Below are positions 1 through 64,000 of a stretch of 64,000 nucleotides of DNA, piece by piece. The stretch's first letter is position 1. Each line of letters opens with the position of its first letter. The notes beneath the pieces were generated by a model that saw only the letters and a program-made list of their open reading frames with translations, did not search any database and was not told where the DNA came from. Position numbers and translations under genes: made by a program. Source of the stretch: Pontibacter kalidii (GTDB lineage: Bacteria; Bacteroidota; Bacteroidia; Cytophagales; Hymenobacteraceae); assembly GCF_026278245.1 (NCBI RefSeq), contig NZ_CP111079.1:3040501-3104500 (forward strand). Direction: 5' to 3'.

Positions 1-2
1 TG

Positions 3-203
3 CAGCAGCCCCCGCCCTGGTGGCAGCGGCTTCTCCTAAAAGGCATGTATACTTTTTTTGGGTTGATGAGCGATGTGCAGGCCAGGCAGCTGCCCGATTA
101 CCACGCCCATTTTACAGCGCTGGGACTGGAGCAGCAGTATAGCCAGGCCTTTTACGGCGGCATGGTGCAGGCCAAAGCGTTTAGAAGAGTTAAGGAGTTA
201 TAG
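3..203 (+). CDS. C-terminal fragment of an unrecognised protein (cut by window start)
   Basis: An open frame enters from the left edge and stops at TAG 201-203, giving 66 residues that end in ...GGMVQAKAFRRVKEL. The frame is free of stops, and its codon use (ctg, gcc, cag) matches neighbouring genes, so it is probably the end of a real gene. I do not recognise the family. The fragment has a basic stretch WWQRLLLKGMYTFFGL and no obvious motif. It carries the TATACTT word at 48-54. Confidence 0.55.
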   Translation, partial: QQPPPWWQRLLLKGMYTFFGLMSDVQARQLPDYHAHFTALGLEQQYSQAFYGGMVQAKAFRRVKEL

Positions 204-411
204 AGTTTAGGAGTTAGAAAATTAAAAAGTTAGAAAGTTAGAGTTGGGGAGTTGTAGAGGCGTAATAGATTGCTCCTTAGAGGTAGATATAGATCGAGGT
301 ACCTAGCAACGCATAACTGATAATTGTTAACTGATAACTGTTAACTGATTAGAGTTGCTCTCCCATTTGTCAATCCTTATATTTATACTTTCAACTATAC
401 TGATCTAACCG
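204..411. other. Intergenic filler with short tandem-like words
   Basis: No gene is visible. The stretch is built from degenerate direct repeats of gagttag/agttag (about 190-250) and of aactgataa/gttaactgat (about 315-352). The second set makes small hairpins because GTTAAC is palindromic. A promoter for the M61 peptidase must lie here, but I cannot place a convincing -33/-7 pair. Confidence 0.4.
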
Positions 412-2244
412 ATGAAACCTACATTATACGGCCTGCTGGGCCTGGCGCTGGGGCTTATGGCACAGCCGGTACTAGCGCAGCAGCAGGTAAGGTATGAGCT
501 CTCCTTCCCAAACGCAGCACACCACGAGGCCGAGATAAACGTCTCCTTTTCCGATATCCGGACCGATACCCTGAAAGTGTTAATGCCGCGTACCTCGCCG
601 GGTCGCTATGCCATCCATGAGTTTGCCAAGAATGTGTACAACGTGCGCGCTACCAACGCGCAGGGGCAGCCCCTGCAGCTCCTGCGCCTGAACACCAGCG
701 AGTGGGCTGTGCTGGGTCACGACGGTAAGGCCTCCATCAGCTATACCTTGTTTGCCGACCATGCCGACGGCACCTATGCCGGCGTGGACGAAACGCACGC
801 CCACCTGAACGCGCCAGCCAGCCTGATGTATGCGCGCGGTTTTGAGCAAGCGCCGGCCTACGTTACGTTTCACACCCCCGAGGGCAGCAACTGGAAAGTA
901 GCCACGCAGCTGCGGCAGGAACAGGGCAACACCTACTTCGCTCCCAATTTTCAGTACCTGATGGACAGCCCCACCGAGCTCAGCGACTTTGATTTTGCCG
1001 AGTGGACGGTAAGCGACGGCGGCAAGCCCAAAACGATACAGGTGGCACTACACCACCAGGGCACCAAGGAACAGTTTCAGGAGTACGTAGATCACACCAA
1101 GGCCATTGTGGCCGAGCAGCAGGCGGTGTTCGGAACGTTACCCGATTTCGACTTTGGCCGCTACACCTTTATTGGCTGCTACATGCCGCAGGCTGTGGGC
1201 GATGGTATGGAGCACCGCAACTCTACCATCCTGACCAGCTCCCGGCCACTGGCCGCTGCCATGGGGCCGCTGCTCAACACCGTCTCGCATGAGTTTTTCC
1301 ATGCCTGGAACGTGGAGCGCATCCGTCCTGCATCGCTGGAGCCGTTCAATTTCCAGGAGGCCAACATGAGCGAGGCGCTGTGGTTGGCCGAAGGCTTCAC
1401 GAGCTACTACGGCGACCTGACCATGACCCGCAGCGGCATCTATGACCTAAAAAAGTATGCGTCTGACCTGGCCGGGGATCTCAATTACGTGCTGCTCACA
1501 CCGGGGCGGCAGTACCACAGCCTGGTGGAGATGAGCCAGCAGGCACCGTTCGTGGACGCCGCACGCTCCGTGGACCCTGTAAACCGCCACAATACCTTTA
1601 TCTCATACTACACCTACGGCAGTATGCTGGGCCTGGCTCTGGACATGACCCTGCGCCAGCAGTACAACAAAACGCTGGATGACTTTATGCAGGCCCTCTG
1701 GCAAAAGTATGGAACACCGGAAAAGCCTTACACGATGGCCGACCTGCAGCAAACGCTGGCGGAGGTAACCGGCGATGCGGCCTTTGCGAAGCGGTTCTTT
1801 GAGCAAAGCGTGTTTGGCAGCGAGCTGCCGGACTATGCCCCGCTGCTGGCTCAGGCCGGGCTGGAGCTGCGCAAGGCCAAACCGGGCGAAGCGACTTTAG
1901 GCCTGCTGTACCTGGACTACAAGGACGGCAAGGCAACCATCGCGAATGGCACTTACGTCACCTCGGAGGCTTACAAGGCAGGCCTGGAACGGGGGGATGT
2001 GCTCCTGGCGCTGGATGGCCGCAAGATCAGAAAAGAGAAAGACCTGCAGAAGACGCTGAAGAACCGCAAACCGGGCGAGCGTATGGCCCTCACCTACAGC
2101 CGCCAGGGCCAGCCGCGCCAGACCACGCTGGTGCTGGAGGAGGTGCAGACGCTGGAGGTGATCCCCTTTGAAAGTACAGGCAAACAGCTGACACCCGAAA
2201 TAGAGGCTTACCGAACCGCCTGGCTGGGTTCGAAGGCTAAATAG
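412..2244 (+). CDS. M61 family metallopeptidase with C-terminal PDZ domain
   Basis: This is a secreted zinc aminopeptidase of the M61 (glycyl aminopeptidase-like) family, 610 residues, the usual length. Residues 1-22 form a signal peptide ending VLAQ. An N-terminal beta domain is followed by the catalytic domain with HEFFHAWN (zinc ligands His293 and His297, catalytic Glu294) and the third ligand Glu327 in WLAEGFTSYY. A PDZ domain covers roughly 505-585 (YKAGLERGDVLLALDGR). The family cleaves peptides from the N-terminus with a preference for small residues; the substrate here is unknown. It lies in the cell envelope and stands alone upstream of an outer-membrane protein on the same strand, 96 bases away. 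Confidence 0.93.
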   Translation: MKPTLYGLLGLALGLMAQPVLAQQQVRYELSFPNAAHHEAEINVSFSDIRTDTLKVLMPRTSPGRYAIHEFAKNVYNVRATNAQGQPLQLLRLNTSEWAVLGHDGKASISYTLFADHADGTYAGVDETHAHLNAPASLMYARGFEQAPAYVTFHTPEGSNWKVATQLRQEQGNTYFAPNFQYLMDSPTELSDFDFAEWTVSDGGKPKTIQVALHHQGTKEQFQEYVDHTKAIVAEQQAVFGTLPDFDFGRYTFIGCYMPQAVGDGMEHRNSTILTSSRPLAAAMGPLLNTVSHEFFHAWNVERIRPASLEPFNFQEANMSEALWLAEGFTSYYGDLTMTRSGIYDLKKYASDLAGDLNYVLLTPGRQYHSLVEMSQQAPFVDAARSVDPVNRHNTFISYYTYGSMLGLALDMTLRQQYNKTLDDFMQALWQKYGTPEKPYTMADLQQTLAEVTGDAAFAKRFFEQSVFGSELPDYAPLLAQAGLELRKAKPGEATLGLLYLDYKDGKATIANGTYVTSEAYKAGLERGDVLLALDGRKIRKEKDLQKTLKNRKPGERMALTYSRQGQPRQTTLVLEEVQTLEVIPFESTGKQLTPEIEAYRTAWLGSKAK

Positions 2245-2340
2245 CGGCGGGAGTATACTTTAAAGTGGCTATGCTCGTTTTGCTTTTGAACCATCTACCT
2301 CGTACCTTAGTATAAGAATTTATACTTCAGCCATTTCCAC

Positions 2341-2994
2341 GTGAAAAATATATTCAGAACATTACTGGCGGCCGGGCTGCTTTACGCCGGCCAAGGTATG
2401 GCCCAGGACGTGAAGCCAAGCCTGGAGGCCGCCCCGGACCCAACCGCGGCCACCACCGCCCCTGTAGCCGCAGCCACGTCGGAGCCTGCCAAGCCCGAGA
2501 AACCCGCCTGGCAGGGCCCAAAACTGAGCTATGGCCTGAACATGGGGGCCAGCATCAGCAACGGCTTTGGCAGTGCCACCTATGTGGAGCCCTCGGTGCG
2601 CTACCAGGTCAGCAACCGCTTCCGGCTAAACACCAGCCTGGCCTATGTGCATACTTCCGGCTATAACACCCCTGTGGCCGGCCCTGAAGGTACTACGGTA
2701 TTGTACCGCAACGGCGCCGGCAGCCACTATATCGCCAGTGTGGGCGTGGATTACCTGGCCAGCGATCGCCTGATCCTGAGCGGCAACATCTGGCGCGATT
2801 TTTCGAACGTGCCCGCCAACCAGTTTAACAACAGCTTTTACAGCCCCGGCAGCATGGGCGCCGACTTCAGGGCCACCTATAAAATCACGGAGCACCTGAG
2901 CGTCACCGGCGGCATCCGTTATACCGACGGCGCCTCGCCCTACGGCAACCATTTCTACTCGCCGGCCTACGGCAGCAGATACGGCTACTGGTAA
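2341..2994 (+). CDS. Putative outer-membrane beta-barrel protein
   Basis: 217 residues from a GTG start, chosen because a clear signal peptide begins there (KNIFRTLLAAGLLYAGQGMAQD, cleavage near residue 22). A Pro/Ala/Thr/Glu-rich linker (about 25-60) precedes a C-terminal part of alternating aromatic and polar residues with many Tyr, Gly and Asn, as in small outer-membrane barrels. Phrases such as YQVSNRFRLNTSLAYVHTSGY and SVGVDYLASDRLILSGNIWRD look like paired beta strands. No enzymatic motif is seen. A strong terminator follows 30 bases downstream. Confidence 0.75.
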   Translation: MKNIFRTLLAAGLLYAGQGMAQDVKPSLEAAPDPTAATTAPVAAATSEPAKPEKPAWQGPKLSYGLNMGASISNGFGSATYVEPSVRYQVSNRFRLNTSLAYVHTSGYNTPVAGPEGTTVLYRNGAGSHYIASVGVDYLASDRLILSGNIWRDFSNVPANQFNNSFYSPGSMGADFRATYKITEHLSVTGGIRYTDGASPYGNHFYSPAYGSRYGYW

Positions 2995-3024
2995 GCGCTT
3001 AGGATATCCCTCAGCACGTATAAA

Positions 3025-3062
3025 AGCGCTTCCCTGGACCTGCAGGGAGGCGCTCTTTTTTA
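3025..3062 (+). terminator. Rho-independent terminator after the outer-membrane protein gene
   Basis: The stem AGCGCTTCCCTG / CAGGGAGGCGCT (12 pairs, one G-T) with a 4-5 base loop is followed by TTTTTT. Confidence 0.85.
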
Positions 3063-3204
3063 TAGGCCATTTCAGAGGAAGCCCTGTATAACCTATTTTG
3101 CCGTTTCTAAAGTATATAAGTGTGATGTAAGCCAGAGGACATAAGTATAGGAGTAAGCATTCCCTTCCTCGTCCTTTTGCCAGAAAATATAACGGAGACA
3201 AACT

Positions 3205-4221
3205 TTGCAGCAGAACAACCACCACATTCGCCATATAAAAAACGACCGCCTCGAAACCATTAAACCCGGCTACAGAGGCAACAAAACTGTAAACGGACGC
3301 TTCGCTAACGGCGATGAGCTTTTCAAACCGGAACTAAAGCAGGTGCTGAAGTGGCAGCTAAGCCGCAACCCGCAGCGGGAGCAAAAGAAGCTCGATCACT
3401 ACACGCCGCACGTACAGGAAGGAAATAATTTTCTGCACGACGACCGCGACATGCTGGTGTGGCTGGGGCACTCCGCCTTTTTCATTCGCCTTAACGGCAT
3501 CACGTTCCTCACCGACCCGGTTTTGTACGACATCCCCATGGTGAAGAGACGGGTAGGAACACCCTGCTCGCCGGAGGATATCCGTAACATCGATTTTCTG
3601 CTGCTCTCCCACGCCCACCGAGACCACCTCGACAAAAAATCGCTGCAGACGGTTTACGGGGCCAACCCACAGGTGAAGGCACTGGCCCCGCTGCGCGCAG
3701 GTGATATCCTCCGGAGCATAAACCCGCACCTGCCCTATCAGGAGGCGGGCTGGTACCAGAAGTATGACCTGGTGCCCGGTAGCGTGGAAGTATACTTTAT
3801 GCCCGCCTCGCACTGGCACCGCCGCGGCCTTACGGACATGAACAAGGTACTCTGGGGCAGCTTTGTGCTCAAGACGCCCACCCATACGCTATACTTTGCC
3901 GGCGACACAGGTTTTGCCCCGCACTTTGAGGAGATCGAGGAATTGCTCGGCCCCATGGATGTGTGCCTGATGCCGGTGGGCGCCTACAAGCCGTCTTTTC
4001 TGATGCAGAAGAGCCACCTGAGCCCGCACGAGGCCGTGAAAGCCTACAACCTGCTGCACGGCGGCACTTTTATACCCATGCACTACGGTACCTACGACCT
4101 CTCCGACGAGCCGCCGAGCGAGCCGGTGCGCCTGCTGGAGCAGATTGCCGCCTCGGGTATGCTGCAGGGGCTGCGGATTCCGGCTATTGGGGAGCCGGTG
4201 CTGCTACAGGACCTTTTATAA
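3205..4221 (+). CDS. Metallo-beta-lactamase-fold hydrolase (UlaG / NAPE-PLD-like)
   Basis: 338 residues from a TTG start; no better ATG lies upstream, and the first ATG inside the frame would remove part of the N-terminus. The metal motif H-x-H-x-D-H is seen as SHAHRDHLD (His136, His138, Asp140, His141). It is preceded by WLGHSAFFIRLNGITFLTDPVL and followed by ASHWHRRG, YFAGDTGFA and PMHYGTYDLS, which supply the remaining ligands. This order is that of the UlaG-like/N-acylphosphatidylethanolamine phospholipase D-like branch. No signal peptide is visible, so it is probably cytoplasmic. The exact substrate cannot be told. Confidence 0.88.
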   Translation: MQQNNHHIRHIKNDRLETIKPGYRGNKTVNGRFANGDELFKPELKQVLKWQLSRNPQREQKKLDHYTPHVQEGNNFLHDDRDMLVWLGHSAFFIRLNGITFLTDPVLYDIPMVKRRVGTPCSPEDIRNIDFLLLSHAHRDHLDKKSLQTVYGANPQVKALAPLRAGDILRSINPHLPYQEAGWYQKYDLVPGSVEVYFMPASHWHRRGLTDMNKVLWGSFVLKTPTHTLYFAGDTGFAPHFEEIEELLGPMDVCLMPVGAYKPSFLMQKSHLSPHEAVKAYNLLHGGTFIPMHYGTYDLSDEPPSEPVRLLEQIAASGMLQGLRIPAIGEPVLLQDLL

Positions 4222-4246
4222 AGCGTGGCGCAGGTGCATAGTTTTG

Positions 4247-4254
4247 TTATATTT
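4247..4254 (+). promoter_or_regulatory. Candidate Bacteroidota -7 box before the symporter gene
   Basis: TATATTTG fits the TAnnTTTG consensus, 36 bases before the ATG. No good TTTG -33 element sits 19-21 bases upstream, so the call rests on the -7 box alone. Confidence 0.3.
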
Positions 4255-4289
4255 GTGAATTAGAACGTTTACGAACCACTGCTTGCACT

Positions 4290-5768
4290 ATGTCCTCAAC
4301 CCTTATCATAGGCCTGATCATTGCCTATTTCTGTATCCTGATCTTTATTTCTTACCTCACCAGCCGTAATTCCGACTCTGAGACTTTCTTCCTGGCCAAC
4401 CGCTCCTCGCCCTGGTATGTGGTGGCCTTTGGCATGATCGGCACCTCGCTGTCGGGAGTGACGTTCGTATCAATTCCCGGCATGGTGGCGGTGGCAGAAT
4501 TCTCGTACCTGCAGTTTGTGCTGGGCTACCTGTTGGGCTATTTCGTGATTGCCACGGTGCTCATGCCGCTCTACTACCGCATGAACCTGGTCTCGATCTA
4601 TACTTACCTGGAAGACCGCTTCGGATGGTGGTCGTATAAGACGGGGGCGGCCTTCTTCCTGCTCTCGCGCACATTGGGTGCGGCTATTCGCCTTTTCCTG
4701 GTGGCGGGAGTACTGCAGTTGGCGGTTTTCGATGATTTTGGTATTCCCTTCTCCGTTTCCGTCATCATCACCATTGTCCTGATTTGGGTGTATACCTTCC
4801 GGGGTGGTATGAAAACGATCATCTGGACCGATACCTTCCAGACAACCGCCATGCTGCTGGCGGTTGGTGTCAGCATCTGGCTCATCTCCGACGAGCTGAA
4901 CCTGAGCTTCCAGGGATTGATTGACACGATACAGACCAGCGAATACTCACAGGTATTTTACTGGGATTTCAAGGATAGCAAATACTTCCTCAAGCAGTTC
5001 TTCTCCGGCGCTTTCATCGCCATTGTGATGACGGGCCTTGACCAGGACATGATGCAGAAGAACCTGAGCTGCAAAAACATCGGCGAGGCCCAGAAGAACA
5101 TGTTCTGGTTCAGCATCATTCTGGTGTTTGTAAACATCCTGTTCCTGGCCCTGGGTGCTTTGCTTTACATCTATGCCAACGCTAAGGGCATCGCCCTTCC
5201 AGAGCGCGGCGATGATGTGTTCCCATTCCTGGCCCTGAACCACTTCTCATACTTTGCAGGCATCATATTCATACTTGGTATCATTGCCATTACGTACGCC
5301 TCGGCCGACTCGGCGCTTACGGCACTAACCACCTCCTTCTGCGTGGACTTTCTTAACTTCAAGGACCGTCCGGAGCAGGAGCGTGTGCGTGTGCGCTACA
5401 TCGTTCACGCCGGTATCTCCGTGGTAATGGGCCTTGTCATCATCGCTTTTGACATCCTGAACAATGATAGTGTGGTAACTGCCGTATTCAAGGTGGCCGG
5501 TTATACCTACGGGCCCCTGCTGGGCCTCTATTCCTTCGGCATCTACACCAAGCGGGCTGTGCGCGACAAATTTGTGCCTGCCGTCTGCATCATCGCGCCG
5601 CTGCTTACCCTTATCCTCAGCTACAACTCCGTAGACTGGTTCTGGGGCTACGAGTTCGGCTTCGAGGTACTGATCCTCAACGGCTTTCTGACCTTTATTG
5701 GCCTGATGGCTGTTTCGACAGGTAAGATTGATGAGCTGGAGCTGGCGCAGGAGCAAACGACCGCTTAA
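4290..5768 (+). CDS. Sodium:solute symporter (SSS family)
   Basis: 492 residues, ATG start, hydrophobic throughout with about 13 membrane helices. The N-terminus (IIAYFCILIFISYLTSR followed by SDSETFFLANRSSPWYVVAF) and the segment GTSLSGVTFVSIPG match the SSS core, whose early Ser/Thr residues help to bind Na+. YASADSALTALTTSFCVDF is the typical later helix. The family couples Na+ entry to uptake of sugars, amino acids, vitamins or organic acids; the substrate cannot be read from sequence. It lies 68 bases after the hydrolase gene and ends at a strong terminator. Confidence 0.9.
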   Translation: MSSTLIIGLIIAYFCILIFISYLTSRNSDSETFFLANRSSPWYVVAFGMIGTSLSGVTFVSIPGMVAVAEFSYLQFVLGYLLGYFVIATVLMPLYYRMNLVSIYTYLEDRFGWWSYKTGAAFFLLSRTLGAAIRLFLVAGVLQLAVFDDFGIPFSVSVIITIVLIWVYTFRGGMKTIIWTDTFQTTAMLLAVGVSIWLISDELNLSFQGLIDTIQTSEYSQVFYWDFKDSKYFLKQFFSGAFIAIVMTGLDQDMMQKNLSCKNIGEAQKNMFWFSIILVFVNILFLALGALLYIYANAKGIALPERGDDVFPFLALNHFSYFAGIIFILGIIAITYASADSALTALTTSFCVDFLNFKDRPEQERVRVRYIVHAGISVVMGLVIIAFDILNNDSVVTAVFKVAGYTYGPLLGLYSFGIYTKRAVRDKFVPAVCIIAPLLTLILSYNSVDWFWGYEFGFEVLILNGFLTFIGLMAVSTGKIDELELAQEQTTA

Positions 5769-5783
5769 TTTTAGCTAAGCCTT

Positions 5784-5824
5784 AAAACGCCCTCTTCTGT
5801 TCTTCGGGAGAGGGCGTTTATTTT
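5784..5824 (+). terminator. Terminator after the symporter gene
   Basis: The stem AAACGCCCTCT / AGAGGGCGTTT has a 13-base loop and is followed by TATTTTAT. Confidence 0.85.
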
Positions 5825-5844
5825 ATATGCCTTCGTAGCCTTAT

Positions 5845-6930
5845 CCGAGATCTGCACCCACCACCTCTGAGCAAGGTAATGGCTCGGCTGTCCCTGCCCC
5901 TGCCCCGAAACAAGGCCGGGATCTGAGACTTTACTAGGAGTGGAGCCTGTAACTGCTTTAGCTAAAGTATAAGCTTCATAGTTGCTGTCTCTACAACTAT
6001 AACCCACCCCTAACCCCTCCGAGGAGGGGAATTATACCTCTCCCCAGCCCTCTCCTAAAAACAGGAGAGGGAGTTTATACTTGCCCCTCTCCCTGTCATC
6101 TCGAGCAGGGTGAGAGATCTATCTGGAATTCTAAAGAGATCTCTCCTAAGAACAGGAGAGGGAGTTTCCCGCTACCGGGTCCAACCATCCCTACCCCTCC
6201 TTAGCAAAGGCGTGGAGCTTTCACCCCACCCCAACCCTCCCCTAAGAACAGGGGAGGGAGCTTCTATACTTGCCACCCTTCCCTGTCATCTCGACCTTTG
6301 GGAGAGATCTCTTTAGAATTCTCGATAGATCTCTCCCAAAGGTCGAGATGACAGTAAGGGCGGGAGCTATCGAACCTGTTCCTATTCCTTGTTCAGTATG
6401 CGATTATCATCCCCCTACCCCCTTCGAAGGGGGACTTGGTTCAAGCTCTGTTGGCGGAGGCTATCGAACGATTCCCAGTCCTTGGGTTGAGCGCCTATGC
6501 GAGTTTTTCCGGTGCCGAACGAGAGTGAGGCAGCCCGAGGTACGAGGGCAGGAAAAGCTCCCAGCGCGATGCCCGAGGACGAGCCCTCTCGGGCTTGAGA
6601 GTAACAAAGCAAGAGATGAAACAAGTTGGTTGTAAAGCCTAGGATGAACAGCAGCTAGCAAGGATAGCTTGTGACAAGCTGAAGGAAGCAGTGGCTATGC
6701 AAGTACAATGAAGTATAGCTCAAGTAGAAAAAGGCGCAAGCGGACGCTTGCGCCAGCGGAAGAATGAAGTATAAAAGTATTATGGTTCTGCTAGCCAGTC
6801 GGGTTACAAACCTGACATCATAGAAGGCACGGGTTGCAAACCCGCGCCAGCGATAGTATAGAGTATAAACGAGCAAGTATAAACTGAAGTATAAAGCCTA
6901 GCTTTCAAGCCAGCCGAGCCACAAACCTGA
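5845..6930. repeat. Mosaic REP-like repeat cluster, copy A (reverse orientation)
   Basis: This gap of more than 1 kb holds no credible gene. Read on the minus strand it has the same blocks, in the same order, as the clusters near 14.6, 33.3 and 61.7 kb. The blocks are gcgcaagcg/cgcttgcgcc and gggttgcaaaccc hairpins (6724-6850), a GC-rich block ending in ggcgctcaaccc (6432-6615, seen here as its complement), a C-run/G-run block (6408-6432), a CTGTCATCTCGA inverted repeat (6283-6354), two cctctcctaa.aacaggagagg hairpins (6049-6072, 6233-6260), ccctccgaggagggg (6014-6032) and a gaaacaaggccgggatct block (5908-5930). The short open frames here are repeat sequence. Confidence 0.8.
6283..6354. repeat. 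Perfect 28-bp inverted repeat (CTGTCATCTCGA family)
   Basis: The left arm 6283-6310 (begins CTGTCATCTCGACC, ends GAGAGATCT) is exactly complementary to the right arm 6327-6354, around the 16-base centre ctttagaattctcgat. Partial relatives lie at 6094-6145 and 15078-15180. The second keeps the left arm and centre, but its right arm is interrupted by unrelated sequence. Confidence 0.95.
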
Positions 6931-7086
6931 GTTCATCCACAGGAATCAGCCTAAGAGACCTGCGCCAACCTATATTACAGGTGTCTACCAGGAGCCCGGA
7001 AGCGATTCAGTGCAATTACGCACGCTATCCTAACGAACGCAACAGTCGATCCACCACAAACCACCTATACTTTCCTACATATTGCT

Positions 7087-7094
7087 TACCTTTG
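7087..7094 (+). promoter_or_regulatory. Candidate -7 box before the ABC exporter gene
   Basis: TACCTTTG matches TAnnTTTG and sits 123 bases before the ATG. No clear -33 element is visible. The rest of 6931-7216 shows no gene; a 74-codon open frame at 6981-7202 has no typical codon use. Confidence 0.3.
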
Positions 7095-7216
7095 CAATAT
7101 TTTGCGGGGAGGTGGCATCATATAGCGGGTTTAGCTGTTATACCACTGTACCTTACAGGCAAGCCGGAGGCAGATAGCCGGCCAGGCCATTACACATTTT
7201 AAGCAGCGTATAATTA

Positions 7217-9034
7217 ATGGCAAAACGCGGATTCGGGTCTAGCGGCGAACAGGATAAAGAAGGCAGAAAGAAGATTACCAAAGAGAGTTTTCGCCGTGGC
7301 CTCCAGATTTTTGGCTACGTACTTCCCTACAAGTATAAATTCATCACCGGCCTTGTGTTTTTGGCGTTGTCCAGCCTTACCATGATGGCCTTCCCTTACC
7401 TGGTGGGCAAGCTATTTGACTCCTCCACCAACGATGCCAACAGCCCGCTCCAGGACATCAACCTGATCGCTATGGGGCTTTTTGCCGTTATCCTGCTGCA
7501 GGGCATCTTCTCCTTCTGCAGGGTATACTTTTTTGCGCAGGTGAGCGAGAATGCCGTGGCCAACATCCGCCGCGACCTCTACAGCAAATTTGTGCAGCTG
7601 CCTATCTCTTTTTATGAGAAACGCCGCGTGGGCGAGATCACCAGTCGCATCACCACGGATGTGGCGCAGGTGCAGGATGCCATGTCCATCACCCTGGCCG
7701 AGCTCTTCCGCCAGATCACCACGCTCATCGTCGGTGTCATCGTCATCATGTGGACCTCCATCAAGCTATCGCTGTTCATGCTGGCCACCTTTCCGGTGCT
7801 GGTGGCGCTGGCGCTGGTATTTGGCCGCAAGATTAAGATGCTTTCCAGGAAAACACAGGACGAGCTGGCCAACACGAACGTGATTGTAGAAGAGACGCTC
7901 CAGGCGATCAATACCGTGAAGGCCTTTACCAACGAGATGTTCGAGGTAGGGCGCTACAGGACTACCTTGGACAAAGCTGTAAAAACAGCCATAAAAGGGG
8001 CTTATTATCGTGGCGCCTTCATCACGTTCATCATCGTGGGCCTTTTTGGAGGTATCATCCTGGTGATCTGGTATGGTGTCACGCTCGTGGCCAACGGCGA
8101 TATCGCGCAGGGCGACTTGGTATCCTTTGTCCTTTATACGGTGTTTATAGGCGCTTCTGTGGGCGGCCTGGGAGATCTTTACGGCAAGGTGCAAGCCGCA
8201 CTAGGGGCCACGGAGCGCATTCTGGAAATACTTCAGGAAGAGGAAGAGCCGACCGATAAAAGTATAAAGGCCCTGAGCCAGATACCGCGCATGAACGGAG
8301 ACATCAGCTATCGGAATGTGGCTTTCTCCTACCCTACCCGCCCCGACTTACAGGTGCTGCGCGATATTAGCTTTACCGTGAGAGCCGGCGAGAAAGTCGC
8401 GCTGGTAGGTCCCAGCGGCGCCGGCAAGTCTACCATCATCCAGCTGTTGATGCGCTATTACGACCTTTCGGGGGGAAGTATAACGGTGGACGACCACGAT
8501 ATCCGCCACATCAACATGACCGAGCTGCGCGGAAACATTGGGGTGGTGCCGCAGGAGGTGCTGCTGTTCGGGGGCACTATTCGCGAGAACATTGCCTATG
8601 GCCGCCCGGAAGCCTCGGAGGCTGAGATCATCGAGGCGGCCCGCAAAGCCAATGCCTACGACTTTATCGTGTCCTTCCCGGAAGGATTTGATACCCTGGT
8701 GGGCGAGCGCGGCATTAAGCTCTCCGGAGGCCAGCGGCAGCGTGTGGCCATTGCCCGGGCCATCCTGAAGAACCCTGCCATACTTATACTGGACGAGGCC
8801 ACCAGCGCCCTCGACTCCGAGTCAGAGCACCTGGTGCAGCAGGCCATGGACGAGCTGATGAAAGGCCGTACCACCATCGTGATCGCCCACCGCCTGGCCA
8901 CCATCCGGAAGGTGGATAAGATCCTGGTGATCGAGAACGGAGAGATTGTGGAGGAAGGCCCACACGAAGTGCTGTCGGTGAACCCGGATGGCATGTACGC
9001 CAACCTCCTGCGGCTGCAGTTCGAATTAAGCTAA
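7217..9034 (+). CDS. ABC exporter, fused membrane and ATPase domains (MsbA/LmrA type)
   Basis: 605 residues, ATG start. Residues about 40-330 form a six-helix exporter membrane domain. The C-terminal ATPase has Walker A GPSGAGKST (398-406), signature LSGGQRQRVAIARA (from 502), Walker B AILILDEATSALDS and the H-loop IAHRLATIRK. A half-transporter of this layout works as a homodimer in the inner membrane, flipping lipids or exporting hydrophobic compounds. The cargo is not identifiable. A Lys/Arg-rich cytoplasmic tail precedes the first helix. The gene stands alone between a repeat cluster and a terminator. Confidence 0.93.
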   Translation: MAKRGFGSSGEQDKEGRKKITKESFRRGLQIFGYVLPYKYKFITGLVFLALSSLTMMAFPYLVGKLFDSSTNDANSPLQDINLIAMGLFAVILLQGIFSFCRVYFFAQVSENAVANIRRDLYSKFVQLPISFYEKRRVGEITSRITTDVAQVQDAMSITLAELFRQITTLIVGVIVIMWTSIKLSLFMLATFPVLVALALVFGRKIKMLSRKTQDELANTNVIVEETLQAINTVKAFTNEMFEVGRYRTTLDKAVKTAIKGAYYRGAFITFIIVGLFGGIILVIWYGVTLVANGDIAQGDLVSFVLYTVFIGASVGGLGDLYGKVQAALGATERILEILQEEEEPTDKSIKALSQIPRMNGDISYRNVAFSYPTRPDLQVLRDISFTVRAGEKVALVGPSGAGKSTIIQLLMRYYDLSGGSITVDDHDIRHINMTELRGNIGVVPQEVLLFGGTIRENIAYGRPEASEAEIIEAARKANAYDFIVSFPEGFDTLVGERGIKLSGGQRQRVAIARAILKNPAILILDEATSALDSESEHLVQQAMDELMKGRTTIVIAHRLATIRKVDKILVIENGEIVEEGPHEVLSVNPDGMYANLLRLQFELS

Positions 9035-9058
9035 GGAATAATCCAGCAAACAAAGTAT

Positions 9059-9097
9059 AAAATCCTGCTGTGGCGCTGGCTGCAGTAGGATTTTATG
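9059..9097 (+). terminator. Terminator after the ABC exporter gene
   Basis: Arms AAAATCCTGCTG and CAGTAGGATTTT pair with one unpaired base around a 12-base loop, followed by a T-rich ATGTTTTAT. Confidence 0.7.
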
Positions 9098-9142
9098 TTT
9101 TATAGATATACTTTAGGCCATATTTTTGAAGAAGCGGCCCTA

Positions 9143-9670
9143 ATGCACCCTATTCCTAAACTCACCCTGAAGTATTGCTTGCTGCTTTCGTTGCTGCTGC
9201 TGGCAGGCCTGGCGCAGGCACAGCGGTCCCCCGGCACCTTTACGGCCCGCAACGCCTATTACCTGGAAATCAGCGGCTCTTCCGATACCTACTCCCTCAA
9301 CCTCGACCGAATCGTCTACCAGCGCTATAGCTTTAAGGCTGCCGTGCGGGCGGGCATCGGCACCAACCTCTTCTTTCAGGAAGGGGAGCCAGGCGTCTAC
9401 CCCATCGTGCCGGTGGAGGCCCTGGGCATGGTGGGCGGCACGCAGAATCATGTGGAATTCGGTCTGGGGTACACCCGCCGCTTTACCGACCACCCGGACC
9501 TGATGCAGAACATGTATTTTGCCCGCGTAGGTTTCCGCTACCAGGACCCGCGCGGGGGGCTGGTGGTCAGGCTGGCGGTTACACCGTTTGTATCCCCGGA
9601 GAATAAATCCGACACACCAGGCCTTGCGGTGGTGCCCCGTTTCGGCCTGAGCGTGGGGCGCAGCTTCTGA
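9143..9670 (+). CDS. Small secreted, probably outer-membrane, protein of unknown function
   Basis: 175 residues. The ATG at 9143 is preferred over one at 9095 because it begins a proper signal peptide (MHPIPKLTLKYCLLLSLLLL, then ending GLAQAQR). The mature part alternates hydrophobic and polar residues (YLEISGSSDTYSLNLDRIVY, RAGIGTNLFF, HVEFGLGYTRRF, LVVRLAVTPFV), as in an eight-strand barrel. It ends RFGLSVGRSF, with a terminal Phe typical of outer-membrane barrels. I see no catalytic motif. The gene lies directly after the ABC exporter terminator, with its TATACTT-containing leader. Confidence 0.7.
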   Translation: MHPIPKLTLKYCLLLSLLLLAGLAQAQRSPGTFTARNAYYLEISGSSDTYSLNLDRIVYQRYSFKAAVRAGIGTNLFFQEGEPGVYPIVPVEALGMVGGTQNHVEFGLGYTRRFTDHPDLMQNMYFARVGFRYQDPRGGLVVRLAVTPFVSPENKSDTPGLAVVPRFGLSVGRSF

Positions 9671-9687
9671 CGGGGGACATACGGTTC

Positions 9688-9954
9688 CTATTCTTTTAGC
9701 AGGAGCTTCTTTGCCACCCCTTCTTCTAATTCAAGGCCCCACTTTTTCAAAATGGGCTCCTCCAGCGCTTTTTCCCTGTACTCGTCTGGTGTCATAATCG
9801 GGATACCGTATACAACAGGGTAATACCTCCTGCACGCGGGGCAGGTTAACAGGCCTTCCTTAATTTCCCCGTTTTCGTCCTTTACAAAAATCTGTATGTT
9901 AAGATCGTGCTTGTCTATGGGGCAGCACAGTTTATTTAAGAGCGATGCATTCAT
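9688..9954 (-). CDS. Trm112-like zinc protein, last gene of the TPP-riboswitch operon
   Basis: 88 residues. Two cysteine pairs (LLNKLCCPIDK near residue 10 and LLTCPACRRYYPVVYGIPIM near residue 37) form the small zinc domain of the Trm112/UPF0434 family. The YPVVYGIPIM ending of the domain is diagnostic. In eukaryotes and archaea Trm112 binds and stabilises several class I methyltransferases. Here the first gene of the same operon is such a methyltransferase, so a partner role is a fair inference, not shown. Its ATG overlaps the stop of the ThiE-like gene (ATGA, 9951-9954), implying coupled translation. It could instead be an independent housekeeping zinc protein. Confidence 0.88.
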   Translation of the reverse strand: MNASLLNKLCCPIDKHDLNIQIFVKDENGEIKEGLLTCPACRRYYPVVYGIPIMTPDEYREKALEEPILKKWGLELEEGVAKKLLLKE

Positions 9955-10601
9955 GTTTTATACTTGTTTAAAGCGTGATGATAGGCCGCAGCGGACTCCC
10001 TGGCAGAAGCGGCGTTCAGAATACCGGAGATAACCGCCACCCCGTCAAAGTCCAGCTCTTTTAGCGCAAGCATGTTTTCTGTTGTGATGCCGCCGGACAG
10101 AAAGAGCGGCATCTGTGTCATTTCTCTGGCTTCCCTGATCGTTTCCGGTCGTACTAGCTCACAGCTGCCCGCCGAGGACGAAGGAAACACCGCACAGAAG
10201 GATACATAGTCGAGTTGATTTTCGGTGGCCCAGCGTATCACGTCCAGGTTGTTGCTGCAGGTAATTCCGGTGATAAAATCTCGCCCAACTGCAGCTTTCA
10301 TGCCTTCAAGGTTCTCCGGAATATCATCAAAATGAACACCCGACAGTTCCGTGTCTTTCAGCAACTCCCACTCTTCGTTTATCAACAAAGGCACCTGATA
10401 AGCACCGGCAAGATCGACTAAATCTTTGATGAGGGCTTTTTTATCAGCAGCGCTGTAGTCAGCTGGCCAGTTATTCCAGATCTGCAGTGCGCTCACGCCG
10501 CCTTCCAAGGCTTCCTGCACCTTTTGTAGCAGCACCACCTGGTTTATGCTTGGGTCCAGTACGAGGTAAATTCCACTGGTAATTTTGCTATTCTCTCTCA
10601 T
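9951..10601 (-). CDS. ThiE/TenI-fold protein with altered active-site motif
   Basis: 216 residues. The start at 10601 (MRENSK) is chosen because its ATG overlaps the upstream stop as ATGA (10598-10601); an ATG two codons earlier is possible. The fold is that of thiamine-phosphate synthase: EALEGGVSALQ, LLINEEWELL, GVHFDD, DYVSFCAVFPSSS and the phosphate loop FLSGGITTENM. Several ThiE hallmarks are changed. The Q-x-R pyrimidine-diphosphate motif reads Q40-I-W42, NDR reads NEE, and GQxD reads FDDI. It may therefore bind a different substrate or act as a regulator. Membership in a TPP-riboswitch operon ties it to thiamine. Confidence 0.82.
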   Translation of the reverse strand: MRENSKITSGIYLVLDPSINQVVLLQKVQEALEGGVSALQIWNNWPADYSAADKKALIKDLVDLAGAYQVPLLINEEWELLKDTELSGVHFDDIPENLEGMKAAVGRDFITGITCSNNLDVIRWATENQLDYVSFCAVFPSSSAGSCELVRPETIREAREMTQMPLFLSGGITTENMLALKELDFDGVAVISGILNAASARESAAAYHHALNKYKT

Positions 10602-11662
10602 TTCCACCCTGCTTTCAGCGCTTTAAAAAATGCCCCCCAATAAGGATCTTTCCCATCGAAGGATAACTTGTTCTCTTCGCTATTCTCCACCACCCTGAAA
10701 CCTGCTTCCCGCGGCAGCATTTCGCCGACTACCGTTGCCTTGATGGATTTGGCAGCTAGGTGACAGATAAGCTCCTGCTCTTTCCCTGGCTTTACAGCCA
10801 TCACCATAGAGCCGGCACCAACACAGAAGCGGTGGTCGATGCCGAACAGCCGGGTTATCTGGAGCTGTGCTTCTCCTGCCGGAAGAGCATCGTTATAGAT
10901 TCTGAAGCCACAGCCGGAGGCATTCGCCATCTCGCAGATAGCCCCTACGACGCCGCCCTCTGTCACATCGTGCATGGCTTTCAGCTCCGTATTGCTTTTG
11001 AGCACCTCCCTGGCAGCCAGGGCATCGGGCAGCGAGGAAGTTTGAAAGAAGTTCTCGCACCCATTCTCCCATACTTCACAGCCCAGTTTGTTCTTCACCG
11101 TTTCCGGAAAGCTCATGGCCAGGATAGAAGAGGAGACAAGGGCGGTTTCTTTCGTGACGACAAGTATATCTCCTGGCTCGGCCTTGTCGCTCGTCAGTAT
11201 CTCGTTTAGAGGAGCCGTCAGAAACATGGTACCGCCACCCGAAATGGTGGAGTTCTGGCCTTCGATCTGCCCTGTATGGCCTCCGGTAATGGCTACGCCT
11301 ATCTCCTGGCAAAACTGATGCATATACCCCCAGTACTCCCTGAATGCCTCCAGGGAAAGGCTGGTGGGCAGGTTGAGCACAAACTGCGCATACATGGGAG
11401 CAAAGCCCGTAGAAGCCATGTCATTGGCCAGCAAATGCACCGACAGCCAGGCCGACTCCTTCAGCCCGATGGAAGGTATAAGGGAAAGCGGATCGCTCGA
11501 CACAGCCATTCCGAGATTATTGCCCAAATCAATAACAGCCGTATCTACCCCAAACCGGGGGCCAACCAGCACCTCCTCCCGCTGCGCCCCGCTTTGCGGC
11601 AACAGCACCTCTTTAAAAGTGGCAACGGCCAGCTTTCCGGAGTTGTCGTCAAAGGCGCTCAT
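10598..11662 (-). CDS. AIR-synthase-fold protein, HypE/ThiL-like
   Basis: 354 residues. The start at 11662 (MSAFDDN) gives an ATGA overlap with the methyltransferase stop; a longer frame to 11761 would overlap that gene by 100 bases. Family motifs in order are GVDTAVIDLG, SSDPLS, HLLANDMASTGFAPM, AITGGHTGQIEG, the Gly-rich STISGGGTMF and KAMHDVTEGGVVGA. HDVTEGG is closest to the HypE branch, but the C-terminal cysteine that HypE uses in nickel-ligand synthesis is absent (the protein ends KALKAGWK), and no other hyp gene is near. Relatives bind ATP and phosphorylate or dehydrate small substrates. A kinase-like role in thiamine metabolism is inferred from the riboswitch and the ThiE-like neighbour. 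Confidence 0.85.
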   Translation of the reverse strand: MSAFDDNSGKLAVATFKEVLLPQSGAQREEVLVGPRFGVDTAVIDLGNNLGMAVSSDPLSLIPSIGLKESAWLSVHLLANDMASTGFAPMYAQFVLNLPTSLSLEAFREYWGYMHQFCQEIGVAITGGHTGQIEGQNSTISGGGTMFLTAPLNEILTSDKAEPGDILVVTKETALVSSSILAMSFPETVKNKLGCEVWENGCENFFQTSSLPDALAAREVLKSNTELKAMHDVTEGGVVGAICEMANASGCGFRIYNDALPAGEAQLQITRLFGIDHRFCVGAGSMVMAVKPGKEQELICHLAAKSIKATVVGEMLPREAGFRVVENSEENKLSFDGKDPYWGAFFKALKAGWK

Positions 11663-12384
11663 ATCGCATCGTTTAGGCGTACGTACATACCAAAGAAATC
11701 GCCATAGGGCTGGTGCCACTGCTGTACCGGGAACCACTGGGGCAGGCCGGTTGCGGTCCATTCTATCGTATAGTCTCTCCCTTGTAAGGCTTCCGCTATC
11801 ACCGCCAGCAGCTTTTTGGGCGTGTAAAAAGTGGCCGTAACGTAGAAAGGATTTTTGCCGAACATCTCCTGCACCCTTCTTCTGACTACCTTCGGGGAGT
11901 TGCGGTTCATCATGCCGAACACAATGCCATACTTGCCCACGCGCGCCGCCTCCCGAATCACCTTCACGGGGTCTTTGTAGTACTCAAAGGTGGTGATAAA
12001 GGCCAGGGCATCAAAGGTATGATCCTTGAACGGCATGTGGTGGGAGTCGGCCAGCACCAGGTCGCCGTCGAACAGATGCACGCCCTGCCCCAGCATAAAA
12101 GGCGAGATGTCGCCGCCACTTGCCTCTATCCCGATTTCCTTCCACCAGCGGGTAAAGCGGGTGGTGCCGCAGCCAAACTCCAGCAGTGTCTTTACACGTT
12201 CATCTTTCTTGATTAGCTGACCGATCACCTTTTTCTGCCATACTTCGGCGCGCTTGTAGCGGCCCTCATACCAGAGTTCGTAGGTGTCGGTGTGGTCGCG
12301 GTTAAAAAACCATTCTTCGCGGCCCTGCCACTTGCGCAGGTCGCGGGTTACCAGGTCGAATTTTTGTTGTTGCAGATTGCTCAC
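11659..12384 (-). CDS. Class I SAM-dependent methyltransferase, first gene of the TPP-riboswitch operon
   Basis: 241 residues from a GTG start at 12384. The SAM-binding loop EFGCGTTRFT starts at Glu69; an acidic GDISPFML (motif II) and ALAFITTFEYYKDPVKVIREAARV (motif IV and later) follow, as in UbiE-like methyltransferases. The C-terminal TGLPQWFPVQQWHQPYGDFF probably forms the substrate cap. No signal peptide. The leader (12385-12470) separates it from a TPP aptamer, so it is expected to be repressed by thiamine pyrophosphate. The methyl acceptor is unknown; a thiamine-related metabolite is one option, an RNA or protein substrate with the Trm112-like partner another. Confidence 0.85.
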   Translation of the reverse strand: MSNLQQQKFDLVTRDLRKWQGREEWFFNRDHTDTYELWYEGRYKRAEVWQKKVIGQLIKKDERVKTLLEFGCGTTRFTRWWKEIGIEASGGDISPFMLGQGVHLFDGDLVLADSHHMPFKDHTFDALAFITTFEYYKDPVKVIREAARVGKYGIVFGMMNRNSPKVVRRRVQEMFGKNPFYVTATFYTPKKLLAVIAEALQGRDYTIEWTATGLPQWFPVQQWHQPYGDFFGMYVRLNDAI

Positions 12385-12472
12385 AGCAGGTATTTTAGCG
12401 TTATAAAATAGCCTGACTGTTTAAGGCAGATAGGAAGAAGGGAATATACTTGTGCAAAGTACCCCATGAGGT

Positions 12473-12558
12473 TACAATTCCTACGCTGGCATTATCCAGA
12501 TCAGGTTGCGGGTATCATCTCAGCCTGAGGACATTATAGTCGTCAAGCACCCCGTGTA
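12473..12558 (-). ncRNA. TPP riboswitch (THI element) aptamer
   Basis: Read on the minus strand, all conserved TPP parts are present in order. P1 is closed by UACA/UGUA. P2 pairs GGGGUGC with ACCCG. The pyrimidine-sensing CUGAGAUGAUACCC is followed by the diphosphate-sensing CCUGAUCUGGAUAAUGCCAG and GCGUAGGAA. The downstream leader has a GCCT/AGGC hairpin followed by TATTTT near 12400-12420, which is too weak to call a terminator with confidence, so control may act at translation. It precedes the four-gene methyltransferase operon, so the operon should be switched off by TPP. Confidence 0.96.
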
Positions 12559-12711
12559 CTTTTGCTAAGGTATAAAACTTCGGAGAGAATAAAAAACAGC
12601 GCCACAAACAATGGCCAGTAGCTCCGCAATCATGGGTGCACTACTGGTTAAATTTTAAGATAATGTGTAATATTACACCAGCATCAACAAATTAAAACCT
12701 AATCGAAAACC

Positions 12712-13581
12712 ATGAAAAAAGCACTCATCGGCTTTGCCCTGTCAGCAGCACTTATGCTGGGCGCAGGCGCTGCACAGGCGCAAGGTATAAAAATGCCGGC
12801 TGCAAGCCCGTCGCAGAAAATTGAGCAGGCCGTAGGCCTGGGAACCATCTCCGTGGACTATTCTCGTCCGGCAGTGAAAGATCGCCAGATTTTCGGCGAC
12901 CTGGTGCCTTACGGCCAAGTATGGCGCACTGGTGCCAATGCCTCCACCAAGATCAAATTCTCTGAGGACGTCACCATTGAGGGAAATAAAGTGCCTGCGG
13001 GCGAGTATGCCCTGTACACCATTCCGGGCAAGGACGAGTGGACCATCATCATCCATAAAAACACCAAGCACTGGGGCGATGGCGGCCAGGACTACAACCA
13101 GGCCGAGGACCTGGTGCGCTTTAAGGTGAAACCGCAGCCGAACCCGCGTAAAGCAGAGTCTTTCACCATTAACTTTGCCAACCTTAAGGCTGATGCGGCA
13201 GATGTGGAGATCATGTGGGACAATGTGGTGGTGCCTTTCACGGTAAAAACTGATGTAGACAGCAAAGTGATGGCGCAGATAAACGAGCACGTGGTGAAAG
13301 GCACCAACGTGAACCCGAACCTGTATGCAGCAGCGGCGAACTATTACCTTGAAAAAGGCCACGACCTGAAACAAGCCCATGCGTGGATGAAAAAGGCCAA
13401 CGAAAAGGATCCTAAATTTTGGAACCTGCACGCACAGGCTAAAATTGAGGCACAGCTGAAGAACTACAAAGCCGCCGTTAAAACAGCCGAGAAATCTATG
13501 GAACTGGCTAAGGCAGCCAATAACCAGGATTATGTTCGCCTGAACGAGAAGGCTATTGCCGAGTGGAAAAAGATGAAATAA
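12712..13581 (+). CDS. DUF2911 domain protein with C-terminal helical repeat
   Basis: 289 residues. The signal peptide MKKALIGFALSAALMLGAGA ends at AQAQ (residue 23). The DUF2911 domain (about 30-180) shows SQKIEQAVGLGTISVDYSRP, VWRTGANASTKIKFSEDVT, VPAGEYALYTIPG and WGDGGQDYN, all typical. The C-terminal 90 residues (NLYAAAANYYLEKGHDLKQA and on) are a TPR-like helical pair rich in Ala and Lys. The domain is widespread in secreted Bacteroidota proteins and has no known function. A strong terminator follows. The gene is divergent from the TPP operon, and its promoter must lie in 12560-12700. Confidence 0.88.
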   Translation: MKKALIGFALSAALMLGAGAAQAQGIKMPAASPSQKIEQAVGLGTISVDYSRPAVKDRQIFGDLVPYGQVWRTGANASTKIKFSEDVTIEGNKVPAGEYALYTIPGKDEWTIIIHKNTKHWGDGGQDYNQAEDLVRFKVKPQPNPRKAESFTINFANLKADAADVEIMWDNVVVPFTVKTDVDSKVMAQINEHVVKGTNVNPNLYAAAANYYLEKGHDLKQAHAWMKKANEKDPKFWNLHAQAKIEAQLKNYKAAVKTAEKSMELAKAANNQDYVRLNEKAIAEWKKMK

Positions 13582-13604
13582 AGCTATCTTTGCTTTTAAC
13601 GTAT

Positions 13605-13645
13605 AAAAGCCTCCGGGAGTAAGTATGCTTCCGGAGGCTTTTTTG
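13605..13645 (+). terminator. Terminator after the DUF2911 gene
   Basis: The perfect stem AAAAGCCTCCGG / CCGGAGGCTTTT has a 14-base loop and is followed by TTTTT. Confidence 0.92.
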
Positions 13646-13668
13646 TGGCACTATAACTTATAAACCTG

Positions 13669-14583
13669 TTGGAAGAGAAGAAGCATTCGGAAGAGCACCT
13701 GGGCCCCGCCCGGGAATACTGGTGGAACGAGGATTACCTGGAGCTGCTGGCTGAGCGCCTGTATATCCCCTACACGCAAACGCTGGTGGATATTGGCTGT
13801 GGCAAGGGCATGATGGGTTTTAAGTTCTCCAAATATATGCCCGACGCCGGCAAAGTATACGGCGTGGATTACGAGCCGGGCTACATTGCCGAGGCGCGGC
13901 AGCGGGCGCAAAGCGAGTTTGGCCACAAGAACATCGACTACGAGTTTAAGGTGGGAAACGCCACCGACATCCCCCTGCCCGACGATATTGCTGACGTGAC
14001 GCTCTGCCAGACGCTGCTGATCCACGTGAAAAACCCGCAGCGCGTGATCCAGGAGATGATACGGGTAACCAAGCCGGGCGGCTGGGTGGTGGCCCTGGAG
14101 CCGAATAACCTCGTGCCCAACCTCATGTTCGACCGCTACGGCGAGACCGATTATAACGTGGAGGCGATGCTGGAGGTGCTGGAGGTGAAGCTGCGCATCG
14201 AGAAAGGCAAGAAAAACCTGGGCGAAGGCTTTAACTCGCTTGGCGACGTGGTGCCCGACCTCTTTCTGAAAGCCGGTTTGCGGGATGTGAAAGTGTGGAT
14301 CTCGGACAAGGCCCTTTCCATCATCCCGCCCTACGACACCCAGGAGAAGATGCTGCGCGTGGAGCAGATGCTGCAGTGGATTGAAAGCGAAGCTATGGGC
14401 TACGACTACCAGGACAACCTGAACTACTTTATGGCCGGCGGTGGCGACAAAGATAAATTTGATGCCTATTGGCAGAAACTCCTCTACAACAAGATTATGC
14501 TGAAGGAGAAACTGCAGAAAGAGGAGTATGTGTCGGCGGGTGGAAGTTTGGTATACATTGTGGCGGCGCAGAAACCGAGGTAA
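13669..14583 (+). CDS. Class I SAM-dependent methyltransferase
   Basis: 304 residues from a TTG start 24 bases after a terminator; no ATG occurs in the first 40 codons. The SAM motif DIGCGKGMMGFKFS begins at Asp41, followed by GVDYEPGYIAEARQRA (motif II), VGNATDIPLPDDIADVTLCQ (motif III/IV) and MIRVTKPGGWVVALEPNN (motif V/VI). This is a Methyltransf_11/25-type core with a long C-terminal region (about 170-300) probably contacting the acceptor. It is unrelated in detail to the TPP-operon methyltransferase. Because the gene starts so close to a terminator, either the TTG is wrong or the promoter overlaps the terminator stem. Confidence 0.85.
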   Translation: MEEKKHSEEHLGPAREYWWNEDYLELLAERLYIPYTQTLVDIGCGKGMMGFKFSKYMPDAGKVYGVDYEPGYIAEARQRAQSEFGHKNIDYEFKVGNATDIPLPDDIADVTLCQTLLIHVKNPQRVIQEMIRVTKPGGWVVALEPNNLVPNLMFDRYGETDYNVEAMLEVLEVKLRIEKGKKNLGEGFNSLGDVVPDLFLKAGLRDVKVWISDKALSIIPPYDTQEKMLRVEQMLQWIESEAMGYDYQDNLNYFMAGGGDKDKFDAYWQKLLYNKIMLKEKLQKEEYVSAGGSLVYIVAAQKPR

Positions 14584-14589
14584 GGCTTT

Positions 14590-15296
14590 TTTATACTTTA
14601 GCCGCTGCTGTTTGTAGCTGGACACAAGCTATGCTTCCAAACACGGCTGCCGCGGGCTTGCAGCCCGTGTCCTTTTATTCGTTGGGTTTTCAACCCGACT
14701 GGTTAACAGAGCCATACTTTATTATACTTGCTGTTCCGGACATTCTTGTCAGGAACTTTGCCTGCTGCGGACTTCCTAGTCCGCGTAAGCCATGTTTATA
14801 CTTTTATACTTGGGCTATACTTTCCTAGCCGAAGCTTCCCGCAACTTGACACAGGCTATTCTTACTAGCTTCTGTTCTTCCTCCAGACTTACAAACCTAT
14901 CGTTGCATTTCTGGCTTTGGCTCCCTCCAGGCCGGGAGGCCTCGTCTTCGGGCATCGCGCTGGGAACTTTTCCTGCCCTCGTGCCTCGGGCTGCCTCACT
15001 GGCGTTCGTCACCGGAAAAACTCGCATAGGCGCTCAACCCAAAGGCTGGGTTCGGTTCGATAGCCGTGGCCATACTGTCATTTCGACCTACGGGAGAAAT
15101 CTCTTTAGAATTCCGCACAGATCTCTCACAGCTACGCTGGCTCTGCTCGGCTCCCGCCTCAAGAGTACTCGAGATGACAATAAAGTATAGCGACAAGTAT
15201 AATTCCCCTCTTGGGAGGGGCTGGGGTGGGTTTACACCTGCTGAATTCTCCTCCCCTGTTTTTAGGGGAGGGGTGAAAGCAGGTGTGGGTAGATTA
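14590..15296. repeat. Mosaic REP-like repeat cluster, copy B
   Basis: This gap lies between two convergent genes. In order it holds gcgggcttgcagcccgtg and gggttttcaaccc hairpins (14652-14697), cggacattcttgtcagg and gcggacttcctagtccgc hairpins (14735-14785), the GC-rich block ending ggcgctcaaccc (14925-15064), a CTGTCAT inverted-repeat copy with a damaged right arm (15078-15180), cccctcttgggagggg (15204-15220) and ctcccctgtttttaggggag (15250-15270). No gene is supported. Confidence 0.8.
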
Positions 15297-15300
15297 ACAG

Positions 15301-17004
15301 CTACGCCACCAGCTCTTTCTTCCTCTTCCCGATCAAGCCCTGAAGTATAAACCCGAACAGAATCACCGCCACGCAGCCGATCACGTTAAACCAGAGGAAG
15401 GCGATGTCGGTGAAGTAGTGGCAGTAAAGCACAACGGCCTCGGCCAATATAGCGGCAAAGAACACGGCATTGCCCTGGATGCGCTTGAAGTAGAAGGCCA
15501 CCAGAAAGATGCCCAGGATCGTGCCGTAGAAAATGGAGCCGATGATGTTCACGGCCTGTATGAGGTTATCCAGCAGGGAGGCATAGGTAGCAAAGAGTAT
15601 GGCGATAAGGCCCCATGCCAACGTGAACAGGCGCGAGGCATTCAGGTAGTGCGTCGGGTCGCCATCCTGCTTTACGGAGCGCTTGTAGATATCCACCACT
15701 GTGGTCGAGGCCAGCGCGTTCAGCTCGGAGGCGGTGGACGACATCGCGGCAGAGAAGATTACCGCCAGCAGCAGGCCTACCAACCCGGCAGGCAGGTATT
15801 TCATGATAAAGGAGATGAAAACGTAGTCCGTATCTCTGGTCTCAGCGTCAGGCACCGCTTTCTGGATGACGCCTTTCACCTGCTCGCGTACATCTTTGCC
15901 TGCCGACGTATAAGTGTTCACCTGCGTCTGGGCGGCGGCAATGGCGGCTTCGTCCTCTGTTTTCAGCGCAGTAACCAGGCCCTGCACCGCCTCCTGCTTC
16001 TGCGCGAAGATGTCGTTATACTTTGCCTCCAGGCCCCGGAGCTCGTCGGCGTGGGCTGTGGCATATACTTTGCTTTTAGTGCCCTCGTTAAAGAACACCG
16101 GTGGCTGGTTGAACTGGTAGAACACGAACACCATCACCCCGATAAACAAGATCAGGAACTGCATCGGGATCTTGAGAAGGCCATTGAACAACAGCCCCAG
16201 GCGGCTTTCGGCGATGGATTTCCCGCCCAGGTAACGCGCCACCTGGCTCTGGTCGGTGCCGAAGTAGGAGAGCGAGAGGAACAATCCCCCCGTCAGCCCG
16301 GACCAGAAATTATAGCGATCGTTCCAGTCGAAAGAGAAATCCACCACGTTCATCTTGCCCATTTTACCTGCCACGGCCACGGCATCCCCCAACCCTACAT
16401 TCTCCGGCAGGTAGCGCACCACCATAATACCGGCAACGATCATCCCGCCCATCATCACAGCCATCTGCTGCTTCTGCGTCACGCTCACGGCCTTGGTGCC
16501 GCCAGACATGGTATAGATGATCACCAGCACGCCAATGATCAGGTTCGTAGCCGTCAGGCTCCAGCCCAGCATGGTGGAAAGGATGATGGCCGGCGCATAA
16601 ATGGTAATACCGGCCGCCAGGCCGCGCTGCACCAGAAACAGGCAAGCCGCCAGCGAGCGGGTCTTCAAATCGAAGCGATTCTCCAGGAACTCGTAGGCCG
16701 TGTATACTTTAAGCCGGTAGAAGATGGGGATCACCGTGATGGAGATGATGACCATGGCGATGGGCAGCCCGAAGTAGAACTGCACGAAGCGCATGCCGTC
16801 CTCATAGGCCTGCCCGGGCGTGGAAAGAAAGGTGATGGCGCTGGCCTGTGTGGCCATGATGGACAGGCCGATGGTCCACCACTTCATGCTGTTGTCGCCT
16901 TTCAGGTAGCCTTCAATGTCTTTGCTGCCGCGCGTTTTCCACACCCCGTAGCTCACAATAAAGCCCAGTGTGCCCAGCAGTACGATCCAGTCGAGTGGCC
17001 TCAT
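15301..17004 (-). CDS. Sodium:solute symporter with a soluble insertion
   Basis: 567 residues, longer than the 492-residue symporter at 4290. The SSS core is clear: GLSIMATQASAITFLSTPGQ early, and YLPAGLVGLLLAVIFSAAMS followed by STASELNALAS late. Between the membrane helices, about residues 320-395 form a charged, helical stretch rich in Ala, Glu and Gln, absent from short family members. The start ATG overlaps the stop of the one-helix gene upstream (ATGA, 17001-17004), so the two are probably co-translated and perhaps form one complex. Substrate unknown; with a secreted deacetylase in front, a deacetylated sugar or related compound is a reasonable guess. Confidence 0.9.
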   Translation of the reverse strand: MRPLDWIVLLGTLGFIVSYGVWKTRGSKDIEGYLKGDNSMKWWTIGLSIMATQASAITFLSTPGQAYEDGMRFVQFYFGLPIAMVIISITVIPIFYRLKVYTAYEFLENRFDLKTRSLAACLFLVQRGLAAGITIYAPAIILSTMLGWSLTATNLIIGVLVIIYTMSGGTKAVSVTQKQQMAVMMGGMIVAGIMVVRYLPENVGLGDAVAVAGKMGKMNVVDFSFDWNDRYNFWSGLTGGLFLSLSYFGTDQSQVARYLGGKSIAESRLGLLFNGLLKIPMQFLILFIGVMVFVFYQFNQPPVFFNEGTKSKVYATAHADELRGLEAKYNDIFAQKQEAVQGLVTALKTEDEAAIAAAQTQVNTYTSAGKDVREQVKGVIQKAVPDAETRDTDYVFISFIMKYLPAGLVGLLLAVIFSAAMSSTASELNALASTTVVDIYKRSVKQDGDPTHYLNASRLFTLAWGLIAILFATYASLLDNLIQAVNIIGSIFYGTILGIFLVAFYFKRIQGNAVFFAAILAEAVVLYCHYFTDIAFLWFNVIGCVAVILFGFILQGLIGKRKKELVA

Positions 17005-17147
17005 TGGTAAAGTTTTGTGATGATGTAAAACAGGATGATCAGGAAAGCCAGGTTGCCCAGCACCAGCCAGTACATACCCGCCCAGCTCTTAAAGAAAGGT
17101 GGTTTCTGGATGGGTGGCTCTTCGTCTACAGGGTGGTTGTTCTTCAT
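17001..17147 (-). CDS. Small single-helix membrane protein coupled to the symporter
   Basis: 48 residues from ATG 17147 (MKNNHPVDEEPPIQKPPFFK); a longer frame to 17198 runs into repeat sequence. A Pro/acidic cytoplasmic tail precedes one membrane helix (YWLVLGNLAFLIILFYIITK). The stop overlaps the symporter start as ATGA. This recalls small accessory subunits found with some SSS transporters, though I cannot assign the family. Confidence 0.75.
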   Translation of the reverse strand: MKNNHPVDEEPPIQKPPFFKSWAGMYWLVLGNLAFLIILFYIITKLYQ

Positions 17148-17155
17148 TGTTTTAA

Positions 17156-17240
17156 CGTATCTCGTAGCACGTATCAAGTAGCACGATGATTTTATCATAC
17201 ACAGGTAAAACGTGCTACGTGTGTCGTGATACCTGATACG
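17156..17240. repeat. Imperfect 30-bp inverted repeat inside the deacetylase-symporter operon
   Basis: Arms 17156-17185 and 17211-17240 are complementary at most positions (shared words cgtatc and gtagcacg), around a 25-base AT-rich centre. It lies in the 100-base gap between the PIG-L gene and the one-helix gene and could end or trim part of the transcript. Confidence 0.7.
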
Positions 17241-17247
17241 CTAATGT

Positions 17248-19785
17248 CTATTTTATACTTGACCCGGCAGCGTTGCCGGAGCGGTTGTTTTTTCCCAGCG
17301 AGATCATGTTGGCAAACAGGCGGTACGCACCAGCCACGCCGGCCGGCAGCTCCCGGAAGAAAGAATAACCGGTATAGACGTAGTAGCCCTCGCCATACTT
17401 TGCCACCAGCAGGCCACCGTCGCGGGAAGGCTCGCCGGGGTCGTTAGACGAAAGTATGGCTGTGTATTCTTTGCTCCACTCGCTGGGGAAGTATAAGCCG
17501 CGCTCCTGCACCCAGCCTTCAAAATCCTTTTGCGTGATCTTGTTTGGCGTATTGAGCACCGGGTGGCTGGGGGCTAGCAGGCGCACGGCAGCATCCTCCA
17601 CCGCCACGCGGTAGCGGCTGAGCTGGAGCGGGTATGGCCCTACCTCGGGCATTACCAAGGCATGGCTCGTGTTATACTGCACAATCAGGTTGCCGCCCTG
17701 TTTCACGTATTCCAGCAAGGTGGGCTGGTAGTACCGGAGGCGGTCGACAGTGTTATAGGCGCGCACACCAAGTATAACCGCGTCAAACTGCTTCAGGTAG
17801 TTCAGGCGGATGTCACTGTCTTTGAGCAGCGTTACGTTGTAGCCGATCTGCTGCAGACTGGCCGGTATGTCGTCGCCGGCCCCCATCAGGTAGGCCACCT
17901 TATCGCCCTGCTTCTGCAGGTCCAGCTTCACCACCCGGGCCGTCGCCTCCGGAAACGTAACCTGTGCCGGTATATGCTTGTAGTTGATCTCGTTCAGCCC
18001 CAGCGAATAGGCTTTCCCGTCTACCGTGGCCACGGCCTTCAGCTGGGCCTCCTCCTGCTTTTTAGGCGGATACACCATAAAGTTTATACTTTGTTCCGCG
18101 CCTTTAGCCTCCAGATTAAAAGGCACGGAAGCAGGCTTGGTGCGCCAGCCTTTCGGCAGGTCCAGCTTCAGATCGCCTTTTATACTTTCTTTGCCGGACT
18201 TTACCAGCACCTGCACCTGCTTGGGCTCACCGTTGGCAAACATGAGCACCTGCTCCCGCAGGTTCACAAACACGGGCGGCGTTACCACAAACGGGCGGTA
18301 CACCTCGCCCTCCACCGGGTCGGTGCGCTTGTACACCACCGGTACCTGCACCTGCAACGGCTCCCCGGCCACCTGCAGGGTAAAGGTAGCCTGGGCGGCT
18401 GGCTCATTTTCGGGCTTGCCTACCAGTTGCTGCTCCTGTACGGCGAACATGCCCAGCGTACCTTTCTCACGCAGCCAGTAAGGTTGCGTGTAAGCCATAC
18501 GTTGCGGCAAGGTTTTGCGGGTACTATACGCCAGCGGCTCGTTATTTTTCAGGTGGATGTTGAGGGTGGTGTCTGAGCCAGCGAAGTTATACGTTATACG
18601 TTGCAGCGTCACCGGCACCTCAGAACGGTTAATAGCCTCCACCTGCAGTTGCACCGGCTGGCCCGGAGCGGCGGCATAGTCATCGGCCGTCACTTCTAAG
18701 TATAAACCCATGGTATGCTGCAGCACCTGCTCCAGCTCCTTCGATTTAGTGTGCTTCCAGTGGCTGTCTGGCAGCTTTTGCAGCTCTTTCCTGGCGGCCA
18801 GCAGTGCCGGCACCACAGCAGCCGGCTTGGATGGATCATACTGGTCTATAACCTTCTGAATCGCCTGCTGTACTTTTTCGCCTCCCTTCACCCGGCTCCA
18901 GGTGGTATTTATCCCTTCGAACAGCTCCTGCTGCGCCTTCTCCCCTGCCGTATGCTGCAAGTACTCTATACTGGTGCCGCGTGCGCTGGCGGCCCCGAAG
19001 CCCTGGCTCTTGTGCATGCTGCGGCTGCGGGCCGCCACCTCGCCATAGGATTCACCCAGCAAGGGGTTGTAGCCGCCCACATCTATCTTCATCAGCTCCT
19101 TGCCATACTTCTCAAACTCTTCCTGGCTCTTAAAAGACCACACTCCGGTGTTCCACAGCAACCGTTTTGGCTGCCATACTTCCACGTGCTTCAGCTGCTC
19201 CGGAAAGCGCTTCGGGTCGGCGGCGGCTTTAAAGGCCTCTTCTGCCAATATGGCGGAGGCGCTGTGCTGGCCGTGACCGGCGCGCTCATCAGGCGGGAAC
19301 CGGGTGATCATCACATCGGGTCTGAACTTGCGGATAACCCATACCATGTCCGACAGCACCTGCTCCTTATCCCAGATGGTAAAGGTTTCCTCGGGATTTT
19401 TGGAGTAGCCGAAGTCGTTGGCGCGGGTAAAGAACTGCTGCCCGCCATCGGTGCGACGCGCCTGCAGCAGCTCCTGCGTACGGATGATGCCCAGGTTCTC
19501 GCTTATCTCCGGCCCGATCAGGTTCTGCCCGCCATCGCCCCGCGTGATGGAGAGGTAGGCCGTGTTGTAGAGCTTTTCGTTGGCCAGGTGGGCGATCAGG
19601 CGGGTGTTCTCATCGTCGGGGTGCGCGGCTACGTAAAGCACGTTGCCCAGCACGTTCAGCTTCTGCAGGTCCTGCAGCACTTTGGCGGCGGAGGGTTTCT
19701 CGGGCGCCTGTGCCAACAGGGGCAGCAAGGGCAGCAGGAGAAGAACCGGTAACAGCGAACGAACAAGTGATTGGCGCATCTTCAT
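17248..19785 (-). CDS. Secreted PIG-L/LmbE-family deacetylase with large C-terminal extension
   Basis: 845 residues, much longer than a stand-alone PIG-L enzyme (about 230). A signal peptide ends near residue 25 (LLPLLAQ). The deacetylase domain has zinc motif AHPDDE (54-59), TRGDGGQNLIGPE, RANDFGYSKNPEETF, DVMITRFPPDERAGHGQHSA and, later, RRTDGGQQFF. A middle part of beta-sandwich repeats resembling NPCBM/NEW3-like modules (about 370-640) follows. The C-terminus (about 650-830; YLMGAGDDIPASLQQIGYNV, FDAVILGVRAYN, GGNLIVQYNTS) resembles a ThuA/amidotransferase-like fold. The family removes N-acetyl groups from sugars. It is the first gene of an operon with a one-helix protein and a Na+/solute symporter. 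Confidence 0.9.
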   Translation of the reverse strand: MKMRQSLVRSLLPVLLLLPLLPLLAQAPEKPSAAKVLQDLQKLNVLGNVLYVAAHPDDENTRLIAHLANEKLYNTAYLSITRGDGGQNLIGPEISENLGIIRTQELLQARRTDGGQQFFTRANDFGYSKNPEETFTIWDKEQVLSDMVWVIRKFRPDVMITRFPPDERAGHGQHSASAILAEEAFKAAADPKRFPEQLKHVEVWQPKRLLWNTGVWSFKSQEEFEKYGKELMKIDVGGYNPLLGESYGEVAARSRSMHKSQGFGAASARGTSIEYLQHTAGEKAQQELFEGINTTWSRVKGGEKVQQAIQKVIDQYDPSKPAAVVPALLAARKELQKLPDSHWKHTKSKELEQVLQHTMGLYLEVTADDYAAAPGQPVQLQVEAINRSEVPVTLQRITYNFAGSDTTLNIHLKNNEPLAYSTRKTLPQRMAYTQPYWLREKGTLGMFAVQEQQLVGKPENEPAAQATFTLQVAGEPLQVQVPVVYKRTDPVEGEVYRPFVVTPPVFVNLREQVLMFANGEPKQVQVLVKSGKESIKGDLKLDLPKGWRTKPASVPFNLEAKGAEQSINFMVYPPKKQEEAQLKAVATVDGKAYSLGLNEINYKHIPAQVTFPEATARVVKLDLQKQGDKVAYLMGAGDDIPASLQQIGYNVTLLKDSDIRLNYLKQFDAVILGVRAYNTVDRLRYYQPTLLEYVKQGGNLIVQYNTSHALVMPEVGPYPLQLSRYRVAVEDAAVRLLAPSHPVLNTPNKITQKDFEGWVQERGLYFPSEWSKEYTAILSSNDPGEPSRDGGLLVAKYGEGYYVYTGYSFFRELPAGVAGAYRLFANMISLGKNNRSGNAAGSSIK

Positions 19786-20120
19786 AGTAGGTTTGAGCAG
19801 CTGGTGTGGCTGCCAGGGTCAGTAAAATCTCTAAGCACTGTAAAACTAAGCATTTCTGCGGATGTATAATATGCTGATTTTGTCTTAGCGGACAAAGCGC
19901 AAAAGCGACGGAACAGACAGCGGTTGTGCTGCCCTATACTTCCGGCCGTGCAGGGCTTGCCTGGCAAGCCTCCGGCGAAAAGTGTCCTCTTTCAGTAAAA
20001 AATCACGAAAAATTATAGGAAAAAAATTAGTTAAATACTATGTTTGTCCAATATCTTTTAGTAGCTTCCTAGCACCACGTACCTTTGCCCTAACTCTTGC
20101 CCGTGTAATGTCGTAAAAAC
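19786..20120. other. Divergent promoter region
   Basis: 335 bases between the deacetylase (minus) and the next gene (plus). It holds an AT-rich tract (20003-20065), imperfect hairpin gcagggcttgcctggcaagcc (19949-19969), and on the plus strand a -7 box with a -33-like element (see 20056-20087). No gene is seen. Confidence 0.5.
20056..20087 (+). promoter_or_regulatory. Candidate Bacteroidota promoter
   Basis: TTTTA (20056-20060), 19 bases, then TACCTTTG (20080-20087). The consensus is TTTG-N19-TAnnTTTG, so the -7 box is exact and the -33 box is one base off. Confidence 0.5.
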
Positions 20121-20171
20121 ATGCATCTGCAGGGGTGTTGCATACCCTTACTTCTATATGTGACAGATAAC

Positions 20172-20867
20172 ATGCCTAGCCAAAGAGAAAGCAACATCAA
20201 CGACTTTGCGTTCGACTTCCTGCGCAGTCACTACTCCGCCCAGTTCGGGGCCAAACACATTTTGGTAGATATGGAAGAACAGACCAGGCAGGGGCATACG
20301 GTGCAGGGGCTTTTCTCATTCCGGAAGGAGGACAACTCGCTTTTCGTAGCTTCGCTCCACACCCGCAACTCCCCTCAGATAGCCAGCATCCTGACGCGCT
20401 ACAAGAAGAACGGCCTGAGCCTGCTTCGCTATGCCTCCTCGTTTTTTGTGCTGCTGCTGATTACGGTGGCAGGATGGCGGCTGGGCTACTTTGTTGCCGG
20501 GTTTGCCGTTGCCGTGGCCTTAGCGGCAGGCATGTTCATGCTGCACTCCCTGGCCGAGAAGCAGCTGCACACACGGCATCTGCTGCACCTGCTCGACGAG
20601 CTGAAGAAAACGCCCGCCGATGAGCAGTGGCTGGGCCTCTCCATCAGCAGCCTCACCTTCCGGAACAATTACCTGGGCAAGCAGCTGCTGCTTGCCTGCG
20701 AGCGCCGTGGCATCGGCATTGTTACGGTCGGGCAGCGCGCCAAAGTGGTGCTCATGAAAGAGCCGAAGCCGGCCACCTGCCGCCGCGGCGACTTTCTGTC
20801 CCATTACCAGTCTGATGCCCGCATCCGCAAAGCTTTACTGGGCGACACTGTTCTCCGCGTGGCCTGA
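20172..20867 (+). CDS. Membrane protein of unknown function
   Basis: 231 residues from ATG 20172 (MPSQRESNINDFAF). The frame is open from an earlier ATG at 20121, but those 17 residues look like translated leader. Two adjacent membrane helices (about 100-145: LLRYASSFFVLLLITVAGW and YFVAGFAVAVALAAGMFML) separate an N-terminal soluble part (HILVDMEEQTRQGHTVQGLF) from a C-terminal soluble part (ADEQWLGLSISSLTFRNNYL). The N-terminal part may be a restriction-endonuclease-like or sensor fold, but I cannot support either. It probably starts a short plus-strand cluster. Function unknown. Confidence 0.75.
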   Translation: MPSQRESNINDFAFDFLRSHYSAQFGAKHILVDMEEQTRQGHTVQGLFSFRKEDNSLFVASLHTRNSPQIASILTRYKKNGLSLLRYASSFFVLLLITVAGWRLGYFVAGFAVAVALAAGMFMLHSLAEKQLHTRHLLHLLDELKKTPADEQWLGLSISSLTFRNNYLGKQLLLACERRGIGIVTVGQRAKVVLMKEPKPATCRRGDFLSHYQSDARIRKALLGDTVLRVA

Positions 20868-20975
20868 ATACAGGCTTTTTAGGTTTTCCCTGTCGTTTGC
20901 GCCCCCTTGTGCAACTATAGGCCGCTAGCCTTAGTACACAACTACACGCGCCCGTAAACTTTAACCAAGAGAGCC

Positions 20976-21059
20976 ATGACACTCATTCTCATCATCATAC
21001 TTGCCATAGCCATTATTATTGGGGTGATCTGGTTTAACGCCAAGACACCCAAACGATAA
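20976..21059 (+). CDS. 27-residue single-helix membrane peptide
   Basis: ATG 20976 to TAA 21057-21059 encodes MTLILIIILAIAIIIGVIWF followed by NAKTPKR: one membrane helix of about 20 residues and a short basic cytoplasmic tail, which fits the positive-inside rule. A purine-rich stretch (accaagagag) lies 5-9 bases upstream. It ends 18 bases before the DUF2461 gene. Too short for most gene callers. No family is known to me, and chance cannot be ruled out. Confidence 0.55.
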   Translation: MTLILIIILAIAIIIGVIWFNAKTPKR

Positions 21060-21077
21060 CGTCGCTCCTCCTGCCTG

Positions 21078-21743
21078 ATGAACATTCCCTTTATACTTTC
21101 TTTCCTTCGGCAGCTCCGGCAGCACAACAACAAAGTATGGATGGACGCACACCGGGAGGAGTACCTGCAGGCGAAAGCATACTTTGTGGAGTTGGTGGAG
21201 CATCTGCTTGCAGCGCTGCAGCAGTTCGATGCCTCGCTGCAAGGGGTTTCTGTGCAGGAGTGCCTTTTCCGGATCAACAAAAACGACTTCTCCAAAAAAG
21301 GGGAAGCCCCGTATAAAGGACACTTCGGGGCGGGTATCTCGCCGGGCGGCAGGCACTCTCCGTTTGCCAACTATGTGCTGGTGCTGGAGCCCGGGGGTCT
21401 GTCGCGGGTTGGGGGTGGCATGCGCAAGCCCGGCGCGAGGCAACTGGGGCTGATACGGGAGGAGATCGACTACAACCCGGGTCAGCTGCAGCAACTGCTG
21501 GATGAGCCTAGGTTTAAGGCCTCTTTTGGGGGATTCAGGGGCCAGCAGACCAGAAACGCGCCCAGGGGCTACGACAGATCACACCCGGAACTGGAGCTTA
21601 TAAAGTATAAAGGGTTTCAGGTGCTGCATTATTTTAGCGATGAGGAAGTAATCCAGCCCCAATTTATAGAGCGGGTGCCGCCGCTGCTCCGGCAGCTAAA
21701 GCCGCTCCACGATTTTCTGAACAACGCCATAACTGAACCATAG
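21078..21743 (+). CDS. DUF2461 family protein (TIGR02453-like)
   Basis: 221 residues, the usual length. Characteristic stretches are FLRQLRQHNNKVWMDAHREE, ECLFRINKNDFSKKGEAPYK, FGAGISPGGRHSPFANYVLV and EPGGLSRVGGGMRKPGARQL. All four are hallmark motifs of this soluble family, which is common in Bacteroidota and has no established function. No signal peptide. The stop TAG overlaps the GTG of the next gene (TAGTG, 21741-21745), so the two are probably co-translated. Confidence 0.9.
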   Translation: MNIPFILSFLRQLRQHNNKVWMDAHREEYLQAKAYFVELVEHLLAALQQFDASLQGVSVQECLFRINKNDFSKKGEAPYKGHFGAGISPGGRHSPFANYVLVLEPGGLSRVGGGMRKPGARQLGLIREEIDYNPGQLQQLLDEPRFKASFGGFRGQQTRNAPRGYDRSHPELELIKYKGFQVLHYFSDEEVIQPQFIERVPPLLRQLKPLHDFLNNAITEP

Positions 21744-22126
21744 TGAGACGACCGATCTACTTCCTGCTCAGCCTGCTGCTGCTGCTGTCCACCGGGCTGC
21801 TCTCCTGCCGGCAGGAGCCCAAGCGCATGCCCGACACGTTGCCTGATGTGTACGGCTACATCACCAATATAAAACGCACCTCTAAAGAAGGCGAGGGAAA
21901 AGCCAAGGCCGTGGTAGCGGTAAAGTCCCTGGAGGGCGTAGAAGCCAACTACACCAACGCCAGCGTGAAGATAGACGAGCACACGCTGATAGAGGATGAA
22001 ACCGGCGAGGCGCTGAAGCTGGAGGATCTGCGGGAAGGGCACCAGATACAGGCCTGGTTCGATGGTGATGTGCTGGAGCGCCAGCCGGTGGAAGGCCATG
22101 CCAAGGCTGTGCGCATAAGTTTTTAA
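21743..22126 (+). CDS. Small lipoprotein, DUF3221-like
   Basis: 127 residues from a GTG overlapping the previous stop. Signal and lipobox: LLSLLLLLSTGLLSC, Cys22 being the lipidated residue. The mature part (DVYGYITNIKRTSK, NASVKIDEHTLIEDETGEAL, LREGHQIQAWFDGDVLE) has the layout of small OB-like DUF3221 domains, in which a bound-ion or peptide role is not settled. It probably sits in the outer membrane facing the periplasm. Confidence 0.75.
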   Translation: MRRPIYFLLSLLLLLSTGLLSCRQEPKRMPDTLPDVYGYITNIKRTSKEGEGKAKAVVAVKSLEGVEANYTNASVKIDEHTLIEDETGEALKLEDLREGHQIQAWFDGDVLERQPVEGHAKAVRISF

Positions 22127-22451
22127 GGGATAATCCAAGGCTATACCTGGGCTACTCCCCTAACGGCGGCATACCAACTGTCTGCTGAAACAGGCTCCCG
22201 CCATAGGGCTGCAAGCCTAGCCTAAACCAAGGCATGCTGGCGGGCGAAGGCCTCCTAATGCCATGGCTGAGCTGGTGGAAAGAAGCGGAAAGACCTTTGG
22301 AGACGCAGCGCACAAATTAAACTTTCCGAATATAGAGTTTAAATTTACTCTTCCCGATTTCAGCCATTCATACTTACTGCCCGTAAAAGGAGGCTTGTGG
22401 GAGGCAGCCTGAGGGGTGCCTTTTCCGCTAACCAGTATTTACTACCAGTTA

Positions 22452-22934
22452 ATGAAGGCATCACCTTACGCAACAGAATTTGAGAACGAGATAGCAGCCT
22501 GGCCAAAACCGATACAGCTATCAAACCCGGGAGGAAGTGTGTTCATCACGCTGCGGTTGCACCAAGGCTACATTGAGGCCAAGTGGAACGGGCATATAAC
22601 TGCCGGAGATGTGATCACGGCATCTAAGGTATACCTGGCCCTGTTGCAGACTTACCCAAGTCCGGATAAGCTGCTTAACGATAAAACCAATGTAACCGGC
22701 GACTGGGCGGATGCCAACGACTGGCTCGAGTTTGAGTGGCAGCCGCAGGTGATACACGCCGGCTTGCGTTACCTGGCCCACGTTTACTCCAATAATATGT
22801 TCAGCCGTCTTTCGGCCCGCGACCTGTACTTGCGCATAACCCCGCGCATACAGATGCAGAACTTTAACCACCGGGATGAAGCGCTCCACTGGCTCTTCAC
22901 CTGCCACCCTCCTCAGCTGGAGCAGACAGCTTAA
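22452..22934 (+). CDS. Hypothetical soluble protein, STAS/SpoIIAA-like in outline
   Basis: 160 residues from ATG 22452 (MKASPYATEF); a GTG at 22416 is an alternative, with an aaaggagg stretch 22 bases before it. The pattern VFITLRLHQGYIEAKWNGHI, VYLALLQTYPSPDKLLNDKT and NVTGDWADANDWLEFEW resembles single-domain STAS-like proteins of this phylum, in which a beta strand, helix and D-W-x-D motif recur. No binding motif is certain. The 289-base gap before it (22127-22415) shows no gene. Confidence 0.65.
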   Translation: MKASPYATEFENEIAAWPKPIQLSNPGGSVFITLRLHQGYIEAKWNGHITAGDVITASKVYLALLQTYPSPDKLLNDKTNVTGDWADANDWLEFEWQPQVIHAGLRYLAHVYSNNMFSRLSARDLYLRITPRIQMQNFNHRDEALHWLFTCHPPQLEQTA

Positions 22935-22955
22935 CGGCCAGCGGCCGCGGTTGCC

Positions 22956-23153
22956 TTATCGACTGGCAACCGCTACCGGAGCCTCTACTGTAATCTCTAC
23001 AGTATCCAGCATCACATCCATCACTGGCTCCTCCAACACGGCAGGGGCTTCATGTAAAACAAGTTTCTTTTCTGGCTGTGGCACTTTGTAAGTTTCCTGA
23101 ACTGCGAGACCAAAACCAAACATAGAGGCGGCGATAAGAACGAGGATTTTCAT
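22956..23153 (-). CDS. Small secreted protein of unknown function
   Basis: 65 residues from ATG 23153 (MKILVLIAASMFGFGLAVQE), which begins a signal peptide; an in-frame ATG at 23183 is less likely. The mature part is short, Pro/Val/Glu-rich (PEKKLVLHEAPAVLEEPVMD), with no Cys. The leader ttactactatgaaaa is the same as before the secreted protein at 49929. The gene is convergent with its left neighbour and divergent from the permease. Confidence 0.6.
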   Translation of the reverse strand: MKILVLIAASMFGFGLAVQETYKVPQPEKKLVLHEAPAVLEEPVMDVMLDTVEITVEAPVAVASR

Positions 23154-23399
23154 AGTAGTAAGATTTAAATTGTTTAACTTCATTTTGTTCTTGCAAACTT
23201 ACTCTATAGTACTATGTAATACAAAGTACTGTTACATAAAACACTACTGTTTTATACCAACATGTTCTTTTTGTCCGTGAACATGGCCGGAAACAGGACG
23301 AACAAACTGTACTATCAAAGCTTTAAAGTGGCTTTTTAGATGAGCCTGCACTGCAAGCGGCATACTCCGCCACCATCTCGGGAACATGCAGGTCCGAGG

Positions 23400-23432
23400 T
23401 TGCATAACAGCGGGTAAAAACCCCTACCTTTG
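23400..23432 (+). promoter_or_regulatory. Candidate promoter of the amino-acid permease
   Basis: GTTG-like -33 (TTG 23400-23402), 22 bases, then -7 box TACCTTTG (23425-23432), 17 bases before the ATG. The spacing is slightly long. Confidence 0.45.
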
Positions 23433-23449
23433 TCCCCATTTTCCATACT

Positions 23450-24925
23450 ATGCAAAACATTACCAAAGCAACAGAAGCACAGGACGAGAAGCAGGGCAAA
23501 ACCGGCTTTAAGCGCGAGATAACCCTCTTCGACGCCATTATGATCGTAACAGGCGGCATGATCGGCTCAGGCATCTTTATCGTTACCGCCGATATCTCCC
23601 GCACCGTCGTCAGCCCCGGCTACATGCTGCTGGTGTGGCTCATCTCCGGCTTTCTCACCATGGTGGGCGCCGTTAGCTATGGTGAGCTGTCGTCCATGTT
23701 CCCCAAAGTGGGCGGACAGTATGTGTACCTGAAGGAGGCTTACAACAAAATGGTGGCCTTCCTCTATGGCTGGACGCTTTTCCTGGTGATACAAACCGGC
23801 GTGATTGCTGCCGTGGGCATGGCCTTTGCGCGCTTCACCGGCGTGCTCATCCCCTGGTTCAGCGAGGACAATGTACTGCTGCAGGTAGCAGGACTGGAGT
23901 TTAACACCGTGCAGTTGCTGACCATAGTGAGCATCATCTTCCTGACGTACATGAATTCCAAGGGTGTAAAGAGCGGAAAGCTCATCCAGAACATCTTTGG
24001 CAGCACCAAGCTTGTGGCACTGTTTGGGCTTATCATTTTCGGCCTGCTGTTCGGCGTGAACGACACGGCTGTTGCCGCGAACTTCTCCGACTTCTGGGGG
24101 CCGAGCGGCTCTGCCGCCCCGGTGCCTACGGGCACAATGCTTGTATCTGCCCTGGGCATGGCCATGGTGGGTGCCCTCTTCTCTGCCGATTCCTGGAACA
24201 ACATTGGCTTTTCGGGCGATGAGATCGTAAACCCGAAGCGCACCATTGTGCTCAGCATGGTGATCGGCTCTGCCATTGTAATGGGCATATACATGCTCAT
24301 CAACCTAGTGTACCTGCTCGTGCTGCCGATGCACGGCTCCCCAGATGCCGCCACGGCCCTGGGCCAGGGCATCACCTTTGCTGATAACGACCGGGTGGCT
24401 GCAGCGGCAGCCGAGGTGATCGGCGGGTACCAGGCTACCGTGGCCATTGCTATCCTGATCATGATCTCTACCTTCAGCTGTAACAATGGCGCCATCCTTT
24501 CGGGGGCACGCGTATACTATGCTATTGCCAAAGACGGGCTGTTCTTTGAGAAAATGGGCCGCCTGAACAAGAACGGCGTACCGGCCGCAGCGCTGTGGCT
24601 GCAGTGCGTGTGGGCCTGTCTGCTCTGCCTCACCGGCACCTACGGCGACCTGCTCGATTACGTGGTGTTTGCCGTGATGCTGTTCTACATCCTGACGATC
24701 ATTGGGATATTCGTGCTGCGCAGGAAGCGCCCGGACCTGCCCCGCCCCTACAAGGCCTTTGGCTATCCGGTGCTCCCGGCACTGTACGTGCTGCTGTCCT
24801 CCGGCATCTGCCTTATCCTGCTTATCTACAAGCCGGTTTTCACCTGGCCGGGGCTCATCATCGTGGCGCTGGGCGTGCCGGTATACTACCTGTTCGGCAA
24901 CAGGTTCAGGAAGGTTAAAAGCTAA
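23450..24925 (+). CDS. Amino-acid permease (APC superfamily)
   Basis: 491 residues with about 12 helices. The first helix motif MIVTGGMIGSGIFIVTADIS is the substrate and ion site of APC/LAT-type carriers. GELSSMFPKVGGQYVYLKEA (helix 2), ADSWNNIGFSGDEIVNPKRT (helix 6) and STFSCNNGAILSGARVYYAI with AKDGLFFE (helix 8) follow. The family imports or exchanges amino acids across the inner membrane; the preferred one is not predictable. The gene is monocistronic, with its own promoter candidate and a terminator. Confidence 0.93.
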   Translation: MQNITKATEAQDEKQGKTGFKREITLFDAIMIVTGGMIGSGIFIVTADISRTVVSPGYMLLVWLISGFLTMVGAVSYGELSSMFPKVGGQYVYLKEAYNKMVAFLYGWTLFLVIQTGVIAAVGMAFARFTGVLIPWFSEDNVLLQVAGLEFNTVQLLTIVSIIFLTYMNSKGVKSGKLIQNIFGSTKLVALFGLIIFGLLFGVNDTAVAANFSDFWGPSGSAAPVPTGTMLVSALGMAMVGALFSADSWNNIGFSGDEIVNPKRTIVLSMVIGSAIVMGIYMLINLVYLLVLPMHGSPDAATALGQGITFADNDRVAAAAAEVIGGYQATVAIAILIMISTFSCNNGAILSGARVYYAIAKDGLFFEKMGRLNKNGVPAAALWLQCVWACLLCLTGTYGDLLDYVVFAVMLFYILTIIGIFVLRRKRPDLPRPYKAFGYPVLPALYVLLSSGICLILLIYKPVFTWPGLIIVALGVPVYYLFGNRFRKVKS

Positions 24926-24945
24926 GCACAGCCATTACCTACAAG

Positions 24946-24975
24946 AAAGCCTGCAACCCATTTGCAGGCTTTTTC
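24946..24975 (+). terminator. Terminator after the permease gene
   Basis: The perfect stem AAAGCCTGCAA / TTGCAGGCTTT has a 5-base loop and is followed by TTTCTTT. Confidence 0.9.
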
Positions 24976-25060
24976 TTTGCACCACATGCCGGAATACAGC
25001 CAAAGTATAACGCACGCCTGCTGCTCACGTAGTACCAACTGAACAACAGCAAAAAGCTAT

Positions 25061-25621
25061 ATGAGCAAGGAAGATGCTATACCACCCGGGTGGAGTTACA
25101 ACCCCGCATCATGGCAGCAGCGCCTGCCCATCGTCATCGCGGCGCTGGTGGGTTTTGCCATTGCCACTTACCTGGGCCTGTTCCAGCTAAAGGTAATAGA
25201 CACCGTTTGGGAGCCGTTCTTCGGCAACGGCAGCCGGAAGATCCTCACCTCCAAAACCTCCCAGATACTACCTGTGCCGGACGCGGTTCTCGGAGCCATC
25301 GGCTACCTGGTGGATGCCCTAGCCGGTGTGATCGGGGGCATCCGCAGATGGCGCACCATGCCCTGGATCGTGATTGCATTTGGCCTGGCCGTCGGGCCGC
25401 TTGGTTTCGTCAGTGTGCTGCTGGTGGTGCTGCAGCCGGTAATGTACGACGCCTGGTGCACCCTCTGCCTCAGCACGGCGCTGATCTCTGTGGTGATGAT
25501 CGGCCCGGCCATGGACGAGATGCTGGCCAGCCTGCAGTACATGAAGCGGGTAAAAGACGCCAGGGTATCGATGTGGAAGGCCTTTTGGGGCTATAAGGAA
25601 GTTCAGGGAAAAGTAATTTAA
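25061..25621 (+). CDS. VKOR-family membrane protein lacking the loop cysteine pair
   Basis: 186 residues, four to five helices. The C-terminal motif W-C133-T-L-C136-L inside a membrane helix is the CxxC redox centre of vitamin K epoxide reductase homologues, and IPVPDAVLG-like LPVPDAVLGAIGYL matches the family before helix 2. The preceding loop (FFGNGSRKILTSKTSQI), where VKORs carry two shuttle cysteines, has none. It may reduce or oxidise a quinone through CxxC only, or have lost disulfide-relay activity. It lies 11 bases before the SPW-repeat gene, so it is probably in one operon. Confidence 0.75.
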   Translation: MSKEDAIPPGWSYNPASWQQRLPIVIAALVGFAIATYLGLFQLKVIDTVWEPFFGNGSRKILTSKTSQILPVPDAVLGAIGYLVDALAGVIGGIRRWRTMPWIVIAFGLAVGPLGFVSVLLVVLQPVMYDAWCTLCLSTALISVVMIGPAMDEMLASLQYMKRVKDARVSMWKAFWGYKEVQGKVI

Positions 25622-25632
25622 AGCACAGCGCT

Positions 25633-26034
25633 ATGTGGGCACAGGTTATCAACGCAATTCTCGGCATCTGGCTTATGGCCTCGGCGGCCATACTTGGCTA
25701 TAGTAATATCAAAATCATTACTGACAACGAACATATCGCAGGGCCGGTGATAGCCAGCTTTGCCATCATCTCGTGGTGGGAAGCTACCCGTGTGGTGCGC
25801 CTTTACAACGTGCCACTGGGCCTCTGGCTGCTGCTTGCCCCCTGGGTATTAGGCTACGACAACACCACTGCCACAGTAAACAGCATGCTGGTGGGCGCCC
25901 TGGTAACCGGCCTTAGTTTTGTAAAAGGAAAGGTAGAGGAAACCTACGGAGGCGGCTGGTCTGCTATCTGGAAATCGGATTCCATGCACGCCCGGGAGGC
26001 CAAGCGGCAGCCAAGGGTTGATCTGGACAAGTAG
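25633..26034 (+). CDS. SPW-repeat membrane protein
   Basis: 133 residues, four helices. Two SPW-like units are visible: INAILGIWLMASAAILGYSN and LGLWLLLAPWVLGYDN (the second with the canonical APWVLGY). The family has no established role. The C-terminal tail (WSAIWKSDSMHAREAKRQPR) is soluble and basic. It follows the VKOR-like gene by 11 bases. Confidence 0.88.
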   Translation: MWAQVINAILGIWLMASAAILGYSNIKIITDNEHIAGPVIASFAIISWWEATRVVRLYNVPLGLWLLLAPWVLGYDNTTATVNSMLVGALVTGLSFVKGKVEETYGGGWSAIWKSDSMHAREAKRQPRVDLDK

Positions 26035-26163
26035 GAAGAAGACCAGCAAGTTAAACGTAAAGCACAAGGGGCATAAGCTTCTGGTGCTTTCTATTTCCTG
26101 GTATCGCCCGCTTTTTATACTTCCAAAATAAACCTCTCCAAAGCCACCTTAATTACACTTTTA

Positions 26164-26181
26164 AAGTATAAATTTATACTT
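26164..26181. repeat. Perfect 18-bp palindrome of the AAGTATA word
   Basis: AAGTATAAATTTATACTT joins two copies of the genome-wide AAGTATAAA word head to head, 27 bases before the hydrolase ATG. It could be an operator or part of a weak terminator. Confidence 0.85.
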
Positions 26182-26207
26182 CACACCAGTCTCTAAACGA
26201 TAAAGCT

Positions 26208-27155
26208 ATGAAACCCAGAGCAAGACGTATGGCTGTAGCGGCAGTACTGATACTGGTGGCTGCCACCGCGCTCATGATCCGCGCAGATATTCCTGCCCAG
26301 GAGCTGGAGGCAAAGTATAAGCACCCGGCCTCAAAGTATAAAAGTATAGCCGGCGCCAACCTGCACTACCGCGAAGAAGGAAAAGGAACGCCGATCGTAC
26401 TGCTGCACGGTACTGCCGCCTCATTAAACACCTGGGACGGATGGGCCTCCGAACTAAGCAAAAGCCACCGCGTGCTGCGCCTCGACCTGCCCGGCTTTGG
26501 CCTCACAGGCCGGAATGCCACCGACACCTACACCATCGAGTACTACGCGGACCTGCTGCTGCACTTCCTGGATAGCCTTGGTATTGAGCAGGCCCACATT
26601 GCCGGCAGCTCCCTTGGCGGGCAGATTGCCTACGACTTTGCCGCCGATCACCCCGAGCGGGTGCAGAAGCTTATCCTCGTATCGCCAACGGGTGTTACCA
26701 ACGCCAACGATAAGCGCATCTCCATGCCGTTCCTGCTGGCACAGACACCCCTGCTCAAGCACTCGCTCAGATATATTACACCCCGCTTTATTGTAGAGAA
26801 GAGCCTCCGCGAGGTGTACGGCGACGACAGCAAACTTACCGAGCAGGCCATCAGCCTGAGCCACGACATGCTGCTGCGCCAGGGCAATCGAGACGCCTTT
26901 ATCGCCCGCCTGAATACCATAGATTCAGACAACCTGCACAAGCTGGCGCAGGTGCAGGCACCCACGCTCATACTTTGGGGCGAGGCCGATGCCTGGGTAC
27001 CGGCGGCCAATGCCATACGCTTTCAGCAAAGTATAAAAGGGGCGCAGCTGATAATGTACCCTGGTGCCGGTCATATCCCTATGGAAGAGCTGCCGCAGGA
27101 AACGGTACGGGACGCCCTGCAGTTCCTGCGGTATGAACTGGCCGGTTTAGAGTAA
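26208..27155 (+). CDS. Membrane-anchored alpha/beta hydrolase
   Basis: 315 residues. An N-terminal signal anchor (MAVAAVLILVAATALMIRAD, about residues 5-25) puts the enzyme in the periplasm. The oxyanion loop VLLHGTAASLNTWDGW is followed by the nucleophile elbow AGSSLGGQ (Ser135), Asp261 in WGEADAWVP and His289 in PGAGHIPMEE: a complete catalytic triad. It resembles esterases and hydrolases of the AB_hydrolase_1 family. Near residues 25-45 the coding sequence contains three AAGTATA words in about 35 bases (encoding KYK, KYK and S-I). Confidence 0.9.
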   Translation: MKPRARRMAVAAVLILVAATALMIRADIPAQELEAKYKHPASKYKSIAGANLHYREEGKGTPIVLLHGTAASLNTWDGWASELSKSHRVLRLDLPGFGLTGRNATDTYTIEYYADLLLHFLDSLGIEQAHIAGSSLGGQIAYDFAADHPERVQKLILVSPTGVTNANDKRISMPFLLAQTPLLKHSLRYITPRFIVEKSLREVYGDDSKLTEQAISLSHDMLLRQGNRDAFIARLNTIDSDNLHKLAQVQAPTLILWGEADAWVPAANAIRFQQSIKGAQLIMYPGAGHIPMEELPQETVRDALQFLRYELAGLE

Positions 27156-27240
27156 AGCCAAGGAAAAAGCCTAATTTCATACTTACTGCGCTACCCCTTC
27201 TCCCCAAAAACAAGTATCTTTCTCATCGTACAAGTATACC

Positions 27241-27939
27241 ATGAGCAAAGCATACTTTATTAGCGGGCTGGGGGCCGACTGGCGCATGTTCCAGTACCTC
27301 AAGCTGCCCGAGTACGTGCCCCAGCAGTATGTGGAGTGGGTAGAGCCCGAGCATATCGACGAGCCCCTGCACGCGTACGTACACCGGCTACTGGACCAGA
27401 TCACCGATCCGGACCCGATTTTAGTCGGCATGTCCTATGGCGGGCTGGTGGCCATTGAGCTGAGCAAGATCCTGAGGCCGCGCAAGACCATCCTCATCTC
27501 CAGCCTGGCCACACGCCAGGCCCTGCCCGCCATTTATCGTGTCGTGGGCAGAACCGGCCTGCACCGCTGGATGCCACTGAAACTGATGCAAAGCGTGCAC
27601 CCGATCGCCCCGCTGTTCTTCGGGGCGCACACGAAGCAAGAGAAACAACTGCTGAAGCGCGCCATCCTGGAGATAGACGAAAAGGTGCTGCGCTGGTCGC
27701 TGGGGCAACTGCTGGCCTGGCCGCAGGAAGAGGTGCTGCCGGGGCTGGTACAGATACACGGCACCCGCGACCGCATCCTCCCCCTGAATGACAGGCCCGG
27801 CATGATCAAAATAAAGCATGGCGGGCACCTGATGGTGCTGCACCAGGCCGACGAAATAAGTGCTACCTTGAGCCGTATATTAGAAGAGACATGGATAAAA
27901 GCAGATACATTATTACCACCACCGGCGGGCAGCAGGTAG
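27241..27939 (+). CDS. Cytoplasmic alpha/beta hydrolase
   Basis: 232 residues, no signal peptide. The N-terminus (KAYFISGLGADWRMFQYLKL) gives the oxyanion loop, GMSYGGLVAIELS the nucleophile Ser65 and HGTRDRILPL the acid, with the His in KHGGHLMVLHQADE. It is smaller than the secreted hydrolase and of a different branch. It starts a plus-strand cluster with an 83-residue gene and an FAD oxidoreductase; the next gene overlaps its 3' end by 49 bases in another frame. Confidence 0.87.
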   Translation: MSKAYFISGLGADWRMFQYLKLPEYVPQQYVEWVEPEHIDEPLHAYVHRLLDQITDPDPILVGMSYGGLVAIELSKILRPRKTILISSLATRQALPAIYRVVGRTGLHRWMPLKLMQSVHPIAPLFFGAHTKQEKQLLKRAILEIDEKVLRWSLGQLLAWPQEEVLPGLVQIHGTRDRILPLNDRPGMIKIKHGGHLMVLHQADEISATLSRILEETWIKADTLLPPPAGSR

Positions 27940-28142
27940 ACCTGACGCAGGCCCAGATCCTGCGCAGCAACAACCTCTACCCTTTTGGCCAGCACAATTA
28001 TGCCGTTTATGAAACCCCGGAGGGAGTTTTCGTGAAAGCTCTGAACAGCGGGGAGCGCGAAATCATGCTAACCCACTTCGAACAAATAGCTGAGCAGGAA
28101 GCCCGCAACTACGACCATCCATACTTCCGGACAGACAACTAG
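27891..28142 (+). CDS. Hypothetical protein overlapping the hydrolase gene
   Basis: 83 residues from ATG 27891, inside the last 49 bases of the hydrolase gene but in another frame; the next ATG lies far inside. The sequence (YIITTTGGQQVDLTQAQILR, YAVYETPEGVFVKALNSGER, MLTHFEQIAEQEARNYDHPY) has normal codon use and reads like a small soluble protein. It ends 3 bases before the FAD oxidoreductase. Function unknown. Confidence 0.72.
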   Translation: MDKSRYIITTTGGQQVDLTQAQILRSNNLYPFGQHNYAVYETPEGVFVKALNSGEREIMLTHFEQIAEQEARNYDHPYFRTDN

Positions 28143-28145
28143 CCT

Positions 28146-29291
28146 ATGCAACTGAGCTTTTGGGAACAGGAAACCTACTTTAAAGACATTGACGTGCTGA
28201 TCATCGGCAGCGGCATTGTAGGACTTAACGCGGCCCTGCACCTGAAACAGCAACAGCCAACGCTGAAGGTAATGGTGGCCGAGCGCGGGTTGTTGCCTAC
28301 CGGGGCTAGCTCCAAGAACGCCGGCTTTGCCTGCTTTGGCAGCCCCTCTGAACTGCTCGACGACCTGCAACACCACTCCGAGGAGGAGGTATTTGGCTTA
28401 GTAGAGCGCCGTTGGAGAGGCCTGCAGCGCCTGCGCCGGAACCTCGGCGACGCCACCATCGACTACCACCGTTGGGGAGGCTACGAGCTGTTCGATGCGC
28501 AGCAGCAGCAGCTGTATAAGGCCTGCGTAGAGCAACTCCCCTACCTGAACAGGCAGCTGCAAGACATCATCGGAGAGCCGCAGGTTTTCCAATCCGCAGA
28601 CGCTAAGATCAGCCAGTTTGGCTTTAAAGGTATCCAGCACCTGCTCCTGAGCACTTCCGAGGGCCAGATCGACACGGGTAAGATGATCCTGGCGCTCACG
28701 CAGAAGGTGCAATCCATGAGCGTGCTGGTGCTCAACGGGCTGGAGGTACAGGCGCTACAGGAGAATGCGAAGGATGTAGTTGCTGTGACGGCTCAGGGGT
28801 TGTACCTAAAGGCAAGGGCCGTACTGGTGGCTACCAATGGCTTTGCTCAGAAGCTGCTGCCCACGCTGCAGGTGCAGCCGGCGCGCGCGCAGGTGCTCAT
28901 CACCAAGCCTATAGACAACCTTAAACTCAAAGGCACCTTCCACTACGACAAGGGGTATTATTATTTCCGCAACATCGGCAACCGGGTGCTCTTTGGGGGC
29001 GGTCGCAACCTGGCTTTCGAGGCGGAAACTACGACCGAGCTGGGGCTGACGGAACTGATCCAGCACAGGTTGGAAGAGCTGCTGCGCGACGTGATCCTCC
29101 CGGACACACCTTTTGAGGTGGAGCACCGCTGGAGCGGCATCATGGGCCTGGGCACCGGGAACGCCAAAACTACCTTAGTGCAGAAGGTAACAGACCGGGT
29201 AAGCTGTGCCGTGCGTCTGGGCGGCATGGGGATAGCCATTGGCTCTTTGGTAGGTGAGGAGGGCGCCGGGCTAGTACTGCAGCAGCTATAG
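28146..29291 (+). CDS. FAD-dependent oxidoreductase (DAO family)
   Basis: 381 residues. The Rossmann dinucleotide motif GSGIVG (21-26) lies in DVLIIGSGIVGLNAALHL, followed by TGASSKNAGFACFG, the flavin-contact stretch of glycine oxidase/D-amino-acid-dehydrogenase-like enzymes. GYYYFRNIGNRVLFGGGRN and HRWSGIMGLG are the second FAD segment. It probably oxidises an amino acid or amine, in the cytoplasm. It is preceded by two small-gap genes, so it is the last of an operon. Substrate unknown. Confidence 0.88.
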   Translation: MQLSFWEQETYFKDIDVLIIGSGIVGLNAALHLKQQQPTLKVMVAERGLLPTGASSKNAGFACFGSPSELLDDLQHHSEEEVFGLVERRWRGLQRLRRNLGDATIDYHRWGGYELFDAQQQQLYKACVEQLPYLNRQLQDIIGEPQVFQSADAKISQFGFKGIQHLLLSTSEGQIDTGKMILALTQKVQSMSVLVLNGLEVQALQENAKDVVAVTAQGLYLKARAVLVATNGFAQKLLPTLQVQPARAQVLITKPIDNLKLKGTFHYDKGYYYFRNIGNRVLFGGGRNLAFEAETTTELGLTELIQHRLEELLRDVILPDTPFEVEHRWSGIMGLGTGNAKTTLVQKVTDRVSCAVRLGGMGIAIGSLVGEEGAGLVLQQL

Positions 29292-29319
29292 AGCATACTT
29301 CCCTACTTCTATAAATTCT

Positions 29320-30927
29320 ATGAATAAAGCAAGAAGGGCCATAACAGGCTTAAGCACATCACCTCAAACAGTTCTTTTGCTTATATGGGTATTGGCAACC
29401 ATTATTAATGTAAACAAAGCATTTCACGTTGATGACGTTTTCCATTTAGAAGCTGCTGAGTGGATTAAGCTCAACCCACTCAAGCCGATGTCGGGCAGCA
29501 TTAACTGGGACAACACTAGTGAGCCAATCTTCCATTTTAATCAACCTCCTGGATACTTTTACTTTATAGCAATAATAGGTTCTGTGTTCGGTTTCTCTGA
29601 AATTCCTTTGCACCTTGCACAGTCTGTATTCAGCCTACTGACCGTTATCTATTTTTACAAACTCCTCTGCCTCTTCCAGAAGGACTTTGCATTGATAGGC
29701 ACATCCCTTCTTATTTTAGGACCGGCATTCTTGGTGAATCAGAATATAATGATAGATATTCCAATTCTCTGTCTATCTGTCATTTTCATTTATCTGCTTG
29801 TGCAGGAAAATGAGGCGTTTGCTACAAGAAATTTGTATCTGGCCTCAGGTATCCTTACAATCGGTCTGTTGCTAAAGTATTCGTTACTGCCCCTCATTTT
29901 GGTATTGGTATATGCAATATATGAAAAGAGGAAGGTCCATTTGATGAAGGCACTTTTGATCCCAATAGTTACTCTTCTTGTCTGGACGTGTCTCAACTAC
30001 ATGGAATTTGGCAGTTCGCATTTGATAGGCAGACCAAGGAATGACGTTACCTTTAGGCTTATCCTCGATAATTTTACAGCATTTATTCTTACAATCGGAG
30101 GAATTGCTCCCTTTTCTCTCTTGTATATCAGCGCCTTCCTGAGGAATGAGAAGAGATGGTTAATCAAAATGGTAGTTCTAAGTATTACTGTAGTTGTAAT
30201 AGCCGCTTATCTCATGGTATTTGGGTTTGTGGTGAGATCAATTCCTCATAGCCTCTTTTGGATAGTTTTTGCTTATAACGGCTTACTTATTATCATCCTT
30301 TTCTTCTTTGCTGCAAAGAGAATGGCTCCTGACAGAAAGGCTGTATTAATACTACTTTGGGGGCTTTCAATGGGAGCGTTTATTGTGGTTTATGCACCAT
30401 TTATGGCTACAAGGCATGTGCTCCTACTCCTCCCCCCGTTCATTGTATCAGGCAGCTACGTCTTTAGAAATGCATCACCTAAGGCTATTACAGCATCGAT
30501 AGTTCTAACTTGCTTCTTAGGTTTGGTTTTAAGTATATCTGATTGGGTTTATGCGGATTTTTATAGAAAGGCTGTTCCATTAGCCCTAAGGCAAGTACCT
30601 CAAAATAGTAAAGTATGGACTATCGGGCATTGGGGATGGCAATGGTACAGTAAAAAGGCTGGCATGCTGTTTTATGAGTCTGATGTTTCCACTCCTGAGG
30701 AGGGAGATTACTTAGTTTCTCCTGAGGTTATTTCAAAACAGCAAATATCAGATAACATAGTATTAGAGGAAAAAGCAAGTGTAGTTTACCCACCAAGCCC
30801 ACTGAATGTATTTACCACCGCGCATTTTGTCAGGTTTTACAACTCCTATTCCTACAAACCTCCTTGGTATCTTTCCTCTTCCCCAGTAGACTCTGTAGTG
30901 GTCTATCGAATATCAAAAGTTAAATAA
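29320..30927 (+). CDS. GT-C membrane glycosyltransferase (GT39/ArnT-like), AT-rich
   Basis: 535 residues, about 11 to 12 helices. The acidic motif AFHVDDVFHLEAAEWIKLNP near residue 35 is the metal-binding loop after helix 1 of the PMT/ArnT-type family, which moves sugars from lipid carriers. The C-terminal 110 residues are soluble and extracytoplasmic. The sequence is visibly AT-richer than all neighbours (att, tta, aat, gat codons) and lacks the Leu ctg and Ala gcc bias. That suggests recent acquisition. It ends at a strong terminator. Confidence 0.85.
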   Translation: MNKARRAITGLSTSPQTVLLLIWVLATIINVNKAFHVDDVFHLEAAEWIKLNPLKPMSGSINWDNTSEPIFHFNQPPGYFYFIAIIGSVFGFSEIPLHLAQSVFSLLTVIYFYKLLCLFQKDFALIGTSLLILGPAFLVNQNIMIDIPILCLSVIFIYLLVQENEAFATRNLYLASGILTIGLLLKYSLLPLILVLVYAIYEKRKVHLMKALLIPIVTLLVWTCLNYMEFGSSHLIGRPRNDVTFRLILDNFTAFILTIGGIAPFSLLYISAFLRNEKRWLIKMVVLSITVVVIAAYLMVFGFVVRSIPHSLFWIVFAYNGLLIIILFFFAAKRMAPDRKAVLILLWGLSMGAFIVVYAPFMATRHVLLLLPPFIVSGSYVFRNASPKAITASIVLTCFLGLVLSISDWVYADFYRKAVPLALRQVPQNSKVWTIGHWGWQWYSKKAGMLFYESDVSTPEEGDYLVSPEVISKQQISDNIVLEEKASVVYPPSPLNVFTTAHFVRFYNSYSYKPPWYLSSSPVDSVVVYRISKVK

Positions 30928-30948
30928 AGTTAGCTTTACAGAAAACAA

Positions 30949-30984
30949 AAAAGGCGAACTGTGCTGTTACAGTTCGCCTTTTAC
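30949..30984 (+). terminator. Bidirectional terminator after the glycosyltransferase gene
   Basis: The perfect 14-base stem AAAAGGCGAACTGT / ACAGTTCGCCTTTT has a 6-base loop. It also lies at the 3' end of the minus-strand gene at 31004 and may serve both. Confidence 0.92.
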
Positions 30985-31003
30985 ATGCTGTGTCTGGCCT
31001 GCC

Positions 31004-31222
31004 TTAAGCTGTTACCCATTTGCCTTTTCTTTGGTGAGACATTGGGTTAACGGGACGTTTTTGTGCTTCCTGCTCGGCGCGATAGAAGGCATTGTACTCT
31101 TCCTCCCCCAGTTCCTCGCGGAGCGCAATATGAAATAGCGCCAATTCCGGGTAATGCTTGTACTGTTCCTGGCGCTCCTGTGGATTGCTTCTGTTAAAAT
31201 CATAAAAACTTCTCATGGTCAT
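31004..31222 (-). CDS. Small hypothetical protein
   Basis: 72 residues, ATG start; MRSFYDFNRSNPQE two codons later could be the start. Acidic and helical (ALREELGEEEYNAFYRAEQE), basic at the end (QRKGKWVTA). Codon use is normal. The protein shows no membrane helix or motif. It is convergent with the glycosyltransferase and followed by a shared terminator. Unknown function. Confidence 0.6.
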   Translation of the reverse strand: MTMRSFYDFNRSNPQERQEQYKHYPELALFHIALREELGEEEYNAFYRAEQEAQKRPVNPMSHQRKGKWVTA

Positions 31223-31561
31223 TGTCGCTGTTTCATCTTTTTGGTTTGCAATCTATTAAACACCAATAACATACTCTTAACCTATCCTTAAAGTTGTTAT
31301 ATTCTTTACTACAGCCACTGCCTTCGCCACGGATCCCGGCTATTAGCTAAGAAATAGAGTTCATCCACCTAAATTTTACAAGCTACTCCCTCAGAAGTTG
31401 CCCTAATACAGTTGCACAGAAATCTTTATGGCAGCTTTATTGAACAGTCAAACCCCGTGCTATACTTTATATAATAAAAATACAATTACACTTTAGAGCT
31501 CCCTCAAAACAAAGGGCCTGACAATATGCCGGGCCCTTTGTTTTTGTCGCTAAGCTGATCC
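31223..31561. other. Intergenic gap with a terminator at the left-hand gene end
   Basis: 339 bases without a gene. AT-rich sequence surrounds 31430-31490, and the only clear structure is the hairpin at 31508-31546. Confidence 0.5.
31508..31546 (-). terminator. Terminator after the HExxH peptidase gene
   Basis: The stem ACAAAGGGCC / GGCCCTTTGT has a 12-base loop. On the minus strand it is followed by TTTTGAGGG, on the plus strand by TTTTTGTC. Confidence 0.75.
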
Positions 31562-33223
31562 CTACTGCTGCAGGCCCAGCACCTCGGTGCCCTGCTCAAA
31601 CACTATATCCACCGGGATGTTGGCTTTCGACAGGCGGTCCAGGTCTGCCTGCAGTTGCGGGCTGATCTGCCCCTGCTCGTTCAGCAGCGTACCCACACCA
31701 GCGTAGTCGCCGTTGCCTTGGAGCGTCAGGATCTTCTCCGACAGCTTATTCATCGCCTCGCGCATTTTCTCGTAGTTCACGCGGTACTTGCCGGTTTCCT
31801 CATCGCGCTCAAAGGCACCGTTCTCCCTAAAGAAGTTGAAGCGTACCATATTGGCCTTGCCGTGCGCACTGGCCGCCCCGAAACGCACCGAACGGAAGAT
31901 ACCCGCCAGGAAGGTCGTATAATACTCCTTCAGGTCGCCTTCCAGTTCGCCTTTCTCATGCAGTTGCGTGATCATGTACAGACCCAGGATATCTGCCTTA
32001 CCCTCTTCCAGCGCGGAGGCATGCTCTTTCAGGGCCTCACGCACTGTGCCTTTGTTGTTGATCGTGTTCTTGATGCCCAGCCCGTGCGCTACCTCGTGGA
32101 ACATGGTATTGGCAAAGAAGGCATCGAAGGTAACATACTGCTGCTGGTCCTCCGCGATCAGTTCCTCGGCAATCGGCTCCATGATCTTGTCGAACTTGGC
32201 CTGCATGGCATTCTTGAGCTGCAGGCGGCGCGTACCCTTCTTCAGCTGCACCTCCTCATCGTTGGGCAGGTTGATGGCAATGGTCTTGCTGCCTGCGTTG
32301 CTGTCGCCGGCATAGTATACCACGTCGTAGGCGTTCAGATCAGAGTCGGTGCCCGGGGTCTCGGTTTTATACTGGGCCGGCACCGGAAGCCCTTGCTGCA
32401 GCTCCGGCAGGAAAGCCGCATACTTGGAGAGGCGCTCGCTCCATTCCATATCCTTCACCAGCACGTAGGCCTCATGCGCCGCCTTGTAGCCGAACAGCTT
32501 GTCCTCATACGTCTCGATAGGGCCGATCACCAGGTCGAGCCTGTTGGTCTTCATGTCCATCCAGGCCAGGTCCGACGGCTGGTAATTGTCTGTTAGCATG
32601 GCCTCGGCACGCAGGGTCAGGTACTTTTTTAGGCCAGCATCCTCAGCCAGGGCAGCAGCCTGCTTCAGCAGATCCGATACGCGCTGCACCTCCTCCCTGA
32701 ACTGCACGTGGTACGGCACCGTGATCAGCTTCCCGTTCTCATCACGGCGCAGGAAAGTATACTGGCTGGCCTTGTCAGACAGGTTGGCCTGCTCAAACTC
32801 CTCCTTCGTCATATCGGCCGGGTAGAAGTTGGCACCGTCTGGCTTTGGTCCTACTCCCGGTATAAATGGTTCGTTGTTGTCCAGGCGGTCCCAGGGGCCA
32901 TAATTAATTTGTACATATTTTTGGGCGGCCTCATTGTCCAGCGCAGTCAGCAGCGAATCGCGCTTGCCGTAGGCTTCGTACCAGAAGAGCTTGTTCATGA
33001 TATCCGATGCCTCTATCAGCAGCGGGATCATTTTCCGTTCGTTCTCGCTCAGGTGGCTCAGGTCAGCGGTAAGGCGCACCGAAGTATAGGTGTCCACCTT
33101 CTGCTGCAGTTCGTCTGTGGCAACGGCTTCTGTGGTTTGCTCTGCGCCATCGGTGCTGCTGTTGCTACAGCCCATGGTAGCGGCTGCCAGGGCAGAGGCG
33201 AAAAGTATGTGGCGTGGTTTCAT
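31562..33223 (-). CDS. HExxH metallopeptidase, DPP III-like (M49-related) lipoprotein
   Basis: 553 residues from ATG 33223 (MKPRHILFASALAAATMGCS). Signal and lipobox AATMGC make it a lipoprotein. The zinc motif is HEVAHGLG (His376, Glu377, His380), and the third ligand lies in LEEGKADILG (Glu406-Glu407). The spacing and EExxAD motif match DPP III, but M49 enzymes have a six-residue HExxGH motif and this one a five-residue HExxH. It belongs to the group often annotated as dipeptidyl-peptidase 3 family in Bacteroidota. Probably a periplasmic peptidase; not proven. Confidence 0.85.
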   Translation of the reverse strand: MKPRHILFASALAAATMGCSNSSTDGAEQTTEAVATDELQQKVDTYTSVRLTADLSHLSENERKMIPLLIEASDIMNKLFWYEAYGKRDSLLTALDNEAAQKYVQINYGPWDRLDNNEPFIPGVGPKPDGANFYPADMTKEEFEQANLSDKASQYTFLRRDENGKLITVPYHVQFREEVQRVSDLLKQAAALAEDAGLKKYLTLRAEAMLTDNYQPSDLAWMDMKTNRLDLVIGPIETYEDKLFGYKAAHEAYVLVKDMEWSERLSKYAAFLPELQQGLPVPAQYKTETPGTDSDLNAYDVVYYAGDSNAGSKTIAINLPNDEEVQLKKGTRRLQLKNAMQAKFDKIMEPIAEELIAEDQQQYVTFDAFFANTMFHEVAHGLGIKNTINNKGTVREALKEHASALEEGKADILGLYMITQLHEKGELEGDLKEYYTTFLAGIFRSVRFGAASAHGKANMVRFNFFRENGAFERDEETGKYRVNYEKMREAMNKLSEKILTLQGNGDYAGVGTLLNEQGQISPQLQADLDRLSKANIPVDIVFEQGTEVLGLQQ

Positions 33224-33289
33224 ACGATAGTTTAGGATTAGTTTTACTGATGAAGATAGTGGTTTTTGGGGTTTTGGCAAAGGGGGAGG

Positions 33290-34178
33290 TTTGTTCTTCG
33301 GCTATACTTTCTTTACTGTTTTCTGCAGGGTGATAGTGACATTTGTTGCGCGGTCCCTCGCTGCCCGTGGCTTTTTATACTTTGGCTATACTTTATACTT
33401 TTTCTGGCGCAAGCGTCCGCTTGTGCCTTTTTATACTTGATACTTGCTGTTCCGGACATCCCTGTCCTGAACCAAAGCTGCTACGGACTTTCTAATCCGC
33501 GTAAGCCATACTTTTATACTTGCAGCTATACTTTAATCATACTTCCGCTCTTTCGGATTTGCAATCTGCGCGAGCCATACTTTATACTTTCTCATTTTAT
33601 ACTTCCATAGCCCCTGCTTCCTTCCACTTGAACCAAGCTATACTTGTTAGCTACTGTTCATCCACGGCTTTACAACCTGCTCTTTTCATAGCAAGCTTTG
33701 GTGCTCTCCAGCCCGCGAGGGCTCGTCCTGGGGTAGGGGCCCTCAATAAGGCCATCGCGCTGTCTATTGAAGCTGCTCCTCGCTGCCGCTCCGGGCTGCT
33801 GAGCAAGCTCAGCACCGCATCAATAGAAGGCGCTCAACCCAAGGACTGGGATCACATTGGATAGCTGCTGCTATGCGCTTAAGCTAAGTCCCCCTTTGAA
33901 AGGGGCAGGGGGATCACCCTGAATAGCCCATGCCATGAAGCTTATACTTCTGAAATGGCAGCCACAGAAATTCCCCTCCTTGGAGGGGCCAGGGGTGGGT
34001 TTATACTTGTAGGGACAGGTCGCGACCTGTCCGCGGGATGCAGGATCCTATGAAACTTATACTTGGGTTAAAGCAATAACAGACTCCTCTCCTGAGGGTA
34101 GTGCCCTCAAAAAAGTCAAATCTAGGATCCCGGACTTGTTTCGGGAGAGGGATAGGGGTGGTTGGACACGGTGCTGCA
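33290..34178. repeat. Mosaic REP-like repeat cluster, copy C
   Basis: Order: ggcgcaagcgtccgcttgtgcc (33404-33427), cggacatccctgtcctg (33454-33470), ctacggactttctaatccgcg (33481-33501), gcaatctgcgcgagcc, the GC-rich block with gagggctcgtcctgggg and ggcgctcaaccc (33703-33863), agtccccctttgaaaggggc (33886-33908), cccctccttggagggg (33972-33988), the palindrome of 34013-34032, and a ggatcccggacttgtttcggga block (34129-34150). About a dozen TATACTT words lie between. No gene is supported. Confidence 0.8.
34013..34032. repeat. Perfect 20-bp palindrome, copy 1
   Basis: GGACAGGTCGCGACCTGTCC; an identical copy lies at 62506-62525 with the same flanks. Confidence 0.95.
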
Positions 34179-34185
34179 AGAACAA

Positions 34186-34218
34186 AAAAGGGAAGTAACT
34201 GCAGTTGCTTCCCTTTTT
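34186..34218 (-). terminator. Terminator of the deoxynucleoside kinase gene
   Basis: The stem AAAAGGGAAG-t-AACT / AGTT-g-CTTCCCTTTT has one mismatch pair. Both flanks are A- or T-rich, so it works on either strand. Confidence 0.88.
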
Positions 34219-34245
34219 AAAGTTTAAAAGTATAAAATCCCGCCT

Positions 34246-34860
34246 CTAAAACAACCCAAACAGCTCGCGCTGTATCTTTTCAATAATTGTTCCCAGGTCC
34301 TCCGGGTTAGCCACAAAATCGAGGTTGTTTACGTCTACCACGAGCAGTTTGCCCAGGTCATAGTTGCCCATCCAGCTGTTGTAGTGCTCGTTCAGATTGC
34401 GCAGGTAGTTAATGCTGATGCTGCTTTCGTAGTCGCGGTTGCGTTTCTCTATCTGGCCTATCAGCTTCGGCAGGTCGGCTTTCAGGTAGATCATCAGGTC
34501 GGGCGCCTTCACCATGCTGATCATGGACTGGAACAGCGCGTGGTAGTTCTCATAGTCGCGGGTGCTCATCAGGCCGGACTGGTGCAGGTTTTTGGCGAAG
34601 ATGTAGGCATCCTCGTAAATGGTGCGGTCCTGGATTACATCCTTATTAACGGCCTGTATCTGCTGCACCTGGTTAAAGCGGCTGTTCAGGAAGTAAACCT
34701 GCAGATGGAAGGCCCAGCGTTCCATGTCCTCGTAAAAATCCTTCAGGTAGGGGTTGTTGTCCACTGCCTCCAGGTATAGATCCCAGTTAAAGTGTTGGGC
34801 CAGCTTGGTAGCCAGCGTAGTTTTGCCGGCGCCAATGTTGCCAACGATCGCGATATGCAT
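34246..34860 (-). CDS. Deoxynucleoside kinase family protein
   Basis: 204 residues. The P-loop IVGNIGAGKTT (Gly7-Lys13) is followed by LYLEAVDNNPYLKDFYEDME and WAFHLQVYFLNSRFNQVQQI, whose E, W, Q and R residues contact the nucleoside base in this family. QDRTIYEDAYIFAKNL carries the D-R-S/T-like catalytic motif, and IYLKADLPKLIGQIEKRNRD the LID arginines. It phosphorylates deoxynucleosides for salvage. It lacks enough detail to say which. Monocistronic, minus strand, with a terminator. Confidence 0.92.
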   Translation of the reverse strand: MHIAIVGNIGAGKTTLATKLAQHFNWDLYLEAVDNNPYLKDFYEDMERWAFHLQVYFLNSRFNQVQQIQAVNKDVIQDRTIYEDAYIFAKNLHQSGLMSTRDYENYHALFQSMISMVKAPDLMIYLKADLPKLIGQIEKRNRDYESSISINYLRNLNEHYNSWMGNYDLGKLLVVDVNNLDFVANPEDLGTIIEKIQRELFGLF

Positions 34861-35066
34861 GGTAATCTGTTAATTGAAAACTTAAGGGTTACAAAAGTAA
34901 CAGATTTTAGCGCAGCATTATCTACAAATTCCCCACGGGGTTATCAACATCGGGAAAAAACATAAATGCATACTTGCTCACCGGTTAGGCACGCCAGACC
35001 ACGGACGCCAGAAGCGAAGGCCGCCCCCGCACAAAGTATGGATGAGGGTTGCTCTAATAATTTCCC

Positions 35067-36419
35067 CTACTCTTCGATTGCCACAGCCTCTTTTCTTGTT
35101 TTGATCCTTGAAACGACATGTGCTCCCACCTCCTTGCCTTGCGCGGCACCGTTCACAATGGCCGGCATAAAGTGGATGCCTCCATACAGGCGGCTCATGG
35201 CGGCTTCTTCAGCGGCCTGCTGAAAGGAACTAAAAGACCGGACAGGCAAGCCATAGGCGACCTCGGTTGAGTCTACATAGGCAAATGAAGGCCCAAACAG
35301 ATCGGTCAGGACTACAGCCGCCGCGTTTGATATCACGCTATGCCCGCTGGGGTACTCCGGGAAGGGAGGCGTCTGTAGCAGCGGCACCCACTTCTCATCT
35401 ACCAGCATGTTGATGGCTGTTTCCGGCCGTATGCAGTCACTGCGGTACTTTTCGTCCCAGCAGCTGATAAACCCATCGGCCAGCGAAACCGATACCCGCA
35501 GGTAAGCTTCCAGGGTTTCCATCATATCGGCTTCTGCCTTCCGTGATGCAATGCCCGTGATCCCCATCCAGTGTCCGCCCGGTGTGATCTTCTTAGTGGC
35601 GTACATCACATGCCCTACCGTGTGCATTACAAAGGGGTTGCAGTCCCAGAAGCTCGCGATCTCCCGCTGTTCTTCTGTCAGCTGGTTGGTGGTTTCATAA
35701 ACAGCCAGCATGTCTTTATAAAAATCGCTTTCCTTATCGGTGCTGAAAACAGAAGGTGTGGCCGGAGCAAACTGACTGCAGGAGTCCAGCACGAAAGGGC
35801 GGACTTTAAACCAGAAAGGCTCTACGGCGTCCATGTAAGCCGGGGGCGTAGGCACCCAGCGGCCGGGAGCCTGAGACACAGTATGGCGGTAGCCTCTGGT
35901 CTGTTTGTAGCCATCCTCTGCCGCGTACGCCAGGATGCTTTCCGCTGCTACTTGGCCATACCTTACCGACCGGTCAAACACATCCTTCGGCACGCCCATT
36001 TCCCTATATTCCTTGTGCAGCTGCTCTTCAAACGCATCCAGCATATCGGAGGAGAAAATAAGGCTGCGGCTAACCGTCAGAAAGGCGTTCAGACTGGCCA
36101 GCGGAAAGCAGTAAACTGAGTCAGCGGCGGGCTGCGGTATACCTTCAAAGCCATTCAACTGCCCTTCCAGCGACTGATAGGCTGGGTAATCATGCAGCAG
36201 TACCTCATAGGCAGCTATCTGGGGATAAGTATAGATCCTGCTGGCAACGGGCGGGGAAAAAATATCATGCATGATGATATCCGTCAGCTTCTTGACCGAC
36301 CGGTGCAGGAATTCAGGATTAGCAGCGGCTTGTCTGTAGTCTGCGTTCTTGTCCTGGCAGCCAGCCACAACTCCCCAAACAAGAAAGAGGAGGCTAACAA
36401 ATGTAAATGGCTTCTTCAT
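35067..36419 (-). CDS. Vanadium-dependent haloperoxidase / PAP2-fold lipoprotein
   Basis: 450 residues from ATG 36419 (MKKPFTFVSLLFLVWGVVAG, lipobox VVAGC). An all-helical domain has the phosphate/vanadate-pocket motifs in order: VDEKWVPLLQTPPFPEYPSG with SGHSVISNAAAVV, then SRLYGGIHFMPAIVNGAAQG with the conserved Arg and His. An acidic region around SYDSFI is not needed for the call. Members either oxidise halides using vanadate or hydrolyse phosphate esters; the motifs do not separate the two. It is the last gene of the SusCD/FG-GAP locus, 72 bases after the second FG-GAP gene. Confidence 0.88.
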   Translation of the reverse strand: MKKPFTFVSLLFLVWGVVAGCQDKNADYRQAAANPEFLHRSVKKLTDIIMHDIFSPPVASRIYTYPQIAAYEVLLHDYPAYQSLEGQLNGFEGIPQPAADSVYCFPLASLNAFLTVSRSLIFSSDMLDAFEEQLHKEYREMGVPKDVFDRSVRYGQVAAESILAYAAEDGYKQTRGYRHTVSQAPGRWVPTPPAYMDAVEPFWFKVRPFVLDSCSQFAPATPSVFSTDKESDFYKDMLAVYETTNQLTEEQREIASFWDCNPFVMHTVGHVMYATKKITPGGHWMGITGIASRKAEADMMETLEAYLRVSVSLADGFISCWDEKYRSDCIRPETAINMLVDEKWVPLLQTPPFPEYPSGHSVISNAAAVVLTDLFGPSFAYVDSTEVAYGLPVRSFSSFQQAAEEAAMSRLYGGIHFMPAIVNGAAQGKEVGAHVVSRIKTRKEAVAIEE

Positions 36420-36490
36420 TGCCTTCAGATTTTTGTTGATGAATTTAGAAAGTCGCTCCAACTAATAAAGTACCCAACAGCCAACTACAG

Positions 36491-39400
36491 TTAAGGCTGT
36501 GCCCCGACAGGCCGCTCTTCTTTGCTGCCTAATGCCAGCTGCTCCCCCACAGGATCTGGATTCAACTTCCGGAGGAGCTGCAAAGGCAGCTTGTTACGTG
36601 CCACCAGCATCAACTCCCCTTTCCCTGTCTCCAGTTTCTTGATATCACGCACCTCTCCCTGCAGCAGGAACCGGCTTTCGGTAGGGGGTATTGCTGTAAA
36701 GCCGCCTTTGCCGTCACCGGCCAGCAGCACGCCATAGCTGGCATCATACCTACCCTGGTAAGTGCTTACCCCATAATAATTCCCGCCGGCCAGGATATCC
36801 AGGTGCCCATCATGGTTCACATCCTCCACATAGAAAGAGAAGACCTTGGATACCTGCGCCTCCCGGGGCAGTAGGTGCTTTTTGAAGGTCCCCGCGCCCA
36901 GGTTCTCCAGGTATAATGACTCAAACGTATTCACCTCCAGCACATGGGCGTCTTTAAGCTCGCCCTTATTAAAAAGCTTGTCTATAGTTTTGCCAGCATA
37001 CCCGGTATAGGTCGTAAACTTCTTATTAATGAGTGGGATTTGCTTCCCCAACTCATCTTTTGTGGCCACAGGGTACCAATCGTTATGCAGGCGGTAGGCC
37101 AGGATATGGTCCAGTGTTTCGTTAGCGTCAATATCCTTCACATACATCCTAAGGGCCACATCCTCCCTTTTCCTGAATTTTGTATTAGTGCCGAGGTTGC
37201 CCAGTATCAGGTCCGGGTCGCCGTCGTTGTCAAAATCCGCGGCTTTCACCGTTTGCCAGAAACCTACAGTCTGGTTCAGTTCTTCCCTACCAGTTACTTT
37301 AACCAGCATGTTGCCCTGGTTTTCAAAGACCGTTACCGGCATCCAGTCTCCTACCACCACCAAATCCGTATCGCCGTCCTGGTCATAGTCAAACCAGGCA
37401 CCGTCTGTCACCATACCTGCCCGGCTAAGCCCAGGCGCCAGCTCATCCGTTTTATCTGAGAAGTTGCCTTTCCCGTCGTTGATGAGCAGGTAGGAGTTGG
37501 GAGAATGACCATACTGGTACGCCAGCACTCTGCCTCCCACGAACAGGTCCAGGTCACCGTCGCTGTCAAAGTCAGAAGCCCTTACGCAGCTCTTGTTATC
37601 ATACATGGGAGGCAAGCCCTTGCTCCTCGAGAAGTTGCCCTTCCCGTCGTTGAGGTAAAGCCGGTCAAACTGCTCCTGCATCTCCCCATAAAACTCATTT
37701 CCGCCGCTCACCACGTACAGGTCCGGATAACTGTCGTTGTTGGCGTCAAAGAAGATGGCGTCGACATCCTCATATACCGAATCTGCCTGGAAAAGCTCTT
37801 GATTCGAAGAAACAAACCGTCCGTCCGGCTGCTGCAGAAAGAGCGAGCCGGCCTGCCACTTGGCTCCTCCCACGTAAAAATCATCCAGGCCATCACTGTT
37901 CACATCCGCAACAGCTATTTTAGGTCCTTCCGTGGAGGTTTGGAATGGGATCAGGCTTTCCCGATAGAACTCGAGGTAGTTATTTTCCTGATGTCTGAAA
38001 TTAACCTGGTAAGCGTCTGTCACATCTTCAAACAATGGCTGGTGCTTCGGTGCAAAGTGACTGTAATACACACTGGCCTCCTCGCGGGCAGCGGACTGCT
38101 CCAGCACCAGGGTAGTGTTGGCCTGGATGTTGGTCCGTAACTCAACTTTTTGATTGCCCCAGATTACGATCAGGGTATCTACCTTTGATTCTTTGCCCAG
38201 GCCAAAGTTCAGAACAGGCTCCACAGAGGACATGAACCCGCGCGCAGGCATCAACTGCTGTACCTGTATCCCTTCTTTGCTCTTGAGCAGCACTTTGGCG
38301 CCGTAGCCAAAGGTGTTCAGTTTATCCCCCTTCAGCTGTACCTTAAGATATTTGTTGCCACTCAACTCATTGCCGTTGTTCTTGTAAATACCGGCAGGCT
38401 GGTTGATGTTGTTGGTGATCAGCTCCAGGTGGCCATCCTTATCCAGGTCGGCGTAAACGGCTCCGTTTGATACTGTTGGCTCGGCGAAGCCCCAGGTCAG
38501 GGATTTATCCTGGAAGCGCAATCTCTCGGTTCCTTTGTAGAGGTAGTTGTGCACCTTCCCGTCCGGCATCATGCTGATGGCTTTCTGATCCAGCGATTTT
38601 GAGATTTCAGGGGCATGGAGCATGGAGTCAGAGGACGCGAACTTGATGTAGTCCATGTTGTTCGGCCGGCGCACAATACCGTTCGTGATGAAGATGTCTT
38701 TGATGCCATCGTTATCATAGTCGGCCAGCAGGGTGCTCCAGCTCCAGTCGGTTGCTGCTACGCCGGCCATTAACCCGACATCTGAGAATCGCTCCCCGCC
38801 ATGGCTTAGCTGGAGGCAGTTACGGCTGTACTGGTTATAATAGCCGAACTGCAGCTTATACAGGAAAATATCCAGCGGATCCTCTCCCATGGAGGTCTTC
38901 TCCACTACTTCATCTTCCGGGTACATATCCAGCGTCATCAGGTCGGGGTAGCCGTCGTTGTTCATATCGGCGGCGTCGCAGCCCATTGAGAACCTGCTCA
39001 GGTGCTGAAAATGATCCTTCACGCTCTCCGTAAACGTGCCATTGCCATTATTCAGGTAATAGTAATCGTCTTCGTGGAAATCATTAGACACATAGATATC
39101 ATCCCAGCCATCGTTGTTCATATCAGCCACCACTACGCCCAGCCCATAGCCCATCGCGGCACCATATATACCTGCCTTGTCACTTACGTCTTTAAACTTG
39201 ACAGCCACTCCTGCTACAGCCTCCCCATCCGCTGAGATCAGCTGGTTTTCAAACAGGATGTCTCCCGCCTCGTTACTGCGGAGGTTCCGGGCACTTACGC
39301 GGTCGTAGCTCCGGGAAGTATGCACGGCATGGTTCAGCAAGTATACATCCAGATCGCCGTCGCGGTCATAGTCGAAAAAGGTGGTCTGCGTAGAGAAGCC

Positions 39401-39964
39401 GCTGAAATCCAGGCCATAGTCCGCGGCTCTCTCGGTAAAGGTCACCTTGCCGTCAGCGCCTGCCCCATTGTTAATGTATAGCTCATTGGAGCCTTCGAGG
39501 CCCTTGTAATCGCTCACTGCACATACATAGATGTCCAGCAGCCCGTCGCCGTTTACATCGGCCATCGCCACGCCCGTTTGCCAATCGGAATAACCCTCTA
39601 TACCAGCTGTTTCAGATATGTCCTCAAACGTAAAGTTTCCCTTGTTCAGGTATAGCTTGTTCTTGCCCTGATTAGAGACGAAGTATAGATCCACCAATCC
39701 GTCGTTGTTCACGTCGCCAGCCGCTACGCCGGCCCCATTATAAAAATACAAGTAGCTCAGGATGTTCAGCTTGTCAGTGTCCTGCACCTGGTTCACGAAG
39801 CTGATGCGGGTTTGCGTAGAATCCAGTGCCTCAAAGAGCGCAGGCTCCCCTTGGGCTGCTTTACTCTGGCAGCCAGAAAATGAGAGCGAAGCCGCAATCG
39901 CAATCCCTCCTATTGTTAACAGTTGGTTGATATGCTTGGTTAGTATCATGAGAGCGTGTTTCAT
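36491..39964 (-). CDS. FG-GAP/VCBS and ASPIC-UnbV repeat lipoprotein (CRTAC1-like), second copy
   Basis: 1157 residues. Signal with lipobox AASLSFSGC (Cys32). Many Ca2+-binding FG-GAP loops of the form D-x-N-x-D-G-x-x-D, such as AGDVNNDGLVDLYFVSN, ADVNGDGLLDIYVCAV and ADMNNDGWDDIYVSN, build one or two beta-propellers. An ASPIC/UnbV domain near residues 540-630 (LKGDKLNTFGYGAKVLLKSK, ARGFMSSVEPVLNFGLG) splits the two propeller halves. It lies on the cell surface. Function of the family in bacteria is unknown. It is a tandem paralogue of the gene at 39998. Confidence 0.92.
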   Translation of the reverse strand: MKHALMILTKHINQLLTIGGIAIAASLSFSGCQSKAAQGEPALFEALDSTQTRISFVNQVQDTDKLNILSYLYFYNGAGVAAGDVNNDGLVDLYFVSNQGKNKLYLNKGNFTFEDISETAGIEGYSDWQTGVAMADVNGDGLLDIYVCAVSDYKGLEGSNELYINNGAGADGKVTFTERAADYGLDFSGFSTQTTFFDYDRDGDLDVYLLNHAVHTSRSYDRVSARNLRSNEAGDILFENQLISADGEAVAGVAVKFKDVSDKAGIYGAAMGYGLGVVVADMNNDGWDDIYVSNDFHEDDYYYLNNGNGTFTESVKDHFQHLSRFSMGCDAADMNNDGYPDLMTLDMYPEDEVVEKTSMGEDPLDIFLYKLQFGYYNQYSRNCLQLSHGGERFSDVGLMAGVAATDWSWSTLLADYDNDGIKDIFITNGIVRRPNNMDYIKFASSDSMLHAPEISKSLDQKAISMMPDGKVHNYLYKGTERLRFQDKSLTWGFAEPTVSNGAVYADLDKDGHLELITNNINQPAGIYKNNGNELSGNKYLKVQLKGDKLNTFGYGAKVLLKSKEGIQVQQLMPARGFMSSVEPVLNFGLGKESKVDTLIVIWGNQKVELRTNIQANTTLVLEQSAAREEASVYYSHFAPKHQPLFEDVTDAYQVNFRHQENNYLEFYRESLIPFQTSTEGPKIAVADVNSDGLDDFYVGGAKWQAGSLFLQQPDGRFVSSNQELFQADSVYEDVDAIFFDANNDSYPDLYVVSGGNEFYGEMQEQFDRLYLNDGKGNFSRSKGLPPMYDNKSCVRASDFDSDGDLDLFVGGRVLAYQYGHSPNSYLLINDGKGNFSDKTDELAPGLSRAGMVTDGAWFDYDQDGDTDLVVVGDWMPVTVFENQGNMLVKVTGREELNQTVGFWQTVKAADFDNDGDPDLILGNLGTNTKFRKREDVALRMYVKDIDANETLDHILAYRLHNDWYPVATKDELGKQIPLINKKFTTYTGYAGKTIDKLFNKGELKDAHVLEVNTFESLYLENLGAGTFKKHLLPREAQVSKVFSFYVEDVNHDGHLDILAGGNYYGVSTYQGRYDASYGVLLAGDGKGGFTAIPPTESRFLLQGEVRDIKKLETGKGELMLVARNKLPLQLLRKLNPDPVGEQLALGSKEERPVGAQP

Positions 39965-39997
39965 AAGCTGGCAAACTAAACAACTACATTCCCGCCT

Positions 39998-42900
39998 TTA
40001 CCGTGCAGCTATCTTCTGTCTCTTGTTTTGGAGGCCAAAAACCTGCAGCGGGGCATTATTCTTTGCTAAGAGGAAATAAACCTGTCCATTAGCCCCGGCC
40101 ACCTGCCGCATCCTGCGTACCTGTCCTTTTGTAAAAAAGCCCGTGTCCTTCGGCTTTCTTACTTCAAACCGGCCATTGCCCCTGCCTTCCAGCAACAGGC
40201 CATAGTTGGCATCGTACTGGCCTATCTCCGGCAACACATCATAAAAATTCCCGGCCAGCAAAATATCCAGTTGCCCATCCTGGTTATAATCTACTGTTTC
40301 AATAGCATGAATCGGGGAAAACTGCACTTCTACGGGCAGCGCCTCCAGAGAAAAAGTACTATTACCCTGATTTATCAGAAAGGATGAATTCGGATTAACC
40401 ACTTTTCTTACTACTGCCGCTTTCAGTTCCTCCTCCGGCAGCATCTCCTGAAGCTGTTTGCCGGCATAGTCCTGGTGTTTTATGAACCTCCTCTTGATAC
40501 TGGGTACCTGCCTTTGCAGGTCCTGCTTCAGTACCATCGGGTAAGCCTTACCATCTTCTGCATAGCAGGTGATGATTTGCTCTACCGTACCGTTGTCCTC
40601 AAAATCGTGCACGTACAGCTCTACAGGCTGCTTCAGGCTGGCTGCCATCCGGCTGTTCCAGCCTAGGTTCCCAAGTATGAAATCGGTGTCCCCATCCCCG
40701 TCTAAGTCGACAGCCTTCATGGTGTTCCACCATCCGGCTGAGTTTGGCACTTCGGTTTTAGCGTTTAGCTTTTGCCCTTTCTCATTCGCGAATACAGTGA
40801 CCGGCATCCAGTCTCCCACCAGGACAAGCTCCGGGTATTTGTCTCCGTTCAGATCGGCCCAGGCTGCCTCCGTGATCATGCCCAACTCATTGGACGGTAG
40901 GTACCGCTTGGTGTAGTTCTTGAAGCTTCCGGTTCCGTCGTTCACATACAGATAGCTAGGCGGATCATAGCCGTATCCGCTTGGAATCATGCGGCCACCC
41001 ACAAACAGGTCGATGTCGCCGTCCCGGTCAAAGTCGGCAGCTGCTACGCAGGAAGCATTGGTCTTCAGGTTAGGCAGCCGGTTCTCTTTGGCAAAATTCC
41101 CTCTACCGTCATTTATATAGAATCTGTCCAGCAGCTGAGGTGCCTCAGACATAAACTCATTGCTACCGGTCACCACCATCAGGTCAAGGTCCCCATCGCC
41201 GTCTGCATCAAAGAACTGGGCCGCTACGTCCTCAGCGTCCAGGTCTTCTGCAAAAACACGGCAGCTACTCTCCTCGAACGTACCATTCTTCTGCTGCAAG
41301 AACAGTTTCTTGGCCCCTCCTGCTGCTCCGCCTAAGTATACATCCTCCAGCCCATCGCCATCCACATCACCCGTTGCCAGTGCTGGCCCCTGGGTGGAGA
41401 GCATCTGCTTTAGCAGCGCGTCGCGGTTGTAGTCCACAAAGTTGCTTTCCTGATGCACGTACTTTAGCCTTACGGCCTGGGTAGCATCATAAAAAGTTTT
41501 GTCCGGTATAAGTGCCTCGGGTATGTGCAGTTGGTCTGCCTGCTGGTAGTTCAGCAGGAGCTCCTGACCTGCCTTTACCTGTTGCAGCACCTGCATCTTG
41601 TCGTCCGGCCAAATCACCCGAACCGAGTCGATCTGCTCCTCTTTCCCCAAGCCGAAGACGAGCGTCAGGTCTACGGATGACTCAAAGCCACGATTGGGCA
41701 TCTGCTGCAGGTACACCGTTTTTTGGGGCTGGTGCACGTATACCTTGGCTCCTATCCCGTTGAGGTTTGCCTGCCCTCCTTTCAGTTTGACGCGCAGGTA
41801 GTGGTGTTGCAGTTTTTCAGAAGTTTTGTTCCGGTAGATGGAGACCGGCATGTTCACGTTGTTCACCACCAGATCCAAGTCTCCGTCATTGTCCAGGTCA
41901 CCGTAGGCAGCGCCGTTGGAGAAGCTGGGCGTGCCCAATCCCCATGCTTTAGCTTGATTCGTAAACTGCAGATTCCCCTGGTTTTGGAAAGCATAGTTAG
42001 GGATAGGCGTGGAGGTCATCTTCTCGATCAGTTCCTTGTTGTAGCTGTACCCACCGCCTTCTGCCGCTCTACGCATGGTTTCCTCACTTCCAAGGAAGTT
42101 TACAAAGTCCTGATCCGTCAGGTCCTGGTAAATGCCGTTGGCCACAAAGATATCTTTCAGGCCATCGTTGTCCATGTCGAAAATCAGCGCGCCCCAGCTC
42201 CAGTCCGTCGCGTGTACTCCGGCCAGCCGGGCAACCTCACTAAAGGTGTTGTCCCCGTTGTTGAGGTGGAGCATGTTCTGCATGTACTGGAGGTGGAAAT
42301 CGCGCGCCAGTTTGAGCTGCTGCAGGTCGTAATTCTCGTAAGCAGTGGTTCTCTTTAGCCTGACATCGTCCCAAGGCAGCATGTCGGTCACAAAAATATC
42401 CAGGTTGCCACTGTTTGTGAGATCGGCTATGTCTGCGCCCATGGAAGAAAGGCTTTCGTGGGGCATCCACTCCTTGCTGGCTTCGGTAAAGGTGCCGTTC
42501 TGGTTGTTGAGGTAGAGGTAGTCTCGCTCGTAAAAATCGTTGGAGATAAAAATGTCCAGCCAGTTGTCGTTGTTCACATCGCCGATTGTAATCCCCAGCC
42601 CGAAACCGATCAGGCTGCCGTATATCCCTGCTTCTTCACTCACATCCGTAAACAGGCCCTTGTCATTGCGGAGCAGCTTGTCACCGCCCAGCTTGTTGCG
42701 CTGATCCCGAAGATTGGTGAAGCCCAGGTGGCTGACCGGGTAGGAGCTGTTATTGAGCAGGTACACATCCAAGTCCCCGTCGCGGTCATAGTCAAAAAAA
42801 GTGGCGTGGGTAGAGTAGCCCTCATCATCCAGGCCAAAGGCAGTGGCTTTATCTGTGAAGCCGGGTATACCTGTATCAGAGAGGCCGTTGTTTAGAAACA

Positions 42901-43342
42901 GCTCATTTTTACGGTTGTCGCCATTTACCTCTCCTGCATTGCAGACATAGATATCCAGCAGGCCGTCGCCGTTCACATCGGCCATGGTTACGCCGGTGCT
43001 CCATGCCTGGTTGCCCCCTACCCCTGCCTGCTCCGTAATGTCTTCAAACCTGAAGCCTCCCTGGTTCAGGTATAGCTTGTTCTGACCTGTGTTCGAGGTA
43101 AGGTAGATATCCGGCAGCCCGTCGTTGTTCACATCCCCTATCGCCACACCTCCTCCGTTGTAGAAGTTACGGTAGTTGAAGATGTTCATATCCTCGCTGC
43201 TTTCCACCATATTGATGAACTCAACGTGCGTGGCGGCAGCATCCAGTTCCATGAACAGGGGATCCTCTTTCTGCTGTGCTTCCCTGCTGCAGGCAACACA
43301 GGTGGCAAGGATAAGGGTGGTGGTTAGTGCGGATATTCTCAT
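39998..43342 (-). CDS. FG-GAP/VCBS and ASPIC-UnbV repeat lipoprotein (CRTAC1-like), first copy
   Basis: 1114 residues from ATG 43342 (MRISALTTTLILATCVACSR), chosen because the signal peptide and lipobox (Cys15 or Cys18) begin there; a TTG at 43381 would start inside a hairpin. FG-GAP loops IGDVNNDGLPDIYLTSN, ADVNGDGLLDIYVCN and GDVNNDNWLDIFISN are as in the second copy, and the ASPIC/UnbV domain reads LKGGQANLNGIGAKVYVHQP and RGFESSVDLTLVFGLGKEEQ. The aligned stretch ATDWSWGALIFDMDNDGLKD versus ATDWSWSTLLADYDNDGIKD in the neighbour marks tandem duplication. Confidence 0.93.
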   Translation of the reverse strand: MRISALTTTLILATCVACSREAQQKEDPLFMELDAAATHVEFINMVESSEDMNIFNYRNFYNGGGVAIGDVNNDGLPDIYLTSNTGQNKLYLNQGGFRFEDITEQAGVGGNQAWSTGVTMADVNGDGLLDIYVCNAGEVNGDNRKNELFLNNGLSDTGIPGFTDKATAFGLDDEGYSTHATFFDYDRDGDLDVYLLNNSSYPVSHLGFTNLRDQRNKLGGDKLLRNDKGLFTDVSEEAGIYGSLIGFGLGITIGDVNNDNWLDIFISNDFYERDYLYLNNQNGTFTEASKEWMPHESLSSMGADIADLTNSGNLDIFVTDMLPWDDVRLKRTTAYENYDLQQLKLARDFHLQYMQNMLHLNNGDNTFSEVARLAGVHATDWSWGALIFDMDNDGLKDIFVANGIYQDLTDQDFVNFLGSEETMRRAAEGGGYSYNKELIEKMTSTPIPNYAFQNQGNLQFTNQAKAWGLGTPSFSNGAAYGDLDNDGDLDLVVNNVNMPVSIYRNKTSEKLQHHYLRVKLKGGQANLNGIGAKVYVHQPQKTVYLQQMPNRGFESSVDLTLVFGLGKEEQIDSVRVIWPDDKMQVLQQVKAGQELLLNYQQADQLHIPEALIPDKTFYDATQAVRLKYVHQESNFVDYNRDALLKQMLSTQGPALATGDVDGDGLEDVYLGGAAGGAKKLFLQQKNGTFEESSCRVFAEDLDAEDVAAQFFDADGDGDLDLMVVTGSNEFMSEAPQLLDRFYINDGRGNFAKENRLPNLKTNASCVAAADFDRDGDIDLFVGGRMIPSGYGYDPPSYLYVNDGTGSFKNYTKRYLPSNELGMITEAAWADLNGDKYPELVLVGDWMPVTVFANEKGQKLNAKTEVPNSAGWWNTMKAVDLDGDGDTDFILGNLGWNSRMAASLKQPVELYVHDFEDNGTVEQIITCYAEDGKAYPMVLKQDLQRQVPSIKRRFIKHQDYAGKQLQEMLPEEELKAAVVRKVVNPNSSFLINQGNSTFSLEALPVEVQFSPIHAIETVDYNQDGQLDILLAGNFYDVLPEIGQYDANYGLLLEGRGNGRFEVRKPKDTGFFTKGQVRRMRQVAGANGQVYFLLAKNNAPLQVFGLQNKRQKIAAR

Positions 43343-43380
43343 AAGGACAGAACAAGGGTAGGATGTGTCGCTATAACTCA

Positions 43381-43421
43381 AATTTTCCGGTAAGCAGATT
43401 TTGTCTGCGTACCGGAAAATT
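43381..43421 (-). promoter_or_regulatory. Strong hairpin between SusD and FG-GAP genes
   Basis: Arms AATTTTCCGGTA (43381-43392) and TACCGGAAAATT (43410-43421) pair perfectly, then after one mismatch GCAGA pairs with TCTGC around a TTTTG loop, giving 17 pairs in all. On the minus strand it is followed by TGAGTTATAG with no T-run. It is more likely an mRNA-processing or attenuation stem than a full terminator. Confidence 0.85.
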
Positions 43422-43441
43422 CATTAGGATTATGCACAAGA

Positions 43442-44974
43442 TTAATAACCTGGGTTCTGGGTCAGGTTAGGGTTACTGGCAAGCTGTTGGGCAGGGATCG
43501 GAAACAGTCTTCTGTGTTCCTGCGTGTTGGTCTTGAACTCCCAGGTGTCCTGGGTAAATTTACCAAAGCGGATCAGGTCGTTGCGGCGCCAGCCTTCCCA
43601 GGCGAACTCTCTGCCGCGTTCTTCCAGAAGTAAATCCAACGTCAGGGACGAGAGCGGGCTAACGCCGGCACGGGCACGAACCTGGTTCACCAGGTCCAAA
43701 GCCTCTCCTGTGTTTCCTAAACGCAGCAGTGCCTCTGCCTTCATCAAGAGCACATCGGCGTAGCGAAATACTACAAAGTCATTGTCCTGGTCCGTACGGT
43801 TGTTGTTACGCTGCACTTCATACTTTACATTGCGCACCCCTTCATTTGCAAAGGCTCTCTCTAGGGATGTTATCTCAGGCGTGAAGATTAGTTCTTTGCT
43901 CTGATTATCAACCGCATCGGTAAACGTAATGATGTCACCGGAATTATCTAACTGCGGCCCTACCAACCATATGTCCTGGCGCTGGTCATTATCAGAGAAC
44001 AGGTTATAGAATTCGGCCCGTGTGGCAAACCCATTCCACGGGCTTGTGTTCAGGCCATACACCGCCCCCTGTGCATAATGCAGCGTCCTCATTTGCGGGT
44101 TCATGCCTCCTGCCAAGACCCTGTCATAAGGTATGGTGAAGATGTTCTCTACCCACGTGGCCTCATTGGTGCCGTTATCCACAGCAAAAAGGGATAAATA
44201 ATCCGGGACAAGCATGTAAGTGACAGGAGACTCGATGACTGCATTAGCGGCATCTATGGCTTCCTGCCACCTGGGAACACCAGTATATACTTCAGAGTTT
44301 AAGTACAGCTTTGCCAGCAGCGTGTTGGCCGCAGCCTTTGTAAAGCGCCCGTACAATTCCTGCGTATTGCCCTCTCTCAGGTCAGGCAATGCTGCCAGAA
44401 TTTCACTTTCTACAAATGCAAATACCTCTTCCCGTGTGTTCTGGGTCGGGCTTCCGGGAGGGGTCTCTTCTGTGATGATCGGCACGTTGCCAAACATATC
44501 CATCATCCAGAAGTGGGCGAAAGCGCGTAACATTCTTACTTCTGCCACAATGGCTTCCTTACCCTCTATGTCCAGCTCGCTTGAGTTGAGCGCGGTCAGG
44601 TTGATATTGGCATTGGCGATGACGCGGTAGCCCCATTCCCAGGATCCGTTGATCTGACCGGGTGACACGGGTGTCCACTCATGCCTGGCCATCTGCTGCC
44701 AGGCACCATTATCGAACCAGTCCGGCCCGCGGGTAGGTACGACCAATTCGTCCGTGGTCGCCTCCAGCAACACCAAGGGAGGATCAAAAAAGCCCCGAAG
44801 CTCAGCATAGGTGGCTCCAACCGTTGACAGCAGCTCTGCCTCAGTAGAGGGAAATTTAGAAGCTTCCGCCTGGTCAAAAACCTCAGAATCAAGATCGGTA
44901 CAGGACTGTATGCCCCAGCACAGGGAGGCCACCGAAGCAACAGCTAAAACCTGCAAACGCTTATATGTTCTCAT
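43442..44974 (-). CDS. SusD/RagB family outer-membrane lipoprotein
   Basis: 510 residues; lipobox SLCWGIQSC (Cys25). SusD-like features are TEAELLSTVGATYAELRGFF, a helical TPR-rich core (MLRAFAHFWMMDMFGNVPII is the classical A-H-x-x-M-D-x-F-G-N-V-P motif) and the ending LLLEERGREFAWEGWRRNDL, RFGKFTQDTWEFK and LFPIPAQQLASNPNLTQNPG. SusD caps the SusC pore and captures the ligand. It starts 52 bases after the SusC stop and is followed by a hairpin and FG-GAP genes. Confidence 0.95.
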   Translation of the reverse strand: MRTYKRLQVLAVASVASLCWGIQSCTDLDSEVFDQAEASKFPSTEAELLSTVGATYAELRGFFDPPLVLLEATTDELVVPTRGPDWFDNGAWQQMARHEWTPVSPGQINGSWEWGYRVIANANINLTALNSSELDIEGKEAIVAEVRMLRAFAHFWMMDMFGNVPIITEETPPGSPTQNTREEVFAFVESEILAALPDLREGNTQELYGRFTKAAANTLLAKLYLNSEVYTGVPRWQEAIDAANAVIESPVTYMLVPDYLSLFAVDNGTNEATWVENIFTIPYDRVLAGGMNPQMRTLHYAQGAVYGLNTSPWNGFATRAEFYNLFSDNDQRQDIWLVGPQLDNSGDIITFTDAVDNQSKELIFTPEITSLERAFANEGVRNVKYEVQRNNNRTDQDNDFVVFRYADVLLMKAEALLRLGNTGEALDLVNQVRARAGVSPLSSLTLDLLLEERGREFAWEGWRRNDLIRFGKFTQDTWEFKTNTQEHRRLFPIPAQQLASNPNLTQNPGY

Positions 44975-45026
44975 GATGGAATCAAATTATGGATGAGGTA
45001 TCTCTCGTAAATCATAGGTACGTTCC

Positions 45027-48000
45027 TTAAAAAGTCAAAGAAATTCCGAGGATGAAGGTGCGGGTTCTCGGGTAGAACGACAGTGGCTCAATACCAGGCG
45101 ATAAGCCCGCCGCTAGTATATCGCCCGTGTTGATATCGGTTCCCCCTAAAGACCGCCGGATAGCGGAGGCCTCGGCAGGGGTCAGGTTGGCACCGCCTGC
45201 ACCACCGCCACCGCCAGGCTGCACGCCGGCTGATTGAGAGCCGCCATATACATCGCGGGTAGCACCCAGCCTTGGTTCAGGGTCTATGCCACGGTAATCT
45301 GTGATCACAAACGTGTTGTTGCCGGCAATGTAAACAGAAGCGTTAGTGAGGTGCTTCCAGATAGTAGGCAGCCGGTAAGAGAGACGGAAGTTATCCAGAC
45401 GGATGAAGTCCCCGTCTTCTACCCATTGGTCTGAAAATGCAGGAGATATTCCTTCCGGTATACCGGTGTCGAAGGCATCTTCCACCACGTTATTGCTTGG
45501 AAAGCGGTTAGGGTTGGCAGAGTAAATGTAAGGCCCGTTCACGATCTGATGCCCAAATGCGCCCCTGAGCAGGAAGTCGAGCGTGAAGCTCTTGTAGGAA
45601 AAGGTGTTGCCCCATCCGAATATCAAGTCTGGGTTGGCATCTCCCAAGAGCGTACGGTCGGCACCGAAGGGGTCTTCGCCTCCGCCTCCGAAGTCCTCCC
45701 ACAGGTAAATGGGCTCCCCTGTATCACTGGTGCCGTAGCCTCTCAGGACCGGTCCGTAAAACTGGCCCACCGGGCGGCCCTCCAACAGCGCCACAGGTGC
45801 CGCTATACCGCCCTGGCCACTGCCAAAACTACCAAAGGTTCTGGGGCTTTCAGGGTCATACTGGAACAGGCCGGAGCTCAGCGACTCAATCTGGTTCCTG
45901 TTATGCGAAAGGTTCAGGAGAGTCCGCCACTGGAAGTTATCCGTCTCTACGGCCAGGTAATCCAGCGCCAGCTCCACGCCGCGGTTATTGATTTCTCCCA
46001 CGTTAGCCAGTATGTTGGGAGCTATAGCCGTCAGGTTCTGAGAGCCATAACGGGTGCCTATGGCGATCGGGTATTCGAACAGCAGGTCTTCCGTATCCTT
46101 ATCATAGAACTCCAAAGAGCCACTCAGTCGGCCATCCAGGAATGCGAAATCCAGTCCGATATTCCACATTTTGGATGTCTCCCACTGCAGGTCCGGATTG
46201 GCGTTCTGCAAAGGCCTGTAGGCAGAGCGAAACTCCCCGCCTGTCTGGTAGGTGCCGCTGCGGCCATAAAGTGGGCGGGCCGCATAGTCCGGAATACCAT
46301 CCTGGTTGCCGGTAACACCATATCCTACACGCAGCTTGAGGTCATTGATAAACCCGACTCCCTGCAAAAAGTCTTCCTCTATGATGCGCCAGCCAACAGA
46401 AAGCGAAGGGAACCATCCCCAGCGGTTCTCCTCCCCGAAACGGGAAGAGCCATCTCTGCGGATATTAGCTGTCAGCAGGTACTTATCGTCATAAGAGTAG
46501 TTGATTCGACCCAAGAAGCCTATCAGAATAGCCTCTGATTGGAAAGAACCGACCTCCCGATCACTCGGAAAGTCTCCTGTTCCAAGGTTGTTGTATCCGA
46601 ACACGTCCGGGAAACCTCTGTTTGCGGAGAAAAACCCTTCGTTTGATAGCTTCTGGTAAGTATAACCTCCCAGCACGTCAAAACTATGCGAACTGATTAC
46701 TTTGTTATACTGTGCGGTCAGCTCCATCAGCCGGTCAACTACCTCCCGTTCAGACCTTAACCCGAAGGCGACATTGTTGTTATTTGCGCGCCACGTACTT
46801 GGCCTGAAGAAACCATAGATACTGTTAAAGCTGTTACTAGACAGGTTTACACCCAACCGCAAGTCTGTCACCGGCTCTACAAAGACTTTCAGGTTACCGA
46901 GTGTTTGTCTGTCTCTGGACTCATTGGTGATCTGCTCCATGCGTGCCACGGGGTTCTCTATCTCAAAGCCACCCGGAATGCGGTTGCCGTTAAATTCATC
47001 GAAGCCCTCTACTCCCGGCTGCAGGTAGGTGCCCTGGTCGTTAAAAACGGGGAAAGTAGGGTTAATTCTGCCGGCCAGCAGAAAAGGGAAGTAATCGACA
47101 TAGTCTTTATTACTTACGAACTGCGAGAGCAGCAGCTGTACCTCCACCCGATCGTTTAAGGCTGTCTGGCTCAGGTTGAGGCGCCCGTTCAGGCGATCAA
47201 AGCCAGAGTTTATGGCAACGCCGGGCTGGTCCAGGTATACTACCGAGCCGCGGTAGGTAAACTTGTCGGTACCGCCTGACACAGCGAGGTTATAGTTTTG
47301 GCTGATGGCATTTTCGGTTAATTCGTCAAACCAGTCGGTCCTGGCACCATAGTCGTTTGCCGCCACGTCCAGCCCCTGCTCCCGCAGCCTGTCCACATAC
47401 TCATCAGCCGACAGGAAGGGCAGGGTTCTGGCCACAGTCTCTACTCCGACATAGCTGTTGACATCCACAGTGATCCTGCCTTCGGTACCGCGCTTGGTCG
47501 TGATCAATATGACCCCATTGGCACCTCTTGAGCCATAGATAGCCGAAGCGGATGCATCTTTCAACACGTCCATGGATGCGATATCTTCCGGCGCCACCGT
47601 GTTGATGTCTGCCCCGGCCACCCCATCTATCACGATCAGCGGCTCACTGTTGGCGCTAAGGGAAGAGGTGCCCCTTAAACGGATGGCCGGGCGGTTGTTG
47701 GTCGGGTCTCCACTAGCGGAGACAATGTTGAGGCCAGCCACCTTACCTTGTATGGTCTGCAAGGGGTTGTTGTTCAAACCAGCATTCAGGTCCTCGGAAG
47801 TCACTGTGGCGGTAGCCCCTGTTACATCAGCTTTTCGCTGTGTACCATAACCCGTTACCACCACTTCGCCTAAGGCCTGTACATCCGTAGCAAGCGTAAC
47901 GTTGATTACAGCCCGGTTATTGATGGGCACCTCCTGTCTTTGGTAGCCCAGGGAGGAAATAACCAGCGTTCCGTTGGGGTCGGGCACGCTGAGCGTGAAG

Positions 48001-48281
48001 TTACCTTCTACATCCGTGGTAGCTCCCACCGTTGTACCCTTAACAAGAACGGCAGCCCCCGGTACGCCTTCTCCCTGCTCGTCTGAAACTTTGCCGCTAA
48101 CCTCTAGCCGCTGCTGCTGCACTACAGCAGAAGTGCCTGCGCTAACGGCTGCTTCCGCCCAGGCTACCCCCTGCGAGTAGCTTAAGGTTACCAGCAAAGC
48201 TACTAATAGCTTCTTTTTTGAAAGGAGCCCTAAAAGACTGCTTTGAGGAGGCCCATCTGAGGTAAAGTATAGCTTTCTCAT
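45027..48281 (-). CDS. SusC/RagA family TonB-dependent receptor
   Basis: 1084 residues. An N-terminal signal peptide is preceded by about 20 extra residues. A carboxypeptidase-like domain (RLEVSGKVSDEQGEGVPGAA, about 60-130) comes before the plug (EVVVTGYGTQRKADVTGATA, and the SusC signature IDGVAGADINTVAPEDIASM with VLKDASASAIYGSRGANGVI). A 22-strand barrel follows, ending ...RTFILGISLTF. It imports a ligand across the outer membrane with TonB energy. No glycoside hydrolase or regulator is nearby, so the ligand is not obviously a polysaccharide. Confidence 0.95.
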   Translation of the reverse strand: MRKLYFTSDGPPQSSLLGLLSKKKLLVALLVTLSYSQGVAWAEAAVSAGTSAVVQQQRLEVSGKVSDEQGEGVPGAAVLVKGTTVGATTDVEGNFTLSVPDPNGTLVISSLGYQRQEVPINNRAVINVTLATDVQALGEVVVTGYGTQRKADVTGATATVTSEDLNAGLNNNPLQTIQGKVAGLNIVSASGDPTNNRPAIRLRGTSSLSANSEPLIVIDGVAGADINTVAPEDIASMDVLKDASASAIYGSRGANGVILITTKRGTEGRITVDVNSYVGVETVARTLPFLSADEYVDRLREQGLDVAANDYGARTDWFDELTENAISQNYNLAVSGGTDKFTYRGSVVYLDQPGVAINSGFDRLNGRLNLSQTALNDRVEVQLLLSQFVSNKDYVDYFPFLLAGRINPTFPVFNDQGTYLQPGVEGFDEFNGNRIPGGFEIENPVARMEQITNESRDRQTLGNLKVFVEPVTDLRLGVNLSSNSFNSIYGFFRPSTWRANNNNVAFGLRSEREVVDRLMELTAQYNKVISSHSFDVLGGYTYQKLSNEGFFSANRGFPDVFGYNNLGTGDFPSDREVGSFQSEAILIGFLGRINYSYDDKYLLTANIRRDGSSRFGEENRWGWFPSLSVGWRIIEEDFLQGVGFINDLKLRVGYGVTGNQDGIPDYAARPLYGRSGTYQTGGEFRSAYRPLQNANPDLQWETSKMWNIGLDFAFLDGRLSGSLEFYDKDTEDLLFEYPIAIGTRYGSQNLTAIAPNILANVGEINNRGVELALDYLAVETDNFQWRTLLNLSHNRNQIESLSSGLFQYDPESPRTFGSFGSGQGGIAAPVALLEGRPVGQFYGPVLRGYGTSDTGEPIYLWEDFGGGGEDPFGADRTLLGDANPDLIFGWGNTFSYKSFTLDFLLRGAFGHQIVNGPYIYSANPNRFPSNNVVEDAFDTGIPEGISPAFSDQWVEDGDFIRLDNFRLSYRLPTIWKHLTNASVYIAGNNTFVITDYRGIDPEPRLGATRDVYGGSQSAGVQPGGGGGAGGANLTPAEASAIRRSLGGTDINTGDILAAGLSPGIEPLSFYPRTRTFILGISLTF

Positions 48282-48329
48282 ATAATGGCGTTAAGAAGTG
48301 ATAGTTAAACTTATTAGAAACCACGCAAG

Positions 48330-48360
48330 CAGATGTATCCTTAAAAGCCCTTTTACAAAA
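48330..48360 (-). promoter_or_regulatory. Candidate promoter of the SusC gene
   Basis: On the minus strand, TTTTG (48356-48360), 18 bases, then TACATCTG (48330-48337). The consensus is TTTG-N19-TAnnTTTG; the -7 box is one base off and the spacing one short. About 50 bases upstream of the ATG. Confidence 0.4.
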
Positions 48361-48529
48361 TGCAATGCTACAGGTCTGCCACACTTTGGAGCTGTCTGGT
48401 GTCTTGCCTGTACTTTCAGCCAAGGGCGGCTTGCCCCTTATCCTATATCTATCTGTCTATTAGCGCTTTTGCACCCTCAACTGCTACATAACACCATTAA
48501 TTTAAATACCACTACAATCAAAAAAAGTT

Positions 48530-48560
48530 GTATTTAAATACTTATTTTCATGAAAATAAG
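48530..48560. promoter_or_regulatory. Two abutting perfect palindromes, candidate operator
   Basis: GTATTTAAATAC (48530-48541) and CTTATTTTCATGAAAATAAG (48541-48560) share a base at 48541. The second is a 20-bp perfect palindrome. They lie about 250 bases before the SusC start. Dimeric regulators often bind such sites. Confidence 0.7.
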
Positions 48561-49043
48561 ACGATAATAAGTTTACTAGGAAAAATTACACGGAAAAATC
48601 CTAAATACCCGGTATTGATCCTCTGTTACTACTCTGTCGAATTCTTCTTTAAAGTATCCGCCTCTGTACTATACTCAGGAAGACTTGCACTTACCTGAAT
48701 CATCGCCAGAATCAGCCAATTTGCCAAACGCTAATTACCTATAACACATATTAATAAAAGCGTTAATCACCGGCAGGACCACCCTTCTGGCTGCTACCTG
48801 TTTCAGGCCAAGGCAGAGAAAACGTTAAGGGAGAAAGCAACAGGAGTAGCTGTAGCTGCAGGAATGGTATTCCGGAGAGAAAGACAGGGTCTACGGCATG
48901 CCCATGGTGCTGTGCCTGGCAAAGGCCGGTTTGCCAACAAATGACTGCTATTGCCGTTTATTGAATGGGAAACTATACTGGTACATGAACTGAACATCCA
49001 GGCATCAGCAAGTTATTATCTGTAATCTAAAAAACAGCAAGCT

Positions 49044-49220
49044 ATGACAAAAGGACATAATCAGAGCCAAAACAAACAGAGCCAGCCACACGGCAAGAGC
49101 TCAGACGACAAGAAAGCGAACCGCCACCAGAGCGACCAGCAGAAGAACAAGAGCCCGAACCAGGGCCGAAACGAGAATAAGGAGCAGTCTGGCGGCACCA
49201 AAGGCCAGAATGCCATTTAA
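49044..49220 (+). CDS. Small, highly hydrophilic low-complexity protein
   Basis: 58 residues: MTKGHNQSQNKQSQPHGKSS, then DDKKANRHQSDQQKNKSPNQ and GRNENKEQSGGTKGQNAI. It is almost entirely Gln, Asn, Lys, Ser, Gly and His, with no hydrophobic core, so intrinsically disordered. A purine-rich aaaaaacagcaagct precedes the ATG, and a strong terminator follows 26 bases after the stop, both of which favour a real gene. It recalls small stress-related or nucleic-acid-binding proteins, but no family can be named. Confidence 0.65.
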   Translation: MTKGHNQSQNKQSQPHGKSSDDKKANRHQSDQQKNKSPNQGRNENKEQSGGTKGQNAI

Positions 49221-49245
49221 GGAGACAAGCCAGCCAGAAACAAAA

Positions 49246-49286
49246 TAGCCCCGGCCTTTGTACTTAAGCCGGGGCTGCCTGTTTTT
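49246..49286 (+). terminator. Terminator of the small hydrophilic protein gene
   Basis: The perfect stem AGCCCCGGC / GCCGGGGCT has a 12-base loop and is followed by GCCTGTTTTTAT. It also lies at the 3' end of the convergent gene at 49300. Confidence 0.88.
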
Positions 49287-49299
49287 ATACTTTTACACG

Positions 49300-49929
49300 T
49301 TAGCGCCTCTCCTTTTTCCGCTCCTCATAGGCATCCTTGGCCTGGCGGCTTTTCTGCAGCGTGGCAAACTCTACCTGCAGGGCCGCAATCTTAATCTTAT
49401 CGCCGGTGTTGAGCAGGTCCAGCACCTCGGCTTTGCGGCTGTTCAGCTCCCCTACCACAAACTCGGCATAGGCCCAGTCCTGTAGGCTCCAGTTCTGGCG
49501 GTAGCCACGGGTATACTCTAAAGCCCTGTTAAAGGCATCGCGCAGGTGCACAGGCTTAATTTTGCTGATGTGGGTGGTGCCGGTCATCTCCCGCTCCCAC
49601 CGCTCCAGCTCGCGCCCGTCCAGGTCCACCAGCTCACCCTCGTGCCGCTCCTCCCACGCCTCATACTCCCGCTTATAGCCGTTATACTCGTTTCTGGACT
49701 TCTCAGACAGCTTTTTGCTGTTGCTGTCCAGGCTGTAGGTCAGCTCCTTAAACTCTTTTTTCACGGTGGGCCATTCGGCGGCTATGGTACTGTCGGCCTG
49801 GGTGCTGCGCTGCTGCATCCAGGCACGCAGCTCGGCCAGGTCGCGCTCCAGCTGCGACTGCGCCTGCACTATTCCCACTGTAACGATAGCCAGCACGGCG
49901 GTAAACATCCACTTCAAAGGTCTTTTCAT
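49300..49929 (-). CDS. Secreted helical protein of unknown function
   Basis: 209 residues. The signal peptide MKRPLKWMFTAVLAIVTVGI ends at VQAQ. The mature part is helical and charged (LAELRAWMQQRSTQADSTIA, LSEKSRNEYNGYKREYEAWE, VVGELNSRKAEVLDLLNTGD, VEFATLQKSRQAKDAYEERK), with coiled-coil heptads and no Cys. It begins after the same leader, ttactactatgaaaa, as the small secreted gene at 23153. Family not recognised. Confidence 0.7.
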   Translation of the reverse strand: MKRPLKWMFTAVLAIVTVGIVQAQSQLERDLAELRAWMQQRSTQADSTIAAEWPTVKKEFKELTYSLDSNSKKLSEKSRNEYNGYKREYEAWEERHEGELVDLDGRELERWEREMTGTTHISKIKPVHLRDAFNRALEYTRGYRQNWSLQDWAYAEFVVGELNSRKAEVLDLLNTGDKIKIAALQVEFATLQKSRQAKDAYEERKKERR

Positions 49930-50153
49930 AGTAGTAAGGGAGTTTTACTTATAAACTTAAACAAGCCTCTACCGTAAATATTGTGCCAAACATATGCTTT
50001 TCGGTTTAATTTTCCTGCTGCTCAAGGTAAACTAAGTTTGCGGCAGGCACTAAAAACATAACATCTAATGCGTTGAGCTGTTCCATACTTTTAGGCCCGG
50101 CACACGTTTAAGCTTAAGGCACGGCCAAGCAGGTATGGCGGCAGCACAGTTTT

Positions 50154-52595
50154 ATGAGCAATAACCCACAAGGCAACTTCCACGAGACGGTGGTCTCCAT
50201 AAGCAGCAGCGACCATGTGAAGCTGAGCGTAGACGATTTCCCGTTCAAGACCACGCTTAGCCTAGCGCCGCTTATTTCTTACTGGGAGGAGAAGCTGCAG
50301 AACGACCCCAACTGTAACGCCGACCGCATACGGGATCTGATAACGCTGTTGCGAAACACGCCCGAGCTCATGGGCTCCATCGAGGAGATCACGATAGTGG
50401 ACAAACACCTGGACACACTGGACGTGCTGATGGGGGACATTTTTCCGGGCGCGCTGTGGGAGAACGACATCAAGGCCGTCTCGGTGCCGTTCAGGTTCCA
50501 GAGCTTTTATGCCACGCCCAAGCTGGAGGAACTAGGCCTGCTGGAGGGCACCGACTCCTCGGAAAGGCTGGAGCTGGACCGAAAGACACTGCTTTTCAGG
50601 CTTACGCTGCAGGCTTACACCATCATACTTGCCAAGTTCTACAAGGCTAACTTTGTGGTCAACGAGCCCTTCGTATTTACCACCCACGATAAGTTTACGG
50701 GGCTGCCGCGCCATTATAAGGTGGATGTGGACCTGAAGTTTATGGAGGTAAAAGCCAAAGGCGAGGTGAAGCCGCTCAAGGCCCAGCAGATAAACTACCT
50801 CATCAACCGCTACAACAACCTGGACAGGTGGATGGAGCTGCTGCCGCCCGACAATTTTGAGTTCAGCGGATTCGCCATCTTCGACTTTACGGACGTAACG
50901 ATGGAGCAGACCATCTCCTCCCTCCGCTACGACCTGCTGGACAAGGACTCCGTGAGTACCAGGGAAGGCTTTACGAGCCTGCAGCAAAAGCTGCGCGTGC
51001 TCTTTGGCCTGCCGGGCATACAGCTGGGCTTCGCCTCCTGCCCGAACCTGCGCGAGTTCGACACCAGCTACGCCCGCCGTATCTGGAGCGGCCTTATACT
51101 TACCCAGGACTGCGACCTGTCGCTCAGCGACCTGAAAGGCTCTATCTATGAGCCCGTCATGAAGCAGGGAAACACCGTGGTGGTGGAGGACCTGAAGGTG
51201 CTGCACCACCCCACCCGCATGGAGCAAAAGCTGCTGGAGATGGGCATCCGCAACCTCATCATCGCGCCGCTGGAGTACGAGGGCACCACCATTGGCCTGA
51301 TGGAGCTCGCCTCGCCCATCCCCGGCGAGCTGAACGCCCTCTCCACCATCAAGCTAAAGGAGATACTGCCCCTGTTTGCCCTGGCCATGAACCGGAGCCT
51401 GGAGGAACTGCGCAGTAGCATCCAGAGCATCATCAAGGAAAAGTATACTGCTATACACCCGATTGTGGAGTGGCGCTTTACGAAGGCAGCCATTAACCTG
51501 CTGGAGAGAATGGAGCGCAACAACAGCCCGGAGATAGAGCCTATCATCTTCCGCGACATCTATCCGCTCTACGGCTCCTCTGACATCCGCAGCTCCGCCA
51601 GCGAGCGCAACAAGGCCATACAGGGTGACCTGCTCGAGCAACTGGTGCTGGCCAAAGAAGTTATACTTGCCGTAAAGGATAAGATGCCGCTGGCCATACT
51701 AGACGAGCTGCTGTTTAAGATAGATAATCTCTCGCTGAGCATCCTGCACGAGCTTAGCTCGGGCGACGAGGTGCTTATACTTGATTTCCTGCGCTCTGAG
51801 ATCGAGCTGCTCTTCGATTACTTCCTTAGAAAGGAGCCATCGGCAGAACCGGCCGTGCAGGCCTACCGCTCGGCCATCAACAACCCCTATAAGGCTGTTT
51901 ACAACAAGCGCCGCGCCTATGAGGAAAGCCTGTTCATGATCAACGAGACCATCTCCAGCTTCCTGGACAGGGAGGAGGAGAAGGCGCAGCAGATCTTCCC
52001 ACACTACTTCGAGAAGTATAAAACCGATGGCGTGGAGTATAACATCTACATCGGGGCCTCGCTGCTGAACTCCGGCGACTTCCAGCCCATATACCTCAAG
52101 AACATGCGCCTGTGGCAGCTCATGCTCACCTGCGAGATTGCCCGCCGCATACAGAAACTGCGCGCCAGCCTGAAACTGCCGCTCGAGATCACGCAGCTGA
52201 TACTGGTGCACGCCGATCCTATCTCCATCCGCTACAGGCTCGATGAGAAGAAGTTTGACGTGGACGGCGCCAACAACATCAGCTACGAGATCATTAAAAA
52301 ACGCATCGACAAGGCCAACATTCTCGGCTCCGAGGAGCGGCTGACGCAGCCCGGCAAGATCGCCATCGTGTATACCCAGCAAAAGGCGATGCAGGAGTAT
52401 TTGCGCTACCTGGAGTTCCTGCGGGCAGAGGGGTATACCGAAGGGGAGGTGGAGCACCTGGAGGTGGAGGACCTGCAGGGCGTACAGGGCCTGAAGGCGC
52501 TGCGCGTAACGGTGAACCTGAAAGAGGAGCTCCGCCACAATATAGACGCCGGCGACGAGCTGCTGAGCATTGCCCGCTCGGCCAGCCTTAACTGA
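50154..52595 (+). CDS. Large GAF-domain-type cytoplasmic protein
   Basis: 813 residues, no signal peptide. A helical N-terminal region precedes a probable GAF domain (about 310-430: RIWSGLILTQDCDLSLSDLK, NLIIAPLEYEGTTIGLMELA and ASPIPGELNALSTIKLKEIL). The rest (430-810) is helical with VEWRFTKAAINLLERMERNN and a C-terminal globular part. GAF domains bind small ligands or act as sensors, often in signalling proteins, but no kinase, cyclase or response-regulator output domain is seen. The role is unknown. Monocistronic. Confidence 0.72.
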   Translation: MSNNPQGNFHETVVSISSSDHVKLSVDDFPFKTTLSLAPLISYWEEKLQNDPNCNADRIRDLITLLRNTPELMGSIEEITIVDKHLDTLDVLMGDIFPGALWENDIKAVSVPFRFQSFYATPKLEELGLLEGTDSSERLELDRKTLLFRLTLQAYTIILAKFYKANFVVNEPFVFTTHDKFTGLPRHYKVDVDLKFMEVKAKGEVKPLKAQQINYLINRYNNLDRWMELLPPDNFEFSGFAIFDFTDVTMEQTISSLRYDLLDKDSVSTREGFTSLQQKLRVLFGLPGIQLGFASCPNLREFDTSYARRIWSGLILTQDCDLSLSDLKGSIYEPVMKQGNTVVVEDLKVLHHPTRMEQKLLEMGIRNLIIAPLEYEGTTIGLMELASPIPGELNALSTIKLKEILPLFALAMNRSLEELRSSIQSIIKEKYTAIHPIVEWRFTKAAINLLERMERNNSPEIEPIIFRDIYPLYGSSDIRSSASERNKAIQGDLLEQLVLAKEVILAVKDKMPLAILDELLFKIDNLSLSILHELSSGDEVLILDFLRSEIELLFDYFLRKEPSAEPAVQAYRSAINNPYKAVYNKRRAYEESLFMINETISSFLDREEEKAQQIFPHYFEKYKTDGVEYNIYIGASLLNSGDFQPIYLKNMRLWQLMLTCEIARRIQKLRASLKLPLEITQLILVHADPISIRYRLDEKKFDVDGANNISYEIIKKRIDKANILGSEERLTQPGKIAIVYTQQKAMQEYLRYLEFLRAEGYTEGEVEHLEVEDLQGVQGLKALRVTVNLKEELRHNIDAGDELLSIARSASLN

Positions 52596-52859
52596 GAAAC
52601 GTACAAGTATAAAATATCCCTAATATCATATTTAACAGCTGATTCAAACTTTTTTCAGCTGCTGCTTTCATCGGCACAACCACCACAAACACCCTGTTTA
52701 ACAAATACTTAGAGCAAGTATGGAATATACAAAGAACCTAACCTCTGAATATTTATTCAGGACAAGTGCAATTATTTAAAAAAGGATTGCGTTCTCAGTG
52801 GGACTTACGGGACGAAGGCTTCCGGCAAGTATTGTTTCATCAAATCAACTTTTAGCCCA

Positions 52860-53666
52860 ATGAACCTGAGAAACAAATTTATGCCTGCTATGCTGATGTT
52901 AGGCGTGGTAGCGTTTAGCTCTTGCGAGAAGCAGGAAAATGACTCGATCCAGCCGGAGCTGGAGCAGGGAATGATCTCCCACATTCTGGCAGACTCTGCC
53001 GAAGTAACCTCTTATAACTTTGCAGGCAAGCAGCTGAGCCAGGTAAACCACTACGACGTGGAGACAGGCGACCTGGAGAGCTTTGAAAAGTTTGAGCGCG
53101 ACTCGAAGGGGCGCATCCTGAAAAGCAGCACGTACACCGGCGGCAGCAAGACCCTGCTATCGGAGCAGGACTTTACCTACAACACCAGTGGCCAGCTCAC
53201 CAAAAGCAGCATGGCCTATTACAGCGGCAGCAAGCTGGAGTACACCGCCTACGCCACCTATGAGTACAACGCAGACAACAAGCTTGAGAAAAAATCGATC
53301 TTTGAAGGAAAGGACGGAGAAGGGGAAGGCAAGCTGAAGTCTTACACGAAGTTTGAGGTACTGCCAAACGGCAACTACATCCAGGAGAAGCAGTACGTGA
53401 TAGACGACAAGAAGGAAGCCAAGCTGTTCTCCACCACCACCAACTCCTACGACTCCAGTGTGAACCCGTTCCATACGCTGGCGGAGCCTGGCGCTGCCAG
53501 CAGCCCCAACAACCTGGTGGCCTCCTCTACAGCGGTGCACAACAGCAAGAAGACCTACAAGTACAGCTACAGCTACACCTATGATGAGCGTGGCTACCCG
53601 CTAACGCAAACCGTGGTATCGCCGGATGGCAAGAGCGAGACGTATAAGTACCTGTACAGCAACTAA
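52860..53666 (+). CDS. Lipoprotein with YD-like repeat units
   Basis: 268 residues, lipobox VVAFSSC (Cys21). The mature protein has short beta-hairpin repeats such as TSYNFAGKQLSQVNHYDVET, DFTYNTSGQLTKSSMAYYSG, TYEYNADNKLEKKSIFEGKD and YTYDERGYPLTQTVVSPDGK. Each is a Y-x-Y-[DN]-x-x-[GN]-x-[LP] unit as in RHS/YD proteins, but only four or five units are present. Probably a surface lipoprotein. The long hairpin at 53677 follows its stop. Confidence 0.75.
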   Translation: MNLRNKFMPAMLMLGVVAFSSCEKQENDSIQPELEQGMISHILADSAEVTSYNFAGKQLSQVNHYDVETGDLESFEKFERDSKGRILKSSTYTGGSKTLLSEQDFTYNTSGQLTKSSMAYYSGSKLEYTAYATYEYNADNKLEKKSIFEGKDGEGEGKLKSYTKFEVLPNGNYIQEKQYVIDDKKEAKLFSTTTNSYDSSVNPFHTLAEPGAASSPNNLVASSTAVHNSKKTYKYSYSYTYDERGYPLTQTVVSPDGKSETYKYLYSN

Positions 53667-53676
53667 TACCACAGGT

Positions 53677-53736
53677 TGGTATACAAACAACAGCGGCTCC
53701 GGGCGAATGCCCGGAGCCGCTGTTGTTTGTATACCA
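53677..53736 (+). terminator. Exceptionally long perfect hairpin, terminator-like
   Basis: A 28-bp stem with no mismatch: left arm 53677-53704 (begins TGGTATACAAACAACAGCGG) and right arm 53709-53736, with a GAAT loop. The stem core is GC-rich (GCGGCTCCGGGC). No T-run follows beyond the arm itself. Most terminators have stems of 8 to 14. Confidence 0.8.
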
Positions 53737-53812
53737 TCCATGGCAGCCCCGGCGTTAATGCAGAGATATCCCCGGAAATAGAGTATATTGGGGTACGAAA
53801 CAACCTAACACC

Positions 53813-54037
53813 ATGGCAAAAACGAAAATAACAGTAAACAACAACGGATCGCTCCGAGTGGAGGGCGAGGATTTTGAGATTGTAGACAAAGACGGGAACA
53901 CCTATGGCCTGGGCGGGCGCACGCTCGTTTCCATCTGCCGCTGCGGCCTGTCTAAGAACAAGCCTTTCTGCGATGGCTCCCACAAAGGGCACTTTGAGCA
54001 CAACGCTGAGGCCTTTGACCTTCCCCCTAAAAAATAA
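53813..54037 (+). CDS. CDGSH iron-sulfur domain protein
   Basis: 74 residues. The 2Fe-2S motif C-x-C-x8-C-x3-H is present as CRCGLSKNKPFCDGSHKGHF: Cys42, Cys44, Cys53 and His57, the three Cys and one His of the mitoNEET-like fold. No membrane anchor, so a soluble cytoplasmic protein that stores or transfers Fe-S clusters or electrons. It lies 11 bases before the DUF2007/zinc-ribbon gene, an apparent operon. Confidence 0.93.
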   Translation: MAKTKITVNNNGSLRVEGEDFEIVDKDGNTYGLGGRTLVSICRCGLSKNKPFCDGSHKGHFEHNAEAFDLPPKK

Positions 54038-54048
54038 CGCCTATACGT

Positions 54049-54450
54049 ATGGCTGAGCGCCTGGTAACCATCGCCACGTTTAACGAACTCACGGAGGCTC
54101 ACATCCTGAAGGGTCGCCTGGAGGCAGAGGGCATCCTCTGTTTTCTGGGAGATGAGCACATTGTGGGCGTGCACCCTTTCTACTCCGTGGCCGTCGGGGG
54201 CGTGAAGCTGAAAGTGACTGAGGGTGACGTGATGGAGGCCAAGGCCATACTTGCCCGCATACAGGAGGGCTCCAGCCAGTTCGATTACGACAGTATAGAC
54301 ATGGCATCGCCTGTGCAGGAGCAGCCACGGGCCCTCGTCTGCCCCAACTGCGGCTCCGACAACGTAGGTGAGCTCGGCATCCCGATGCCGTTTATGAGCC
54401 GGCGCTATACTTGTTATAACTGCAGCCACACCTGGAAGGAAAGAAAATAA
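54049..54450 (+). CDS. DUF2007 protein with C-terminal zinc ribbon
   Basis: 133 residues. The N-terminal DUF2007 domain (LVTIATFNELTEAHILKGRL, EGILCFLGDEHI, VGGVKLKVTEGDVMEAKAIL) is an alpha/beta fold of the putative signal-transducing family. The C-terminal CPNCGSDNVGE ... YTCYNCSHTW has two CxxC knuckles for one zinc ion. It probably follows transcription of the CDGSH gene 11 bases upstream. Role unknown. Terminator follows. Confidence 0.85.
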   Translation: MAERLVTIATFNELTEAHILKGRLEAEGILCFLGDEHIVGVHPFYSVAVGGVKLKVTEGDVMEAKAILARIQEGSSQFDYDSIDMASPVQEQPRALVCPNCGSDNVGELGIPMPFMSRRYTCYNCSHTWKERK

Positions 54451-54480
54451 AAAGGGAGCCGCTAACGGCTCCTTTTTTAT
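54451..54480 (+). terminator. Terminator after the DUF2007 gene
   Basis: The stem AGGGAGCCG / CGGCTCCTT has a CTAA loop and is followed by TTTTTAT. It sits between convergent genes, 18 bases before the SusD stop, and could serve both. Confidence 0.92.
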
Positions 54481-54497
54481 GCCTCATACTTCAGTCT

Positions 54498-55835
54498 CTA
54501 AATGTTCTCGGCAAACGGAATCGGGAAACGCTCCCACACGTCATCCCCTTCACGGTCCACGGGCAGTTCGTCCAGGCGGTCGTAACGGCGCACGTCTATC
54601 CAGCGGTGCCCTTCAAAGAACAGCGAGTAGCGGCGCTGGTAGAGCATTTCATCGATCAGCGCCGCCTGGGTAACAGGCCCGCCGTATGGCTGCAAGCCAT
54701 GCCTTGTGCGAATGATGTTCAGTGCATTCACCGCCTCTTCTAAATCACCCGTCTGAATGTTGGCCTCAGCGTAGATAAGGATCAGTTCCTCGTTGCGGAT
54801 GATAGGCGCTGGGGCCGTATTGCTCTTGTACACCCATACATCGTATGCGCCGCTAAGGCCCCGCTGGGTGGCAGCCTGCGCCCGCTGCGACACTTTGGAC
54901 AGACGGTCATCCCCCGGCGTGGCATCCGAGATAAAGGTTGGCTGTGCCACACGCACCTCCCCCGCCGCATTCTGCGGGTAGTAAAGCGGGTTGAGTTGAT
55001 CGCCTGCACCTGTGCCGAAGATATAGTACACGCCTCTGTCAAATTCCCCGTTTAGGTCGAAGAAAGACGCCTCCAGGTTTTCCAGGGCCTCAGTCCAATT
55101 CTCCCTGTACACGGACACCCTTGCAGCAAGGGCTCTGTTGAACTGCAGGAACGTTTCAGGCGTGTTGAACCCGGCAAAGCCACTGGACAGCGGGAACAGG
55201 AAACTGTCTCCGGCCTGTTCCAAATGGCCTTTCGCCTCGTCCAACAGCGCCGTAATGGCAGCCAGCGCCTCTTCCCTGCCCACTACCGGCCCTAGGTTGT
55301 CGGGGTCGTTCACGTCTATCCGTATACCGTTATCATAAGTCATGGTCAGGTTCAGCAGCAACTGGTGCGCTTTAATAGTTTTCGCGAACCCCAAGTATCC
55401 CTGCCGCTGCGCTTCCGTTATCTTGCCCGCGCTCACCATGCTGTTATCGCTCAAGATGTCAAGCAACACGTTCAGGTTCTTCACCACCCGGTACCTGCTG
55501 GACCAGGGGTTAGTAATATAGAAGGTGTTGTTGTTTAACACGTTGCTGCCGGAACCCAGCAGATCGGTGGTAAAGCGGGGGTCTGAGGCGGAGAAGCGGT
55601 ACACCTCCCGGCCTATCACACTCACCGCATCGTAGTAGGTGCCCAAGCTGTTACGCATGCCCGACTCAGCGCCCACCACCAGGTTGTTAAGCTGCCCCAC
55701 GGTGGTGTTCTCCCGTATGTCCTCAATCGTAGAGTTGTTGGGGTCCGGTACGTCGTCAATTTCGCAGGCGGGCAGGGTTAGGCACAGTGCCAGCAAGCCC
55801 AGAACGTTGGTCGTTAGTTTTCTATATCTTTTCAT
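54498..55835 (-). CDS. SusD/RagB family lipoprotein, second system
   Basis: 445 residues, shorter than the first SusD (510). Lipobox LCLTLPAC (Cys24). SusD features include a helical TPR core, NEELILIYAEANIQTGDLEE with AVNALNIIRTRHGLQPYGGP and the ending EMLYQRRYSLFFEGHRWIDV with RRYDRLDELP. It starts 15 bases after the SusC stop, so is translated with it. No enzyme gene accompanies the pair. Confidence 0.93.
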   Translation of the reverse strand: MKRYRKLTTNVLGLLALCLTLPACEIDDVPDPNNSTIEDIRENTTVGQLNNLVVGAESGMRNSLGTYYDAVSVIGREVYRFSASDPRFTTDLLGSGSNVLNNNTFYITNPWSSRYRVVKNLNVLLDILSDNSMVSAGKITEAQRQGYLGFAKTIKAHQLLLNLTMTYDNGIRIDVNDPDNLGPVVGREEALAAITALLDEAKGHLEQAGDSFLFPLSSGFAGFNTPETFLQFNRALAARVSVYRENWTEALENLEASFFDLNGEFDRGVYYIFGTGAGDQLNPLYYPQNAAGEVRVAQPTFISDATPGDDRLSKVSQRAQAATQRGLSGAYDVWVYKSNTAPAPIIRNEELILIYAEANIQTGDLEEAVNALNIIRTRHGLQPYGGPVTQAALIDEMLYQRRYSLFFEGHRWIDVRRYDRLDELPVDREGDDVWERFPIPFAENI

Positions 55836-55850
55836 GGTGGGTCCTTTTGA

Positions 55851-58814
55851 TTAAAAGCCAATAGATAAATGGAAGAAGTAGCGCTTGGAGGGCGGAAACG
55901 GAGTAACGTCCACACCTGTAGACAGGCCGTTGCTGCCGAAGTTGGATACTTCCGGATCATAGCCAGAATAGTCGGTGATAGTGAACAGGTTGTTGGCAGA
56001 GGCTCCCACGCGCACGTTCTGCAGCAGGTTGCCGAACACGGTGCTCAACGCTGATTTCGGGATAGTATAGTAAAGGCCGATTTCGCGCAGGCGCAGGTAA
56101 GAGGCATCCTGCACCCACGTCTCGGCAGTGCCGGAGCTAAGCCTGTCCTCTCCGTTGATCACGCCGTCGCCGTCGTCATCCTCGTCGTAGTCTGCCGAGG
56201 TACCGCTGGCGTCGAAAAGCAGCTGCGTCAGGTTCACGTTGTCCCCTCCCTTCTTCCAGTGGAGCAGGAACGAGAAAGTCAGGTTCTGCTTGATGGTAAA
56301 GAAGTTGTGGAAGTTCATCTGGAAGTCCGGCGTGGCGTCGCCGATCTTTCGGACCTCGCCGTCTGCCGTTGCCCCCACAATCTGGGTGGCCGATGCTCCC
56401 TCTTCTATAAAGTAGGTTCCGTAACCGCTACCAAAGGCGCCCAGCGCAAAAGGCTCAATGTCGAGTTGCGTGATCTTGGAGCGGTTTACCCAGTAGCTCG
56501 TCTTCGAGTCCCATTTCAGGCTAGGGGTTTCCAACGGAATCAGGTTAAGAGCCAACTCTATACCTCTGTTGCGCAGTTCACCACCGTTCACAACCCGTGT
56601 GGTAGAGCCGGAGGAAGGCTCAGTGTTCTGAAACAAGATCAGGTTCTCTACCTGCTTGTTGTACACGGTCGCCTCCAAAATTACCCTGCTATTGAACAGG
56701 CCTAGGTCTATACCCGCCTCCAGCTCCTTCTGGCGTTCCTGCTCAATGTTACTGTTGCCGCGCTGCAAGGCGATGATGACACCTGGCGTGCCACCTATGT
56801 TGGAAGGAACGAAAGAAGTATACTTTGCCCCGAACGGAGGGAAGCCCCCCGCCTCACCATAGGCGCTGCGCAGCTTCAGCAGGCTCACGGCCTCCACGTT
56901 CCAGAAGTCGAAGTTAGCCACGTTCAGCGCAAGCGAGAACTTCGGGAAGGCTTGAAACTCGTTCGGGTCTGCGTTGTTGGACGACTTGTCCAGGCGCAGG
57001 CCGGCCGTGGCAATAATGCGGTCGCGGAAGTTCACCTCCTCCTGAAAGAACAAGCCCTTGTTCCGTTCGATCAAGCGGGTCTGCGAGATATCGAGCGCCC
57101 CCGCCTGGTCGAGGTTTGTCTGTCCCTCTACCAGTTGGGTGGCCACGTTCAGCGTCTGGTCCTGGTTAAAGTTCTCGCGTGTGGCGCCTACCGTGGTTGT
57201 CAGGAACAAGGTGTTATCGGCCAGGTTAAGGTTGTTCACCAGGAAAGCCGCAAAGTTGGTGTTCAGGTTATAGTTGTTGCCCTGGATAGAGGCGCCGTTG
57301 GTGCCGTTGCCGTTAGACTGGAACTGCAGCAGGCTTGGGAAAATCGCTCTGGTCTTAAGATTGTAAAAATCCAGTCCGCCGCGCAGCACCAGCTTGGTAG
57401 AAGTTTTATCAGTTTCGTGCAGGTAGGCGTTTACGGTTAGGCCGCCAATAAAACGGTTGGTAAGCTCATTGTTGGTGATCAGGTCGCGGGTCTGCAGAAA
57501 GTTAGAGGAGGCAAAGGGGTTGTTGGGGTAAATGCCGTTCTCGTCGGGGAAGAGGTTCGCAAAGCTCGGCGTAGAAGATAAAGCCACCCCGTAGGAAACG
57601 CCTGCGTTATCGTTGTTGGTGAGGCCGCGGTCGGCGGAGGAGTTGATATAGTTGGTGCTCAGGCTAAAATCGAAACGCTTGGAGATGGTATGATCGAGGT
57701 TAAAGCGCAGCGACTTCTTCTCATACCCGGTGTTCTTGATAATCCCCTCCTCATCCTGTATTAAACCGCCCACAAAGAAGCGGGTCTTGTCGTCTCCACC
57801 GCTCACGTTCAAGCGCGTGGTGTAGAGCATCCCTTCGTTGCCGTAAAGCTCCTCTTCGTAGTCTATCAACCGCCCGGCATCCCGGGCCTCCCGGAACATT
57901 TGCAGAATCGCCTCATTGTTGTTGTAGGTAGAGCGTACGCGCTCCTCCGTAAGCGGGCGCATTCCCAGCAGGTTAGATACCGTGGCCACGCCAACGTCCT
58001 GAGAGAAGTTCACCACCGTTTTGCCCACGGCTCCGCGCTTGGTAGTGATCACTACCACGCCCGCTGAGGCCAGAGAGCCATAGATAGCCGCGGCAGAAGC
58101 TCCTTTGAGGAACTCGATGCTCTCGATATCGTCCGGGTTCAGGTCCGCGATGCGGTTAGATGGGTTGTCCTGGGTCGAGGTGTTGCCCTGGGTGCTGGCC
58201 GCCGTCACGGCATTCAGACCGCTCGAGATCGAGGAGTTGTCCATGATGATGCCGTCGATAACATAGAGAGGCTCCGCTTCGCCGAAGATGGAGGTGATAC
58301 CGCGCATTTTCACCGAGATACCACCACCCGGTGCACCGGAGCTGGTTACCACATTGGCTCCAACCACCTTGCCACTAATGGCGCCGTCCAAAGTCTGCGG
58401 GTTGGTGGTACCCACAAGCTCCTTCGTATTCAGGGCAGTCACGGCGTTGGCGGCGTTAGCCCTTTTCACGGTAGTAGCCAGGCCGGTCACCACGACCTCC
58501 TGCAGGTTGGTGGTTCTTTCCTGTAGCTGCACGTCGAGTTTTGTCATGTTCGAAGAGACCTCCCGCGTCTGCGGCACATACCCCAGAAACGAGAACGTAA
58601 GTTTGTTAGCACCTGCAGGCAGCGCGATCATGTAATTTCCCTGTGCATCAGTGGTAGTGCCTGTGGTAGTTCCTACCACGATCACACTGACGCCGGGCAG
58701 AGGGGTGCCGGCGCCGGCATCGGTTACGGTGCCGCTTACGTTTGTCTGAGCAAGCAAGGCAAACGGCAGCACCCAAAGCAGCAGTAGCAGCTTCAAGAAG
58801 TAGCTTTTCTTCAT
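55851..58814 (-). CDS. SusC/RagA family TonB-dependent receptor, second system
   Basis: 987 residues. Signal peptide to LLAQ, carboxypeptidase-like domain (TNVSGTVTDAGAGTPLPGVS), plug with EVVVTGLATTVKRANAANAV, and SusC signature YVIDGIIMDNSSISS, IESIEFLKGASAAAIYGSLA and SAGVVVITTKRGA. The barrel ends KRYFFHLSIGF. It is of a different branch from the first SusC: shorter, with a KRANAANAV plug start. It transports an unknown ligand. Monocistronic with SusD. Confidence 0.94.
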   Translation of the reverse strand: MKKSYFLKLLLLLWVLPFALLAQTNVSGTVTDAGAGTPLPGVSVIVVGTTTGTTTDAQGNYMIALPAGANKLTFSFLGYVPQTREVSSNMTKLDVQLQERTTNLQEVVVTGLATTVKRANAANAVTALNTKELVGTTNPQTLDGAISGKVVGANVVTSSGAPGGGISVKMRGITSIFGEAEPLYVIDGIIMDNSSISSGLNAVTAASTQGNTSTQDNPSNRIADLNPDDIESIEFLKGASAAAIYGSLASAGVVVITTKRGAVGKTVVNFSQDVGVATVSNLLGMRPLTEERVRSTYNNNEAILQMFREARDAGRLIDYEEELYGNEGMLYTTRLNVSGGDDKTRFFVGGLIQDEEGIIKNTGYEKKSLRFNLDHTISKRFDFSLSTNYINSSADRGLTNNDNAGVSYGVALSSTPSFANLFPDENGIYPNNPFASSNFLQTRDLITNNELTNRFIGGLTVNAYLHETDKTSTKLVLRGGLDFYNLKTRAIFPSLLQFQSNGNGTNGASIQGNNYNLNTNFAAFLVNNLNLADNTLFLTTTVGATRENFNQDQTLNVATQLVEGQTNLDQAGALDISQTRLIERNKGLFFQEEVNFRDRIIATAGLRLDKSSNNADPNEFQAFPKFSLALNVANFDFWNVEAVSLLKLRSAYGEAGGFPPFGAKYTSFVPSNIGGTPGVIIALQRGNSNIEQERQKELEAGIDLGLFNSRVILEATVYNKQVENLILFQNTEPSSGSTTRVVNGGELRNRGIELALNLIPLETPSLKWDSKTSYWVNRSKITQLDIEPFALGAFGSGYGTYFIEEGASATQIVGATADGEVRKIGDATPDFQMNFHNFFTIKQNLTFSFLLHWKKGGDNVNLTQLLFDASGTSADYDEDDDGDGVINGEDRLSSGTAETWVQDASYLRLREIGLYYTIPKSALSTVFGNLLQNVRVGASANNLFTITDYSGYDPEVSNFGSNGLSTGVDVTPFPPSKRYFFHLSIGF

Positions 58815-59007
58815 AGAATTTCAGTTAAGATGGTAGAATGGGAGTGAGTCAGATATACTTATCTTGCTATATCTCAGCAGGTATACGACAAAACAACGCA
58901 TAAGTATAAGATATCTAATAATTTGTTTACTTGTTAGCACTTCTACTACTTACCCCCTGCCTCGCGGCCTCTTGTGCAGCATGCCAGCTGTTGGCTCCAG
59001 CAAAGGC

Positions 59008-59042
59008 AATAAAAAAGCCGCAACCATACCTGGCGCGGCTTT
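59008..59042 (-). terminator. Terminator after the acyl-CoA-binding protein gene
   Basis: On the minus strand the stem AAAGCCGC / GCGGCTTT has a 13-base loop and is followed by TTTTATT. Confidence 0.85.
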
Positions 59043-59064
59043 CCTGTGGGGAGGGTAGCTAAGG

Positions 59065-59319
59065 CTAGCCCACCAATTGGTCTACAAACTGTACATACTC
59101 TGCGCGAGCCTCTTCCGGGCTTTTGCCTTCCTGCTTTTTCCAGGCATCCCACTTGGCGATGTTCTTAAAGTCAAAGCCGCCCGGGCGCTCGGTGTTTACG
59201 TCGCCTTCAGTGGCCTGCTTGTACAGGGCGTAAAGTTTCAGCAGCACATCGTTGCTGGGGCGCTCGCTTAGGGTTTTTGACTTCGCTACAGCATGCTCGA
59301 ATTCTTGTTGTGTGGCCAT
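59065..59319 (-). CDS. Acyl-CoA-binding protein
   Basis: 84 residues, the normal size. The four-helix signature is complete: FEHAVAKSKTLSERPSNDVL, LLKLYALYKQATEGDVNTER, FDFKNIAKWDAWKKQEGKSP and EEARAEYVQFVDQLVG. KxRPxxxxLxxLYxxYKQATxGD and KWDAWK are the acyl-CoA contacts. It binds medium- to long-chain acyl-CoA in the cytoplasm. It lies alone between the second SusC and the prolyl oligopeptidase. Confidence 0.95.
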   Translation of the reverse strand: MATQQEFEHAVAKSKTLSERPSNDVLLKLYALYKQATEGDVNTERPGGFDFKNIAKWDAWKKQEGKSPEEARAEYVQFVDQLVG

Positions 59320-59481
59320 AGTTTATACTTTGCTTTAAGGTCTGTGATTGGCTCAAGTTACTAAAAAAGAACTCGGCATGCATAACTTTATACTTATTTT
59401 GTTTGCCGGAGATTTTATATAAATTTAAACACCCGTAGCAGCGCCTGCTGCCGGACAAGTATAAAACTAACGAATCATCCT

Positions 59482-61683
59482 ATGAAATACCCTAAGTCCA
59501 AAGCGGCCGCCTCGGCATCGCTTCTGGTCGCCTGCCTGGTGGCGGGCTCCGGCTGCTCCTCCAGTAATACGGGCAACGCCACCTCTGCCCCTGCGCAGGC
59601 CACGACCGAGGCCACAGCCGCTGAACCCAGCGCGCCGCAGCCACCGGTGGCCAAAAAAGAGCCCAAGGAACTCACCACCCACGGCCACACTCGCATCGAC
59701 AACTACTACTGGCTCAACGACCGCGAAGACCAGGAGGTGATCGATTACCTAAACGCGGAGAATGCCTACACCCAGAAAATGCTGGGCCATACCGAGCAAC
59801 TGCAGCAGCAGCTCTACGACGAAATTGTGGGCCGCATCAAGCAGACCGATGCCTCGGTGCCTTACAAAGACAACGGCTACTGGTACTTTGTGCGCTACGA
59901 GGAAGGCAAGGAGTATCCGATTTATGCCCGCAAGCAGGGTAGCATGGAGGCAAAGGAGCAGGTGATGCTCAACGCCAACGAGCGTGCCGAGGGCAAGAGC
60001 TACTACGCCGCCGCCGGCCTGAGCGTGAGCCCGAACAACCAACTGCTGGCCTTCGGCGAGGACACCGTGAGCCGCCGCCAGTACACCATCCGCTTTAAAA
60101 ACCTGCAAACCGGCGAGCTGCTGCCGGACGTTATCCCCAACACCACGGGCGGCGCCGTGTGGGCCAACGACAACAAGACCGTCTACTACTCTGTAAAGGA
60201 TCCGGCCCTGCGCTCTTTCAAGATCTTCAGGCATACCCTGGGCACCCCGGCCGCCCAGGACCAGGAAATCTTCCACGAGGCTGATGAGACCTTCAGCACC
60301 TACGTGTTCAAGACCAAGTCCGATAAGTATATCATGATCGGCAGCCACAGCACGATGGCGCAGGAGTACCGCTTTCTGGACGCCAACAATCCCAACGGCA
60401 AATTTAAGGTGATACAGCCGCGGGAGCGTGGCCTGGAGTACAGTGTGGACCACTTCGGTGACAACTTCTACATCGTGACCAACAAAGATGGCGCCACGAA
60501 CTTTAAGCTGATGCAAACGCCGGTAAACAAGCCGGGCAAGGAGAACTGGAAAGAGCTGCTGCCGCACCGCGAGGATGTGCTGCTGGAGGGCATCGAGATC
60601 TTCAAGGACTACCTAACGCTGCAGGAGCGCAAAAACGGCCTCACCCAGATCCGTGTCAGAAGCTGGAAAGACCCCAAGACCGATTACTACATTGATTTTG
60701 AGGAAGAGGCCTACACCGCCTACATCGGCAACAACCCGGACTTCGACAGCAAGGAGCTGCGCTTCGGCTATACCTCGCTCACCACCCCCTACTCCACCTA
60801 CGACTTCAACATGCAGACCAAGGAGCGTGAGCTGCTGAAGCGCGATGAGGTAGTAGGCAATTTCGACCCGAACAACTACGAGGCCAAGCGCATCTACGCC
60901 ACTGCCGACGACGGTACCAAGATCCCGGTTTCGCTGGTGTACCGCAAAGGCCTTGCCCTGAACGGCGACAACCCAACGCTGCTCTACGCCTACGGCTCTT
61001 ACGGCAACAGCATGAACCCCGGCTTCAGCTCCGTGCGCCTCAGCCTGCTCGACCGCGGCTTTGTTTACGCTATCGCCCACATCCGCGGGGGGCAGGAGAT
61101 GGGCCGGAAATGGTACGAGGACGGTAAGCTGCTGAAGAAGAAAAACACTTTCACCGACTTCATCGACGCCTCAGAGTTCCTGATCGAGCAGCAGTACACT
61201 AACCCGGATAAACTGTTTGCCATGGGCGGCAGCGCCGGCGGACTGTTGATGGGTGCCGTGGTGAATATGCGTCCGGAGCTCTACAAAGGCGTGATTGCGG
61301 CCGTGCCTTTTGTGGACGTGGTGACCACCATGCTCGACACGAGTATTCCGCTGACTACCGGAGAGTTTGATGAGTGGGGCAATCCGGCCAACAAGGAGTA
61401 CTACGACTACATGCTCTCCTACTCGCCCTACGACAACGTAGAGGCCAAGGAATACCCGAACATGCTCGTGACCACCGGCCTCCACGACTCGCAGGTACAG
61501 TATTGGGAGCCGGCCAAGTGGGTAGCCAAGCTGCGCGAGATGAAGACGGACGACAACATGCTGCTGCTGCACACCAACATGGAGGCCGGCCACGGCGGTG
61601 CCTCCGGCCGTTTCCAGCGCTACAAGGAGACTGCCTTGCAGTATGCCTTCCTGCTGAATCTGCTGGAACAGGAGAACCAATAG
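59482..61683 (+). CDS. S9A prolyl oligopeptidase, periplasmic lipoprotein
   Basis: 733 residues, usual length. Lipobox VAGSGC after a signal peptide. A seven-bladed propeller (about 90-450) precedes the alpha/beta-hydrolase domain. Its catalytic triad is Ser584 in GGSAGGLLMG, Asp669 in GLHDSQVQYWEP and His704 in EAGHGGASGR. Family members cut short peptides after Pro, or after basic residues in the oligopeptidase B branch; the branch is not decided here. The protein is attached to a membrane by its lipid anchor. Strong terminator. Confidence 0.95.
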   Translation: MKYPKSKAAASASLLVACLVAGSGCSSSNTGNATSAPAQATTEATAAEPSAPQPPVAKKEPKELTTHGHTRIDNYYWLNDREDQEVIDYLNAENAYTQKMLGHTEQLQQQLYDEIVGRIKQTDASVPYKDNGYWYFVRYEEGKEYPIYARKQGSMEAKEQVMLNANERAEGKSYYAAAGLSVSPNNQLLAFGEDTVSRRQYTIRFKNLQTGELLPDVIPNTTGGAVWANDNKTVYYSVKDPALRSFKIFRHTLGTPAAQDQEIFHEADETFSTYVFKTKSDKYIMIGSHSTMAQEYRFLDANNPNGKFKVIQPRERGLEYSVDHFGDNFYIVTNKDGATNFKLMQTPVNKPGKENWKELLPHREDVLLEGIEIFKDYLTLQERKNGLTQIRVRSWKDPKTDYYIDFEEEAYTAYIGNNPDFDSKELRFGYTSLTTPYSTYDFNMQTKERELLKRDEVVGNFDPNNYEAKRIYATADDGTKIPVSLVYRKGLALNGDNPTLLYAYGSYGNSMNPGFSSVRLSLLDRGFVYAIAHIRGGQEMGRKWYEDGKLLKKKNTFTDFIDASEFLIEQQYTNPDKLFAMGGSAGGLLMGAVVNMRPELYKGVIAAVPFVDVVTTMLDTSIPLTTGEFDEWGNPANKEYYDYMLSYSPYDNVEAKEYPNMLVTTGLHDSQVQYWEPAKWVAKLREMKTDDNMLLLHTNMEAGHGGASGRFQRYKETALQYAFLLNLLEQENQ

Positions 61684-61702
61684 ACAGGAAGTATAAAAGT
61701 AT

Positions 61703-61744
61703 AAAAAAGGGAGGCGGGCTGATTGGCCCGCCTCCCTTTTTTAT
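61703..61744 (+). terminator. Terminator after the prolyl oligopeptidase gene
   Basis: The perfect 17-base stem AAAAAAGGGAGGCGGGC / GCCCGCCTCCCTTTTTT has a 6-base loop. Confidence 0.95.
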
Positions 61745-62702
61745 ACTTGCGTCAGCAGTCGTACCATAGTCGCTGCCAAACTTATGCTTTTGCTATATTC
61801 CTATACTTGCGCAAGCCATACTTTATACTTCTCTGGCGCAAGCGTCCGCTTGTGCCTTTTTATACTTTGGCTGTACTTTTATACTTGTCTGCATCGGGAT
61901 TTTCAGGATGAAGAGATGAGCAGGATTTTATACTCCATTTATACTTCTCAAACATCTTCCCTTCCGCTGGCGCGGGCTTGCAGCCCGTGTCTTTTAATTT
62001 GTTGGGTTTGCAACCCTACTGGCTTGAAAAGCCATACTTATACTTGGGTTATACTTTGGCTATACTTTAAACTTGAGCTATACTCCGTTGTACTTGCATA
62101 GCCGCTGCTTCCTTCCACTTGAGGCAAGCTATACTTTCTAGCCGCCGCCGATCCTGTAGTTCCCACAAACCTACCGTTGCATTTCATACTTTGGTGCTCT
62201 CCAGCCCGAGAGGGCTCGTCCTGGGGGTAGGGGCCCTCGATAAGGGCATCGCGCTGTGTTCCCTTCCTTTGCTCCTAACGTCGCAATGCCTCACTCACGT
62301 TCGGCACCGGAATCTCACAAGGCGCTCAACCCGAGGACTGGGAACAGATTCGATAGCACGGCTGATGAAGCTTCAGCCAAGTCCCCCTTCGAAGGGGGCA
62401 GGGGGATGATGATCGCCTGCGGATAATTCCCCTCCTCTGGACTAGCCAAAACGTGAGTTTTGAGCTAGCGAGCGTAGCTCTCAGGGGTGGGTTTATACTT
62501 TGTAGGGACAGGTCGCGACCTGTCCGCGCTACACCAGCAGCTATGCAATTTATACTTTGTAGCTGCAGCTTCACCTCCCTTCCATCAAGATTCTTAACAG
62601 AATGACAAGTGGAAGAGTAGGCAGAACTCCCCTCCATAGCCAAGCCTCGGATCCCGGTCTTACTTCGGGAAAAGGGCAGTTGGACCCGGCACTGCAAAAA
62701 AC
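61745..62702. repeat. Mosaic REP-like repeat cluster, copy D
   Basis: Order as in copy C: ggcgcaagcgtccgcttgtgcc (61834-61856), gcgggcttgcagcccgtg and gggtttgcaaccc (61971-62015), the GC-rich block with gagggctcgtcctggggg and ggcgctcaaccc (62202-62357), agtcccccttcgaagggggc (62381-62400), the palindrome at 62506-62525, and a cggatcccggtcttacttcggga block (62647-62670). It lies between two convergent genes. No gene is supported. Confidence 0.8.
62506..62525. repeat. Perfect 20-bp palindrome, copy 2
   Basis: GGACAGGTCGCGACCTGTCC, identical to 34013-34032 and preceded by the same ggggtgggtttatactt. Confidence 0.95.
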
Positions 62703-62728
62703 AAAGTCAGCCTCCCACAACTTAAACC

Positions 62729-63418
62729 TTAAGACTTCGGCGATCCCTTCAGCCCCAGGTCCTTTACCCTTTCCCGTATCTTTTGCATGAAATCCTCGCC
62801 CGGATCCACTTTTTTGGTTCTGTAGCCGGCATCCACCTCTTTCCAGAGCGGGTGGCCTTCAAAGTCCTGGTACTCGTAGTGCCCGATCAGGTACTCGATG
62901 TCATACTTGCTTTTCAGGTAGCGCACCAGGTCCTCGTTGGCTTTTAGCTGGGCTTTGGTCATGCCTTCCTTGCCGCCTCCTACGTTCTCCACGCCGATGG
63001 CACAGTGGTTCAAGCCGATCACGTGGCGGGCAAAGGCAGTATCCGGGAGCTGGCGGTAAACGGTACCGTCCCGGTCTACCAGAAACTGGGCCGACACATT
63101 CAGATTACTTGCAGCGCCGATCTCGGTACGGGCACCCGGCAACAGCGTCGGGTTCATGGCCGCAAAAGACCTTTCCAGCGTGGGAATGGCCGTCCAGTGG
63201 AGCACGATCATTTTTGGTTGAATGTAAGGCGCGTCCTGCTTCATGTTATACCGGGCCTCCATGTACTCCAGCGAAAGCTGCTGCCGTTCCTCGTCAAAAA
63301 CGATCGGTTTCTCCTGAATCTGGAAGGCTTGCCCGGCACAGGCACTCAGCAAGCACAAGCTAACGGCGCCCGCCTTTACGGCTGTTCTTCGCCATAATCC
63401 TACAAGTAGTTTCATCAA
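62729..63418 (-). CDS. N-acetylmuramoyl-L-alanine amidase (Amidase_2 type) lipoprotein
   Basis: 229 residues. Signal with lipobox LLSAC. The zinc amidase/PGRP fold shows MIVLHWTAIPTLERSFAAMN (first His ligand), HVIGLNHCAIGVENVGGGKE with the E-N motif, and LIGHYEYQDFEGHPLW with the later ligands, then KKVDPGEDFM. It cuts the amide bond between muramic acid and the stem peptide in murein. It lies 47 bases after a second amidase-like gene on the same strand. Confidence 0.9.
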   Translation of the reverse strand: MMKLLVGLWRRTAVKAGAVSLCLLSACAGQAFQIQEKPIVFDEERQQLSLEYMEARYNMKQDAPYIQPKMIVLHWTAIPTLERSFAAMNPTLLPGARTEIGAASNLNVSAQFLVDRDGTVYRQLPDTAFARHVIGLNHCAIGVENVGGGKEGMTKAQLKANEDLVRYLKSKYDIEYLIGHYEYQDFEGHPLWKEVDAGYRTKKVDPGEDFMQKIRERVKDLGLKGSPKS

Positions 63419-63465
63419 AGTATAGTATAGTTTATAGTACGATTGGTTAGGTATGATAACTGGAA

Positions 63466-64000
63466 TTAGTGTGCGGCTACCTGCACATAATGTTCTTGTG
63501 CCCGCAAGGCCTCCTGCTCTGCCTCTTTGACTCTGCCTAACTTCTCTAAAAGGATAGCTCTGTTTTCATGACACTGTTCCGCCACATAGGAATCAGGGAA
63601 CGAGCGGGCGGATCGGGTGAACAGCTCATAGGCCTGCTGCCAAGAGGCCGTGTCATTCCTCTTCATCAGCTCAAGCCCCTCCCGGTAATCCTGATACCAA
63701 AGCTTCGCGGTTTCGCTCATGCGCTCGGCCTCCTGAAACGCCCTGAAGGGCGGGAAGCTCACCGCTGAGTTCTTAGGCGCAATAGCTGGCGTCGGCTTTT
63801 TGAAGAACGCTTCCAGCGCTGCCACATAAGCCTGCGCCTCCCTGCGGTTATACTTTTTCTTCTTCAGCCGCTTCTCCTCCGCTGCATGGGTGAAAAACGA
63901 CGCTTCCGCAATCACTCCGGGTATGCCGTAGGTATCGCGCAGCACTTTGGTGCCGGCCCCCGCGAAAATAGTATGGTCCGACACCAGACTCACCGGTGTG
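63466..64000 (-). CDS. C-terminal part of an N-acetylmuramoyl-L-alanine amidase (Amidase_3-like), cut by window end
   Basis: At least 178 residues; the frame stays open to the window edge. The visible part has YGIPGVIAEASFFTHAAEEK, a match to the Amidase_3 pattern (VIVExxFxxNxxEE), with Glu as metal-site residue, then RLKKKKYNRREAQAYVAALE. The tail (about 90-175, TAKLWYQDYREGLELMKRND and YVAEQCHENRAILLEKLGRV) is TPR-like. With the gene at 62729 it suggests a two-amidase murein-remodelling unit. Confidence 0.75.
   Translation of the reverse strand, partial: TPVSLVSDHTIFAGAGTKVLRDTYGIPGVIAEASFFTHAAEEKRLKKKKYNRREAQAYVAALEAFFKKPTPAIAPKNSAVSFPPFRAFQEAERMSETAKLWYQDYREGLELMKRNDTASWQQAYELFTRSARSFPDSYVAEQCHENRAILLEKLGRVKEAEQEALRAQEHYVQVAAH

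What the first reader, a model, noticed from the sequence alone, without database searches (positions are those of the whole stretch)
9688..12558. TPP-riboswitch operon with a methyltransferase, HypE/ThiL-like protein, ThiE-like protein and Trm112-like protein
A textbook TPP aptamer (12473-12558, minus) controls four genes that fit no thiamine pathway I know. Three joins are all ATGA overlaps (11659-11662, 10598-10601, 9951-9954), so the four products are made together. Established: ThiE makes thiamine phosphate, the ThiL/HypE fold is ATP-dependent, and Trm112 activates methyltransferases. Inference: the operon may make, salvage or modify a thiamine-like compound, perhaps with a methylated intermediate, and the methyltransferase may need the Trm112-like partner.
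Basis: partly seen in the sequence, partly recalled or inferred. Interest (0 to 1): 0.9.

Follow-up and report, generated by a model that had tools for sequence, protein, structure and literature searches.

The report
Unexplained four-gene vitamin B1-controlled operon
Scattered bacteria of the Bacteroidota phylum carry an unvarying set of four genes, usually switched by a vitamin B1 (thiamine) sensor RNA, in genomes that mostly lack the usual B1-making enzymes examined, so the set may be an undescribed way of obtaining this vitamin.

Summary
A TPP riboswitch (RF00059, 60.1 bits) precedes four minus-strand genes joined by three ATGA overlaps: class I methyltransferase, HypE-like ATP enzyme, ThiE-like barrel, Trm112-like zinc protein. 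It is no local accident: 34 of 34 distinct loci from several Bacteroidota families keep the genes, order and strand; 32 of 34 have the riboswitch. In a 392-genome phylum sample the methyltransferase marks 14, ThiC 125, none both (P 0.004; 0.006 without the window's own genome; kinship ignored). Of 33 operon genomes searched, 31 lack ThiC, 32 a strong ThiG and 29 a strong ThiD. The HypE-like protein is not ThiL; one operon genome has a real ThiL besides. The ThiE-like protein keeps the phosphate-binding end of thiamine phosphate synthase but has lost its pyrophosphate-binding motifs. The methyltransferase is about as conserved as ThiC; with the Trm112-like protein it resembles known methyltransferase-Trm112 pairs, though many methyltransferases match equally well. 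Best reading: a TPP-repressed, undescribed route into thiamine phosphate that stands in for the canonical genes. Whether it is de novo or salvage, and the chemistry of each step, is not shown.

The parts
12460..12564 (-). TPP riboswitch aptamer (RF00059)
   Evidence: 60.1 bits, gathering 54.3; found again in whole-genome searches
12383..12420 (-). predicted leader hairpin whose 3' arm reaches the first two bases of the GTG start of gene 1; possible expression platform (inference)
   Evidence: minimum-energy fold of 12570-12375; whole-leader z-score only -1.45, 17 of 200 shuffles fold as well, so weak
11659..12384 (-). gene 1: class I SAM-dependent methyltransferase, 241 aa, GTG start
   Evidence: (Methyltransf_11 8.4e-15)
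10598..11662 (-). gene 2: AIR-synthase-superfamily, HypE-like ATP-dependent enzyme, 354 aa
9951..10601 (-). gene 3: ThiE/TenI-family barrel with altered active site, 216 aa (218 from an in-frame GTG at 10607)
9688..9954 (-). gene 4: Trm112-like zinc protein, 88 aa, with C11-P-x-D14 and C38-x2-C41
11659..11662 (-). ATGA overlap gene 1 / gene 2
10598..10601 (-). ATGA overlap gene 2 / gene 3
9951..9954 (-). ATGA overlap gene 3 / gene 4

Best explanation
The operon encodes a TPP-repressed alternative route that supplies thiamine phosphate (or thiamine) in Bacteroidota that lost or never had the ThiC/ThiD/ThiG/canonical-ThiE set. Shown: a TPP-type riboswitch, constant four-gene linkage, absence of ThiC and of strong ThiG and ThiD matches in nearly all carriers searched, families of the four proteins, loss of pyrophosphate-binding motifs in the ThiE-like protein, a separate ThiL in one carrier. 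Inferred: the methyltransferase and the Trm112-like protein form a heterodimer that methylates (or uses SAM on) a precursor; the HypE-like enzyme activates an amide or hydroxyl oxygen of a precursor with ATP; the ThiE-like barrel, which keeps the end that in ThiE holds the thiazole phosphate, performs the joining or the last ring step with an activated partner that is not HMP pyrophosphate; ThiL (found in Pontibacter carrier G005) or TPK (found in other carriers, mostly family f42) then makes TPP.
For: Same four genes, order and strand in 34 of 34 distinct loci; TPP aptamer upstream in 32 of 34. Of families shared among the 23 named loci, the operon genes are in all 23; the next, an ABC transporter, is in 10 and the rest in at most 8. 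Phylum sample of 392: methyltransferase 14, ThiC 125, overlap 0, P 0.0041, 0.0061 without the window's own genome. Of 33 distinct carriers searched 2 have ThiC, 1 a strong ThiG, 4 a strong ThiD. In the 8 carriers searched for TMP-TENI the operon copy is the only match at E <= 0.001. Carrier G331 is in a genus in which five sampled genomes have ThiC instead. Of 33 carriers 30 have two or more TPP sites, where 7 of 7 non-carrier, ThiC-less Pontibacter have one. A relative of the G000 TonB receptor lies at a TPP site in the fetched loci of 21 carriers. Methyltransferase conservation (mean 76%) is similar to that of five full-length ThiC proteins (72-80%).
Against: No product, activity or growth phenotype is known. 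No pyrimidine- or thiazole-forming enzyme is recognisable among the four, and I know of no four-gene de novo route. Carriers also have a TPP-controlled TonB receptor, so they may import thiamine. The phylum P value ignores kinship; in 59 relatives P is 0.12 and within 37 genomes of the genus (7 operon, 8 ThiC, 0 both) 0.15. Weak partial ThiG and ThiD matches occur in most carriers, some just over Pfam's cut-offs; I read them as other barrels and other kinases without testing each. THI4, THI5, TenA and ThiM were not searched across carriers; one carrier (G454) has two NMT1/THI5-like genes in its TPP regulon. Two MAG carriers hold ThiC, one of them ThiG too. The two Neolewinella loci have no detectable aptamer (L051).
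Confidence: 0.5

Rival explanations
1. Salvage or repair only: the operon converts one particular external or damaged vitamer (for example an aminomethyl- or otherwise modified pyrimidine, or a damaged thiamine) into thiamine phosphate; carriers are true auxotrophs.
For: Carriers lack ThiC and strong ThiG almost throughout yet keep a TPP-controlled TonB receptor. Only 7 of 37 genomes of the genus carry the operon and 22 of 37 have neither it nor ThiC, as for an accessory salvage module. Salvage also avoids having to build both rings with four proteins.
Against: The usual salvage kinase ThiD has no strong match in 29 of 33 carriers, so the substrate or its activation would have to be new. TenA and ThiM were not searched; none was recognised by eye beside the operon in the neighbourhoods read. 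ThiC-like conservation of the methyltransferase is more than one expects of a niche salvage enzyme (inference).
Confidence: 0.27
2. Ordinary last steps: the ThiE-like and HypE/ThiL-like proteins are simply thiamine phosphate synthase and thiamine phosphate kinase, and the methyltransferase and Trm112-like gene are hitchhikers.
For: The best NCBIfam matches of genes 2 and 3 are thiL (70 bits) and thiE (103 bits); both are in one TPP-controlled operon.
Against: Both score below the curated cut-offs (184 and 145). The predicted structure of gene 2 is nearer HypE than ThiL. G005 has a genuine ThiL at 333 bits in addition. The ThiE-like protein lacks the arginine and the lysines of the canonical motifs. 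ThiD has no strong match in 29 of 33 carriers. The methyltransferase has the highest mean identity of the four genes and is never missing (34 of 34), which does not fit a hitchhiker.
Confidence: 0.1
3. The operon makes a thiamine-like antimetabolite or modified cofactor (compare bacimethrin/methoxythiamine, where a methyltransferase acts on the pyrimidine) rather than thiamine itself.
For: A methyltransferase is part of the known bacimethrin route (recalled; one search listed four papers on the terms, none read).
Against: TPP control in 32 of 34 loci and the complementary distribution with ThiC fit supply of thiamine better. No thiaminase or thymidylate-synthase-like gene was recognised by eye in the neighbourhoods read, but none was searched for.
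Confidence: 0.06
4. The methyltransferase-Trm112 pair modifies tRNA, rRNA or a release factor, as in eukaryotes and archaea, and the TPP control is incidental.
For: The methyltransferase profile matches Bud23 chains at 2.6e-6 to 2.4e-4 and the Trm112-like profile matches Trm112 chains.
Against: Linkage to a ThiE-family and a HypE-like gene in 34 of 34 loci, with a TPP riboswitch in 32; only 14 of 392 genomes in the phylum sample have the methyltransferase, unlike a translation factor.
Confidence: 0.05

Closest known systems
Canonical TPP-controlled thiamine operons of Bacteroidota (thiSEGCHF-tenI) and their THI4 variant
   Same: TPP riboswitch, a ThiE-family gene, and a separate TPP-controlled TonB receptor; described as the two configurations of biosynthesis in gut Bacteroidetes (PMC5613172, section 11 read whole)
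   Different: No ThiC, ThiD, ThiG, ThiH, ThiF or THI4-like gene in the operon; a methyltransferase, a HypE-like enzyme and a Trm112-like protein instead
Thiamine phosphate synthase ThiE / thiazole tautomerase TenI
   Same: Family (TMP-TENI 7e-32); the C-terminal SGGIT...VISGI segment is kept
   Different: Q-x-R-E-K has become Q-x-W-x-H/N (R in one of 17), T-x-T-K has become S-x-S/T with the lysine column empty (17 of 17); family-invariant W42, C136, C147, E148 in 31 of 31 rows
HypE (hydrogenase maturation)
   Different: No C-terminal PRIC cysteine tail; instead a DPYW-containing C-terminus; 66.7 bits against a hypE cut-off of 251.6
Thiamine phosphate kinase ThiL
   Different: Lacks the GGEDYEL segment seen in ThiL rows L166 and L016; 70 bits against a cut-off of 184
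Trm112-methyltransferase holoenzymes (Haloferax Hvo_0019-Trm112, PDB 6f5z; Bud23-Trm112)
Bacimethrin cluster
   Same: A methyltransferase connected with a thiamine-pyrimidine analogue (recalled)
   Different: No thiaminase or thymidylate-synthase-like gene recognised by eye nearby; not searched

Membership tests
TPP riboswitch (RF00059) | score at or above the gathering threshold | tested here: met
   60.1 against 54.3 bits
TPP riboswitch (RF00059) | binds TPP and changes expression | not testable with these tools
   needs in-line probing and a reporter
Thiamine phosphate synthase ThiE | TMP-TENI family | tested here: met
   PF02581 7e-32; profile to B. subtilis ThiE chains about 1e-25
Thiamine phosphate synthase ThiE | curated thiE cut-off (TIGR00693) | tested here: not met
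   103.2 against 145.1 bits
Thiamine phosphate synthase ThiE | HMP-PP pyrophosphate-binding residues (Arg and Lys of QxREK; Thr-x-Thr-Lys; roles recalled from B. subtilis ThiE) | tested here: not met
   Arg replaced by Trp in 17 of 17 operon rows, Lys by His or Asn in 16 and Arg in 1, second Lys column empty in 17 of 17
ThiL | curated thiL cut-off and GGEDYE segment | tested here: not met
   70.3 against 184.15; segment absent in 20 of 20 operon rows; a true ThiL in G005 scores 333
HypE | curated hypE cut-off | tested here: not met
   66.7 against 251.6
HypE | C-terminal cysteine (PRIC) that carries the carbamoyl group (role recalled) | tested here: not met
   present in references L014 and L022; absent from the window protein and the six full-length P rows; the other operon rows were cut at the end of the match or ORF and show no such tail either
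HypE-like fold | nearest solved fold | tested here: met
   HypE holds ranks 1-7 and 1-12
Trm112 | [C/D]PX[C/D]X19-36CX2C signature (PMC5372719, passages read, given there for one archaeal subfamily) | tested here: met
   C11-P12-x-D14, 23 residues, C38-x2-C41, invariant in 15 of 15 rows
Trm112 | Pfam gathering score | tested here: met
   37.2 against 22 bits; NCBIfam archaeal Trm112, 63.3, is under its cut-off of 77
Trm112-methyltransferase holoenzyme | physical complex with a class I methyltransferase | not testable with these tools
   only homology of both parts to 6f5z
Class I SAM methyltransferase | family score and SAM motif I | tested here: met
   Methyltransf_11 55.6 against 21.2 bits; E69-x-G71-C-G-T-x-R76 invariant in 32 of 32 rows
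Canonical thiamine biosynthesis | ThiC in the genome | tested here: not met
   G000: none; carriers 2 of 33
Canonical thiamine biosynthesis | ThiG and ThiD in the genome | tested here: not met
   G000: only partial matches, ThiG 9.4e-5 (23.2 bits, cut-off 23; 13 ThiC genomes give 1e-106 or better) and ThiD 7.1e-7 (30 bits, cut-off 27)
THI4 / THI5 alternative routes | THI4 or THI5 gene in the carriers | not tested

The most novel reading that the evidence does not exclude
The four genes form a complete, non-homologous pathway to thiamine phosphate from ordinary metabolites, with a methyltransferase-Trm112 holoenzyme and a HypE-like ATP-dependent activator building or activating the pyrimidine or thiazole that ThiC, ThiD and ThiG make elsewhere; it would give a bacterial Trm112 a job and be a third way of making vitamin B1 in Bacteroidota.
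Probability: 0.3. Interest if true: 0.96.

Novelty: new variant of a known kind. Interest (0 to 1): 0.82.

Why it matters
Thiamine supply is a common basis of dependency between microbes, and the presence of ThiC and ThiG is used to call a bacterium a producer or an auxotroph. If this operon makes thiamine, 14 of 392 sampled Bacteroidota would be miscalled and a new enzymology of the vitamin opens. It also gives a bacterial Trm112, whose function a 2017 review called obscure (PMC5372719, passages), a constant gene partner and so a direct test.

Tried and rejected
Rejected: local accident (34 of 34 loci keep the order). Rejected: gene 2 as ThiL or gene 3 as ordinary ThiE. Rejected: the weak AIRS matches in other genomes as members of this family; those read are SelD, ThiL or HypE. 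Not taken as the main clue: the NMT1/THI5-like pair in G454, because no such gene stood at the TPP sites of the other loci searched; it was not searched genome-wide.

Rows and duplicates: the 36 genomes hold three pairs with identical hit places (G258=G461, G396=G451, G363=G455), counted once, hence 33. ThiG in carriers comes (8 genomes; 28 handles, E <= 1e-20). ThiD: 31 of 36 rows have some match at E <= 0.001 and 26 are over Pfam's cut-off, but only 4 reach 1e-60; the others are 6e-16 or weaker and partial. TPK control: only 7 of 14 known genomes ring. One search covered 33 carriers plus 7 non-carriers. L033, L035-L037, L039 and L055 are the same places as L004, L005, L006, L008, L009 and L007 and were counted once; L034 was added last, its genome was not searched. 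Protein searches listed 120 of 1719, 120 of 594 and 120 of 536 matches; only listed ones were used. That searches drew the same 392 genomes is inferred from equal settings, number and handles.
Full report
OBSERVATION. The window contains one Rfam match at gathering threshold, a TPP aptamer at 12564-12460 on the minus strand (60.1 bits, gathering 54.3). Downstream on the same strand lie four reading frames at 12384-11659, 11662-10598, 10601-9951 and 9954-9688, joined by three ATGA overlaps that can be read directly in the sequence. Pfam gives a class I methyltransferase, an AIR-synthase-superfamily protein, a TMP-synthase/TenI-family protein and a Trm112p-like protein.

NOT A LOCAL ACCIDENT. 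A search of named genomes with the second protein gave 23 loci in Pontibacter, Nafulsella, Roseivirga, Algoriphagus, Neolewinella, Catalimonadaceae, Balneolales and others. All 23 hold all four genes in order. The spacing varies: overlaps or gaps of a few bases are common, but gaps up to 535 bases occur. Among the 23 named loci the next most common shared family, an ABC transporter, is in 10, and the rest in at most 8, so the four genes are the conserved unit. A TPP aptamer lies upstream in 32 of 34: the window, L004-L010, 14 further distinct loci, 9 more (one of them, G125 with 47.8 bits, under the gathering score) and L034. The two exceptions are the Neolewinella loci L051 and L053, whose genomes show no TPP site at all. 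Pairwise distances of the genes correlate (r 0.59 to 0.87; HypE-like with ThiE-like 0.87), as for genes inherited together.

WHERE IT OCCURS. In 392 Bacteroidota genomes drawn evenly, 14 have the methyltransferase at E <= 1e-40, all at 72-100% identity, and all 14 have the complete operon. ThiC is in 125 of 392. No genome has both; 4.5 are expected, hypergeometric P 0.0041, or 0.0061 if the window's own genome is left out. This test ignores kinship. In 59 close relatives the operon is in 8 and ThiC in 13, none both, P 0.12; within the 37 genomes of the genus (Pontibacter, by its named members), 7 and 8, none both, P 0.15, and 22 have neither. A telling swap: G331 carries the operon while five sampled members of its genus carry ThiC (G070, G151, G265, G320, G354).

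WHAT CARRIERS LACK. Thirty-six carrier handles were searched, 33 distinct genomes. ThiC: 2 (G459 and G463, the MAGs of L050 and L054). ThiD-type kinase at E < 1e-60: 4 (G459, G463, G305, G452); weaker partial matches, 6e-16 or worse, occur in most others, many over Pfam's cut-off, and I read them as other kinases of that family. ThiG: 1 at E <= 1e-20 among the 28 handles (G459), and in the 8 carriers only matches of 7e-6 or weaker, some just over Pfam's cut-off, against 1e-106 or better in ThiC genomes. Another TMP-TENI protein: none at E <= 0.001 in the 8 carriers. By contrast the ThiC-bearing genomes G001 and G036 have a canonical cluster, read by eye in L065 and L169. TPK (PF04263) has no match in 24 of 24 genomes of the genus searched, ThiC-bearing or not, and matches in 15 of 53 rows, mostly family f42; its control rings in only 7 of 14 known genomes. 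A genuine ThiL (333 bits, cut-off 184) exists in carrier G005 (L166). THI4, THI5, TenA, ThiM and ThiL were not searched across carriers. TPP sites: 7 of 7 non-carrier, ThiC-less genomes of the genus have one; of 33 carriers 19 have two, 11 more than two, one has one and two have none. In G000 the second site precedes a TonB receptor, and relatives of that receptor lie at TPP sites in the fetched loci of 21 carriers.

Gene 3 is of the ThiE family (profile about 1e-25 to B. subtilis ThiE). The C-terminal SGGIT...VISGI segment, which in ThiE holds the thiazole phosphate (recalled), is kept. The arginine of QxREK has become tryptophan in 17 of 17 operon rows and its lysine histidine or asparagine in 16 and arginine in one; TxTK has become SxS or SxT with the lysine column empty in 17 of 17. 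These residues hold the pyrophosphate of HMP-PP in ThiE (recalled). Together with the lack of a strong ThiD this argues that the pyrimidine partner is not HMP-PP.

READING. Best supported: a TPP-repressed alternative supply of thiamine phosphate (0.5). Shown are the riboswitch match, the linkage, the distribution and the altered active sites; inferred are the heterodimer, the ATP activation, the methyl transfer and the joining step. The main rival, a salvage or repair module for one vitamer (0.27), is not excluded, since carriers also have a TPP-controlled receptor and many relatives lack both routes.

LITERATURE. A study of 114 gut Bacteroidetes states that thiamine biosynthesis occurs there in one of two configurations, ThiC/ThiD with ThiSFGH-TenI, or with a THI4-like enzyme (PMC5613172; section 11 read whole; other passages). 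That paper's main text has no occurrence of 'methyltransferase' or 'HypE'. A review states that nothing was known of the function of bacterial Trm112 (PMC5372719, passages only). Ten searches of an open-access library showed no description of this operon in the titles and abstract beginnings listed; longer result lists were seen only in part, and subscription journals and preprints were not searched.

Noticed in passing
L161 4839-5834 and 5867-6811 (carrier G454): Two NMT1/THI5-like proteins (Pfam PF09084) without an ABC transporter recognised beside them follow the TPP-controlled TonB receptor; they could be pyrimidine-binding or pyrimidine-forming proteins.
   Followed up: partly
L064 1251-1781; L153 7731-8881; L161 1239-2315: A NadR-like kinase, in L153 and L161 with a PnuC-type transporter, sits beside the TPP-controlled TonB receptor; 24 of 24 genomes of the genus show no PF04263 TPK but ThiL was seen in several, so this kinase may be a thiamine kinase (inference).
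   Followed up: partly
L152 6032-7709; L154 2447-4037: In G456 and G363 (genomes of Algoriphagus and Roseivirga loci) a further TPP site, under the gathering score, precedes a PnuC-type transporter gene overlapping a second gene; in L152 that gene is acyl-CoA-dehydrogenase-like.
   Followed up: partly
window 12712-13581; L150 4481-5041; L158 3843-4388; L159 4831-5367; L163 3589-4134: A DUF2911 protein is divergent from the operon in the window; by eye, similar proteins lie near the TPP-controlled TonB receptor of f42 genomes.
   Followed up: no
L068 3950-6849 (G007): One genome of the genus without the operon and without ThiC carries, by eye, a classical salvage cluster (ThiM, ThiE, ThiD, TenA).
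   Followed up: no
window 13669-14583: Another class I methyltransferase lies on the plus strand, the second gene upstream of the riboswitch.
   Followed up: no
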